Below are positions 1 to 64,000 of a DNA stretch of 64,000 nt, one piece after another. Source of the stretch: Branchiostoma floridae (lineage: Eukaryota; Chordata; Leptocardii; Amphioxiformes; Branchiostomatidae). The notes below the pieces were generated by a model. The model was not told the DNA's origin and did not search any database. It worked only from the letters and a program-made list of their open reading frames with translations. The stretch lies in contig NC_049983.1 in assembly GCF_000003815.2 (NCBI RefSeq), positions 9,343,470-9,407,469 of the forward strand, in the 5' to 3' direction. The stretch's first letter is position 1, and each line of letters begins with the position of its first letter. The position numbers were made by a program, and so were the translations under genes.

Positions 1-1
1 A

Positions 2-3000
2 TCCAAACGCTCGAGGAACAGTCCAAAGATACAGAAGTCAGCCTGGCTTGCCTTCGGTACCATGGTCAACGGCTTGGTGCGGGAACGAAAGGAAGGTCAA
101 CTGGAAAAGAAGCTACCAAACGACGAAGAGCAGACCACAAGACTCCTGCAGAAATACTCTCAGGTGCGTCTTCCTTTCACGTACTTGTTGTTTTGTTTAT
201 TTGTTTGTTTGTTTCTATTGTATACCCGGTAAACGGCCCCATATCGCAAGACATCGGGTTTGTATGTAGAATACAAGTTACATATCCGGAATAAATGCTA
301 CATATACTCACATTCATGACCCCACAACTTGGCGCGTGTGGTGGGATCTTTAACGCGCAACTCTCCTCCAACACGGGGGACTTCCGTTTAACATGCTATC
401 CGACAGACATCTCTAGCCGTCTAGCCGATGCTTATAAGTACTCATTGACAGCTGAGTCGTGTGAGGAAATTGCAGTAAATAGCCTTTCCCAAAGGCACAA
501 CATAGGGCCCTGTCAGGGAGCCGATCTCTGTCAATCCAAGTTATGAGTTAACAACTCTAACCACAAAGCCACTGTAATTGTACCCTACATACGTGGTAGT
601 ATTCACACGTCGTATCATACATTTCAGAACCTGCTGATGTGCATTGAACGGGAGAAGTCAGACGATGAGAAGCTGGCCTGCCTGAAGGCTATCGGTAACG
701 CGGGCCTTGAGAGCACGGTGGACCGGCTAGAAGAGCTTATCTCGGGCAAGGAATCAGACACCACTCCCTTAGAGCTCCGAGTCCTGGCCATCTACGCCCT
801 GCGCCATGTGGCGAAGAAACTGCCGAATAAGATCCACAACGTCCTCTATCTTGTTTACAGCGACCCCGAGAGAGACCCAGAGGAAAGGATTGCCGCTGTG
901 TCTTTGCTGATAGACCCTGACATGAAACCCACGTCCTCTTTCCTTCAGTTGGTCGCTCAGAGCACACAAAGAGAAACATCCAACCAGGTACAGAACATTC
1001 TAAATCAGTAACAATAGGAATTGGACTTGCCCAAATTAAGGGTAAGATACTTTGCCGTACATAATGTTACGATATTCATGAAATATCTATATTCATGAAA
1101 GTGGATATTTCCAAAAATCTTGAATCTATTAAGCGGTGGTGTTCCCAAACTCTCCAAGCAGAGGTTGGTGATAAAGATTGTTACATCTTTGTCATGTCCC
1201 CCGTTATCAGTCCGTAGTCTTTGGAGTAGTGCTCTCCTGCCTTCTAACGGATCACCGAGTCGTAAAATGTTGGTGCTAGAAATTATGATGTTGATCCTTC
1301 CTTTAAGTACTTGTTTTCTTTTGTTCGGTGTATAAGATGTTGATTATTGTCTGTTTTAGGTTGGCCAGTTTGTCTACCAATACTTGAAGAAGATATCTGA
1401 GAGCCAGCTGCCTAAAGACAAGGGCATAAAGCCGGTGTACATGCTGGCTCTCCGTCTGGCCAAGCCTTTCAACAAAGGACTCCAGTACTCTCAGAGCAAG
1501 CAGTTGCAGATATTTGACGGTAAATATACACAGGCCCTTTCTGTACATGTAGGTATTTTCAAAAGTCCATGATTGATTATCGTCTTCCGACACGGTGTTT
1601 AAGGTCCGTAACTATCAATGGTATTTTTTGAAGAGTTAACCGTTAAGGGCATGTAAAAATTGTAGTTTGTATAACACCCCTAAATTCCACAGCCGTTCTT
1701 AGATATCCATCCTAATCTCTCCACGTTTACAAGCAAAAGGAAAGCTACTTTCCTCCTTTCATCACAGAACCGACATATAACAGAAAAAGTGGGATCCTTC
1801 GTCTTCCAATATCTCAGAAAAAGAAGTCAAACTCAATAATTTAGAACTCGGATGACGCTTTTAGACCGTTGTAGACAGATGCTGTATTTGTCCGACCTTT
1901 TCATGTTACCTGCAATTCGCCATGGTACAAGAATTTGCAATAAACGTATCTTCGATTATTCCACATGTCTTCTAACAGATGGAATGAAGACAGGTGCATC
2001 GCTGGACCTGGACATCATTGGCAACAAGACGTCTATCTGGCCAAGATTTGCCAGAGCGAATGTAGAACTTCACGCGATGGGCTACCACATGGACCTCCTA
2101 GAGGCCGGCGTCCGCTTGGAAGGCCTGCAGCCAATCATGGAGTCACTGTACGGCAAGAAATCTGACGAAAAGAAAAACGTCTTCGATTATCTGAAGAGGA
2201 AGAGCAAGGAACGCAGTCGGGAGGACAACGCCTGGGACAGTCAGCATCTGAAACTGATGAACAAGATGAACCAGAAGGTATTAGTGATAATATAGTAACT
2301 GAATTGTAACCAAAGTATATTCCTATATTTACGCTCGATATTTCTTTTCGGACATTGTGGTGGCGTGCCACTTTGTTTATCAAAGTTTGACCTCTAAAGC
2401 AGACAATCCTCCAACAAAATGGACATTCAGTATTAACATACATTTTTGTGATTTGTAATGTCAGACACATACTATAACATAACACAACATAATAACAATT
2501 GAATATACACACACGTCACTTGCGAACAAAGAAAAATTACAATCTATGTACCCAGACAGCTCCAGAGGTTTTGAAATTAGGTATTGCGGTGAAATGAATG
2601 TGACTTGAAAACAGACTATATACTGGTATTACTATTAGTGTCGTACGTGAAAAGGACAGCATACAAAAGATCAATACTTTTTACGCTGTTTTGCATCAGA
2701 AGTATCTGATGGAATGGAAATATGAACAATTCTTTGACCGTCTTAGCTCCCTATCGAGACCCGCCGACCGGAGGACCCACGAGGACACAGCTACATCAAG
2801 TTTTACGGCAATGAGATTCGCTACGACCAGCTAAAGAAGGAGGACATCCAATACATGATGGAGCAAGGGAGCCTGCCAGTGTCAACCGTAGCCGAACAAC
2901 TGATGAGGAAGGGTGTGAACCTTCAGCTGAGGAAAGCTACAAAGGTGGTGGAGGCTTCCCGACAGATCCCGACTGAGCTGGGCGTTCCGCTGTCGCTTGA

Positions 3001-6000
3001 TGTTAACTCCGCCTTCCTGATGAAGTCTGACGTCAGCGGCAAGATGGAGGTCCGTCCAAGACTCTTCCGACAGGACCGCTCTGAGCAGGACGTCCAGACG
3101 GTGAAACTGGACATCGACACTAACCAATCGTGAGTGGAAATAATAAAATCTCTGCCTAGTCTAGGACCAAACCCAGCAGCAGCCAGTTAAGGCAAATATT
3201 CTGCTATTTTACATGTAGAGATCTCCATTGAAGTCTGTGAATTCAAAGATATTCCCTTACAATTAAGCTTCGATTCATGTCACTTAAAATGAGCTGACTT
3301 CAAATGTAGTATTTAGAAAAAGAACACCGTCCTAACATATTCCTAGCATCAGGTTTTCTACCTGTAGATTCCACCATATTGCAATATCTACTCCGACATA
3401 TATTATATCATGTTATTAAATCATATCATACCATGCCATACGTCTCAGCCAAGAATGAAGACATTCGCCACGTTCTTATGAAGCTTTTATAAACTTACAG
3501 GTGATCACTGTCTTTTCAGGGCTGTCCTGCAAGTTGTCGTGAAGATGAGTGTGGATTGCCGTGTTGCCCAGTCCGGCGTTGCTCTCAATGCCATCGCGAA
3601 CGCCACCTTCCCCGTGTCCGGAAAGCTGTCCTTGGACTTGGAGAACAGGAAGTACAGGCTGAACATCAAGGCCCCGGATCATGAGAAGGAACTCTTCACT
3701 CTTAAATCCATCCCGTCCGTTTATACAGAACAGAAGATGATCAATCCTACCGGGGACGGGAAAAGCGCTAAGCCAGTCATCCGTACCATGAACATCCTTG
3801 GCAAGAAGATTCAGAAATGGCCAACCCACGTACGTAAAAGCAGTGTTAGATTGGAAGATAAGTTCGCAAAGTAGATAGAAATATTCGCTACAAAGAATCC
3901 TGTTCACTTGACCTAAAGTTTCAGCACGTCAGTCATCGTCACTTACGGACCATGTTTTATACTAATAGAGCAAAACTATCTGAATACGCAAACCAATGGA
4001 CGTCACATTTGTCGAAGAGATAATAGAATGATTTGGTAGAAAAGAAACAAGTTTCAGAGAATCAGAGACACTCTTAATCCATTCAAACATATTAGATAGT
4101 ATTAATAATAGACAAGATGTGAAGCTAACTTAACTCTATTCGTTTTTTTTCCTTCTATCTAACAGGTGCACAATACCTTCGGACGAGAGGAACTGGGTTT
4201 CCAGTTTGCTCTAGATAGCAAAATGATTTCTCGACTGAACAAGAAGATGTCCCCCATCCAACCTCTGACTGGCCCGATGGAGTTCAAATTGACCGTGAAA
4301 CCTGGCCTGTATCCGCCTACAGAGGCTGACATTGAGTTCCGTCAACCGACAGAAGAGTCCATCAGCCACCTCAGCCCCTTAGAACGCCTGGTGTACACCC
4401 AGCAGAGAGAACAAACCAACGACTTTCGGCTAGAGATTGACATTCTGGCCAAACATCAACAACATCCACGTACCATGAACATCAAGATTCACTCATACGA
4501 CACTCAAGTAAGCACAACATAAAGTCATATCTATAAAAGCATATTGAAAGAACATATTGAAATGATACATACTAGTGCACACATGAATTCGAATCTTATC
4601 AACTTGAATACATTGGAATTTTATCAACTCTTATCAGGTTACGGGTTTGTTATTAGCGATACATTTTGCATATATTCATTCGATTTTAAACTGTTTGTCC
4701 AGTGCAATTTAGATGCAACTTCAACAGCCAATGGCGGATGATTTCTCAAAATGTCAGCTTAAGTGTCTGTGCTTGCTTCGTTGCATTTTGACATCAAACA
4801 CAAAATTTATTTTTCATTGTTATCTTGCAGATGACTGAAGATGACCTTACCGTTGACTCCAAGGAAGTTCGAGTCTCCCCACGTTTTCCTCAGCGAAGCT
4901 CGGAGGAGGAGATGGAACCAGAGGTTTCCTCAGAGACGTCTAAGAACATGAAGATGCTGACCAACAAACTCTTTTGCAAAACCGTAGCAGTTCAACTGGA
5001 GCGTTCGCCGATCCCAACAAAAGAGTCAGACGATGTACGTGCTTACATTCCCTTTCCATTAGAGTCTGTCACGGTGCTACGAGCATTTGACAGATTGCTA
5101 AACGAATTTCATCAATGAAGAACGTTTAGTATGTTTCTTTGTCTTTATAGTCATACTGAATCATCTTCCAATTATAAAACAAAGGGTCACGGAAATCCAA
5201 TTTTGGTCGCTGTATGGTTGCTCATCGATCACAGTCTAGTGGAATGTGGGTCTTACAATATGGCTGCCACCTGTTGTTACATCGCGCGAAGGGAGCGTAG
5301 CATTGCTGTTTGCAATTGGTTTGTTTGACTGCGATCTCCAAATACCAACGATGTAGTTTTGTCGTAAATCATCATTGTGTCTGGTACTTCTGTCTGAGGA
5401 ACTGGAAGCTAGGGTCTCAAGTTGGTATAAGGAAAGGGGTGTCATTTCTATTGCCTTGTTCACTGTGTACTGGGTGTGCACTGTGCATTGCCTTTGACTA
5501 CGAGTAACCAATTGACTGTTTTGAAGGTTGTCATAATATTCTGTAGAAGACAACAAAATCATTGTACATATTTGTTTTCAGTTCAAAGGTTGCCTGAACT
5601 TGGAGTTCGAGTATCCCATGATGCCAGAGTGGCACCTCATCCAGGACAGGAAGATGAAAGCGATGATTGATGCTAAGTGGGGACGAGACTGCTCTGGGAA
5701 CGACAAGATGTTGAAATTCAACGCCAAATGGCAAAAATCCGAAGAGCAACGTCGTCAGGAACGCTGGCAAGAGCGACAGCACATTTCAGGTGTCGACAGC
5801 AGTGAACAACACAGCAACGAAGAACTGACAACTCGCGAAGACCAGAACACGTTTGAAAAATGGAACCATTTCAAGGAGTGCCTAAAAGATCGTCACGATG
5901 GTCTGATGTATTCTCCTGCCTGCCGGGTGGCTGTTGAAGACCGAAGCCTCCTTCGGCAGCTCGATATCGACATTATGCACCTTAACCTTCCTAGCTGGAT

Positions 6001-9000
6001 GGAAGAACTATCCACCTCCCTCAAGAGACACATCTATTTCATTTTCTTTGACCGGTTGAGAATTAACGACATCGACGTTCGCAACGAAGAGAACAAGGTA
6101 CGCGTCCAGGTGGTCACCAACGAGAACCAGGACGTCATGAACGTGACCATCAACACTCCTAGCGAGGACGCACAGATTAGCCACATCCCCATCGAGCAGC
6201 CCAAGATCAAGGTCGATTTCTCCAAGATTCTGAAGCTGGACGTGCCGTTGAAGTTGGACTTGCCCCTAGGTTTCCCTCTGCGCTTTCCCTCGACGAAGAA
6301 GAGCTTGAAGCAGCAGTACATGGAAGTGATCTTTGGCAACGACCAACCAGGTACGAGTACGAGTAGCTGAAACGTGATAGTCTGGTACATTGTACATGGT
6401 TCTTATGACTAACGATAAAACACTACTTTAAGTACCAATCTACGACCTACAGGAAGACACTACATGATGTTTCTGAGATGTATTTGCAATACATTCTTTC
6501 CTCCATGTACATCATCTTTGTTTCAAGGCGATATGTACGTATAAAACAATACATTATATGCGACACGTCATGTGGCGAAATGGTACCACACCTACCAAAG
6601 AAGTATGGGTCCTTACCAATGTGAGTGAATGAAATCAATCTGTCTGGACACGCAGTTTGTACTCTTCATTACAAACCTGGTGTGTTGTTTCATGAGGCGG
6701 TTTACCGGGTATGCAACCCAGACAAAGAAAGGAACGAACGGACGTGATCGACTTGCGATGTGAAGACGAATGTGACTGTTTGGCTTATAGTAAATTTAAG
6801 ACAAATGCGTACATTGGAGAGACAAATGTGTTCATATTCAACACACATTTATGCGTTCTCATTTTCTCACCATACAGCTTACTGTAAGATCAGACCTAAC
6901 GACAGAATCCAGACGTTTGACGGCATCCAGTACAAATACAAGGTCGGTCTGTGTGATCACGTGTTGGCAAAGGACAGCTCACCTGAGGAAAGCTTCCTAG
7001 TACTGGTCAGGAAAGAAGACGTGGAGAAGGAGGAAAAGATGGTCCAGGTAAGATTTCACTTTTCGGACAATCATTCCTTCTGTTCATCGTAAAGAAAATT
7101 TTCATGTCTGTGTTCTCTACAACACCCTCATATTAAAAAAAACAACAACAGTGAATTTAAAGAAATCTACTTCTACAGCATCAATAATCGCCAAGACATA
7201 CTTCAGGTATCCCTGTGTTTAAGACATTCTTGATTCTCGACAAGACTGTTTTCATGCAGCAGTCGTAGTGCACCTGGTGGAACCATGAAAGTTGAGGTCA
7301 CACCATCTACCTTACACAAGGAAAAATCTTATGATACAAATGACTTTGTTAATGACAGGTGTACTTGGAGGGAAGAAAGATAGAACTGACAACAGTGCCG
7401 AAATCCCAGTCTCAGGAATGGACAAGCAAAGAGCAAGAAACAAAACAGGTAAGTGGAGTGATAAAAAAGGCTTCAGTATCTATTGCTTCGTAAGGCCATC
7501 CTTTCAGTCAAATGGTGACTTGCTTTTCATACTCAAGGAATCATAAATGAAACACAATGTGTCGTTATCGTGACATCACACACAAATCCACCATCCCACA
7601 TCAAATATCAAAGATGCTCTCTTATCCTAACAGGTCCACGTTTTCATTGATGGGAGGCAGGTAGAAGTTAGCCCTCTCAAGGTCCGTCAGATCCTCAAAG
7701 ACGAACACGATACAAACAGCCGGGTTCTGTTCACCCTCTCTCGGTTTGGTAACAAGGTGGCCCTGATCTCCGAACAGCATGGACTAGTCGTGGAAACTGA
7801 CGGCCACTATGTCCAAGTTAAGGTAAGTATACTCCATTATTAACAATAACATATTGTTCAAAATTTCCCGCACGTACATTTGAATTTTAGCATGAAAATA
7901 TGCTGTCTAGTTCGTCTTTTCATGCTGAAAGCAAACGTACGTCTGACTTACTCAGTAATACGCCCATGTTGACGTTGGCACTGACGTTGAACGTTGAGTT
8001 TGCTTCAAAGTACAACCTGTCCAGGTAAGCAGGTGTAGTCTTATGAATCTAACAGAACAACAACCCACAGTTGAACCACGGTTACCAGGATGTCATTTGA
8101 AAGATTAATTTTCATCTTAAAAGTTCTTCATTTGCAGGTACATTGAGGACTAATTTTTTGTACCAGATTCTATCACTGGTTACATAAAGTTATCCTATAG
8201 TCTCCAAAGTATTCTCAAACAGCTGAAGGATACGAACATAATATTGCATTTTTTGCAGGTTCCTACCAACTACCGCGGTAAGCTATCTGGCCTGTGTGGT
8301 AACTTTGACGGAGAGCAATACTCTGAGTACGAGGGGCCCAGCCAGGAGGTCTACCGGTCTCCGTTTGACTTCGGTATCTCCTATAGGATCCCTGGAGAAG
8401 AATGTCAAGTAAATGGTACGCATTTTCAACGTTTGATATGTGCCCATATCTGAGGCTATAGCTAGGAGGAAATTTCTGGAGATAGTAATTTACCTCTAAA
8501 TGATAAAATTTAGATGTCTTGATAATTCTATGATGATACTTCGGTCTCTCTTATCGAATAAGTAAATTGTATGACTTTTTTTCAAGTAATGTTAGACCAT
8601 GTTAGGATGCCAATTTTGGCGGAGGTGGCACATGTATACCTCTACATTATTACATATTTTGACGGTTCTACAGTAATTCCAAACCCTGACATTTCAGTTG
8701 TCCTTGTAGGACTAAAACAATAAATATATGAAGTAAGATTGTTGTTGTACTATGATTATTTGAATGTTTCACGATATCAGCCTGTTACCTAGTGTCCACA
8801 TTGTATTGTTACAGCTTGAATAAAGTCAAGGTCAAAATTTCACTGTATAGTTCTCTTTAGAAACTATCTGAAAAAGAATTTCACGACTCAAATCTTATTC
8901 CAATTTGCAGACAAGAAGGGGCTCTCTGTGATGCGCAATGCCAGGATCACCCGTCTGAACCAGTTCAACAAGAAGGAGACGTGCTTCTCCAAGGTGCCCA

Positions 9001-9784
9001 TCCCCCAGTGTCCAGAGGGTTACACCAAGACAGAGTCCGAGCCCCGCGAGCTGGAGTTCCACTGTGTTCCCACCGAGCTAGAGAGTACCAAGAGGCTCAT
9101 TAAGGTGTGTAGGTTGTTCACTGGGTTATATTCCTTCTTACACAAGGAAAGAATCACATATACACACGGGTACTGAATAGAAACAGCGTGTATTCAGTTT
9201 GAGTCCCCACTTCCAGACTAACCTTGCCTTTAAACGTCTAAGGACTCGCCCTGCGCATGTATGCTGAACAGTCTACTCTATCGTGGATTACATGGGAACA
9301 TTTCAGTATTCGGTGGAGCTGGATTCTTTACCATAAACCATTCCATTTGGGAATTCAAAACAGTAGAGGTATGTTATAAAAACCAAGATATGGGCGAATG
9401 TGAACCTACGTCATACTTTTTGATTGATGTCATAGTTTGATATTGGTCTTAACCGCCACATTGGGCTGACAGTAAAAAGTATAGGCCATCAGAAAAATGG
9501 TGAACGTTTAAATCAGCACCATCAAACCCAGTATGTTGATCGATATCAGTCACTGACGTTCTACACTTACATGTTTTAATTTTACTATTTCAAATTCATA
9601 GGTTTTCCATTTGGACTCATACATAGATAAATGATTTTGTTACTATGCACTGAGTCAAAAATCAACCACCACTTTTCCCCTTTCAACCCAGCTTCACAAG
9701 ACCAAGCCCCTGGAAAAGATGGCATCCAAACGTACCGACCGCATCGAAGAAATTGAAGCCGAGCTGGAATGCCAACAGTTGTAA
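2..9784 (+). CDS. VTG: vitellogenin-type large lipid transfer protein, 3' part (5' end outside window)
   Basis: Yolk/lipid carrier, normally secreted and taken up by oocytes. Exons read by GT-AG and phase: 2-163, 628-987, 1360-1519, 1979-2277, 2747-3129, 3520-3829, 4166-4507, 4831-5034, 5582-6350, 6878-7047, 7359-7448, 7634-7822, 8259-8415, 8911-9104, 9692-9784. They join without a break into about 1293 residues ending at TAA 9782-9784. The first exons resemble the helical part of the vitellogenin N lipid-transport domain (KSAWLAFGTMVNGLV; LRVLAIYALRHVAKKLP). The middle is beta-rich, as in the DUF1943 region. A von Willebrand D domain covers about residues 998-1200 and contains GLCGNFDGE (1157-1165) and several cysteines. 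No polyserine phosvitin stretch is seen; a charged region (about 780-840) sits roughly where it might be. An apolipophorin-like lipid carrier, which can also carry a VWD domain, is the main alternative. The start codon is upstream of the window. Confidence 0.86.
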
Positions 9785-10010
9785 TAGAACTGACGGAACT
9801 CTCTAAGGATTTTTTACACTGCTTACAAGATAGAACTGTCCAAGAGACAGATTTTTTTTAAACCAAGAGACAGATGAATTTAACAAGAACGTGATTTTCT
9901 TTGGTATTTTGATCATGTTATCGTAGAATGACTATAAAGATGACTACGAACATGGCTTTATGTGTACAGCGTTCTAACTAAGACTGTAATGTTATATCAG
10001 GTATTGCAGC

Positions 10011-10016
10011 AATAAA
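10011..10016 (+). terminator. polyadenylation signal of the vitellogenin-type gene
   Basis: An AATAAA hexamer lies 227 bases after the TAA stop, a usual distance for a 3' UTR. It is the first AATAAA seen after the stop. No transcript data confirm it. Confidence 0.6.
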
Positions 10017-10039
10017 CTATGGCTCTCAGACGAAATCTC

Positions 10040-11518
10040 ATAGTTTTGTTTCATGCGTGGATGTACGCATACTAGCCTTAGTTCTCAACACTGCACACAC
10101 AAAGGAAAACATACATGTCACTGGTGCTGAACACACACATTTCCATTCCATTTACATGCAGATCAAAACTCTGGTAATGTCTCAGATAATCTACTGTGCT
10201 ACACCACTTGTAGTTCCAGAATACGTGTTGTTAAGTTGAAGGGTTTGCTTTACAATTTTTACAAAAAAAAAAAAAATGAAATTCTTTAAGACAAACTTAG
10301 GTGCGAATTTCACAAAGGGTTAATATAATGAATGAATATGTACAAGTACATGACATAATATCATGACATCGGCGATCATTTTTAAAATGTTCCTTTTAGG
10401 ACAGAATTCTAAAAGTATATTTTAACAAACATTCACAATAGACCATAAAACTGTACATACGTTATGAGTACCCACCCTGTCGGTCAACAAAGATGTGACA
10501 AAAAAACAAACTTTAGCCCATCTAGCATCACACCTTAACGTAAGACATACATGTTAATGATCGTGATCTCACCATATGTGGCCAAACAGGTTTTCTCTGC
10601 CATTAGTGAGCATTGTGAACAAAGGTGTGGTGCGTGTCATAGGTCTTACGTGTTTGCCTGGAGGTTTTTAGATCATATCATGACTGGTTATGAATTCACG
10701 GTCTCTCTGATCATCGCCAGTCACAGGTATGGTCGTTTTTCTCCTTATTACATTGATTATGTAGTCGTTAGGTGCATAATTCTTGGTCCTACATTTGTTA
10801 GTTACGACATGGCTTTAGACTAATTGTCACTTCTGTCTCTGTGCAACAGACGGCACGTCCTTTGTACAAAGTTTGGTAACGCAAGTTCACATTTATTCGC
10901 TGGGTAACCTATCTCAGTTGTCTGAAAAAGGCAGGATATTTAGGAATATCAAGTCGACGGACGGTGGTTTCAAGTTGCAATATCCAACCGAATATTGGTT
11001 ACCGGCGGATAAAGGTAACCCAGCATTAATTCTTTGCGGAGCTCTTCGTCCTTCTCAAAATGGCTGCCGCCAAACCGTGTGAGCCAACATGGCAGAAACC
11101 TTAGATCCAAACACCAGATAACACAATACCGATGTAGAACTGATACGTATACGAAGACCACACTACCTTGCCTTTTCAACAACTCGAAGTGCTAGAGACG
11201 TCAATAAGATTCTGGATGTAGACACAGGTATTTTAAAAGTAAACACTGTAAGTTTTGTAATGTTTTGAGTTATGTATTTTCATTGCTGTTCATTCTAATT
11301 GTAAAGCATAATGCAATCCAGTCGAAGTGTGTGTAAATGAGTGTAAACCATCCATAAAAACCATCCATGGCTATACTGTATACATTCTGTCACTCAACAA
11401 TAGTCAAATAACTGAAGGTACACAAACAAAAAAACATATAACGTTACGTCTGGCGAAAGCGAAAACGTATCTCCTTAATATTTCCTTCCCATTTTCTATG
11501 CAGTTATAATACTTCAGT
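10040..11518. other. intergenic stretch, no gene seen
   Basis: Between the vitellogenin-type gene and the sulfotransferase. It contains a poly-A run near 10261 and a repeat (10873-11035) that recurs near 61228. Frames are broken by stops and none resembles a known family. The sulfotransferase start codon is preceded by an acceptor-like TATGCAG near 11497-11503, so an untranslated first exon may lie in this stretch. Confidence 0.5.
10873..11035. repeat. dispersed repeat with inverted ends (second copy near 61228)
   Basis: Contains CGCTGGGTAACCTATCTCAG near its left side and GGTAACCCAGC near its right side, so the ends are partly inverted. A similar segment (CGTTGGGTAACCTATATCCG) lies at 61228-61300. 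It is probably a small non-autonomous DNA element; boundaries are approximate. Confidence 0.5.
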
Positions 11519-14500
11519 ATGCAGCTCACCAAATTAACTGCAGTCCTATGTCTCGTCTGCTTTTCGGGCGTAGCATGGTACCAATTCCAGCTCACTGAGG
11601 TTTGCGCATTATTTTTAAATCCTGGTCTTCGATTGTACAATAATCGCTCTCGTTTGCACTGTACATTCCAAAGACTTCGACATAATCAAGAAACGTTGAA
11701 TGTGCTGTGGAATAATAGGATGTAATTTCGTAGACAACATTGAGAAGACACAAAAGACACAAAAACATGTATTTGATCTGTCGTTAAAAACAAAGTAAAG
11801 AAAGAGAGTTTCAGAATTTTACGTTTTATGTCACTGTTTTTTTGTTAAAAGGTACTCGATCAAGAATGGTCATTACACTATTAAGTTTTGATTTGCAATA
11901 TATTTTAATGTATCAATAATGAATGAAAAATCTTCATATCTCTACTTTTACTCGTTTTCATACATCTACCACATATATATGTTTATCCTGTCTTTATTCT
12001 AGCTGAAAGGTTGGGTCACTCCAAGGCCAGGACCTAAGCATGGGGTATTCCAAAGGACTATGGCGATTTCACAGAATATAACTGTAAAAAGTGACATACA
12101 GGTATTGTGTTTTTTCTTCTGACTCAAATGTTATACAACTTTGACTTTAACCCAATTAAAATCGTGCTCCTAGCGGCCGACCCTACAATCTTAGAGAGGG
12201 GTCTTAAATCCCAGCGAACAAGAGACTTTGTAAACACAGACCGTTTTGATTTTCATTTCTAAGTATTCTTTTGTAAAAGGTGAACCGTAACAAATTATGT
12301 GATGAGATACTCCATATGCATATACTCCATATAGAAAAACATGGGATGATTAAGATTTGCGTTACACAATTACTTGACTTCGAATGTTTGTTAGAAGCCA
12401 TAGTTGTACCATTGAGCTTTGTTCCAACACAAAGAAAACATCACTGCGTTGACTTTCCGGAAACGGGAAGCGTGATGACGTCAGGAGTGAATGAAAGGTG
12501 GTAGAAAGAGTGACCTTCATCAGTTTATGGAGGTGTGATCGACTGAAAATGTATTGTGTGTTTTTTTCTATGTTTGAACAAAGCTCAATTTGCACGAATT
12601 ATAAGGCTATAGGTAAATGTCTTCCTATGCTGTAAGACTTGCGTTTGTAAAAGCTAAGCTATATGATGTTATATGTATAGATAATTTATATGGTGTTATA
12701 TGTATAGATAATTTGTTTCAACAAAATGCAGAATGAATTGTTATTGTGCATCTACTGAGGCTGTTAGGATCTAAGTTTAATAATATCCTTCGTCCTTAAC
12801 CCAGAATGTGACGAATTCATCAGCTGTCGGGAAGCTTTCTTTAAAAAGAACTGATCAACATGTTGGATACAGCACCAACGTGTCTGAATCTATCAACGGG
12901 TACGTACAAGCTATCAAGGTACTGCCATTGCATAACAGAGAGTCCACCTACTGACGCTACACTGGAGTCACTCCGCCTTCAGTTTCTCACTATCTCATCT
13001 ATCCCTGCTTTTTGACCTAGAGTAAAGCGAAGCCCTCATATCCTTTATTTAGGATAGCCTTCAGAGACCTTACAATCAAATCTTCATCATCTTTAATGAA
13101 GAGGCAACACTATAATCCTGGACAAACACTTGAATTCCGGAAAACCTTAATTATTTTAAAATAGATAAACCAGGTGAGTTAATATTTGTAAGTATGATAT
13201 ATCAAAGGATGGTGAATATGTAGGTTGCACTTGGATGTCATCATGAAGAAAGCTAATTTTGCAGATTTCTTGGGATTCTGCCAGAATTCTGCCAGAACTC
13301 TGGGAACCGAGCCAGAATTCTGAATCTCTGAGCCAGAATTCTGCATACCTTTCTTCGTGGAGGCATCTAATTGCAACCTACATATTCATTATCCTTTGAT
13401 ATATCATACCTACAAATATTAATTCATCTGGTCAATCTATTTTGAAATTATCAAGGTTTTCCGGGATTAGAGTAGCCTGGGTACCATCCGGATAGTAGTT
13501 CGCTCCTATGTTCACTTCTGCTATCCGTCGGAAACACAGAGAAGCGATTGTATATAGTGTATAATGAATGTCAGAGCTAGAAGCGACTGTATATAGTATA
13601 TATTGAACGCCGGAGCGAACTACTTTCCGGATGTTACCCAGGCTAGGATTAGAGTGTTTGTCCAGAATTAAACTGCCCCCTGTTCATTTCTTTTTCTTCC
13701 ACAGCAAAAGTATCTGTCAGCCTCACATGAACGTTGCCTTCCTGAAGGTTCACAAATGTGGCTCTACTACAGTAGCGAACCTCATGTTCCGATTTGGTGA
13801 CAAACACAATTTGATTGTTGCTCTGCCGCCGACGGGGGACCGCCCCACCATAGGCAGAGAGGGAATGATTGAGTAAGTAACCAACACATTGCTAGCCAAA
13901 CAGTTTTCCAAGAACATTGATGTAACGTTATATTGTTCTCGTGGTGTTAACAGGACCATATACATTCACAGTCATCTCCCAACTAGTCTTATCTTTGATG
14001 CATGTGATGCCCCTATTTTTGTGGAAAGGTCACTCTGTTGTGTGTGTTATCGCGAGAGCATATTTTCAAAATTGAAGCCGGTATTGGAATGTAGTCTCTG
14101 ACAAAGTTATCTTGCTGTTACTGTTACGTTTGCGGGGATTTTAATTTCGCAGTAGTGGGAAAATGTGTTCGCGGTAGCGCCATCCAGCGAAATTAAATAC
14201 ATTAACAGTACTGTAATGTAGTCACATACTGTAATGAAAGAAGTATATCGCCTATATGCGCATTAACATTAAAATATATCTTATTCCCGAAGCGTAAAGG
14301 CCATGAGAATGCTTGGTTTTTAAAACACTCAAATATGAAATACAGTACGTGTCCATATGTTATTGCCTACAGAGCCATTGACTATAAGCGTCCCCCTGGC
14401 GGAAAGCGGTGGAACATCTTCGCCCACCACGCCATATACAACAGGACCCGCTTCCGCCAACTCATGGCTCCTGATACAAGGTACACCGTGTACGGATTGT

Positions 14501-15740
14501 CTGCTATGCTATGGGTACACTCTCACTGCACTTGCGTCAAGCTTGCGTCACTGCGGGGTTCGTTCACTGCGTCATTGTTTTGTTATTTTCTCCTATTTTT
14601 TTTTAAAATTTAGATATTGTGTAATAAGTAAAAGTATGACTTACAAGACGACAAAATACTCAAAACGCAAGAAAACTCGTTATTTACCTCTGACATTCCT
14701 TGAGTGTCTTTCGAACCCCGCAGTGACGCAAGCTCGACGCAAGTGTAGAGGGAGTGCACCTTATATAGTCAGATCTAAATATATGCAGTTTTATACGTAA
14801 CAACAGTCAAATACCAGAGTTGAATATATCATTGAAATTGACACTTAATTAGGTTTCTGATATTGCAAAATACGATGCATTAAAGTGTGAGATATGCCTT
14901 ATTATTTGCTATGTATCAAATCGCACAAATGTCTTGAATTTCGTTTTCAAGGTATGTTACCATTCTACGAGAACCTTTAGAACGGCTCCAGTCTGCCTTC
15001 AAGTACTTTCATCTACAAAGTTTTTTTCACGGACTTGTAAAAAATACTCCGCGTGAAATGGACCCTGTTGTAACGTACCTTACCAGACCAGAGTACTGGG
15101 ATCCACGATACCGGCCACCCGAAAGGGCAGATAACAAGGAACGTTTTTGCGTCAGGAACTGTATGGCTCGGGACTTGGGTCTTAAGGAGAATGATTATTG
15201 ATTATGACAACAAGACTGCTGTAAAAGACTTCGTTAAAGTCACAGAGAACGATTTCTCAACGGTGCTGATCTTAGAACATTTGGAGGAGTCTTTAGTCTT
15301 ACTCAAACGGCGGATGTGTTGGACGTTTCTTGATATTCTCCACACGCACAAGAGAAGGCAAAATTACACCGGGAAGACACTTATCACTGCCGATGTTAAA
15401 GACAAGTTTTACAAACACAACAACGCCGATGCAATGTTGTACACTCGTTTCAATACCTTGCTCCAAAAAGAGATCAAGAAAGAGGGTGCTGATTTTCTGC
15501 AAGAGGTGGAATATTTCAAGCGCGTTAACGAAGACGTCAAGCGCTATTGCGACTCTACGAAAACGGGAAGGCGGGGAGAGATGGTCGTTGAAAGAAGCAG
15601 ATGGAATGACGCTTTCTCTATTGGAAGCACATTTTGTGGACGTTATGAACAAGGCAGAAGAGCTTGGCATTACAAACTACTACCAGCGTATCATAAAAAA
15701 GTCAATATACATATGCACACAGGTGAGGAGTTTGGCTTAA
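11519..15740 (+). CDS. galactose-3-O-sulfotransferase-like protein, with two apparent frameshifts
   Basis: Predicted Golgi type II membrane enzyme moving sulfate from PAPS to galactose on glycolipids or glycoproteins (Gal3ST family). Exons: 11519-11599, 12003-12101, 12805-12899, 13705-13872, 14373-14480, 14952-15740; phases agree. Exon 1 has a short hydrophobic anchor (LTAVLCLVCFSGVAW). Residues 104-114 (FLKVHKCGSTT) form the 5'-phosphosulfate loop, and 187-198 (TILREPLERLQS) the 3'-phosphate-binding segment; NIFAHHAIYNRTRFRQLM is typical of the family. In the last exon the frame meets TGA at 15199-15201, while homologous sequence (DFSTVLILEHLEESLVLLKR) continues from 15191 in the next frame; a second shift of the same sense lies between about 15550 and 15590. 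The end is taken as TAA 15738-15740, but a GTGAGG donor at 15723 could lead to another exon. It may be a pseudogene, an allele, or an assembly error. Confidence 0.75.
12660..12716. repeat. two-copy short tandem repeat
   Basis: Two near-identical units of about 28 bases containing TGTTATATGTATAGATAATT, in intron 2 of the sulfotransferase gene. Confidence 0.6.
13113..13670. mobile_element. foldback element with long inverted repeats, interrupted by a second foldback
   Basis: The left arm begins TAATCCTGGACAAACAC, followed by CCGGAAAACCTTAATTATTT; the right arm is its imperfect inverse, ending AGTGTTTGTCCAGAATTA. Arms exceed 100 bases. The centre (about 13270-13345) has several copies of CCAGAATTCTG. 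The right arm is split by another foldback at 13474-13645. It lies in an intron of the sulfotransferase gene, ending about 35 bases before an exon. There is no coding content, so it is a non-autonomous DNA element. Confidence 0.75.
13473..13645. mobile_element. TAGCCTGG-type foldback element, nested copy with 9-bp target duplication
   Basis: Starts TAGCCTGGGTACCATCCGG and ends with the inverse, ACCCAGGCTA; the inner arms AGTAGTTCGCTCC and GGAGCGAACTACT also pair. GGATTAGAG flanks it on both sides as a direct repeat, fitting a 9-bp target site duplication. It is inserted in the right arm of the foldback spanning 13113-13670. Confidence 0.78.
14110..14250. mobile_element. small foldback element related to that at 42970-43155
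   Basis: Shares TTCGCGGTAG and TAGTCACATACTGTAATG with the copy in the C2 gene. It starts near TTACTGTTACG. Boundaries are approximate; it lies in an intron of the sulfotransferase gene. Confidence 0.5.
14514..14760. mobile_element. palindromic element family A, copy 1
   Basis: About 50-base inverted ends: the left contains CTTGCGTCACTGCGGGGTTCG and the right CGAACCCCGCAGTGACGCAAG. The AT-rich centre matches copies at 15770, 37112 and 55941. It begins 33 bases after the donor of sulfotransferase exon 5. Confidence 0.8.
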
Positions 15741-15769
15741 CCGGCAAGTGATGCATTTAGCCTTCCTAC

Positions 15770-16011
15770 GGTGGTGTCTCACTGCACTTGGGGCACCGGT
15801 GCGGCACTGTTGGGTTCGTTCACTGCGGCACTGCTGTGTTATTTTCGCCGATTTGATATAATTTAGATATTGCGTAAAATCATGACTTAGAAGACAACAA
15901 AATACATAACAAAAACGTAAGAAAATCCGTTCTTTATCTCTGAAATTCGTTGAATAATCTTTCGAACCCCACGGTGCCGCAACAGTACCCCAAGTCCAGT
16001 GAAATACCACC
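15770..16011. mobile_element. palindromic element family A, copy 2
   Basis: Begins GGTGGTGTCTCACTGCACTT and ends with the inverse AGTGAAATACCACC. It shares the centre of the family (ATAATTTAGATATTGCGTAA; TCTTTATCTCTGAAATTCGT). It starts about 30 bases after the sulfotransferase stop, so it could lie in the 3' UTR. Confidence 0.82.
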
Positions 16012-16111
16012 TTTACCGAACAAAGCCTTACACTCTGGTCTTACACAGTATGTAGTTATTGTAAAATTCTGGGAGGCCAAAACGCTCACTGTGTACAAGT
16101 AGGCAAATATA

Positions 16112-16262
16112 TCCACGACATGCTAGATATGTTGACTTCTTCATACCTGTAGATATCAATACATGTATATATATATATGTTTAGTAGTTGTTATACATGT
16201 AGACCTTACGAAAGTCGCTGTACTTTTGTCGTGTCAAGAAAGATTTATTTATTTATTGTAAA
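16112..16262 (+). mobile_element. LINE 3'-tail fragment
   Basis: Contains TAGACCTTACGAAAGTCGCT and a terminal AAAGATTTATTTATTTATTG. The inverse complement of 34682-34840 matches over most of this length. It is read as a 5'-truncated copy of a LINE whose coding remnant is at 36487-36845. Confidence 0.65.
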
Positions 16263-16720
16263 AAAAAAAACTGGTGTGTTACGTCATGAGACTGTTAACT
16301 GGTTATGCATGTGAAACAAACAGCTGAGTCTTCCTCTTAAATGTTAGTAGTACGGATCTGGACGGGGAGTGTGCCAGGTGGAGCACCCGTGCATCCTGTT
16401 TCCCTTAAGCTTCTTATGTACACAGCACCTTCCTACCGGCGCTGGCAAGGGGGCTCGCGCGATCAATACAGCCACTCGAGAAAGCAACCAATGGATTTTC
16501 TTAAGGAAGTTTAGTTAAGACTTAACCCTATTCAAACCAGGCTTTTTTGGTCATTCTGGGATCTGAAGGCTAGAATGCCACGTAACTGGTCATATCACTC
16601 GCTGTGATTCTGACAATGGTTACAGGTATCTGAACGTAGCGATGCTCCAGCACACAGATCCCGTATAAGCGTGAAAGCAATAGGTAATTTTTTTCCGTTT
16701 ATACTATCCGATAGCCATTA

Positions 16721-17113
16721 GGCCCTAGGAAAAATGTTGTGTTTCCGGTTTCCCTACCTACCCTAGAAAAACCTGCCGACCCTAGAGTTTTTTGAGTGGG
16801 CAGTATAGTCACATAGCTTCCCGTTAGAATTTATTCAGGCTACTTCCTATTGAAGTAAAAACACTACTTTTCCTATCAAATGAAGGCTAAATGCATCTAT
16901 TATGCACAAAATCAAAGTTTGACATTGAAAGATAGGTGTCCTCATGCATTTCAGTTTACTTTGTACAACTGTATTGTAATATGTCTCACTTGAGTTTTGG
17001 CCAGCCTAGAAAAATTACAAGAAAAAAAGGTAAAATTAAAAAAAAAGATAAGCCCTACCTACCGACCCTATTTATTTCAAAAATGAAACAGGAAACAATA
17101 TTTTTCCTATGCC
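16721..17113. mobile_element. non-autonomous element family D, uninterrupted copy
   Basis: Inverted ends GGCCCTAGGAAAAATGTTGT and ATATTTTTCCTATGCC. The interior (for example GTCAAACTTT inverted and ATATGTCTCACTTGAG) matches the inverted copy at 62005-62799. It supplies the pre-insertion sequence for that interrupted copy. Confidence 0.72.
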
Positions 17114-17297
17114 TTATTACTAGCATATGCATGGTATATACGTATTTAGCAACGCAAGGGTAACTAAAACCCCTTAAACATGCGACGTACATCTTGCCCT
17201 TCTTGATTTTGAGGCACCAGTTTGTGGACGTTTCTTTTACAAAGCCCTCCTCTATTTCGTATCCTACAGGTTGAAGACGTTGAAATCTTAACACGTT

Positions 17298-19847
17298 ATG
17301 AGGATCTTAAGGCGCACTCGAGGCTCTTTTTGCCTGGTCTTGGCTGTCGGGTTCCTTCTATCGTCCTTCTACATCCTTGTGGTGAGGAATCCCCGAGCCG
17401 GCACGGATAGAAAAGATGATGAGTTGGACACGAATCACATTGCCGGCGGAATGGACCAAGCTGTGAGGATGACTGTACGAAAAGACACCTCTCCCGGTCC
17501 CAGCAAAGCGCCTTACCTCACAACAAATGAGATTGGCAAAGCTTCAGCAGGAACTGAGGAACGTGCCAAAGAAAATAGTTTAAACGTACGTTTACAAAAC
17601 ACCGTGTCAACAACATCCACAGAGGCAATCGATCGCCACACAGAAGTACTCAAGATCGAAGAGATCGCAATGCACACGGAGCTCGAGGTCATCCAAGAGG
17701 GAAAACCTGTTCAAACACCAACACTGATTTCACGTAACGTCAACAAGGATCCTCTTAACGAAGCAGCCACTACCGAGGCCCAGGTCAGCAGCAAAGAATT
17801 TCATGAAATACCTGCAAATAACCAAAAGGTTTTCGAAGTTCATTCTGAAGTTGTGAACGGGAGATCTCTCTCTAGTTGGTCAACAGCGATGAGGCGTAAT
17901 AGTTCACAGAAAAGTGGAGGCCACAGCGATGACGTAACTCAAAGTTACAGCCGAGAGCAGCCGTTATGCAAATATCCGGACTTACAGATGGAGAGCTCAG
18001 AATTCAACCACCTTTTTGAAACAATAACAAACTTGAACTGCGGGCATGCCTCTATCAACTACTTGACATATCTAGACGGGAACTCGCGGACGGATATATT
18101 TCCTTGGGATGTAGTCAAACTAAACTCCAGCGCCATCTTACCGACACAGAAATTACTCAACTGCACGTACAGTAAGATTACGAGATTTGATGATTTCCAT
18201 AGCCTCTATACTACTTTGCATACAAAAGTATTTGTATCCAACGACGAAACTTTACAATTTCCGTTCAAAGACGAATTTAGTAAGGTCACCTGTTTCTTGG
18301 AAGAGGCTGTCTTTAACCAAACACAACAAGCATCTTCTAAAGTTATCAGAGAACACAATAACATGTTTGTACAGGTAGTAAGGAACGAATCTCTGGTCAA
18401 AGACAAAAAGGCGGAAATAGAGAAGGAAGGCCGAATGAAGACGGCCCTTGGACATGGTATGAACGTGCTCATGGTCGGAGTAGACTCGACCTCACGGATG
18501 AACTTCATGCGAAAACTGCCCAAAACTTTCAAGTACTTCACAGAGACTCTGGAGGGTCACGTTCTGAAGGGTTATCACGTGATTGGTGACGGCACCACGG
18601 CTCAGTTCATCGGCATGTTGTCAGGGTTTCACGAGGAAGAGCTGCCCAACGCGAAAAGGGGAATGGAAAATTCAACAACCTGCGACGCATTTCCGTTAGT
18701 ATGGAATAAGTTCAGAACGATGGGTTACACGACCATGAACGCGGAAGACGAAGCGGGCACTGGGACGTTCCAATTTCGTCTACAAGGCTTTGAAAATCGA
18801 CCAACTGATTACTACATGAGGCCTTTCTGGGTGGCCCAAGAAGGCCTCCCAGAGTTTGAAGAGTGGTTCTGTTTCGGAGCAACCCCTAAGCATCACTACA
18901 CCCTGAAGTATGCCCGCGATTTTGTGGAAGCATATCATGACGTACCCAAGTTTGCCATTGCGTTTCACACTGAACTCAGTCACGACAGTATAAACATGGT
19001 GCAAGTTGCCGACGAAGACATTCTGACACTCATAAAATCCTGGAAGGACAAAGGCTACCTCAACAACACCATTTTTATTCTTTTTGCCGACCATGGAGCC
19101 CGCTACGGTGGTCTTAGGAAGCTACTTCAAGGTCGACTGGAGGAGAGGCTACCGTTCTTTGGAATCGCTGTTCCTCCTTGGATGAAGAAGAGTCATCCTG
19201 AAATCGTTCGGAACCTCAAGAAAAACGAAGAACGTCTGACGACAGCGTTCGACTTCCACAAGACGCTGCAGCACGTGCTGGACTATCCCGGCGACCCCTC
19301 GGGTTTCCAGGGACACGGCCTCAGCCTCTTCCAGGAGATCCCGCTGAACCGAACATGCGAGGACGCCTCCATTGCCGATCACTGGTGTACCTGTCTGCAG
19401 TCCGTAACAGTCAACATACAGAACGTACTAGTTCAAGAAGCAGCAGGTTTCGCAGTCTCCCACATGAATCGTTTAACAGCAATGCACCGAAGCCTTTGTG
19501 CTGAGTTGTTCCTGAAGAATATAACTCACGCAGAACTTATCAAACCCAACAGCAAACTGCTACAATTTGGTGGCAGTGACCCACGGTCTCGAAATGCCCT
19601 GTTTGATAATGGTCGAAATCTTGATGTCCCTTTCCTGGATTTTCGAATTACGCTGGAAACTGGACCGAATGGTGGAGCATATGAGGTGTCAGTAAGGAAA
19701 TGGCTGTCTAGTGAGAAAACTGAGATAACCGCAGACATCAGCCGCATCAACGTGTACGGGAACCATCCCAGCTGCATCCAGGACAAATTTCCTCGTCTGA
19801 GGAAATACTGCTTCTGCAGAGAGTTCATGAATCCTGTGTCTCCGTAG
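17298..19847 (+). CDS. DUF229 family membrane protein (alkaline phosphatase/sulfatase-like fold)
   Basis: 849 residues in one coding exon. An acceptor-like CCTACAG ends near 17270, so an untranslated exon probably precedes the ATG. Residues about 10-29 (SFCLVLAVGFLLSSFYILVV) form a signal anchor, giving a type II protein with a lumenal or extracellular C-terminal part. Residues 40-230 are polar and low-complexity, like a stalk. The conserved domain runs from about 230 to 840. VGVDSTSR (393-400), HTELSHD (557-563) and FADHGARYG (596-604) carry Asp, Thr and His residues at positions used for metal or nucleophile in this superfamily. Sulfatases have a Cys or Ser in CxPxR, which is absent here, so the reaction is unknown. 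Many NxS/T sites suit the secretory pathway. The downstream gene is convergent. Confidence 0.88.
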   Translation: MRILRRTRGSFCLVLAVGFLLSSFYILVVRNPRAGTDRKDDELDTNHIAGGMDQAVRMTVRKDTSPGPSKAPYLTTNEIGKASAGTEERAKENSLNVRLQNTVSTTSTEAIDRHTEVLKIEEIAMHTELEVIQEGKPVQTPTLISRNVNKDPLNEAATTEAQVSSKEFHEIPANNQKVFEVHSEVVNGRSLSSWSTAMRRNSSQKSGGHSDDVTQSYSREQPLCKYPDLQMESSEFNHLFETITNLNCGHASINYLTYLDGNSRTDIFPWDVVKLNSSAILPTQKLLNCTYSKITRFDDFHSLYTTLHTKVFVSNDETLQFPFKDEFSKVTCFLEEAVFNQTQQASSKVIREHNNMFVQVVRNESLVKDKKAEIEKEGRMKTALGHGMNVLMVGVDSTSRMNFMRKLPKTFKYFTETLEGHVLKGYHVIGDGTTAQFIGMLSGFHEEELPNAKRGMENSTTCDAFPLVWNKFRTMGYTTMNAEDEAGTGTFQFRLQGFENRPTDYYMRPFWVAQEGLPEFEEWFCFGATPKHHYTLKYARDFVEAYHDVPKFAIAFHTELSHDSINMVQVADEDILTLIKSWKDKGYLNNTIFILFADHGARYGGLRKLLQGRLEERLPFFGIAVPPWMKKSHPEIVRNLKKNEERLTTAFDFHKTLQHVLDYPGDPSGFQGHGLSLFQEIPLNRTCEDASIADHWCTCLQSVTVNIQNVLVQEAAGFAVSHMNRLTAMHRSLCAELFLKNITHAELIKPNSKLLQFGGSDPRSRNALFDNGRNLDVPFLDFRITLETGPNGGAYEVSVRKWLSSEKTEITADISRINVYGNHPSCIQDKFPRLRKYCFCREFMNPVSP

Positions 19848-21373
19848 TAAATTAGAGAATAAGCTAAAGCTAAGCTAAAGTTGTCCATACATCATTGTGA
19901 TGTTCGGGCCCGGCGCCCATCCCCGTTTCATAGCCCTGGGGCCACACATAAGTCACTACACCTGTGGGCTAGTTCGATGATAATGTAGTGTGTTTACCTT
20001 GCATATTCTTTCTCTTTAAAGAGTCTTTGGTATGACCCGGATTCAGCATTCAGTCTTCCTTGGTGGTCCAAGTATCCAAGTATTGCACGCTGCGTAACTT
20101 CAGAAATCGAGGGGTGAATATATATAGTGAACATTAATTTCATGACGTCTTTTAGGACTTTCATTTGATAGCTACCTATTTATCTATTCTACCTGTTTGT
20201 CTCTCTATATGTTGTTTGTCTTACAAGGGCGATCCGATACGTGAAGAAATATGCATTCAAAATCTTACAAAATGTTACAGAAGAAATAGCATTATCTCTG
20301 TGTTGCTGCTTGTTGCTACTTTATGATATTTACAGATGCTGCAAAATAGCTAGTAGTGCTTTTGTCAACTTACTACACTGGGTCATGAAATGCTTGAACA
20401 TTACAATGAAACATGGTCTAGGATTAGAAAACAACTGCACTGTAACAGAGATATGTTGATAGCGGTTACGATAGAAGTTCATTTTCAGATATATTGATGA
20501 TACAATTGAATTTATGTACACGAACAAAGAAAACACCCAATGAATCTTTATTGTGATCATTTGCTTTCATTTTCAACCATGTACACCAAGAAGATTGACA
20601 ACCGTAAACAATAATAACTGACATATCTAACTGCATGCATATATGCACAAAGCATCAATATAATTAATCATTACGGGTATGTTATTGACATTGTCCATTG
20701 TTCCATGTAGCTAACCCAATAATCGATAGATAGTAATGATGACATATTGGCATATACGTCTTCTTATACATTTTCCAACTATCACGTTTTCTGTCCTAAA
20801 ATACTATTCAGGGCTAAATAAATGTGATAAATAATCAAGTCTTAGACACGACATATACAGGAATTACAGAATTTCCTCGAACTCGCTAACAATACAAATT
20901 AGACACTCATTTGCATGATCAATGTACATCTAATCGCGTACATCTCTCTGTCCAATATACCTGCCTTTTATTGTGTACATTTTTCCTAAGCTACCTGCCT
21001 GCCATAATCCATGAAAACCCGTCGTTCATTTCCTTACCTACCTACAGTACCTGCCTACCTAGTCCGCTTCTATAAGTCCCCTATTTCCTTAGTTATCCTG
21101 TTTCAAACATTTTGAAAAAGACGCCTCTGGTGTTCCAAAACAAGCTGCTAAAGGCCCAACTCCATAGCACATTTATCTGACATTAAGATTTATCTGCCAC
21201 CAAAAAAGGGAGATAGAGCTTCTTGAGTAAACAATATGCTTCCATTTTCACAGAGGTAACCGGATATTCCTAGAATGAAAGAAAGCTTTCTTATCATATG
21301 TGAATGCATATATAAGACAAAACACATTCATGAATGTTTTGTTTAAGTGATTGTATGTAATCAGTGTCTACCA
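19848..21373. other. convergent 3' intergenic stretch
   Basis: Between the DUF229 stop and the stop of the minus-strand polyketide synthase. It holds an AATAAA on plus (20817-20822) and its inverse on minus (20967-20972), which could end the two convergent genes. The rest is AT-rich with no supported frame. Confidence 0.45.
20967..20972 (-). terminator. possible polyadenylation signal of the polyketide synthase gene
   Basis: AATAAA on the minus strand, about 400 bases beyond the TGA at 21374-21376. Position is reasonable, but the hexamer alone is weak evidence. Confidence 0.35.
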
Positions 21374-24300
21374 TCATTGCAATGTCGCTTGGAGATGCTG
21401 CAGCCCGTCCGTCCATGGCTCTAACTTCTTCGCATCGGTAGTCTTAAAGTAGTACGTTCTCTTGGCGGTGGCAACGACCAAGGTGGAGTCCGCTGTGGTG
21501 GAAAATGCGTACCATTAGTAAGGTTTGTCTAACAAGATACCCCCCCCCCCCCCAAAAAAAAAAACATAGCTTCAATCAACAGCGATCTGGAATAAGGATA
21601 TATAGATTTCAAGGTACTGTCACATATGTAGATGACGCGTGAACACATCCTCACCCATGCGCACCAGGCACACAGATAGTTGTATCATACCTTAAGCTAA
21701 AGGCACAACTCGCCGTACGTGCAACTGCGTGCTGTATACGTGCCAAAACGCGGGCAATCTTTTGGGATCTGTAAGAGGTAATTACCGAATTCGTATGAAA
21801 TCCTTTGGGAGCACGCCGACACGCCGTAGCACTTATAGTGCATGCAGAGCTTTCTCTACGTTCGGGATACGGATTCACCTCCCATACGAGACCGGATGGG
21901 CGACGCGCTGGTTCCCTCGCGGGTTAGGAAACCGTACGTACGCAGCACGTGTAAGTACGGCCTGCATATGGTAACGTGGCAATCGCACAGAGTTTGTACG
22001 TTGTAAGCACGTATAACTCACCACTTGCGCAACTAATGATGCACGCAACCGCTCACAGCATGCAGACCACATACTTATAACCTTAAGCAACCGTACGAGT
22101 GACGTGCGTTGACTTACTCCCTCCCTGCTCTTGCCAGTCGTTCCCCACGTATAAACGTGGCGGACGTGGCCTCCCAAGAAAACGTACGGACAAAAAACAC
22201 GTACTGCGGGTTGTGCCCTTAAGCTAGGGGCACAACCCGCCGTACGTGCAAATACGTGCTGTCTACGTGCCAAAACGTGTATCCGTAAGTGGTAAGTACC
22301 GTCTCCGTACGAGCACGTAGGGAATTCGACGAATTTGGGAGCACGCAGACACGCCGTAGAAAATTAAGTGCATGCAGAACTTTCTCTGCGTTCGGGCTGC
22401 GGATTCGCCTCCGTACGTGCCAGTACGGGCGACGTACCAGCCCTGTACAGCCAATGAGCGCACAACGCACTGGCTCAGTGAGTTTTCTCACAGTCAATTG
22501 TTGTACGGACGGCGCACGTAGGACGTGCGTGCTGCGCACGTGGTGATTGCGTGTTCCGTGCTTACTCCGCGCTTCACTTGTTCACCTGTGAATGCCGACG
22601 CAATACAAACGTGGCAACCGCACAGAGACCGTACGTTGTAAGCACGTGCAACTCCCCTACCACTTGCGCAACGAACGATGAACGCAACCGCTCTAAGCCA
22701 GGCGTGGCGTGCAGACCACGTACTTACACTTTGCGCAACCGCGCGTGTGACGTGCGTTGACGTACTCCCGCCCTGCTCTTGCCAGTCGTTCCCCACGTTT
22801 TCAGGAATACGTGGCGGACGTGGCCTCCATAAAAAACGTACGGACAAATTGCACGTACCGGCGGGTTGTGCCCCAGGCTTTAGCTTTAGCTGCGGCCTGG
22901 TGTGCGAATATTGCGTGTGCGAAGGATGACCAAATCATCCCTTACCTGTGTGGATCCCGGTGATATCCCGAACAGGCAGCGATCCCGTCTGCAGCTGCCG
23001 GGAGGGTCCCCAGGAAATGGCGGCACGTGTCGGGTTGGAGGGATCAAGCTGTAGGCGCACCACCCGCCTGTGTTCGTCATTCCTCGCTGTTTTCTTTATG
23101 AATGACGTCCCTGAGGAATTGAATGAATATAGCAATGGTTTTAAAGTAGGGACCATATCCCAACTGTAACAGTAAAAGACAATAAAAATGCATACGTATG
23201 TATTCAGGACAGTACGTATTGACGCGTATGCACAGTAATACAAAGTATTGCAATTTCTAAAGTGTTTCAAGACTAACATGTTTTTGTAAGATGGACTTAC
23301 GATATGATACTGCATTTTATTTTATAATACTGAAAATTGTCCATGATTGACTATACCTCTTTTCATTTCGTGTATGTACCGCTCGTAGTCTCTGTGAATG
23401 GCGGACTCCAGTCTGTCAATCCGCGCCTCATCGTTCACAACCGTCCCGTTGGTAAGTTCTGACTGTCCCAGTAGCTGGATAGTCCCGTCCTCTCTCCACC
23501 ACGCCTGAAGCCCTGTCCCGACCACATCTTCACCAGTCCTCGGCCCTCCATCCTGACCCGTCACTACTTTATCTGTGTTCAGCAGACCCGGTGCAGAGAT
23601 GAACAGTTCACCTACTTGGTTGGATCCAAGGCACCTCCCTTGCCCGTCCAATATGTGCGCTGTTGTCTTGTGAACAAGACCTAGACTTGGAATACTGTCA
23701 CCGTTTGGCTGATTCACTTGCCGGTATTGTGTGTACAACACAGCCGAGTATGCATGTGGGCTACTAAGCATCAGGGTCAGTTGGGTGTCAGGTAGAACCA
23801 TTTGTAGGCGCGAGGCTAGGCTGTCGTCAACCCCTGGTACTGGTTGAAAAAGATGAGCCAGGTGAAGCTCGTGACCAGACTGAGACTGCAACTTCTGCAA
23901 GATACCTTCCCACACTTCACTGCGTATTGCCCCTACACTGGTGACTCGGTGCTCCTCCAGTGCGACCAGTAGCTTCTCTGGGTCATTCACTGTCGACTCG
24001 GGAAGGATGAGCAGTGGAGAACCAACAAGAAGGGGCAGGAACATTTCGTACAAAGCTTCTACGGACATGATTGGCGATATGAGGCACCCAACGTCATTTG
24101 CTCGGACAGGTAGAGCGTCCCACATCCATGTCAGACGGTTGAGCAAGCCGACATGGTTGCCTGACACAATGCCTTGCTTGTTGGAGTGGGTGTCTGTCAT
24201 AACAAACGCTTTCCGCGCTGGCATCAGTGGCAGGTTCGTGGATTCGTTCTCGTCTCTACCGGTTTGTTCCAAAGGTACAGTGACAATGTGACCGCTGAAG

Positions 24301-27300
24301 GACCCAAGCTTTGTTAGTAGATCGGACCTTGTGTCTAGATCCACAACGATGACTTGTATGTCACAGTTTCGGACAAGCTGCTGAAGTTGTTCAGCTTCAT
24401 CATGAAGGCAAATAGGAACGAACGTCAAGCCGGCTTTCCAGATTGCAAGAATGACGCAGGGTACCTCTTCAGAAGAGGACAGACAGACACCGACGTTCTC
24501 GTGTTTGCCTTTCAGGGCGGACTTGAACCGCATAGCTGCCATCAGGGTCATTGACACAACCGACATAGACGTTGTACTAATACCTGCCGTTTTTGTCACT
24601 TGTACGTTTCCACCCTGGCGTTTCAATTCTACAAGTGCGCTGGTCAAATGTTGAACTGATTGGTTCAGCTGACCATAGCTGACATTGTTGTTGCTTGTAA
24701 TGATAGCCGTGTGTGATGGCGTCCTGGAGACTTGCCTCTCAAAGAGTTTATCGAGACGACCAACAGATTTCAAGACATCGTCCATCGGAAGTATTTCCTC
24801 AAGCCCATCCTCGTCTTTAAATGAGATCAACCGCTTTGATCGAAATGTCTTCGGTCCGTTTCTTTTTCGTCTTGGCGGTGCAATGGGACCACTCTCTGGC
24901 AATGTCTTCTTGAGCTGGTCGTAGACTAAGTCGCTGATCGACTGAACCGTTGACTCTTGACTCAGTAAGGCGACAACTGGCACGTCTACATTAAGCTGTT
25001 TCCTGAATATGCTTTGGGCGTTTAGTGCTAGTTGGGAGTCCATTCCCAAATTAACAATTGATGTGTACATGTTTACCGTCTCGTCCTCTGCGCTCAACAG
25101 TTTGACAAAGAGGAGACGCGTGAAGTCCCCAAGTGACTTTTGCTGAGCTCGTTTATCCATCTTACTCAAGTTGCCGACAGTAACACTCGTCACCACGGCA
25201 GTGTCGTCTGGGCTTGACTCCGCGGGACCTCCTAGAACCACCTCTAGCCTCTTGAAGTCGGGCAGCTCCTGCAAAAACTGCCTGAACTTTGGTCGGTCGA
25301 GATTTACCACTGTAATCTGTGAAGGATTGGCGATGAGGCAAGTCTCCAAGCTCTCACAGATGCAGTCCTTGTCGATTGGAAGAATTCCTATCTGCTCCAG
25401 AAACTTCGCAACTTTTCTGTCTCTTTCCAACAGGCCGAGCTGCAAAGCACCCCAGTTGATGACCTGACCGCTTAGCCCCAGCTGGCGACGAAGATGCACT
25501 ATGCCATCTAGGACAGAGTTTGCAGCCCCGTAGCTTGTCTGTCCGCCATTACCCAGAACGGAGGAAACAGAAGAGAAGCCGACAAAATAGTCCAGGTTTA
25601 GATGTCGTGTCGCAAGATGTAAGTTCCAGGTCCCTGAGACTTTTGCACCCATGCCCCTCTGGAACTGCACGTGGTCTTGATTGATCAGAACTCCGTCACT
25701 GATGACGACAGCACTGTGAAACACACCCTTCAGTGGAATCCTGGGAAATGAGATATGAAGTTCTTCAAGTGCAGAGTTGACGCTGTCGTAAGACGAGACA
25801 TCGGCCTGCAGATATATGATTCTTGCTCCGAATGTTTCTTCCAATGTCTTCAGCTCTGCAACGACGTCCTGTTTGGGCTGACTCCTGGACATGATCGCTA
25901 TGTGGCCGGCACCTCTCTCCGCAAGGAATCTGACGGTGAGGAATCCCAAACCGGTGAGCCCACCGACTACGATGTAGGACGCATCTTTCCGGAAAAGTGT
26001 CTGCCTGGTGCAGATCACAGGAAGCTCTTGTCCATCAAGACGTAGGACACGGAGGGACTCACCAGCGACAGATCGATCATTCTCGGTCTCCTTTTTGTGC
26101 AAAAGGGAAGATGAGAGGTGACTGTTGGTGACTGGTATCTGAATCATAGCATGCTGAGGTAGGCTGTGAGAGAGCCACTTGAACACCTTTGGCATTATGA
26201 CCTTCAGGTTCGTCTCTTGAAACACGGTACATGTGCTAACCTGCAGGATCGTCACGTCTGATCTGATCCACATGGGAGACGTTCTGCTGCGTTCTTGATC
26301 CGACATCTGCCCACAAATGTACACCACACGACCGTTGGTTGCAATCACATCCGACAGCTGAGACCTCAGCCGCTTCCGTCTTCTGACGACGATTGCAACA
26401 TCGTACTCTTTCTCCGGGATTCCTGTGTGGCCATGTGCACATGTCATGATTTGACAGGTTGATCGTAATGCGTTGGCTACGGCTGCAATCACTCTCGTCT
26501 CGATCATGGCTGATTCTGCATGCTCATCTATCACCACAATCCGCTGCTTGGGCTTGATGTGTAGTTGGTTCACCAAGATCTCCCATGCCAATACAAAATA
26601 CGACAGACAAGGCGTTTCACACAAACATGGTAGGTCTGCCAACTTGTGGACTACTGGGGCAGGGAGTGAGACGACGGAAGAGGCCACAGCAGGGTAGATG
26701 CCCACAACAAAATCTCCAACGTGAAGTTTGCACTTCTCAGGCACCTTGGTTACTGTTCCCACAAAGTCCAGACCAAGTAGGTCCCAGTTCTGGTTGCTGG
26801 AAGCTGACCAGTGCACCACCGTTCCATCTTCTGATTCCCGCGTTACTGGATACAAGCTCCCCGGATGCACATGGAACTGTTGAACGTTTACAATGACACT
26901 ATCTTCAGCACCGGTAGGCGTTGCTTCAACATTACCTTCGTAAACGGCATGGATTCTCAAGGGCTCCATAGTGTCGGCTGTTTGAATCTTCAGTCTGCAA
27001 CCACTTTCGCCACGATTTGTGCGATACACTGCGCTTTCAGCATGCAGTGTAGATGACTGAATCTCCAAGAAGTATTTCTTACTTCGCACAAACATGATTT
27101 CGGTGTAACTATTCAGTTCTCCAGTGACTAGTTCATGCAGAAGCGTATGGGTCTCCCAGTGATCTCCTCTCGACAACTCGACTAGCTGTAAGGATGGGTA
27201 GGCAGCCTCTCTGATAGCACAGCGAACCAGGCCCCATAGAGGTGTCCCCGCTAAGTCTATCAGACTGACGGAGCTCTGGTCTTCCAAGAGAGTCGATGGC

Positions 27301-30300
27301 ATTTCCTGCCACATCGAGAACTGGACATTGCGCGTCACGACTTTCAGAGGGATTGTCTGCCCACTGGCTACAGCCATCTTGATCAGCTGCCTTAGACTTG
27401 CACAGGCGAGTTGGATTCGGGCGTCCAAAGATTCCGTGTCCGTCGTCTCTGCTTCTAGTAAACTAATACCGCAGCAATGAAGAACAAGATCAACGTCTGC
27501 TAGATTGACATTATTGACTTGAAGCATCTTCTGCAGTGCCTGTTCGTCATTCTTGTAATCTATGCTCTCGATGTCCTGGAGAGGGATGAAGACAGATTCG
27601 GAGCTGACCAGCGGCTTGATGTGATCCATGATCCCACATTCATCTTCAAGAACGAGACACCTGAGGTGACACGTTTTGTTGATCAGCTCAGGCCCAATCT
27701 TCCCCTTCCAGTCAGACGAATAACCTGTCCAACTTGTGGTGTAGAACATGTCCGCAAAGTTACTTGGGCTTCCTTCTTTCCAAAACCTGATGGTCAGTCC
27801 CCTCAGCTCAAGTATAATCTGACCATTGGTTCCAACTATGACTCCATTCGATGTCATGGTCCCTGCGGTTCTTCTGCTTTGTTTCACATACACCCACATC
27901 TGTTGTTCGGGAGGTTTCACGACTACAACACTTTCAATAGAAACTGGGAGAAAGCTCACTCGACGACCTGCTGACTGTTGTAAGATGTCCAGTCCTAGTA
28001 GAAAGTGTGCCTGCAGCAAGCAGTCGTGTATAGCAGGGTGGATACAACAGCTGTGCATCTCCTGTGCCACCAAGTCGTGGACATCGATGAAGGCAATGGC
28101 CTCCTTTCCACCAGGTCCGTCTCCATAGCGACATTCCCGCAGTCGGCTGAGCGTAGGTCCGTAGTAGAAACCTGTCGTTTCTATCTTGTTGTACAGATCA
28201 TCGTGGCTTACAGTATCATTGCAGCGATAGCGGATATCATCTACGTCCAAGTTCTCAATGGTCTGTTGCTTGTCTGGCCCATAGGTGACAGTCCCTCTCG
28301 CATGCAGCGCTCGCTCTGTCCGCTCTTCGAAATGGACCAGTTGTAAAGCTTCGTCGTGTTGGAGGCTCACATTGATATCAACCTCTCCCCCCTGACTCAC
28401 GGTAACTGGTGTAAGGAACTCCACACTTGTCCTGCAGTTGGACACTGGTTGTCGCGGTGTTATGACTTCTATGCACGCTGCTAGTCCCAGTTCAAAGTAG
28501 TGGGCACCGGGAACAACAACAGTGTCGTCCAACACGTGATCATACACGTAAGGGGTCGTCTGCTTGCTTATGGAGCACTTGTACAGTGGGGGAGTTGCCG
28601 ACACATGTGACAAGAACGGGTGAGTGAATCCGCTACTGAGGTCACGGCCTTGGCGTCGAGCTACAGCTTTTTCAGTTTCGAACCACAGTGGTTTTCGAGC
28701 AAACTGGTAGCGTGGTACGTCTATTGGAGTGTGCATTCCTTCAACGAAGAAAGCGTCCCAGGTCGGCATTAAACCCGCTTGATACAAATCGCAAAGACTA
28801 TGTAGGATAGATGCATGCTCTTGGTTTGGCTTGATGGACGCCACGTAGATCAAAATCACCTCAGATGCAATTTGTTTGATGTTGCTTCGCAGAGCAGCTT
28901 TTGGTCCGACCTCCATAACGATGTTTTGTTTTCCACGATGTAGGGCTTCTGACATTGCGGTACTGAACATCACCGGTTGCCTAACATTTCTCCCCCAGTA
29001 TTCTCCGGTAACAAATTCGTCCTCTGTAGCTCTCTTCCCTGTAACAGTTGAGTACAGTTCCACAGTAGGCGGCTGGCCTTGTAGATCTCTCAGCATCGAT
29101 TCTAGTACCTCTCGGATGGGCTCCATCTGGTGACTATGGTAGGCCGCTTTCACATCCAGCTCTCTCAAAAACAGTTGGCCGGCTAAATCGTTCTCGTTCA
29201 TCGCCTTCAGAACGGCATGCAGCTCATCGATTGCAGCATCATCGCCCGACACCGTGCAGGAGGTAGCGCTGTTTTCGGCAGCCAAGCCAACTTTACCCGA
29301 GACTTTACTGCACATGTCCAGCACCTTCTCTACCGGGAGATTCCCGACAACCAACATCTTCCCGCCGGTGACTTCATTTTGTAGACGTCCCCTGTGGTAG
29401 ATGACACGTACGGCCTCCGGTAGTGACAGGGTGCCTGAACAATGCGCTGCAGCCACTTCGCCCACTGAATGGCCGAGAATGGCATCTGGTGTGATGCCCC
29501 ACGACTGCCAAAGGGCGAACAGCGAGACTTGTGTAGCAAAAATGATGGATTGTGCTACAATCGGGACATGGAAGTCCTCTTTATCTGACAGCTTATCAAG
29601 TAGAGACCACTCCACGTGTTGACAAAGCAAGTCATCGACTTCAGTCAACTTTCTCCAGAATACAGGTTCTTTGTCAATCAGGTCCAGACATACGCCCTCC
29701 CACAACGTTCCTTGTCCTCCGAAAACAAAAATAACACGTTTGTCAGGCCCGACGTCATCCCCACGACCGGTCTTCCGTCTGATTGTCCTTGTGCGCACTG
29801 CTCCTTCTATGCCGGAAAGAGCATTCTCTAAAGATTGTTTTATGCCATCAACAGTGCTACCTGACACTGCTAACCTGAAATTGTGATGTGTTCTCCTCAC
29901 AGTTGACGTGTAAGCCAGCCTTTCAAGCGAGATGTCCGGGTTTTGCTCCAGATGTTCGATCAGGTCCTCAACCGACAGCTTCAAAGATTCCCTTTTCCTT
30001 GCAGACACGACCACCACGTACGCCTTTCCCTGCTCTTTGTTGACGTGTTCTGGAGACTCGTCATTGTCTTGGGGGAACTGTTCAACGAGTGCGTGAGAAT
30101 TTGATCCTCCAAACCCAAAGGAGTTCACGCAAGCCAATCTCCTGTCCTTTCCCCGCAGTGTCCAATCCAGTACCTCAGTCGGCACGTACAGTCGTAGGTG
30201 ATCAAAGTCTATGTTTGGGTTAGGTCTGTCGAAGTGCACGTTTGGCACGATTTGTTTGTACTTCATCATCAGTAGAACCTTGATGAGACCGGCCAGCCCT

Positions 30301-33300
30301 GCGGCGGACTCCAGATGGCCGATATTGCCTTTGACAGAGCCTAGAAGTACGGGGTCGTCGTCAGCCTTTCTTGACTTGCCTATGACGTTGCCCAGACTGT
30401 TTGCCTCCACTGGATCCCCGACTGGTGTGCCTGTTCCATGAGCTTCGATGTAGTCAATGTGGTCGGGGTCGAACCTGTAGCGTTCTAAGATGCTGCGGAG
30501 TAATTTCTCTTGCTGTGACTGTGATGGGGCAGTGATGGGGATGGTGGTGCGACCGTCCTGGTTCACTGCCGTATGAATGACGCCCCAAATGTGGTCGTTG
30601 TTTTCTAATGCCTACAGAATGCACATAACGGAAGGAGCTTTCCTTTTATTCGATTGAGGAACTGTTCTTGGGTTTCAATCATATGCGATGACTCTGCACT
30701 CTAACTCACACTATGTAGCTACCGCAACTGTTTTGCTTCTGAGTGCTTCTTGTTCTGGTATTTACATTTTCGTTCTTTGACGCAAACTTTGCCATGCACC
30801 TACATTTTCTCTTTGAGGGGGGGGGGGGGTATGCAGATCATATGTGTAGATAGTACTATACCAATGTACCTACCAAGTAGCCTTACCCAAAACTTTATCT
30901 CATATTGTATCTATTACCTTTTTTGTGCCATAAACTTATTTCAACCTGTTTCATAAAGTATTGTATTTTGGGCTCCATTACGTTAACAGGAAAAACGGTA
31001 AATGCTTTGAGCTGAGTCCAGAATAGAAAATGTCGAATAGGATGTTTGGATACAGCCTCTTTGTCATTTTCATTCTAAATGTATGAAGGGGCATGCGTAA
31101 GGGGACATATTGGCCAGTTACCCAGAAAAATCTATATTCAGAACTACTGCGTCATTATTGAACACATAAAAACTGACAATTTATTCTTAAGTTTATTCTA
31201 TGCATCTCATTGCAGGGTACTAAATGTGGAAAACACCACGATGTTAGATTTGAATTACAAATTTACACGCCATCTTGCCACTTGCGCTATTTTTTAACTT
31301 CCAAAAAAACGTCGCGCTTGCTTGTGTCACCTCTAGGTTCGCTTGTGTCACCTCTATAGGTTCGCTTCCGTCACCTCTAGGTGCCCCGGGGTCACGTCTG
31401 CGTTGTCGAACCCCGAAGCGACGCAAGCGTGACGCGAGTCTAGTGAGAGGGGACCTTAAACCACTAGTGGACCATACCACATCTTACATGGGTGGGGGCC
31501 AAACCAACTATACAAATAGTGTTGCTTACCTTGCTAAGCTTTTTAAGTATGACGACACCACATCCCTCCCCGCGGGCGTAGCCGTCAGCTGCAGCCGAGA
31601 AGGGTTTGCACCGTCCTTCGGGAGAGGCCATGCCCGCTCGGCACAGCGACACGAACATGTTCGGCCGGAGAATGAAGCTCACACCCCCACAGACAGCCAT
31701 GGAGCAGTCGCCTGAAATGATTTGTGTGTATATAAAGGGGTAGAACGGCAAAGAGTGTACACACTCTATTTTGATAAAAAGTGCTGCTAAACCTCAGAAC
31801 TAAATATTCAGACCATTCTTTGCCAGGCTTAGTTTGTCTTATGTTCACCTTCAGTAAGACTGTAAGAAACAATCGTCGCAAGTTTATATTGTCATTCTTG
31901 TTTAAAGAGGAAACAAGAGCGCAGTAGACCCATGTCCTGTCTATGCGCCCTCTACCCTGGAGAGCAGGTCCTACGGCAGGCATAAAAATCTGAATGACCA
32001 GGAATAAGGTGGGGTGACATCCTAGCCTCTACCAGGCCCCTTAGGTCGCAAACTGTACTCCTCGGCCAACCAACTCCTCCGGTGTGTTTTTTGTCAATTT
32101 GGTCAATTTCTACTATTTTTCCAGCGATCTGGTAGCCTGGCATTCAGCCGTATTGTGCTTTGGTCGCTCCCCTGAAGGAGGAAGCAGTATCATAGGGGAG
32201 CGACCAAAGCACAACACGGCTGGATTCCAGGCTAGCGATCTGGGGAGCCTAGTAGAGACTAGTGACATGTGGCCACAGGCCAAAATCAATGCGCGCCCGG
32301 ATGTCATCCACAGAATTAAGTCAGCGTGGCCTAAGCTAAGCTTGACGTCAGCAAAATTGCAAATACCTGTCTTGATAGCTTGGCAGCCGAGATGCACAGC
32401 GTACAGTCCTGACGAGCAGGCGGTATCCACGGTGAGGGCCGGCCCGGTCAGGTTGAAGGTGTAGGCCACCCTTGCCGCCACCAGAGAGGTAGCTGTCCCC
32501 GTGATCGTGTGGTTGGTCATCTGTGTCAGGTCTATGTCACCATCCAGTAGATACTCAGTGTTCATCAGGCCTGTTGGAAAAGATTATATGGTGTACATCA
32601 CTTAAAAATTGTTGAATTTTGGATTTTTTTAACATGGGTTTTTAAAATGTAGACTTTAGGTTGCTGTGTCACGAAATAGCCAACTGATCTGGAATTAGGT
32701 ATATGGCACTAGGAATGGAAAATGGGTTATACTAGTCCATTTTCATAGATGGTGTTTCATAGATGGTGTTCCGGAAGAATCTATTTTTGTATGGTGCAGT
32801 GAGATACCACCTATAGCTACAATGTATGAATTAGTAGTAGCTTAGTTATTCTTACCAACGAAGACACCGGTGTCGCTGCCATGCAGTTCGTCCATTGTGA
32901 TGCCGGCATTTTCAAACGCCTTGTACGAACACTCCAGCATGAAGCGCTGCTGGGGATCCATTCGTGATGCCTCCTCGTCCCTCAGGCCGAACAGGCTTGG
33001 ATCGAACATCTTGTATCTGGAACGTTTTGAATCAGTTAAGAAAAAAAAAACTGTTATGCACTTAATGTATCATGTAATACGAAAGTTACTGTACTTACGC
33101 GTTGTGATATTTGTAAGTTGGGACATAGACTGGTTTATTGAATTGAAACTCATTGCAGCCAAAAAGCTGAACTGCGACATGTACAATTACGAACATATTG
33201 CATACGTTACAGGTAAAATACGTCAATCAAATTATATACTAGTACTTGTGCCCCCAATTTACAACACATGATAAAATGCAATAGCCAATACTCATCAATG

Positions 33301-34601
33301 CTAAGTAAATCTTGAGAAGCAAACAGTGTTTAATAATCGTGCACCATATTACAATATTTTATTCGAGGCTTTTTTATGAATATTTTTTTCTTGAGTCACT
33401 GTGCTGTTTTCTGAACTGGTTACCATACCTACCACGACATCATTGACTGAAACAATTGGATTACCTTGGGACGAAATCTTTGAGTCTGTGGAATGATATT
33501 TTGATGCCGCCATGTTCAATAACAGGAGAATGGTGTATTTTGGGTGCAAAGGTGCATTTGTGTGTTAAATGAATATAATACTATCAGTGTTGTAGAATAC
33601 AAAAAGAAAAGGAAGTTATACCCTTGGACAAACCCCGCCCTCTGCACGAATATTTTCCCGGGTGCGTTCTTGTCCGGACTGTACCAGGCGTCCTGGCTCC
33701 ATCGGTCAGGTGGGATTTCCTGAAGGAAAAATTGACACGAACGATATCTTATTTGTCCCGGACGTATTGCTAAGGAAATACCTTTCCGGAAACAAACGCA
33801 TTTATTCAAGTTTTGTCGATTAAAAAAAAGCATTTGACTCCGTTGTACCAGGTGTACTGGCTCCTCCTGTCAGGTGGGATCAGGAGGAAAACAACACATT
33901 TGTCTTTGAACAGGTCCTTGGAACAAAGTCATATTCATGCGGAAACTCACATGTGCAGAGTAACGATGGAACTGTCGTATCAGCACGGGTTTGACAAATA
34001 TTTCTTGAGTCATTCATTATTGGTTACGCTTGTTACGGATGGATTTTGATAGGCGCTCAGTACAAGCGGGTGCTCTTTTGTATCAACATAACTCTGTTAT
34101 AAATAGTGGTAGAACAACATTGTTACAACGACTTAAAGATAAGTTGGTGTGTTGCACCGAAGGGCGGTTACTTCGGCTATAGCTATACCGATACAGATAC
34201 GGAAAAGAAATGTTAGATTGTAGTGGTATTGGTAGTAGTGGTACTAGATTTTCTGACATGTATAATCAAACCTTCTGCCATAATCCGAGTACTGATACCG
34301 GTAAGCTGAGGTTTATATGACGTGCAAAACAGCATATATAATGGGAAATAATTTTGATCTACGCTCTGCAATTAGCAAAATTAGAATCAGAGCCCACCCC
34401 CTAGAAATAGAGAAAAGGTGGTACAAGAAGCTACCTGTGTGCGAAAGAATGTGCAAGGTAAAGAAACTAAAAGTGCTATCGTACCTCCATACAGTCCTCC
34501 CCGTTAACCAGGACTCTCCAGAAGTCGTCCGGGCTGTCTGCGTGCGGGAACCGGCACCACAGACCCACGATGGCGATAGAGTCCTCCGGCGGAACCGCCA
34601 T
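21374..34601 (-). CDS. type I polyketide synthase with adenylation-like and PH-like C-terminal domains
   Basis: Exons from the start: 34601-34485, 33719-33622, 33016-32856, 32570-32367, 31711-31530, 30611-23357, 23110-22946, 21492-21374; 8301 bases, 2766 residues, all phases consistent. Start: [19 protein letters not shown] in an ACCATGG context. KS: active Cys177 (DTACSS), His312 (EAHGTG), His353 (GNIGH). AT: FGGQG, Ser636 (GHSVGE), His746. DH: His946, Asp1117 (DCLLQ). ER-like region, about 1470-1770, lacks the glycine-rich NADPH loop. [10 protein letters not shown] near 1805, Ser1935, Tyr1948, Asn1952. ACP: Ser2113 (LGMDS). About 2205-2670 resembles an NRPS adenylation domain ([40 protein letters not shown]) but with decayed ATP-binding motifs. 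Residues 2673-2766 look like a PH domain. No thioesterase is seen. It should act in the cytosol, making a reduced polyketide from malonyl-type units; the product is unknown. Confidence 0.9.
21541..21565. repeat. homopolymer C/A run
   Basis: A run of C followed by a run of A in the last intron of the polyketide synthase gene. Length in the assembly may be unreliable. Confidence 0.7.
21702..22218. mobile_element. CGTACG-rich inverted-repeat element, copy 1
   Basis: Starts GGCACAACTCGCCGTACGTG and ends GCGGGTTGTGCC, an inverse. It is rich in CGTACG and ACGTAC words. It is flanked by CTTAAGCTA on both sides, possibly a target duplication. It has no supported coding frame and lies in the last intron of the polyketide synthase gene, splitting its PH-like domain. 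Confidence 0.65.
22228..22874. mobile_element. CGTACG-rich inverted-repeat element, copy 2
   Basis: Starts GGGGCACAACCCGCCGTACG and ends CGGCGGGTTGTGCCCC. It follows copy 1 by about 10 bases in the same orientation; both contain GCATGCAGA-CTTTCTCT near the middle and CCCTGCTCTTGCCAGTCGTT toward the right end. It is longer than copy 1 by about 130 bases. Confidence 0.65.
31310..31455. mobile_element. palindromic element family A, divergent copy 3
   Basis: The right half (TCGAACCCCGAAGCGACGCA, then GAGTCTAGTGAGAGGGGACC) resembles the right arm of copy 1. The left half is replaced by short repeats of GTCACCTCTAGGTTCGCTT. It lies in an intron of the polyketide synthase, about 75 bases beyond an exon edge. 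Confidence 0.5.
32133..32234. mobile_element. TAGCCTGG-type foldback element with 9-bp target duplication, 102 bp
   Basis: Starts TAGCCTGGCATTCAGCCG and ends GGATTCCAGGCTA; the arms TTTGGTCGCTCCCCT and AGGGGAGCGACCAAA pair exactly. GCGATCTGG flanks it on each side (32124-32132, 32235-32243). It lies in the fourth intron of the polyketide synthase. Confidence 0.85.
33123..33192 (+). mobile_element. possible LINE 3'-tail fragment
   Basis: TGGTTTATTGAATTGAA followed by GCAGCCAAAAAGCTGAACTGC resembles the plus-strand view of the LINE tail at 34850-34945 (GCAGCCCAAAGGGCTGAATTGC). Short and diverged; orientation as written here is opposite to that LINE's coding sense. Confidence 0.35.
33842..33892 (-). 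pseudogene. decayed partial duplicate of polyketide synthase exon 2
   Basis: On the minus strand this segment reads close to [13 protein letters not shown], against [15 protein letters not shown] in exon 2 (33719-33622). The plus-strand match covers CCAGGTGTACTGGCTCC and CAGGTGGGAT. It lies about 120 bases upstream of the real exon in intron 1. It is too short and eroded to be a usable exon. Confidence 0.5.
34340..34455 (+). mobile_element. LINE coding fragment (C-terminal region)
   Basis: Plus-strand frame reads [20 protein letters not shown] followed by a cysteine-containing end (VCERMC), similar to the minus-strand LINE remnant at 36750-36845 (ELRRAITKIRICSHKLNIE). It is a short fragment in intron 1 of the polyketide synthase, in antisense orientation to that gene, and its frame then runs into exon 1 antisense. 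Confidence 0.5.
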
Positions 34602-34681
34602 GGTGGTGGTCTGTGAGAGAACCTGGCAGGAGCAATGTTGTCAGTCACAACTTTCCAAAAGACAAAATCTGTCAATCAATT

Positions 34682-34840
34682 ATAAAGAAATCTTTATTGA
34701 CACGACAAAAGTACAGCGACTTTCGTAAGGTCTACATGTATTACAACTACTTACAGTACAACTAAACTTACAAATATGGATATCTATAACAGTTAGGTAT
34801 GAATAAATCAACATATTGGATCTAGCATGTCATTTACACT
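34682..34840 (-). mobile_element. LINE 3' UTR, separated from its coding remnant by a nested LINE
   Basis: On the minus strand it runs from ACATGCTAGATCC to a terminal AATAAAGATTTCTTTATA. It matches the tail fragment at 16112-16262. Its likely coding part ends at 36487, on the other side of the LINE at 34845-36486. Confidence 0.55.
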
Positions 34841-34844
34841 ATTG

Positions 34845-36486
34845 GTTAGTAGTAGATTGGTTTATTCATTCAATTCAACAAGAATGACAAATTAAAAGCG
34901 GTCTTGCAGCCCAAAGGGCTGAATTGCACTGCTTGACAGTCTTTTTGTATGTTATTTTACACAAAAATTATTATAGGATAAGCAAATGCGGAGTAAACAA
35001 ATTATTACAATTTAAAATGCAAAACAATAATACGCAACACCGTCGTTAAAAGTAAATTTGAGCTATTTACAACAACATCATACATTGATGGGCTATGTGT
35101 TGATCAAGCGTGCCATATATGGGACGGCGCTGTTTCTATATCGCTCTGTTCTACAATGAACCAAGTCCAAGTTGTTTGAGGAGCGGGTCTGTCTGCCACT
35201 AATACTCTGTCTGTCCGGTGGCAGGAGATGACGGTACTGGCTGGATGTTAGAAGGGACTTAGCAAACTTAAGTGTCAAGTTCTCACGCCTCTGGTGAAGT
35301 GAGGGTAGGCCAAGCTGTGAGCAGGCTTCAGCATAGCTGGTGTAGTTAGCTCCCAGGATTATCCGCACTGCTCTGCGTTGGATTCTCTCGAGTTTGTTGG
35401 ACAGGGATGTTGGCAGCCCGGGATGCCACACCGGTGCTGCATACTCGATGATCGGACGGACGTAGGTGGTGTACACGATCACAAGGTCTTCAATTCCGAT
35501 GTGGAAGTGTTTGAGTTTTCTGAGAAAGAACAAACGCTGACTGGATTTAGAGTACATGTAGTCCACGTGGGCATTCCACTTCAGGTTATACTGCATTAAG
35601 ACGCCAAGAATCTTCATGGTTTGAACCTGTCGTAGTTCGTTGTTGTTGATTTTGAGGGGCGGCAGTATGGATACTGATTTGCTGAACTTCACATGTAGAA
35701 CTTGGCATTTTCCAGGATGTAGTACCATACTGTTTTCACCAGACCATTTCTCTAGGTCAGAAAGGTCGTTTTGCAGGGACGAAGGTGTTACGGTGGGGTT
35801 TCTGATCTCTAACAGGTTTAAATCGTCCACAAATTTCCATCTTTTGGCTGAGATTTGACGCGCCGCACTGTTGATGTAAGCCACAAAAATCAGAGGCCCA
35901 AGAAGAGTTCCCTGGGGTAGGCCGCACGTTATGGTGGCACTGTCGGAGAGGGTTCCTTGATAGCGGACGACTTGGCGTCTCCCCGTGAGGAAGTCAATGA
36001 TCCACGACGTAAGAGACGGACGCAGACCCATCTCCATCAATCGGGTTACAGCGATGGTGTGGCTTACCCGATCGAACGCTTTGCTGTAGTCAGTAGATAC
36101 CAGTGAGCACAGGGTTCCCGGTTTGTCTGACGCCTTGTACAGATCGTTGGTTAAGTCCAGCAGGCAGTGCGTAGTCGACCTCCCTTTCAGGCATCCAAAC
36201 TGTTGGGGGTCGATCTGAGGTAGTATGTCAGACAGAGTCCACTGTGTGATGAATCCTTCAGCGATTTTGGCCAACAGGGAAGTCAATGATATTGGGCGAA
36301 GTTGATCGACAGAGGGCGGTTTTGTTTTGGGCACCGGCACCACGATCGCACTTTTCCACTCGTCAGGTACTTTCCCCTGTAGAAGAGACGAGTTGATGAC
36401 GTCAGAAAGTGGTCCACTCAGTTCATATGCAAATTCCCTGAGGAGTTTTCCCGGGATACCGTCCGGTCCAGCAGCTTTCCTGGTTT
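34845..36486 (-). mobile_element. CR1/L2-like non-LTR retrotransposon, 5'-truncated, intact partial reverse transcriptase
   Basis: Reverse transcriptase of a LINE that copies its RNA at the target site. The minus-strand frame is open from 36486 to the stop at 35093, about 464 codons. It enters in the fingers region (AGPDGIPGKLLREFAYEL), then VPVPKTKPPS, LRPISLTSLLAKIAEGF, STDYSKAFDRVSH, GLPQGTLLGPLIF, and the catalytic FVDDLNLLE (canonical [F/Y]xDD). A thumb region with YVRPIIEYAAPVWHPGL follows. The endonuclease domain is missing, so it is a dead 5'-truncated copy, although its frame has no stop. A 3' UTR with GCCCTTTGGGCTGCAAGAC runs to about 34845. The clade assignment is by eye. Confidence 0.85.
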
Positions 36487-36845
36487 TTACTTTCTGGTTC
36501 TACGGTCTAGGCAATCGTGGATATATCTGTCTACTTGTACACAGTGAGGGATATCGCCTCCCAGAATGTAGTTGAATTTATCTATCGAACAGAGAGTAGC
36601 AAATTCTTTAGAGCAAGTGGAAAGTAATGTGAACAGCTCTGTGCGTTTGTCATTATATCGTGAACAATCCATAACAAAGTGACGTTCGTCTTCGATCTTA
36701 TTTGAGCAGAATGGACAAAACCTCTGGTCACGGGGAATTTTAGTATATCTTCCGGCTTCTATATTTAGTTTGTGACTACAGATTCTTATCTTTGTAATTG
36801 CTCTACGAAGTTCAAAACTGTGTACATTCGAAAGATACTTTTTTG
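36487..36845 (-). mobile_element. second LINE, C-terminal coding remnant
   Basis: The minus-strand frame reads FELRRAITKIRICSHKLNIE, then a Cys/His zinc-knuckle-like segment (RFCPFCSNKIEDERHFVMDC), and ends DRRTRK with a stop at the junction with the LINE inserted downstream. This C-terminal block is common after LINE reverse transcriptases. Upstream reverse transcriptase sequence is not recognisable here. Confidence 0.6.
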
Positions 36846-37111
36846 TCCGTATCTTTCATTTAGCGTAGAATAAATGGAAAATTTTTAGTTATTCTGGATA
36901 GAAGAATTTCTTGTATGTATATATCCTGTAGACGGAGTCGTAATTGGTCGATTAGCATATCAACATGAAGGGGGCGTGGCCGCCACACACGCCTAGGACC
37001 CCCCTAGGCAGCATGAATTAATTTTAATTGTTGTTTTGCATGGTTTGACAACGATCCTATGTTTCTTCTTGTCAGTGATTAGATTAAGGTATGTTATATT
37101 GTCTATCTATA

Positions 37112-37312
37112 GGTAGCATCTCATTGCACTTAGGGCACCGGTGCGGCACTGCGGGGTTCGTTCACAGCGGCACTGTTGTGGTATTTTCGCCGACTTTTCT
37201 TTATAATTTGGATATTGCGTAATACGTAAAAATATAACAACAAAATACACAAAACGAAAGAAAATTCGTTCTTTATCTCTGAAATTCGTGTGTGCAGTGA
37301 GATACCAACCTA
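37112..37312. mobile_element. palindromic element family A, copy 4 with a deleted right arm
   Basis: The left arm has GGGCACCGGTGCGGCACTGCG; the centre has TCTTTATCTCTGAAATTCGT. The right arm is reduced to GTGCAGTGAGATACC, so the segment that would pair with GCGGGGTTCG is missing. Confidence 0.75.
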
Positions 37313-40234
37313 AGTAATAATTCAACTGGGAAGGTATGTTAAAACGCACTCAGAAAGTATAATTTTAGCATATTGGGTAACATGCATTGGCATAATACCG
37401 GCCATAAGGCATAATACCGGCCGATAAAAAATAATGCAATTTAAAGAGATCTACACATGCAACAATAGTTATTTCTGAGGTATGCACACTTCAGACATCC
37501 AGGTGTCCAATACATCATTTACAAAGCATCGATTACAATGCATTCGAAGACAACAAGGCGAAAAGTTTTCAGTATCTTTTTCGGGACAGGCAGCTCGTCG
37601 TGGGACGAACACACCGTCACATTCATTGCCAGATTTGTAGATAATAATCACATGTGCTCACGGCACAAGACGAACATGATTCAACAGCAATCTTGAATTT
37701 CTGTTGGTGACCTACAACTCATGTAAAAGTGCGAAGAACCGTATCGTTGCATAATAGCCCGGATCTACGACTGAATGGGCAAAATTGAACGTACGCAGCC
37801 ATTTTCCCGCCATTTTCATATCTACGCTAGCAGTAAAGTGTTACGTCACAGCGGTTGTGACAGGCAAAAGTTAACGGTGCACACACCAGTTCTTCCGCGA
37901 CAGGGTCCGAGCTAGTGCGCGAGAAAAAAGTGACGAAAGGCTTCCGAGGGCCCATGTTTGAGTTGACATTTCTCATTATTTCCTGCGAAATGACATTCAA
38001 CGGTTACATGGCTGAAAAGCGTAGGAAATGGTGTGTTTTCGGTGCAAATTGTGTTTTGGTCCGCGTCTTACTATCGGGATATTCCTACGCCTGAATGTGA
38101 TTAGGCTCGTGACCTAGATTGACCTCTGAAGCGCTGTGTTAAGCCCAGTTGTAATGCCGCGCGCCGTGGATGATTAAAAAAACTGTAGTACTAGAATTTT
38201 CTTTATAATTAGCTGGATTACTCGTTAGGTTTTGCTCTTTCTGACAGTAGCAGTCGTGTTTGCCGGGAAAATCATCTTCATGTTTTTCTTTCAATGCCAA
38301 AATGCCCGATTTTTTGCATTATTTTTTACATGAAAATAATGTTTTTTCCCTCTAATTTTTTAAAATCAGAGAAGTTGAAGGATCGAAACTTAGTTTGTCT
38401 TGTAGCTAAAGGAATATGCTTTCACCAGATATACAGTTATTTTGCTTCAGGATAATTCCCTGGTAGAGCTGGTCGCTAGACTTTAGGGTATGCCGCCTCC
38501 AATTGAAACCCCAAATAAACTGGTGTGTGCCCCCTTAAATGAAAATTCTTGACAGTATACGTCCGTTTTCTTATGACATTTTGTATGCTCATGCAGGTTT
38601 ATGTTTTATGCATTTAGTAACAGAAAATGAAGGAACATGGAGGATGTATAAAGGTACATAGCGACAGTTAATTGTGCCGTGTTTCTTCCGGCCGGTATTT
38701 TGTACCCCCTCTGAACCACGCGCCCGTTCGCCGTGTAATTCCGCGGCGTGTTACAAGTACAATATTACGCTTTTAGCAAGACAAGAGTGGCAGAAAAGTT
38801 ACACAGAAGAAGTGGCAAGGGTAAGCTATAACAGCAACATGTAACTGGAGAAAATGATGCGTTGACAATTTGTCAAATCAGTATGGCTAGAGAAATCGTC
38901 ATAAACGTGCCGGTATTATGATAATAGATGTTACATCCCCTACGGGTACATGTGCACTTATGATCTATAGTATAGGAATCCTGCTGTCTGGTCAGTTTGC
39001 TACAATACTGTTTTGGACAAGGCCATCACATCGCCTTTTATGCATTGTGACATGCCTGGAGGCACTCTCTCTAGCGCTTACTGAGCACGGCAAATTTCCA
39101 AGGCCAAGAAGATTACAGAATTGAAGGCGGCGTTTGTTGAGCAACATATTAAGAAGACGGTATATTGGGGGGTGGGTGGGTGGGGGTGTTAAGAAGTTTG
39201 AAAAAGCTTGTGTGGCCTTGACGGGATCGAGGATACCGATTGGTTGGTCTCTAACGTGGCCGACAAGTACAAGCCTTGATTTAGCTGCGGCTTTAACCGT
39301 GCAATACTCCGACTTTACCTGCCTTTAGATCCCTTGTGATTTGAGCCAAGTTCTCCGGAACACAATGAGTGTCAGGCTGTTTATCATTGTGTGTAAATTG
39401 ACGTGGTTTGTTTGTGAGTCGGCTATTCCATAATCAATGGACCCCCCCAACAAAAAAACTGCGTGACGGCAAGGCAAAAGTTAATGTGGTAACCCTTGAT
39501 TCTAGTGAAAGTCTTCTTCATTGCGTAAACTACAAGGGTTCTCTGACTTGCAAACATTGCGAGGGCACATTTCATGGCCTGATCTGACACAGCGACACTG
39601 TATCAATAGCAGTATGACTTCTGTGGTCAACTCACAAAGTAGACGTGATCGGAAAAAGACGATTGCATTCGGTGATGTCCTGAAATTCAGTGCTGCTAAG
39701 AAAAGACTACTCTCCCTACCTTACTCATACATGACTGAAGAGCATCGATACTTACCCTACAACTTTATCCACGAGGCATTGGTGACAGAAGAAGTACCTG
39801 CTCCTTCTGTTTATGTGTCCGCACGTCTCATCCGTTATTTGAGACAGCTAGAACCCATGTGGAGGGTCAGTTGAAGCAAAGAGAATTTTTCACAAAGTAT
39901 AAGAACCTCTTGCGATGACACAGCAGGCTAGCTGTAAGCGCACAAAATGGCCCCTGAAGGTCTTCTACTTACTTACGAGATCAACCAGTTGAACAACTTC
40001 ATGGCAGGGCTCTGGCCTTGAGTTCCCATTTGTCAACAATGTTGCCATTAATAAGTTGTTTTTTTTTTTCGTTCAGTGTCCCAGCCTCAAAAGGGTAAGT
40101 ATTGTCTTTTGGCTTGTCTGAATGTTTCCTCACTGCAGTTTTCTCAAATTGCCTTGATTCATTGTCGCACTTTGCAGAAGTGAACCGCATTTGATGCCAC
40201 CCAAGGCCCTATGTTCACAATCCCATGACCACCC

Positions 40235-40400
40235 TGGTCGGGTGTGCCGAAAGTGCGAAATGGAACGAATATTAATAGGAACGAAATGGAATGAAAAGGA
40301 ACGAAAAGAAACGAAATGGGAGGTACAGAAAGTGCAAAACGGAACGAGATAAACGACATTTAACGAAGTATGAAGCAAACTGAAATGAAATGAAATCATA
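40235..40400. repeat. purine-rich GGAACGAAA-type low-complexity tract
   Basis: Many imperfect copies of GGAACGAAATGGA-like words give strong purine asymmetry on the plus strand. Part reads as an open frame on minus, but this is a composition effect. Confidence 0.7.
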
Positions 40401-40725
40401 TCTCTGGAGACAAAAGATGCAGCAAAAAAAAAAAACACACACAAATATTCAGTGTTTGTATAGGGGTTGTTTGGGGTTTTATGATGGTGGATTTTTGGCG
40501 GGGTACGTGGTCAACGAAAGGACAAAGAATGACTAAAATAACAGTGCGAAATCATAGCTGCAAGCCGTTTTTCTGTTGCCTCTTGTGTCTCTTTTGACCG
40601 GTACTCCTGCACTTTTACCCTCTCGTGTACCCGTCGTGCCTCAGCAGCTTCTGATGTTGATTGCGCTATTTTCCCATCCTACAAGCAACTTTCTGTTTCC
40701 GTCTTGGTTCCACACTCCTCAGTGA

Positions 40726-40907
40726 TAGCCTGGGTACCATACGGGTAGTAGTTCGCTCCTGTGTTCGCTCTTGCAAGATTTGGACGATTCCAGACGTTAA
40801 CGTACGTGGTCAAGGATCTCAGCTGGAACAGCAGAGAAGCGACTGTATATAACGTTAATGTATAATTCACGCCGGAGCGAACTACATTTCGAATGGTGTC
40901 CAGGCTA
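40726..40907. mobile_element. TAGCCTGG-type foldback element, 182 bp
   Basis: Starts TAGCCTGGGTACCATACGGG and ends GTGTCCAGGCTA, with AGTAGTTCGCTCC/GGAGCGAACTAC inner arms. Right flank CACTCCTGA; left flank CACTCCTCAGTGA, which fits the same 9-bp duplication with four extra bases. The interior GGACGATTCCAGACGT recurs inverted in the copy at 62353. Confidence 0.75.
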
Positions 40908-41523
40908 CACTCCTGAACTTTGACAGAGGCATGGTTGACACTGTATTTCCCTCTTTGGCAGTAGTAAAGACTCAGGCAGTTCGACACACAATTATCCGAA
41001 GAGACCAAATGAAAATGAAATTATTGCAATTCCAAAACTAGCCGCCAATGGACCAAAACTAATGTAACTTCTTCCAGGGCAACACTTCAAAAATAATAGC
41101 AATCCACCATGAGGTATTTCACATAAGTTTACTTAAAAAATAAAAGTAAAACACCCTCTGAAGTACCATGGTCAGTTTGCAGCATGATACAGAGATGAAT
41201 AGAGATGTGCTCTGGTAATGATAGTTTTCTTTGTCAAAGAAATGGTAATCTTATTCTGTTATTAACACCGATACCACTATTAAAATGAATCAAATAATGT
41301 ATCACTTCACAAAGGAATAAAATTCTTTGTTGGTTATAGATGTTCAATGTAACTGTTATGTCAAGTTTTGTCGCTGTAGTTCTTGGTTAATGTAGGCCTT
41401 GTTTGTTCTTTCACATGCTAACATATAACTTAAACGTTACATTTGTAGTGTGCAGTGAATGCCATACAATGTATATAGAATTTACTTGCTCAATAGTCTA
41501 CAAAGTTTCGTGAAAAAGTTAAG

Positions 41524-41544
41524 TTCTTGTTGTTGTTGTTGTTG
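41524..41544. repeat. short (TTG)n microsatellite
   Basis: About six GTT units upstream of the C2-domain gene. Confidence 0.7.
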
Positions 41545-41680
41545 ATGTCCACGTCTTATATATTTCGCTAGACGTGAACGTGGTGCTGAGTGTCTCTTGG
41601 TACAGTAGATTTTGATGAAAAGTCTCTAGGTAAATTGTCCAGCGCTGGCGAGCCCAATGTTAGTATTTTGTTCCTATATC

Positions 41681-41749
41681 GCTAGGGGGCGCTGCTGTAC
41701 CGCGAAGATAATCACCTTGTTTCCAAGAGACGAGGAAGCTTTGACGTCA
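41681..41749 (+). promoter_or_regulatory. possible promoter-proximal sites (CTCF-like word and CRE)
   Basis: GCTAGGGGGCGCTG at 41681-41694 matches the core of known CTCF sites, and TGACGTCA at 41742-41749 is a full cAMP response element. They lie just upstream of a GTAAGA donor (after ACAACCAG near 41871) that could end an untranslated first exon of the C2-domain gene. Motif matches only. Confidence 0.3.
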
Positions 41750-42786
41750 GAGCAAGAGCGGGAGACGAGGACAGTTTCCTTCGTGAAATAACGAATGGAG
41801 ACACAAATCTTGAGTACCAGGGGCAGTATCGTGTAGTGTTCCATAGTGCAGAACGATCTATATACAACCAGGTAAGATCAGAGGTAACCTGAAGACTTTC
41901 TAGTGCTCGCAAGTGGCAATCTGTGCACTTGAAAAGAAAAAGAAAGATGGCGGCCAATGAAAACTTTCTTGTCAGTAGTTTATACAACTTGGACCCGGTG
42001 TTTGCAGACGGGTCAGAACTGTTACAGGTTTCTTCGGTACAGTTTTGTAAGTCCTGAACAGAATTGTATGGTCAGATTTGAGGTTAGAACCCGAATTTTA
42101 CCGTAAGATGGTCACAAAGTCGTTGAAACCTCGTGCAGGCATGCAGGCGTCGGTTGAACTGTTACACAAAAATTATCTGCAAGAGGAGTAGAGCTCAAGA
42201 TGGTACATTTCGATGGCCATGTTTACGCATGAACGTCAGACGGCGTAAAGTGGGTAGTAAAGTCGACTACTGTGTTGCGTAAAGATAGCCAGACTGTTTA
42301 AGACTAATTTGCTTTATATTTTCACATTTCCCCCCCCCCCCAATCCTGATCTCAAATTTCGCTTTCTTTTTCCTTTATTATTAATTGAACAGATCATGAT
42401 TTAAATCCTCTTGTCAGATTATGATTTAAGTCTTCTTCATACTTTATGTCTGCTCCTGAGTCAATGTCAGCAGCTTTCACCTTTGACATGCGTACGCTCA
42501 ACTGTGAGCATGCCTATACGAGCAATCGTGATGATGTCACGGTGACGTAGTGGTAGGCAAAAAGCAGGTGTTTGGCGAATGATTGATCTACATATTAACA
42601 CGTAATTTGGTCTGCTAATTGAAATATCAGTTTTTAATCCAATCTACTGGTGTCCAGGTAGGCACCAGTCGCCGAATACCCCGGATATAAACAACAACAG
42701 TCATGATTCACTTTCTTTTGTAATAACATTTTGATCTCTTTGTTCCAGATCTGTCGGCAGTACAGGTCCTTCTCTCACACTGCACC

Positions 42787-45700
42787 ATGGGTAATGGGGC
42801 ATCGGAGCCAGCGGTTGGTCAAAGGTCACCTGACAATGACACGAAGAACCCAGAAGTGATTGAGGGAATGGCTCGAGTCATGACGACGGCTAAAGAGCGA
42901 CGGACCGCGAATCGGAATGTCTTCACAAGGGAAGAGCAGGAGGAAGAAGAGGAAGAATACAATTATAAGGTTACTGTAAATGCATTTAAGTTCGCAGGGA
43001 CTTAATTTCGCGTAAGCGGGAAATTTGAGTGTTCGCGGTGGTTTCAAGTTCGCGGTAGTGCCATACACTGTAGTCACATACTGTAATGGAAAAATGTTCG
43101 AGGTGGTTTTAAGTTCGTGGTAAGACTGCCTCGCGAAAATCACAAACAGTATTTTGTCATGTAGCACTGGAGTTAAGTGACGTTCTTCCCAAACTTTTTC
43201 TTGTCAGGTTCTTTTTGTCTTGATGATTGTCCTATCAATTGTGTTGTGATAGCATTTATTGTGTTATTTTCAAAACTTAGGAGTCTTTATTAGCAATGTG
43301 TGTCTATTTGGCAAGAATGCTGTCCCAACCATGACTAAGTCTGTATGCCCCCTCATCCTAGTTCATGACTGATTTCCATACAGCCTCCTTTGTCCAATCT
43401 GTTGTGTTTCTAGGTTTTTGTTCGCAGCATAACTCAAGAACCTCTCTTTGGATTATTGTATTGGTATGTGGGCAGGTGTTGGGGAGACCAAGGTCAAAGT
43501 TGATTTTGGACCCCTGGTGTGTGACCTTGGTACTGCAGCAGAAATTCCTTTTTTTGTATCTTTTCGCTTCGATATGCTGTGGTCTTGATTTTTTGGTGGC
43601 AGATAGCTTGTGATGTAAGGAATATGTGGCATATGTTTGGGCCCCCCCCTAGTAGCTTGCTCTGGAACTGCAGGGGAGTTTTTTATTCCTGTTTTGTGTA
43701 CCTCCAGGAGAGTGTATCTTTTGACCTGAATGTGCTACATGGTCTTGATTTTTTGGTGGCAGATAGTTTGTGATGTAAGGAAGAAGTGGTGTATGTTTGG
43801 GCCCCCTAGTACCTTGCTCTGGAACTGCAGGGGAGTTTTTGATTTCTGTTTTGTGTTTGTCTCCAGGAGAGTGTATCTTTTGACCTGAACGTGCTGTGGT
43901 CTTGATTTTTTGGTGGCAGATAGCTTGTGATTTAAGGAATACATGGTGTGTGTTTGGGTCCCCTAGCAAGTTGCTCTGGAACTGCAGGGGAGTTTTTGAT
44001 TTCTGTTTTGTGTACCTCCAGGAGAGTGCAGTGATCCTGACCCAGCTGTTTAAGAAGATGGACCCTGCAGTGATGAAGAGTATCGGAGACGTGATGGGTG
44101 AACTGAAGGTGTCAATCAAGTACAAGTCCGACCAATCGCTGCTGCTGGTAAAGGTGGTAGGGGCACGAGACCTGTCGCCAAAGGACCTTCGGGGAAAAGT
44201 TGCCAATGCATTTGTGCAGGTGTGTGTGTTATTAAGCATTCTATGGATAGTTTTTAAATCAGTTTATTATGCATTTTGACAAACTGACTATAGCTAAACC
44301 AGTGCTGTCTCCAGGACCCGTCCCTCCGTCCCTGGACGGAAATTTACTCGTCGGGACGGAAAAAAAATTCACCCATTCCGTCCCAAAAAATCTTAGTATT
44401 ATGACATAAAAATGCAGTTTTGTTAGCTTAAAAAGGCAGATTCAATAACTAAAATAGGCTTCCGACTTCAAATTTAATCGACTTTTCCTTCACCACGCCT
44501 CCACTTTCCAAGCCGCGAAATAAACATTGTCTCATGCGGCCCCGACATACGGAGATGTGTGGAAATCAGAGATCGGCAAAACGTGCTATTCCCGTGGCGC
44601 AAGAGAAGGCGGGGCTGCGGCGTTATCTTACCTAACCACTGCTTTATTTTGCAATGCCGATTGGAATCATCTGGCCCTTATACGATTTAAAATCAACATT
44701 ACCGGGAAACTGCAATTCATTATGAACCTGACACGGCAGTTTAGAAATTATCTTTCTCTCTCGGCCGTCGTGTGTGTGTCGGACCGCGGAGGCCTCAGTA
44801 AACCGTCACACTGGTGATTTTCATAGTTCTACAAGACTACAACCATCGTGCAAACTGTAAACAGACCATATTCTCACCGTCTACGTCTACGATGTGACAA
44901 AGCCAGGGCCGATTCTTGCGAAATGTATCTTCAAAAGCACGTTTGTGCTTGGATTTGGGACCTAGTTCGCAGCGCCGTGTTCGTAAAGTTCCGCGCTTCT
45001 TCGTGATTGACATGGTGTTACCGCTTTGTCCGCGCCGCTGCTGGCTGTGATTGGTGCAAAGTTGATTGGATTTGTGGAATTATGACACACACCCTGTCAC
45101 AGGCGCTATATCAAAAGGCTGCCGCCAATGCTGCTACCATGGTAACAACACGTCCAGTTGCATTTTCCAACTCGCTGCTATTACAGCTTGCATACATATT
45201 TTTCGGCGGTATGTAACGCTGTTTTCACGGGGAAATGTCGGGAATCAAACTTGTATATCTTTTTTGCCGACCTTCCACTAAAATTATACGGAAGTTGCCC
45301 GCCGAAAAATGTAAGTAGGAGACTATTTTCACGGTCAGCCCGCTTCTTTTGACGGTTGACTGCCAACCCCATCGACATGCCCCCGCGTAGGTTGCCCCTT
45401 ACGGAAAGTCTAGCCGTGAGAACTATCTTTGTTCTGCGTAGTTTAATTGGGTTGAATTTTGGAATTCGGATTGACATTTATTTTATATCAGAAAATAACT
45501 ATCGGGAGACTGTTTCATCCTGTATATCACAGTATTCTTACCCAGCGCTATGAACATGATCGCTGTTGCCAATTTTTCTCCGATATTTGCAAATCTGTAC
45601 CCTTTGGACGGTACTGGACGATGAGCAGTAAGGTGATAATTTTGTCGAGAAATGCACATTTCTTGATGGTTAAAGAAACAACAACACAGCACCAGCAAAA

Positions 45701-47244
45701 TGAAGAGTTATTAAGCAAAATATAGTAACTTAACTGATCATGAGCAATCAGTACCAGACAAAATATGTGAAGTAAACTTCCTTTAAGTTTTAATACGATC
45801 TTACAAGCTGAAATGCGCCAATGGACCTTGGCCAATAATGCCAACACCAGTGGCGTTATCCAGCCCCCGAACTATCCACAAATCATCTACAAATACGTGA
45901 AAATGACGACGAACAAGTATCATGAGTGTAATTTCAGAGTGTAAACGTAACACTGCTTATTATACATATAACAAACAAAACATTTCGTCAGCGAAATGCC
46001 CGACCAAGTGGCGGGGCAGTCGGAACAAAGCTTATTGTTTCGAGATCGTGGGGTGTCGGTAGTCCTACTTTGTGGAATGAAATTTTGCCTCTGAAAATAC
46101 GTAAAATAGCGTTTTAGAGGGTTTGATTTTAAAATTTTCCCGGGGGAGCATGCCCCCGGACCCCCCTAGTTTAGCGAGCGCCTGCGGCGCTCGCGTCGGG
46201 CCTTTGGCCCGATCCCTCCACCCAAAAATATTAGGGACGGAAATAAATTTCAAGCTGGAGACAGCACTGAGCTAAACCCATAAAGTACTACATTTTCACC
46301 ATTCACCGAATGTATTTTCATAGACTACATGTATATTACTGTTTCAAACATTCGACTATATGTTTTGTCTTTGTTGTGCTCTGTTGAGCAAAAATTTACA
46401 CTAAGTATCCATTTATTCATTAAGTTGATAGCATAACTGAAAGAAGCCTGTTTACCTTTTTTCTATTCAGGGAAAGTTGGAAGAATGATGACAGGAGAGA
46501 TTTAAACATGTAGTCTAAGACTTCATCAGAATCATTTCATTGTGAAGATTGCAGTACTATCTGTAACAGCTAGGGGGCATAGTTGAGCTTTCTCAGTCTA
46601 CTTTCAGAGCCTTTATTGAAGTTCCTGAAGAAAGAAGACAAGACCAATACTTCAAGTACTTCTGTTCAAATTCCTGATCAAGTCAGAACAAGTATCAAAT
46701 ACAGAAATGTGGTGAAAAAAGAAATATTGTAGTCTTAAAAGTTAAAGTAATGTTTTCCAAACTTTAATTTTGCTGAGCAAACAATTTCTTTTTTCAAACA
46801 TCTTCAGGTGCACCTAATGCGAGATCCAGCCGGACTTGGTGTGAAGACTAGGAAAGAAATATTTTTAAAGAATTATGAAGATGTGAATAGAAGATATGAA
46901 AATGTTAAGATATGCTTATTTTCCAAACTTTCCGGTAAGATTTTCCCATCAAAGATGTCTTTCTTTTCAAACATCTTCAGGTGGACCTAGTTCCAGATCC
47001 GGCCGGATCGGGCATCAAACACACAAACGTGGTTAAGAAGTCGCTGAATCCAACGTTCAACGAGATCTTCGCGTTCCCGTGTTCCGCGGGCATCCTGGCG
47101 GAGACCAAACTGCGGCTGACGGTGTGGAACCACGACACTCTGGGCGCGGGAGACTTCATGGGGGAGAGGATTGTGGAGCTGAGAGAGTTGGAGCCTAACC
47201 AGGTCCTCACCAACTGGTACCCCCTACAGGAGGAGGTGGGTTAG
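42787..47244 (+). CDS. C2-domain protein with likely N-myristoylation signal
   Basis: Coding exons 42787-42969 (or to 42975), 44022-44219 and 46981-47244; phases are all 0. The ATG sits in GCACCATGG. An acceptor at 42741-42748 shows an untranslated exon upstream. The N-terminus MGNGAS fits MGxxxS for N-myristoylation. An acidic EEQEEEEEEY stretch follows at about 50-59. A single C2 domain covers about residues 88-212 with synaptotagmin-like topology: LLVKVVGARDL, VVKKSLNPTFNE, LRLTVWNHDTLGAGDFMGE. The usual SDPFVKV segment is VANAFVQV, so one calcium-binding Asp is missing; HDTLGAGD keeps two acidic residues. Membrane targeting is a reasonable inference. It ends EEVG and TAG at 47242, but a GTGGGT donor at 47236 could lead to exons I did not find. 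It resembles C2 domains of Munc13-4/BAIAP3-type proteins; orthology is unclear. Confidence 0.7.
42970..43155. mobile_element. small foldback element abutting a splice donor
   Basis: Begins TTACTGTAAATGCATTTAAG and ends CGAAAATCACAAACAGTA, a partial inverse. It has internal copies of AAGTTCGCGGT. It is related to 14110-14250. Its first bases provide either donor of C2 exon 1. Confidence 0.55.
43390..43560. repeat. dispersed repeat unit with GACCTTGGTACTGCAGCAGA
   Basis: Contains AACCTCTCTTTGGATTATTG and TGACCTTGGTACTGCAGCAG, which also occur in the tandem units at 49555-49915. One unit here; orientation is the same. Confidence 0.55.
43576..44021 (+). repeat. tandem repeat, three units of about 160 bp, each carrying a 3' splice site
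   Basis: The units begin GGTCTTGATTTTTTGGTGGC at 43581, 43741 and 43898. Each contains GCTCTGGAACTGCAGGGGAG, then a pyrimidine-rich stretch and CTCCAGGAGAGTG. The third unit ends in the real acceptor of C2 exon 2 (exon starts 44022); the first two give acceptor-like sites before 43708 and 43867 but lead into stop codons. Confidence 0.8.
44300..46269. mobile_element. non-autonomous hAT-type DNA transposon, 1970 bp
   Basis: Terminal inverted repeats CAGTGCTGTCTCCAG and CTGGAGACAGCACTG are perfect over 15 bases. AGCTAAAC flanks both ends (44292-44299, 46270-46277), an exact 8-bp target duplication. CAGTG ends and 8-bp duplications are hallmarks of hAT. Subterminal copies of GGGACGGAA occur at both ends. 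No frame resembles a hAT transposase or BED finger, so it must have been moved in trans. It lies in the second intron of the C2 gene. Confidence 0.9.
46752..46840 (+). pseudogene. duplicated 3' splice site and exon start of C2 exon 3
   Basis: TCAAACATCTTCAG then GTGCACCTAATGCGAGATCC matches TCAAACATCTTCAG then GTGGACCTAGTTCCAGATCC at 46967-47000. The copy covers the acceptor and about 30 bases of exon, then diverges into AT-rich sequence without a clear donor. It is read as a decayed partial duplicate. Confidence 0.65.
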
Positions 47245-47491
47245 TCCAAGTTTTGAAGGCCCATTATGTAATACGTTCTTCTTCTTGTCCTTGTCATCCT
47301 GTCGGACGATCAGTTCACTGACGGGTGGACTCGCCGATGTGCAACCAAACCCGCTGCACTTCTGCACAGTCTGCCACAGGTTGGGCATCTGAAAGCACTT
47401 GTTGTGCACGGATTTTGTCTCTTATGCCTTCTAGCTACTTCCTTCATCTCTAGGTCGTTTTCAAGTTTTTTGGCGCCTTCATGGAGTAATA

Positions 47492-47662
47492 CAGTAGAAG
47501 TCAGTTAATTGTGCACCGGATAATCGCACACTTCTGTTAATTGCACAAAATCCCCAAATCCTGTGGTTGTGCGGTCCAGGTTAATAAATTCGCTTTGTTG
47601 CACCATCCGGATAATTGCATGAAATACACAAATGGGGTGTGCAATGTACACGGCTTCCACTG
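47492..47662. mobile_element. small pogo/Tigger-like MITE remnant
   Basis: Ends CAGTAGAAGTCAGTTAATTG and GGCTTCCACTG are imperfectly inverted, and the interior alternates GGATAATCGCAC and GTTAATTGCAC. TA precedes the left end. No coding capacity. Confidence 0.5.
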
Positions 47663-48077
47663 GATTAGGACAACATTGTTGAATAATTATTGTTTGTTGT
47701 TTTATTAACTCCTTTAGCCGTCACAGGAACTGCGACTACCACTCTTCCAGGAGTAACAAAATAAAATATGGACACTGGGCATAATATATATATGATACAA
47801 CAACATCCTAATAGAATCGTCACACAAAAACATCAGAAAAAGTATCATAAATATATATTTAAAACAAAGTTTCCTACCATTTCATTACATGGTAAGGTAA
47901 ATCAACCCTTTAGATTTCCTTATCAAGCTTATCGGGTGTGTTCCTAAATGATTAGTCCACCCCAAAAAACCTTCCACTGTACTGTATGAAAAGTGGTAGT
48001 ACATGATTGTCATTCACATGAAGGTTTTGTTCTCAAGAACATTTTCAATTTTGGGGCCAATATCTTACATTAAGTTC

Positions 48078-48270
48078 CTCTAACCATTAGTAAGATGGCT
48101 AAGGAGATGAAGATCACACAGGTTCGATTCCTGGTTTCTTACTTGATGTTGTGTCCTTGGAAAGGCACTTAACACAACATGCCTCACTTCACCCAGAATA
48201 AAAACCATCCCTGACTTTGTTAGATTAACAGTAACTGTTGCAAAAGAACAGAAACAGAGAGATAGACAGG
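48078..48270 (+). mobile_element. tRNA-derived SINE
   Basis: GGTTCGATTCC at 48121-48131 is a polymerase III B box; an A-box-like segment lies about 35 bases upstream. The following GTTGTGTCCTTGGAAAGGCA and CCTCACTTCACCCAG are typical of the body of tRNA-derived SINEs in aquatic invertebrates. The tRNA part does not fold fully, so it is not a functional tRNA. Confidence 0.65.
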
Positions 48271-49554
48271 CAAACCAAAAAATATCATACACACAGAACC
48301 TGACGCAGTGCACAATAAGTTAGAGGAAAAATGGCTGCAAATTTTGTCATCAGTGAAGATGACAAACAGTGCTTGAACTGTGCTGCGATCTGTATGTAAA
48401 CCTTTTGTCGTGTTACGCGACCTGGGAGGTAATTCTTACGAGCGGAAGGGAAGGGAACGTTGGTTGTGTGCGAAGAGGCGGTGTGGGCACAGAACCAAAA
48501 GCAATTAAGAGTTCTGAGGGCATCTGTAGCCAAAAACACTGCAGGAGAGAGACTGTTGCATCCCCATTTTGTCTTCAAACCTTTATGTTATTCAGTTTGT
48601 GTGTACATCTGTAAGTTTTACTGTTAGTACCATGATAGTTGGAACAGATCATGTTTTGTACAGATACGGGGCTTACACAGAAGTGTGTCCTTCCCATTAT
48701 CAAGGCTAGCCTGTCCTGAGCTGTTGTTTTGTAGAAGATTAGATCGCTCCTCCGATGCCACGGCTAGAGATGCCTCGCGATTCCCCCGGCGGTGCCAGAC
48801 TGCCTGTTCCATGTGAATTGCAGGAAACATCTTTGCTTTGTTCTTTTCCGAATGTCAGATGTATGGCGGGCGCAGGAAGGTGTTGGGATCGGAGAGTTCC
48901 CCTCCCCCCGCGTGCGTCCCTACCCTGCTTCCTGCAGATAACCGCCAGTAGGAAGTGCTTTCATTTCGAAAGTATTTGTTTTTTCCGGCCGCGGTGGTGG
49001 CGTGTTTTTGCAGCCAGACGGTTTGAGTCCTATTTCGAGATGTTCGCAACAATTGGCGGAAGTGGCGGAAGCGAATAAAGTGCCAATGTCACCGGAAGTG
49101 TCGATGCTGGAAGATGTCACCCAATCATCTGCTATGATCAGTCTGGCGAGGGTCTTGTGACTCCAGCAAACACAATGCCTGGAAACAGCAGGAGAATTAC
49201 GTAATGTAGCACCAAAGTGGTACAGCACAGTGTTGTAGCCTGCCCAAAAAAATTTTTCCATCCCTTGGATTTGAATTGAAATCCAGTTGAGGCTTGATGA
49301 TTCTAGGGGGAAATTTTAAAATCTAGACCCCCTGAAATACTATTTTTCCTTTATTTTGAGGTGCAAATTTTGCTCAGGTTGGTTCAGTTAATTTGCCGAA
49401 TGAAAGAATAAATTTCTTGTAGGAAAAGAGAGAATTTGAAAGTACAATTTTATGATGCTCAAAGATAAATTTTGACATTCCACGATCATGTAGCCAGTTA
49501 CCCAGTTACCAAAGATTTTTACCTCAGTGAAAAATGTTTTTTGGATTGTGATTT

Positions 49555-49915
49555 GTACGTGCATGTCAGGTGGAATATGTTAGGAACCTTTGGATGGATT
49601 GCAATGATTGCTACGCGGGTTTTGTTGTTGACCTGACAGTCCTCCTAGCTATTGGGCTCCCTGGTGGCCAACCTTGATACTGCAGCAGACTTTTTTTTGT
49701 GCGTGCATGTCTGACAGAAAATTTGAAAAACCTCTGGATTGATTGCAATGATATTGTGAACGTGCGTGGGTAGGTATTCTTGACCTGACGGCCCTCCTTG
49801 ATTTCGGGCCTCCTGGTGGCCGACCTTGGTACTGCAGCAGACTATTTGTGTGCAATTGTGTCCGACAGAATGTCTTTAAGTTAAGTACCTCTGGATTGAT
49901 TGCATTGATATTTTG
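49555..49915. repeat. tandem repeat, two and a half units of about 165 bp
   Basis: Units share CTCTGGATTGATTGCAATGA, TTGACCTGAC and CCTTGGTACTGCAGCAGAC. Related to the unit at 43390-43560. Confidence 0.7.
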
Positions 49916-49995
49916 CTAGCTATTCTGATATTTTTCTATGCAAATTTTGCTGCTCATACCCACTTCTAATGTACATTGAGCTCAAATGTACATTG

Positions 49996-50584
49996 TACCG
50001 TATATTCTCGAATAAAGTACGCACTTTTTTAACTTTTCAAAATTGAAAAGGTGCTACAAGTTGTTGCCAAAGTTGGGGTGCGTACTTTATTTGAGGTCAC
50101 TGCACAGAGAAATTGTAAAAAAAGCCTAAAATAAAGCAAGGTAATGTTTCAAAACATGCACATTGTTGTTGTCTTGTAGTTGTCTAAACATGAAACAAAG
50201 AAATTGTCTAAACATGATTTACATAAGATTGGCATTTGCATACAATCCTTTTGAGTTAGTGACTTTGACTTGTACAACTGGTTTTTCCTGATTTCTTCTA
50301 CCAGTTCTCAGTGATTTTTATAATTTGCAGTAGGCAATTCACAAGTTCATAGAGACAATGACAGTGTAAATGCAGGTTATTTCATGCAAAATGACCTGGG
50401 GAAAACATCATAAATTTGAATTTATCCAGTTAAAGGTCTGTTCAAAACTGGTGGAGAAGGGGTGCGTACTTTATTTGAGTTTTTCCATTTTACCTTTCAG
50501 TCCCAAAGATCTGTCTAAGACTTGTCCAAAATCAGGGGTGCGTACTTTAATTGGGGTGCGTACTTTATTCGAGAATATACGGTA
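49996..50584. mobile_element. MITE with inverted ends and internal TGCGTACTTTATT repeats
   Basis: The left end TACCGTATATTCTCGAATAA and the right end TTATTCGAGAATATACGGTA are exact inverses, extending through GTACGCAC. GGGGTGCGTACTTTATTTGAG-like words recur at least four times inside. No coding frame. Confidence 0.85.
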
Positions 50585-52049
50585 TTACATGTGTACAAGA
50601 GCAAGCTATAGCTGTTGTTGTTTTGATACATGAGTAAGGATATTGTTTGTAATTTGAACAAACCCTTTCATAGCAGGGAACAGCTTAATTACATGATGGA
50701 ACACAACCCAGCTTGTTACTATGCATTATTGTTTTTGTAATACACTCTACACAGGGAATAATGCAATATTCATGGATTACCAGCAGAAATGATAAAACAT
50801 ACATATGTTAATCAGTTAGTATTTGATTTAGAACTTAAGCACCAGAAAAGCTGGGGGTTTGTCTTAGATCCACTGAAAAAGTGGAGGGATCAGCCTTAGC
50901 AATTAATAAGCTGTGCAAATTAAGATACTACATTTGATTTCCTACATGTAGAAATTAGATGTTCCCAAGAGGAGCCTGTAATAAGTTGGGACAGTGTGTT
51001 GTTCTGATTAGGCATAGGAAACTGTAGGGTGGAGTTAGTCGGTTTGTGATGATAGAGTTAGGCGGAAACGCCGGGTCCAGCTTATCTAGGCTTGAGGGTG
51101 CCTCGCTCCTGTATGATCCTCCCACCGCTCTTGTCTTACAGCCCCTGCAGGCACCACGGTAGATTCAAACATGGTGTTTCTTTCCAGCTGATTTGGATTT
51201 GGGATTCATCTGCGTGGAGGTAGATATCAGTCCATCGCACCTTCCCGAATACAACAACTTTGCGGCAATTTGTTTCATTTTAGTTCTCTATTGGGATGGT
51301 GTGCGGACAGAGATAACCCTCCCGCCTGCAGTAATTAGTGATGTTTTCGTAATCTTTTGCCACCCCGAGGCGTTTTCGCACAATTACGGTTATTGCGGCA
51401 TTTGCGATGATGAGTTGCCTCGCGCGGCAGCTCGCCGGGGTAGGCATATAAACTGTTTGGCCCGAAGCGGGGAGCGGGCGAAATCGACGCCAGGCTCGGG
51501 GATTAATGAACTTGAAGCGATGCGGTAGCGCTGCCTGCGAGGGATTCTCCGCGCGTTGCGATCTGGGCACGTAAATAACGGGATATCTGGGGGATTGTAG
51601 CTTCATAACCGCGGGGGTGCTGGCAGGTTGCGTGGAAAACGCACATCGTTCAAATTGCCAGGTTGGGAGATGCCGGCCTTTCCCGCATTATTGCCCCATC
51701 TCCTTTATGGCCCTGCGAAAAGGCCAGCCAGACAATGGGATTTTCCGTACAGCCAAACAGGATTTTTTAAGGGGTATTTTTTTCCTGTCAGCTTCCCACA
51801 AATTGAAAGCTCAAGTTTGTAAGGTATACGGTGCATTCTCCAAGAGATGGGTAGAGTATGGCATATACAAGGTACTTTTGTATAGACTTAGATAATGGCA
51901 ACACATCTTTCTTTTCTGTTTTGATTAGACAAACAGAACACATATAATTGAACTTTAAGTATATCATCTCTTGGTGCATACTATTTGAGATAAGAGGAGC
52001 ATATTATACAATATGCTTGTTTCATTTTGGAGAATCTCTCTTTTCTATT
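50585..52049. other. non-coding stretch with a GC-richer unique island
   Basis: About 51040-51800 is GC-rich, non-repetitive and contains TAATTAG and GGGATTAATG words. Frames up to 111 codons are open but show no family similarity. It could be a regulatory element. Confidence 0.35.
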
Positions 52050-52144
52050 TAGCCTGGATACCAGACCCATGCCCAATCTCAAAAATATCTGTTTTTAGAT
52101 ATTTAGATATTTTTGAGATCAGTCTGTGGTCTGTATCCAGGTTA
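52050..52144. mobile_element. TAGCCTGG-type foldback element, 95 bp
   Basis: Starts TAGCCTGGATACCAGACC and ends GGTCTGTATCCAGGTTA; the core ATATTTAGATATTTTTGAGA folds on its partner. Flanks TTTTCTATT and TTCTCTGTT agree at 7 of 9 bases, compatible with an old 9-bp duplication. Confidence 0.75.
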
Positions 52145-52636
52145 TTCTCTGTTTCGACTAGTGAGATATCGTAAGCCATTGACTACATACGGATCTCGAA
52201 AACAAACAAATAATCCTTGATTGTTTGATTTTAAAGTTTGCCAGTTGAGATCTAGATCTGACCGCACAAAGATGTTCTAGCTAGTGTCTTTCGGAATACC
52301 ACATAATCCACAAGCACAACTCCCCGCTGCTTTATTGCACTTGGATGTGATTTTTATTACGGCAAATTAGCATCCTTCATTCTGTGTGCTTTCAGCTCGC
52401 TCTCTGCTCATTGCCTTGTAAATCAGCCTCAGACTGATGGTATCGTGCACATGACTTTAACTATTGTGCTGCAAGGCATGCAACCAATTTTGGCTTTTCT
52501 AATTGCGGAAGTCAAGGCGTAGTCAATCATTTTTATGAATCATACATTGCAGGAAGAATTGCTAGTCAGCGGTAAAGTCTGTGTGTGCTGTTTTGCGCTG
52601 TTTTATGCAGTTATGTCACACTAGCACTAAATCTAG

Positions 52637-52837
52637 GAGGGTCTGTACGCTCTTGTCCACAAGGCGTAGGCAGCTTATTTTGATTTCCCGTTATTCGTAT
52701 GGAAAGTGATCCTATTCAAAGTATTTGTAGTGAGATGACTAAATTTTGCATGATTGCTTTCCTCAATTTTAACATCATACGCAAGGGGTTCCTTTGAATT
52801 GGGCGTTAAACGTTTTTGAGACCCCCCAAGCAGTCTA
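52637..52837 (+). repeat. dispersed element H, copy 1
   Basis: Begins GAGGGTCTGTACGC and ends near GAGACCCCCCAAGCAGTCTA. It shares GCAGCTTATTTTGATTTCCC and GCATGATTGCTTTCCTC with copies at 55314 and 63548. Confidence 0.6.
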
Positions 52838-53499
52838 TCTTCCAGATGAGTGAAAACAAAGCAACTGGAAAACAACTATCATGTAATATATAGCTCTATG
52901 TACAATGTATTATACGGGTGTAGTTTCATGTATGTCTTATATTAAAATAATATACCCTTCATTATTATTAGTATTTTACCAAATGAACAGGAAGAACGTC
53001 AGATCACTTAAAAGCAGAAAATTTGAATTCTTTTTGATTTAAGTCCACCAACTTTTATCGTGTCTTTGAGTTTTAACTTTTATCTTATTAAGAAGTTTTC
53101 ATACAGTACCTACCTTGCAGTTGAGATGTATTATATAGACCAAGGGTCACCAGTGAATGTCTTTCATGTGAGACTTTTCTTTATTAATTTCTAGATCTGA
53201 GAAAATATCTTTTATCTGGGTGCCTCAGCTTTACATATGGTCCAAGTGTCTGCGGCGGGTGTAAGTCTTGTCGCGGGAGCGGCGAGCGATACCAACTTCG
53301 TGTCGTCCAAGTTCCCGCGGATGTAGATTTCCCCCATCCATCCCCGTCACGATCAAAATTAACTGCTGCGGCACCTCCTGCCACCGTGGCGGGGTATCCC
53401 GGAATCGCTGAATCCCCCGCCTGCAGCGCCGTTTTGTGCTCGTTGGCTGATAAGGAACGGGTCGTCAAGTTCAGCTTAATTTGTTCCCCCAAATATTGG

Positions 53500-53970
53500 C
53501 AACCACTAAATATTAACACCCAGTGTTTTAGGGAAAGGCGTAATGATTATTGTTAAATGCAGAACCTATGTAGTACAATGTACCAAGGTCTGTGTATGCC
53601 TAACCTTTCCTGATAGTATAGAAACTGCAGCAACAAAACTTCTTTTAAATTCTCTGATATGGCAAGTAAATATTATCACCCAGTGTTTAAGGGAAAGGCA
53701 TAATTGTTAAATGTATAACCTACATGTGTATGATTAATAATCTTTCCTGCTTGTGTTCAAAGTGAACCTGTCCAGTGAAACTTCTTACGATTCTTACCTT
53801 CAATATGGCAAGACAGTAGATATCGAAACAGTGTTTTAGGGAAAGGTATAATTGTTAAATGCTGAACTTGCTTTGAATTTTATATGGCTTATAATGTTTC
53901 CTGATGGTGTACTAACTGAAGCAGCAAAACGTCTTTAATTTCTATGACTCGATACGGCAAGAAGAACGCC
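53500..53970. repeat. tandem repeat, about three units of 170 bp
   Basis: Units share CAGTGTTTTAGGGAAAGGC, TAATTGTTAAATG, TTTCCTGATGGTGT and CAGCAAAAC. Diverged. Confidence 0.7.
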
Positions 53971-55313
53971 AGACGCGATTGCACCCCGCTGAAAAACGCC
54001 ACTTTGATGTATCTGATTGTTCCACTTTTTGCCAATAATCTGTCGGTTGATACCATCTTTCTAGTTAATTACATTTAGATGAGTGAGACACGGCTGCTAT
54101 TCATACCAGCGGCAGAGTTTCTTACATATGTTGGCTTTGATTAAAAGACAAATCCTCGCGCCAGAGTGTCTCCACCTCTCAATATACATGGAAATGCAGG
54201 TGTTATCATGCTACGGCAGAGACAAGGCGCCCAAATGGAACATGACACATTCCATTTATGCACAAGCGCTGATATTTTCCCCCGCTTGACCCCAAAATAA
54301 AGCATCTGACATTTCTGTTCCTCCAAACTTCCTTAAAGAGATGGAAAAGTACGCCTGTGATAAACTTTGTGCCACGTTAGATGCGTCATCGAAGTTTTAA
54401 GTAAACTTTTGGAGATCATACGCGGTAATTTAAGTTCCGAGAGATTGATCGACTTAAACTTTTTAATCAGATATGGCGACTGTTCGGGCTGTCTACATGG
54501 CATTACGTTATCGGGAGAAATCATCGTTTCTTTTTTAAAAGCGGAGATACTTTGGCTGCAAAGCTCTTTCAAGAGACAAGGCATATCAGATGTGCAAGTC
54601 TACATGGAGAGGGGTCACTGGGATCACTGTACGGATCTATATATCTCCAACATGATAGCCAGGGACTTTGTACATTGTACCCCTTGGAGGTCTTCCAACA
54701 TTGAGGCATACATACATTATACACTTAGGAAGAAAAAGATGATGTTCTTAGACTCAGTTATCTCCTTGTTTCAATGTCCTTTTAATCTTTTTCCTATCTC
54801 TTGTCTTGCAAAGTCTTAAGTTAAAGAATATGGAGTTTTATGAAGAAAAAGGATTATTTAGTAAAGTCTAATCTTGCCAGAGTTTATGTATTCAAAGCAG
54901 CATACAAAAAAGGCAGAGAAAAAGAATTTTCTCTTTATATGAAGAAAATATAACTTCTAGCTTTGAGTCTAACTCATAATAAGCTGGAATGCTTTACATT
55001 GCTTAAGAAAGACAGGCCTTAATGAGAAGAACCACAGATAAGAAGGGGAAGACTTGCCAAGAAGGGAAGTCCCCTTGAGACGTCCTACAAGGTGTTTCCA
55101 GTTAGGTGCCCCAGTGGGTGGTTAACCTTGGCCTGGTTTAATCTAACGAGGTTTGACAGGTCCAACCACCCAATGTGGACAGCTATACCTCAATTCCTCA
55201 CATACCTCTGCTATTTGCACTCAGAACAGTTAAAAATTGTGTTTTCTTTGTAACAAATAAAATAGGGTTGACGGTACAGTATTTCATAATTGTAAGAAAC
55301 TAGTCTATTCTAA
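53971..55313. other. non-coding stretch, mostly unique sequence
   Basis: A 150-codon plus frame at 54367-54819 is open but has no recognisable domain, no splice signals in phase and AT-rich composition. Nothing else is supported. Confidence 0.35.
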
Positions 55314-55485
55314 AAGGGTCTTCATGCTCTTTTCTGTAAGGCATAGGCAGCCTATTTCTATTTCTCATAAATCGTACGAAAGGCACCTTATTCACGTAAT
55401 TCTTAGCGAGGCAACCAAATTTTGAGTATTGGCCTTCCTTGGTTTTAGCATCAGATGCTCTTCTGAATTTAACTTCAAAGCATTA
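55314..55485 (+). repeat. dispersed element H, copy 2
   Basis: AGGGTCTTCATGCTCTTTTC, GGCATAGGCAGCCTATTTC and GAGGCAACCAAATTTTGAG match the other copies. The right end is eroded. Confidence 0.6.
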
Positions 55486-55866
55486 TTGATGGATCCACCT
55501 GATATATAGAGCCACTTCTAAACATAGCACAAAATAGTTGGTATCAATTCTGAATGGTAGAGTGTGTTTTAATCGTATATACTATAGGTTAAAAATTTCA
55601 CTATTAACTTCAAACTTTTTCGTCGTACAATGCACATATGCGACTGTCATGATCAACTATGATAATGGTTTGATATTCTTTGGGCATGCAGGCATGCTAC
55701 AAAATGGTAAAACAAACTTTTTATCTCTCCCACTCCCCACTGATACAGAGATGTGATAAGACTCAGGCCTGATACCAGGACCACCTCTGTAGTTGTTCTA
55801 CAGAATTCTAAGTATTTGCAGGTCATTGGAGAGTCACTATTAGCAGTGTGGTACACCCACTGGAAG

Positions 55867-56252
55867 GGTAACAAACTTTTCCTGTCCGTACTGCTGTTAA
55901 AAATCACTTTTCTTGCAAGGGAGATGATTTGCTCTTTAAAGGTGGTACATGTATCTCACTGCACTTGGGGCACCGGTGCAAAACTGTAGGTTTTTTTTAA
56001 CTGCGGCACATTTTTGCTGACTTCTTATAATTTAGATACATGTATTGCATAATGTGTAAAAAGATTACTAAGTCTTAGAAGACAAGAAAATTTGGTCTTT
56101 ATCTCTGAAATTTGTTGAATAATTTTTCGAACCCCGCAGTGCCACACGGCGCCCCAAGTGAAGTGAGATATCACCTTAAGGGGAACGAACTTTTCCTGTC
56201 CGTACTGCTGTTAAAAATCACTTTTCTTGCAAGGGAGATGATTTGCTCATTT
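55867..56252. repeat. 74-bp direct repeat flanking a family A palindrome
   Basis: CTTTTCCTGTCCGTACTGCT through GGGAGATGATTTGCTC occurs at 55877-55934 and again at 56188-56247, nearly identical. The element at 55941-56178 lies exactly between. Confidence 0.85.
55941..56178. mobile_element. palindromic element family A, copy 5
   Basis: Left arm TCTCACTGCACTTGGGGCAC, right arm GCCCCAAGTGAAGTGAGATA; the interior shares TCTTTATCTCTGAAATTTGT. Both ends abut TTAA-containing sequence. Confidence 0.8.
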
Positions 56253-56559
56253 AGCTCCTGTTCCTGAGGGAGTTGAGATTATAGGGACTGAGGAAGGTTG
56301 GAAGCAATAGATGTCTGCAAACGCTGACATGACATTTATCAGTTGTTAAAAACAGTGCTGTCACATGCTTCTCTTGCACTTAATGGTAGCCTTGTAAAGT
56401 TAAAGCTTGTTCTAACGCAGTTAAAAGATGCATGTCTTTGTCCGTAGCAGGACATTCATGCAAAATCTAATTCTAAAGAAAATACTAGTAAAAGTTAACA
56501 TCAGAATGATGTTATTTGTTTTGATACGTTTGCATAGATACAATGACATATGATAACTT

Positions 56560-57445
56560 TGTTGACATAGCTACATGTAAAAGTACACTTCTCATTGTCA
56601 CTTCTTTTTCTTCAGAATGATAATGAATTGTAACGATAACAATAAATGATAGTAATTTTGTACATGTTTGATAGGCATTTTATTGTATTGATTTACGACA
56701 CAACACTAAATACGTATGCTATGTGACGTTCAAGTTTTGCATTATTCTCTCTGTGAATACGAGTACCCTCTCCCTGTGCATGTGTGCTACATGTAAAATT
56801 TTTTTTTTATTGTCACTTCTTTTTCTACAGGATGATAATGAATTGTAGTAATGACAATAAATGATAGTAATTTTCTACATGTGTTTTAGCCATTTTATGA
56901 CACAATGCCAATGCAATGTTGTGTTCAAGTGCTGCGTAATTCGCTCCATGCATGCGAGATAGTCCCCTCTCTCTGCATACTGACACATGTGCGCTACATG
57001 TAAAAGTGCTTTTTTGTTGTCATTTCTTTATCTACAGAATGAAAATGAATTGAAGTAATGACAATAAATGATAGTGATTTTCTATGTAATATATTCTTTG
57101 ATGTATTTTAGTATTTTAGCCATTTTATGACACAATGCCAATGCTATATGCCAGTGCTGCGTAATTCGCTCCATGCATGCGAGATAGTCCCCTCTCTCTG
57201 CATACTGACACATGTGCGCTACATGTAAAAGTGCTTTTTTGTTGTCATTTCTTTATCTATAGAATGAAAATGAATTGAAGTAATGACAATAAATGATAGT
57301 GATTTTCTATGTAATATATTCTTTGATGTATTTTAGTATTTTAGCCATTTTATGACACAATGCCAATGCTATATGCCAGTGCTGCGTAATTCGCTCCATG
57401 CATGCGACGTAGTACCCTCTCTCTGCATACTGACACATGTGCGCT
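56560..57445. repeat. tandem array, about four units of 215-225 bp
   Basis: Units share CTACATGTAAAAGTGC, TAATGACAATAAATGATAGT, AGCCATTTTATGACACAATG and TTCGCTCCATGCATGCGA. The units starting at 56991 and 57216 are nearly identical; earlier ones are diverged, so the array has grown recently at its right side. Confidence 0.85.
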
Positions 57446-57589
57446 GGAAATCCGGGCGGATCATGGCGTCCCCGGAGAGTCGTGTCCCCGGGGACCGCTG
57501 GCACCAGCCTGGCTGAGGGATGCTCGCCCCCTCCTCATCCACAAATCCTACCGCAAACACCTCCCGTCTCATCCCGGACTCACGCAGAC

Positions 57590-58400
57590 ATACGTGTACA
57601 TGTGAGCAGCAGCCGGATACAAGAGCATCTGTTGGACTAGTTAGTCTTATCACTACGCTGGAGCACCTGTGATAGAGGGAAAAGAAATTTGGTTTCACAA
57701 GTCTTGTCTTCCCAGAAATTCAAAGCTGAGCCTGGACTCATGCAGACATGCCCCGCACACATACATGTAGGTGTACATCTGCTTACATGTAGCAGGGATA
57801 CAAGCATTTGTTGGACTGGTTAGTCTTATCACTATGCTGGAGCACCTGTGATAGAGAGAAAGAAATTTGGTTTCACAAGTCCTACCAGAAATTCAAAGCT
57901 AAGCCCGGACTCTCACAGACATGTCCCGCACACATACATGTACACATGTAGGCGTACATGTGCGCAGCAGTGATACAAGAGCATCTGTTGGACTAGTTAG
58001 TCTTATCACTATGTTGGAGCACCTGTGATGGAGAGAAAGAAATTTGGTTTAACAAGTCCTACCAGAAATTCAAAGCTGAGCCTAGACTCACGTAGACATG
58101 GCCCACACACATACATGTAGGTGTACATGGTACATGTGTGCAGCAGGGGTAGAAGAGCATCTGTTGGACTAGTTAGTCTTATCACTATGCTAAAGCACCT
58201 GTGATAGAGGAAAGAAATTTGGTTTCACAAGTCCTCCCAGAAATTTAAAGCTGAACGTCCGGTTCTGTACCTGCAGACATGTCCCACACATACGTGTACA
58301 TGTGCGCAGCAGGGATACAGGAGCATCTGTTGGACTAGTTAGTCTTATCACCATGCTGAAGCACCTGTGATAGAGGGAAATAAATTTGGTTACAAAAGTC
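57590..58400. repeat. tandem array, about five units of 175 bp
   Basis: Each unit has GAGCATCTGTTGGACTAGTT, AGTCTTATCACTATGCTG, GCACCTGTGATAGAG and AAGAAATTTGGTTTCACAAG. Units start near 57593, 57774, 57950, 58126 and 58298. Confidence 0.88.
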
Positions 58401-61227
58401 TTACAAGAAATTTAAATCAGTTTCTTGTTCTGTTCAATGAAAACATGTACAAAATGTATGATGTAGGCCTGAGAAAGTTGAAACTTGTCAAAAACATCAG
58501 ATATTTTTATTGTAGTGAAATGACAATTAAAAAAAAGATAATTATCTAGATATGATAATTGACAACGTTGTGCTTTGAAGATTGTGCAGCAGGTGCATGC
58601 ACTGCCATTATTCCATTGCTAATGGAGAACTTCTGAGTTGACTATATCCCAACTTTTATCAGTGCTGTCATTACCCACACTATTGAATCTCGGCAGGTGT
58701 CAAATTTGAATCTTGGTTAATGGTACTTACTTAACAGCTTAGAGACATTCAGTAACTGTAAGTAGTTACTTGTAATTAACTAAGTGTCATTGCCATTTCT
58801 TTGAATGTTCTTGTATACTCAAAGTTGATTTTGCTCTATGATAGAGAACTGACAAGAAAATATGGCAGCGGCAGCTGTTTTCCCAGACATGGAACATTGG
58901 GCCTGCCTTGTCCCTCCATCGGTCAACCAAAATGGGTAATAAAAATTCACGCACGAAGGATGATCCGAGGTGTCATAGACGACTCCGTTTCACTTTTGGG
59001 ACGGCGTCGGGGGATGGGGAGGCTCGGTAATGTCCGTTTGATGCAGCTCGGTGTCATTTTATGGCAGTCACAAATCACGAGTAATGGCCACTCTGTGGCC
59101 GTGCCACTGATCGCCGCCACTCTCTTCTCATTTGGGACAAACGGGATGAGATGGGCCCCGCAAATGTTCCATTTGATGTAACGTTACCTTGTGTCATTTA
59201 ACTTCCCGTCACAAATCACTGGACACTTTAAACCTGAAGCCATGCATGGAGCTGGCCCGTATTGTACCTGCCTTAGATGGTGCATGCTAATGTACTGTGA
59301 AGAATTTTATTTTCTGTTTGTGTTTCACCCTGGGATAGATTAGAATTTGTCATGCCTGGACATTGACTCTCTGCCACGCCATTTCACCTGTCACCGTTGC
59401 TCTGTAAGTTTTAATTGATGGCACAGCGAGTGGTAACATTTCTCTGTCGTTCGTACGCAAACTTTGATAGCAACCTACAGCGACAGACCTGTACCGTAGT
59501 ACATTACCCTAGATAGCCTAAGAGTTTGCCGTTATGGCAGTTAACTTGTTGTACAAGATCCGACACGACACAAGCGATTTCCATCCACTTCCCTTTACAA
59601 TGCTGACCTGGACTTCGCGCGCCCGACTGTCTCCCCGAGATAGGCGGGATATGAACCCGGGCCTCGTTGTGTCAGGGGTCGCCAAAGTCAATTTACTGTG
59701 TGTCACAGCGCGTTCATCATGAATCAGGCCGCCCCGCCAATCTCTGCCTCCCGACAAAGTAATGTTCTCATTCCTGTGTGATGGGCTCATCAGGAACCCC
59801 ATTAATGTGAGTTTGGTCGTCCTGGGTTCCGTGACATCGGACCCAGAGATCAGGTCCCGAAGGTCTTCAAAGTCAAGTCAATTACCGTCCGCTGTATATG
59901 TCACAAGGAATCTTCCATCAGTGTCTAATCTTCTGGTCACATTGTGGTTTTGCCAAGTCGTTTTATCCCCCAGTGACACTGCGATATGAAATTCCACTAA
60001 AGCCCCCCGCATCTCTCTATGTGTGACTGCACAAAAATGGTAAATTAGTGAGAGCGCTATCGTTTGAAAAAATCAAGTACGCAAGGTTCTTTTCTCCCTA
60101 TCAAATGGGCATTCAGTGTGAATAATCTTCTAATTTCAAAAAGTCGCCAGCGTTGCATCGACTGACCATTATCCCTCTGTATAGGGGAAATGTTTCCTTC
60201 TTATAGAATGCAGCAAAGATATCGCGATTTCCTTTGGTCACACCAACTTCTGTATGGTGGCCATCAGGGATTACTCTCTAGATCTCCCCTCTGCTGTGAC
60301 TCCGACAAGATTGGGGCCTTCAATGTCTGTGGCCGAAGTGATAAGCCCATTTTTCTGATACCAGTCATTCACTTTTATATCCCCTCCCCTAACTTCTAGA
60401 TCTTGGAGCTTAATTCCTTTCTGTACTCCCAGACTATCTCATCACACATTTCCATTTGGCTGGAAAGTCTCTGTCGCAGTTAAGGGCTCTTTTCCCCATC
60501 GCGATTTGGAAGGCTTGACTCCCATCTGGGTGACTTTCTACGGGTTTGTGTATACTCGTGCAAGATCTATAGCGACCATTTTGGCCATTGTAGTTACAGA
60601 TGTATAGAATCGCGGAAGCGCCGCGCGGATTAGGTAATATATATCTTCATTTTCCACAGGCCGCACGGCCATGGATAATGGTGTCATTCATGCTTTGATC
60701 TCGCTCTTTCCTTTGGTGTGTCAGCCCTGTCGGATAAGGCTTTGGCGCCGAGGATAGAGGATATGGCTCTCCCCCTGCTATGTCAAGCCTTGATGGTCGT
60801 TCTGTATTGAGGGGAGACTTGTGTATAGCAAGCTCCTTCTATGTGCATCCTGGTGTACAGTACAAGAGATATACATCATTTTTTAAAGGAAAGCCAAGAT
60901 AGATCAGGGCTATATAAGGGAAGGGGGTAATTTTCTACGAACTTCTGAATGCAGAATGTTGAAGAGGTTAGACTGTGATGTTCAGAAGCATTTGCCTTTA
61001 TCAGACTGAGGATTTGTCAAAGTCATGCCCAGCCTATCCTACTGCCATTGATTGTGAGTTATGTATCAGGATCATTTCTTAAGGCCCATTCACACTTGCG
61101 CACTTATTCAAGTCCGTATGACTTTTTCTTTGCCTCTTTGTGACCGAAAAAGTCATTTTTTTGGTTCAGTGACCTGGTGCTACACAACAGTGAGTCAAAC
61201 AAAAAGCAACTTCTTCCCCAAAACTAT
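58401..61227. other. non-coding stretch with several GC-richer unique islands
   Basis: About 58850-59210, 59530-60020 and 60200-60780 are non-repetitive, higher in GC than their surroundings and rich in AAT/ATTA words beside G/C-rich blocks. Open frames (for example 58801-59181) lack family similarity and splice context. They are candidate regulatory islands, not genes. Confidence 0.35.
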
Positions 61228-61300
61228 AACGCTAGTTCACCTTCATCCGTTGGGTAACCTATATCCGTTGCTTTTAGATACAGGATATTTTGGGACATCA
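61228..61300. repeat. dispersed repeat related to 10873-11035
   Basis: CTAGTTCACCTTCATCCGTT then GGGTAACCTATATCCGTTG and CAGGATATTTTGGGA match the 10.9-kb copy in the same order. Confidence 0.55.
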
Positions 61301-61697
61301 CATTGATGTTCAACTCATAAGGACTGTGTAAACTTAGTTCTTAGTCCAAGAGAAGAATGAAACATTAAAGATTGCTTTAAGAAAAAGGAAAAGTTGGCTC
61401 TACTTTTACCTAAAGGAACTGTGTTTTAACTTCTTGTTCTCTGATTTCTTATAAATTTGTACAGCTAATATATCAAATGTAGCTATCTTTTCTAGTGGAA
61501 TTGAGAGGCCTAGGGCTGTCTGCACTTTACATGTTGTAGATATTAAAATTTGTTATTGTTTTTGTTGATAATGTGAAAACAAATACTATTACAATATCTC
61601 ATTCCACATATATTAAGGAAATATTTCATTATAGCCATAATACTTGATAGAATAGTTCATATAATTTCCGTCAGCTCTTTTGGCAAGGATGTTCAAT

Positions 61698-61741
61698 CAA
61701 ATCATCATCATCATCATATGCGTCATCATCATCATCATTAA
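61698..61741. repeat. (ATC)n microsatellite
   Basis: About twelve ATC or TCA units with one interruption (ATATGCG). Confidence 0.85.
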
Positions 61742-62352
61742 CAGAAGTGCTTAAACAATCAGAAATTCTGACACTGTTGTTACATGTGTACTATTGTACA
61801 CCCCTATCTCGTAACTCAAGTATGCTCATTTGTACAATTAGTCAAATTATATCTTACAACAACATCAGAATTCTTTGATGAAAAATTACACCAGAGTGAC
61901 TCACGTCTCTCCAACAATTATCAGACTGAGGGTAATTACCTTATCATAGTGGCAAAGAATTTTCCTCCCTTCTTTTTCTTAATCTGGGATTACAACTTCC
62001 CCTAGGCCTAGGAAAAAGATGTTGTGTTTCCTGTTGTGTCCTGAAAAAAATTTGTGTTCACTTGGTAGGTAGGGATTATCTTTTTATTGTCTTGTAATTT
62101 TTTTAGGCTGGCCAAAACTCTAGTGAGACATATTACAATACAGTTGAACAGAGTCAACTGAAATGCATGAGGATACTTGTCTGTCAATGTCAAACTTTAA
62201 TTTTGTGCATTAATACATATATCCTTTAGTAGATAGGACAAGCATTGTTTTTACTTCAATAGGAAGCAGGCTGAATAAAAATTCTAACTGGAAGTTATGT
62301 GACTCTACTACCCACCCAAAAGAAAGTATAGGGTCAGGAGGTTTTTCTAAGG

Positions 62353-62762
62353 TAGCCTGGTACAATCAAGAAAGTAGTTCCCTCCGGCGTTTTTATACAC
62401 TATACAGTTGCTTCACACTCTGACATTTATCAACACTATACACAGTCTCTTCTCTGCTGTTCCGTCTGGGATCCTTGACCACGTCAACGTCTGGAATCTT
62501 CCAAATTTTGGACGGAGCGCTTATTGGCCCTACATATAAGCGAAGTAAGGAATGGGTTCAAGTGCTCGTTCAAACAGGCGTTCCAACACTTGAAAAGCCC
62601 CACGTCTGCAGGGCTTGTCATCGGACGAGCACTCTAGAACCCATTCCTTAATTCACTCATTAACTGAGTCATAACCACCAAAAGGTTTGAACGCACAGGT
62701 ATCCAGACTGGTAGCAGAAGCGAACATAGGAGCGAACGACTACCCGGATGGTACCCAGGCTA
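62353..62762. mobile_element. TAGCCTGG-type foldback element, 410 bp, nested and itself interrupted
   Basis: Starts TAGCCTGGTACAATC and ends CGGATGGTACCCAGGCTA; GGAGCGAACGACTACC is the right inner arm. The internal CTTGACCACGTCAACGTCTGGAATC is the inverse of the copy at 40726. No 9-bp flank duplication remains. Confidence 0.75.
62546..62650. mobile_element. 105-bp foldback inside the 62353-62762 element
   Basis: Arms TAAGGAATGGGTTCAAGTGC and CACTCTAGAACCCATTCCTTA pair; the loop is GC-rich. It is absent from the related copy at 40726, so it is a later insertion or an internal expansion. Confidence 0.65.
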
Positions 62763-62799
62763 TAGGGAAACAGGAAACACAACATTTTTTCCTAGGCCC

Positions 62800-63547
62800 T
62801 AGCACCTGCGTTCTGATCCAAGCATACCGACGTGCACCAAGCTGGGTCGGATCTCTAATCTAATGACAGCACTTGATGACAATCTGCTCCATCTGCCTAA
62901 GTAATTTGAGGCAATCAACAATCACGACGTGTATTAATTACCCCGAGTACAGACTGGTAATAAATCCATACGTGTGACAAGCCAGAGAGCTGCAGACAAT
63001 CAGTCATTTGCATAATATGGTGACTGGCACCCCATGGATGTGAATACTACATAATATTCAGGATATTTGTTTTAATCTTAATCATATATATATACAGTAA
63101 CTATATACTCTTTGCTTCCATACTGATGTTAGTTCCAACTCTTGATGAATTATTTAGATTATTTGCTCACGTAAAAAAATTTAATTGGTTGGTTCTGCTA
63201 TTGTTTTAAAAGAACAAATAAATTTAACAAATGATGCATTTTGTCCTATTAAAAGGCTTGTTTTTTTTCAAACTGTAATATTTTAATAACTTTGACTTTT
63301 CATGAGACAATGAATGTTAATACAAAAATTGAAGTATAAAGCCATATGTTTACAGTGATCATTAAAAAACTAACATATACCTGTGTGCTTTATCTGAAAT
63401 ATGTGCTTATGTTACGAGTAATTAAAGCACTACTCAGCAAGAAAAGGGTTAAGATAAGACTTAAACCTTTCTATTTTACCTTTTGTTTTAACCTTTAGTT
63501 CCCTAAGTTCCCAGGTAACTGATGAATCTTGTTCCATACTTCCTGGT
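62800..63547. other. AT-rich stretch, nothing recognised
   Basis: No exon, repeat match or inverted repeat was seen apart from a short (AT)n run near 63086. Confidence 0.4.
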
Positions 63548-63746
63548 GAGGGTCTGCATGGGGGTCCCGAAAATGCCTTATGCTGAATTCAGAACACCCC
63601 ACAAATTACACTAAAATGAATGGAAAGCAATATGCCAAATTTGGTTGCCTTTCTATGAATTCCATAAATAGGATGGCTTTTCCTATGAATCACGGGAAAT
63701 CAAAATAGGCTTCATACACCTTACAGAAAAGGGCATGCAGACCCTC
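63548..63746 (-). repeat. dispersed element H, copy 3, with inverted ends
   Basis: The ends GAGGGTCTGCATG and CATGCAGACCCTC are exact 13-base inverses. Read on minus it matches 52637 and 55314 (GCCTATTTTGATTTCCC; GGCAACCAAATTTGGCATAT). It is the best preserved copy and defines the family's ends. Confidence 0.75.
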
Positions 63747-64000
63747 GAAGGTCAAGAGCGTTGTGATAGCATATGTATAGTTTTTGACAGAATGCCTTTT
63801 CCAGCATCACCCTTTGGGACTATCAGTGATACAATGTAGCTCATGAATTATTGTTTGCTGCCTACATGTATGTCATTATCTGTGTACCCCTGGGGCCTGT
63901 GCCATCGAGACAAAGTCGACTTAATACCACGTCATGTGGCGAATACAACTGTTCTCTCACATCCAGGTGCATGAAAAGGTTACAAATTTATTTAACTCCT

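Follow-up and report, generated by a model that had tools for sequence, protein, structure and literature searches.

A Branchiostoma floridae polyketide synthase with a degenerate adenylation core and a probable PH domain at its C-terminus

A gene in the window (the whole 64,000-nucleotide stretch of Branchiostoma floridae DNA that was analysed) encodes a polyketide synthase (PKS) joined to a core like the adenylation (A) domains of NRPSs, followed by a probable pleckstrin homology (PH) domain, a type that often binds membranes. The reading that we prefer, and to which we give about an even chance, is an iterative, partly reducing synthase of the order KS-AT-DH-pseudoER-KR-ACP whose C-terminus is non-catalytic: a dead adenylation core (hereafter A*) together with a PH domain that places the enzyme.

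Gene model and synthase core

The spliced frame predicted from the sequence comprises eight exons on the minus strand. Its 8,301 nt encode 2766 residues, in phase throughout and with one terminal stop, and all seven introns have GT..AG ends. The exons are, in window positions:

34485..34601, minus strand: exon 1, start codon and KS N-terminus (splice model; 97% identity to the first exon of the paralogue C9a)
33622..33719, minus strand: exon 2, KS (splice model)
32856..33016, minus strand: exon 3, KS (splice model)
32367..32570, minus strand: exon 4, KS with active-site C177 (splice model, motif position)
31530..31711, minus strand: exon 5, KS (splice model)
23357..30611, minus strand: exon 6, 7,255 bp, with the KS C-terminal half, AT, DH, ER-like stretch, KR, ACP, A* and the start of PH (open frame, Pfam)
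22946..23110, minus strand: exon 7, first PH part (splice model, paralogue tails, PH profile matches)
21374..21492, minus strand: exon 8, second PH part and stop (splice model, paralogue tails, PH profile matches)

The domains after the KS were located as follows:

28860..29732, minus strand: AT domain (Pfam PF00698, E 1.1e-51)
27777..28622, minus strand: DH domain, two Pfam stretches (PF21089, E 6.6e-11; PF14765, E 1.1e-18)
25998..27773, minus strand: DH-KR interval including the degenerate ER-like part (weak CurF ER match, E 5.6e-4)
25443..25982, minus strand: KR domain (Pfam PF08659, E 6e-54)
24924..25109, minus strand: ACP, S2113 (Pfam PF00550, PP-binding, E 1.3e-4)
23409..24806, minus strand: A*, NRPS-type adenylation core with degenerate catalytic motifs, limits approximate (Pfam PF00501, AMP-binding, E 1.7e-22)

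Splicing was deduced from the sequence and from conservation among paralogues, and these bear out the initial annotation of a single gene with eight in-phase exons and 2766 residues. Exon 6 alone stays open for 2,429 codons, far above chance, and its Pfam matches include KS-C (E 3.2e-38) besides the KR, AT, AMP-binding, DH and PP-binding matches listed above. Because this one exon spans the late KS through the AMP-binding domain, the fusion of the PKS to A* does not depend on splice prediction; the proposed joining of a synthase to an adenylation-like domain is thereby confirmed, with the ACP and the AMP-binding match inside the same exon.

The features by which an animal iterative type I PKS is recognized were found: the active residues of KS, AT and ACP are in place, and DH and KR are present. 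C177, H312 and H353 (KS), S636 (AT), H946 and D1117 (DH), S1935 and Y1948 (KR) and S2113 (ACP), which we take to be the catalytic or otherwise key residues of their domains, all lie at the motif positions previously assigned to them. The domain list of the initial annotation holds for KS, AT, DH, KR and ACP, and its ER-like part is weaker than claimed. That stretch has no Pfam match, and when it was compared with solved structures using a three-sequence profile, the sole match was to the start of the CurF ER, over ~90 positions, with the glycine-rich nucleotide-binding stretch of CurF aligned to unrelated letters in the window protein. A functional ER is thus unsupported, and the synthase would work iteratively, reducing and dehydrating, probably without enoyl reduction. 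Kinship with fatty acid synthase (FAS), also proposed earlier, is too loose a description: among the best 60 of 109 matches of the KS-AT part to solved structures, bacterial and fungal PKSs reach 408 to 332 bits and mammalian FAS 274 bits; the trees described below contain no FAS row. Pfam gave no TE, C or reductase match in the window protein, so the finished chain would presumably leave through a separate enzyme.

The adenylation-like core and the PH-like tail

A profile search of the C-terminal part against AMP-binding gave a significant result: A* scores 80.2 bits against PF00501, well past the cut-off of 29.9. It fails the NCBIfam amino-acid adenylation model TIGR01733, with 78.1 of 317.4 bits. 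The closest solved relatives of A* are NRPS A domains, namely LgrA in the profile search (E 2e-44) and tyrocidine synthase 1 when the window sequence was used alone. In the alignment with LgrA, the TSGSTGKPKG loop and the TGD motif are replaced in A*, and the alignment ends ahead of A8. Patterns for motifs A3 (P-loop), A7 and A8, which we wrote ourselves, match none of the six amphioxus A* copies, as compared with 41, 37 and 35 of 44 bacterial A relatives, which were chosen by two peptide patterns from A* itself and are near relatives rather than a random sample. The AMP-binding C-terminal subdomain, with its A10 lysine, is not reported by Pfam in the window, C1c or C9b copies, where PH-like sequence stands in its place. 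The NRLxW stretch after A3 is retained, and the core fold appears to be kept. Judged by its motifs, A* looks catalytically dead. Active adenylation was rejected as likely on the basis of the A3/A7/A8 scan and the LgrA profile alignment, and the earlier proposal of an unusual C-terminus that releases or hands on the chain is left unsupported by the same scan and by the missing subdomain.

In a tree that used 43 of the 44 bacterial rows (one was too short), with all comparison rows bacterial and neither Ebony nor AASDH among them, the six amphioxus A* copies form one group (100/100), split into (C9b,(window,C9a)) and (C1a,C1b,C1c). The split is identical to that in the KS tree (12 rows), and the tree program gave long-branch warnings for both trees. 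The A* alignment labelled A3 (a label, not motif A3) contained four of the six A* rows, two being left out. A single origin of A* and its joint inheritance with the KS would fit these trees best.

The PH call failed with the window sequence alone: the stretch scores 17.9 of 25 bits against PH_3 (E 0.0031), below the Pfam cut-off, and no PH protein appeared when the PDB was searched with this sequence by itself. The proposed C-terminal PH-like domain is credible only because paralogue tails were added, through profiles, shared introns and a shuffle control, and with this eight-member family it becomes probable. A PH-type Pfam family is matched in all eight tails at E up to 1 (PF00169 in seven, at best 0.0043; PH_12 at best 8.9e-5); none of the eight passes the Pfam gathering score for PH families. 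None of eight shuffled sequences, derived from four of the tails, matches PH, and one gives an unrelated match at 0.061. When the eight-tail profile was compared with the PDB, the matches included Centaurin-delta 1 (0.0038), a pleckstrin homology domain (0.0059), ARAP3 (0.019), a Plasmodium PH domain (0.021), a tandem PH protein (0.17) and ARF1 GAP (0.25), with antibody chains starting at 0.38. Three non-PH families match single tails at 0.03-0.1, including GerE (0.031) and the RSE1 propeller (0.034), which is comparable to the PH scores. Scanned together with A*, the C9b tail matches PH_12 at 0.0018, and the full C1c tail gives no PH match at E 0.5 or below. All eight tails have two introns at matching positions, both in phase 1, with splice sites read by eye. 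In the alignment, the beta1-beta2 stretch of the paralogue tails is basic.

The tail is under purifying selection, weaker than that on the core. Between the window gene and its nearest paralogue, C9a, over 2,754 codons, dN/dS is 0.25 overall; by domain it is 0.18 for KS, 0.17 for AT, 0.23 for DH, 0.29 for the DH-KR interval, 0.20 for KR and 0.04 for ACP. The values for the tail are 0.31 for A* (0.23-0.42 on resampling) and 0.41 for PH (0.22-0.72), with dN/dS at or above 1 in 0 of 1,000 resamples for A* and 1 of 1,000 for PH.

Tail variation among paralogues and possible roles

The genome searched was an assembly of 513,431,437 bases in 431 contigs, in which the window lies on contig C5. With the A-PH stretch as the query, the window and five loci were returned, with identities to the window of 75% for C9a (best stretch), 32% for C9b and 29-31% for C1a, C1b and C1c. 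The 35 KS matches in the genome were grouped to ~15 places, and eight of these carry the tail: the six just named and two further C1 loci, L047 and L049. With the PH stretch as the query, the five C1 genes gave ten exon matches, and C9b appeared only at E 0.9. This query also missed the known window and C9a copies in the same genome, so a miss at other loci is weak evidence; six other KS places were covered by the whole-genome A-PH and PH searches only, which can miss diverged tails.

The tails of these relatives differ. In C1a, C1b and C1c a C domain precedes A*, giving C-A*-PH; L047 and L049 have C followed by PH and the same tail end, with A* absent; and one paralogue ends at a bare ACP. 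The C1 gene models are separate exons joined by spacing and strand rather than assembled models. A condensation domain is present in these five relatives and absent from the window gene. Pfam finds TE and C in C1c and L049, and TE was seen in the translations of C1b and L047. The translations of the C1 relatives also contain an apparently intact HHxxxD motif in C and a TE serine motif, presumably the signatures of condensation and thioesterase domains. The bare-ACP paralogue (C4:19.505-19.513M) is 57% identical to the window protein over window residues 246-2165 and ends directly after its ACP, with no A* within the following 1.7 kb. It groups with the window and C9a at 93/89, a placement that is not strongly supported and for which the tree program again gave a long-branch warning. 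Since this copy, nested with the window gene, stops after the ACP, the tail would be dispensable there. Both main branches contain A* and PH, so loss of the tail in the C4 copy and of A* in L047 and L049 is the simplest account.

Across relatives within this one genome the tail is retained, shortened or lost, which suggests that it places the enzyme rather than catalysing a step. On our preferred reading, A* would be an adenylation core from an NRPS-like module, stripped of the ATP-handling motifs and the mobile C-terminal subdomain. The PH domain would occupy the place of the lost subdomain and put the synthase on a membrane or a partner, and A* may serve as a structural core or docking surface. 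The ancestor of the window lineage would have looked like the chromosome C1 relatives, and TE and C would have been lost since. From the sequence we infer that the tail could tether the enzyme to a membrane or to phosphoinositides.

Several other readings have to be weighed. The tail could be a decaying and nearly or wholly functionless remnant of a PKS-NRPS hybrid, and this would suit the lost A* motifs, the disappearance of the whole tail from one paralogue and of A* from two, the dN/dS of A* and PH above that of KS, AT, KR and ACP, and the one-base frameshift within A* of C9a in the assembly (possibly genuine, possibly an assembly error). We consider it unlikely, as dN/dS of both A* and PH is clearly below 1 and an open A* core is kept in six copies (C9a with its one frameshift), down to ~28-34% identity. 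We are about as doubtful that the tail is a docking device whose PH-like domain attaches to a partner protein, to a further PKS subunit or to itself, and not to membrane lipid. Phosphoinositide binding is absent from many PH domains, and the PH similarity is weak, but the basic beta1-beta2 stretch of the paralogues would suit acidic lipids.

Activity of A* by a non-canonical route, to load, release or transfer the chain, could be argued from the retained core fold (including NRLxW) and from purifying selection; against six of six copies with the A3, A7 and A8 patterns missing and no C-terminal subdomain reported by Pfam, we find it improbable. A synthase ending at the ACP with a separate, adjoining A-PH gene was rejected and deserves almost no weight: the gene model does come from sequence rather than transcripts, and one paralogue truly stops at the ACP, but a single uninterrupted exon joins the two parts in the window, and the open frame enters A* in C9a, C9b, C1a, C1b and C1c too. 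The C and TE motifs of the C1 relatives allow the possibility that relatives sharing the tail release the chain in trans. The shared PH tail could be a common address that brings amphioxus synthases with complementary parts together on one membrane, with C1 TE and C domains releasing or acylating window-type chains and the dead A* docking between synthases. We regard this as a long shot; if true, the family would amount to animal assembly lines that are split between proteins and put together at a membrane.

Comparison with known systems

Few animal PKSs have an established function or release step. The initial annotation held that animal synthases normally stop at the ACP or a release domain; for amphioxus this is contradicted by Table 2 of Hojo et al. 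2015 (PMC4604110), which lists B. floridae PKSs ending in AMP or C-AMP, among them BRAFLDRAFT_90481 (KS-AT-DH*-KR-AMP) and 96863 (KS-AT-DH-KR*-ACP-TE-C-AMP). Going by this table, these models have a C-terminal AMP-binding domain as in the window PKS and probably belong to the same gene family. Branchiostoma PKS-AMP fusions were thus already known in 2015; the PH tail and the loss of A* motifs are apparently unreported. The terms pleckstrin, PH domain and adenylation do not occur in the accessible text of PMC4604110, whose passages are silent on activity of the AMP domain. In the available portion of a 2023 survey of animal NRPSs, Branchiostoma A domains are near Ebony and condensation domains are noted, and the corresponding portion of a 2024 paper on animal FAS and PKS lacks the terms amphioxus, lancelet, adenylation and NRPS. 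A full-text literature search, covering few subscription papers, turned up neither a PKS described with a PH domain nor a description of A-motif loss in the amphioxus family.

Among other deuterostomes in the 2015 table, the acorn worm Saccoglossus kowalevskii has XP_002734101 (KS*-AT-DH-KR-ACP-C-AMP), which, compared by domain list, ends in an AMP domain like the window PKS but, unlike it, has C. Medaka OlPKS (KS-AT-DH-KR-ACP) and sea urchin PKS-2 (KS-AT-DH-ER-KR-ACP-TE) share the iterative animal PKS core with the window protein, and their domain lists there have neither A nor PH. Nematode C41A3.1 is an animal PKS-NRPS fusion like the window protein, but its entry in PMC4604110 comprises several modules, and its AMP domain is followed by ACP and TE. 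The NRPS A domains of LgrA, tyrocidine synthase 1 and GrsA (PDB) resemble A* over most of its length; they have the ATP-handling motifs and the C-terminal subdomain, and A* has neither. The natural amphioxus copies with A*-PH, PH only or neither are ready comparisons for membrane placement of PKSs and for the role of a pseudo-adenylation domain.

Neighbouring frames and intron 7

Three other frames were identified in the window:
15074-15751, +, galactose-3-O-sulfotransferase-like (2.4e-14)
17292-19847, +, DUF229/sulfatase, 851 codons (DUF229 1.6e-119, sulfatase 1.6e-6)
35093-36499, -, reverse transcriptase (RVT_1 2.5e-25)

The reverse transcriptase frame closely precedes exon 1 of the polyketide synthase (PKS) gene on its upstream side. 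Intron 7 of this gene (window 21493-22945) contains a diverged direct repeat in two copies, which match in pieces (79 nt at 86%, 71 nt at 89% and 61 nt at 90% identity) with a copy-to-copy spacing of about 530-650 nt; ACGTAC words are abundant in these copies.

Related loci in the assembly

The nearest paralogue of the window PKS is L021/L022 (contig C9, 14.917-14.932M), in which the adenylation-like core carries a one-base frameshift in this assembly, and which also contains an in-frame run of NGDRTP-like repeats. The sister PKS L096 (C4:19505500-19513500), 57% identical to the window PKS, ends directly after the ACP. At L047 (C1:15.87M) and L049 (C1:28.88M), a C domain is followed by the PH tail, without an A domain. 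Loci L001-L004 (C1:16.5M, C11:12.3M) form a further PKS/FAS-type ketosynthase group that branches apart in the ketosynthase tree.
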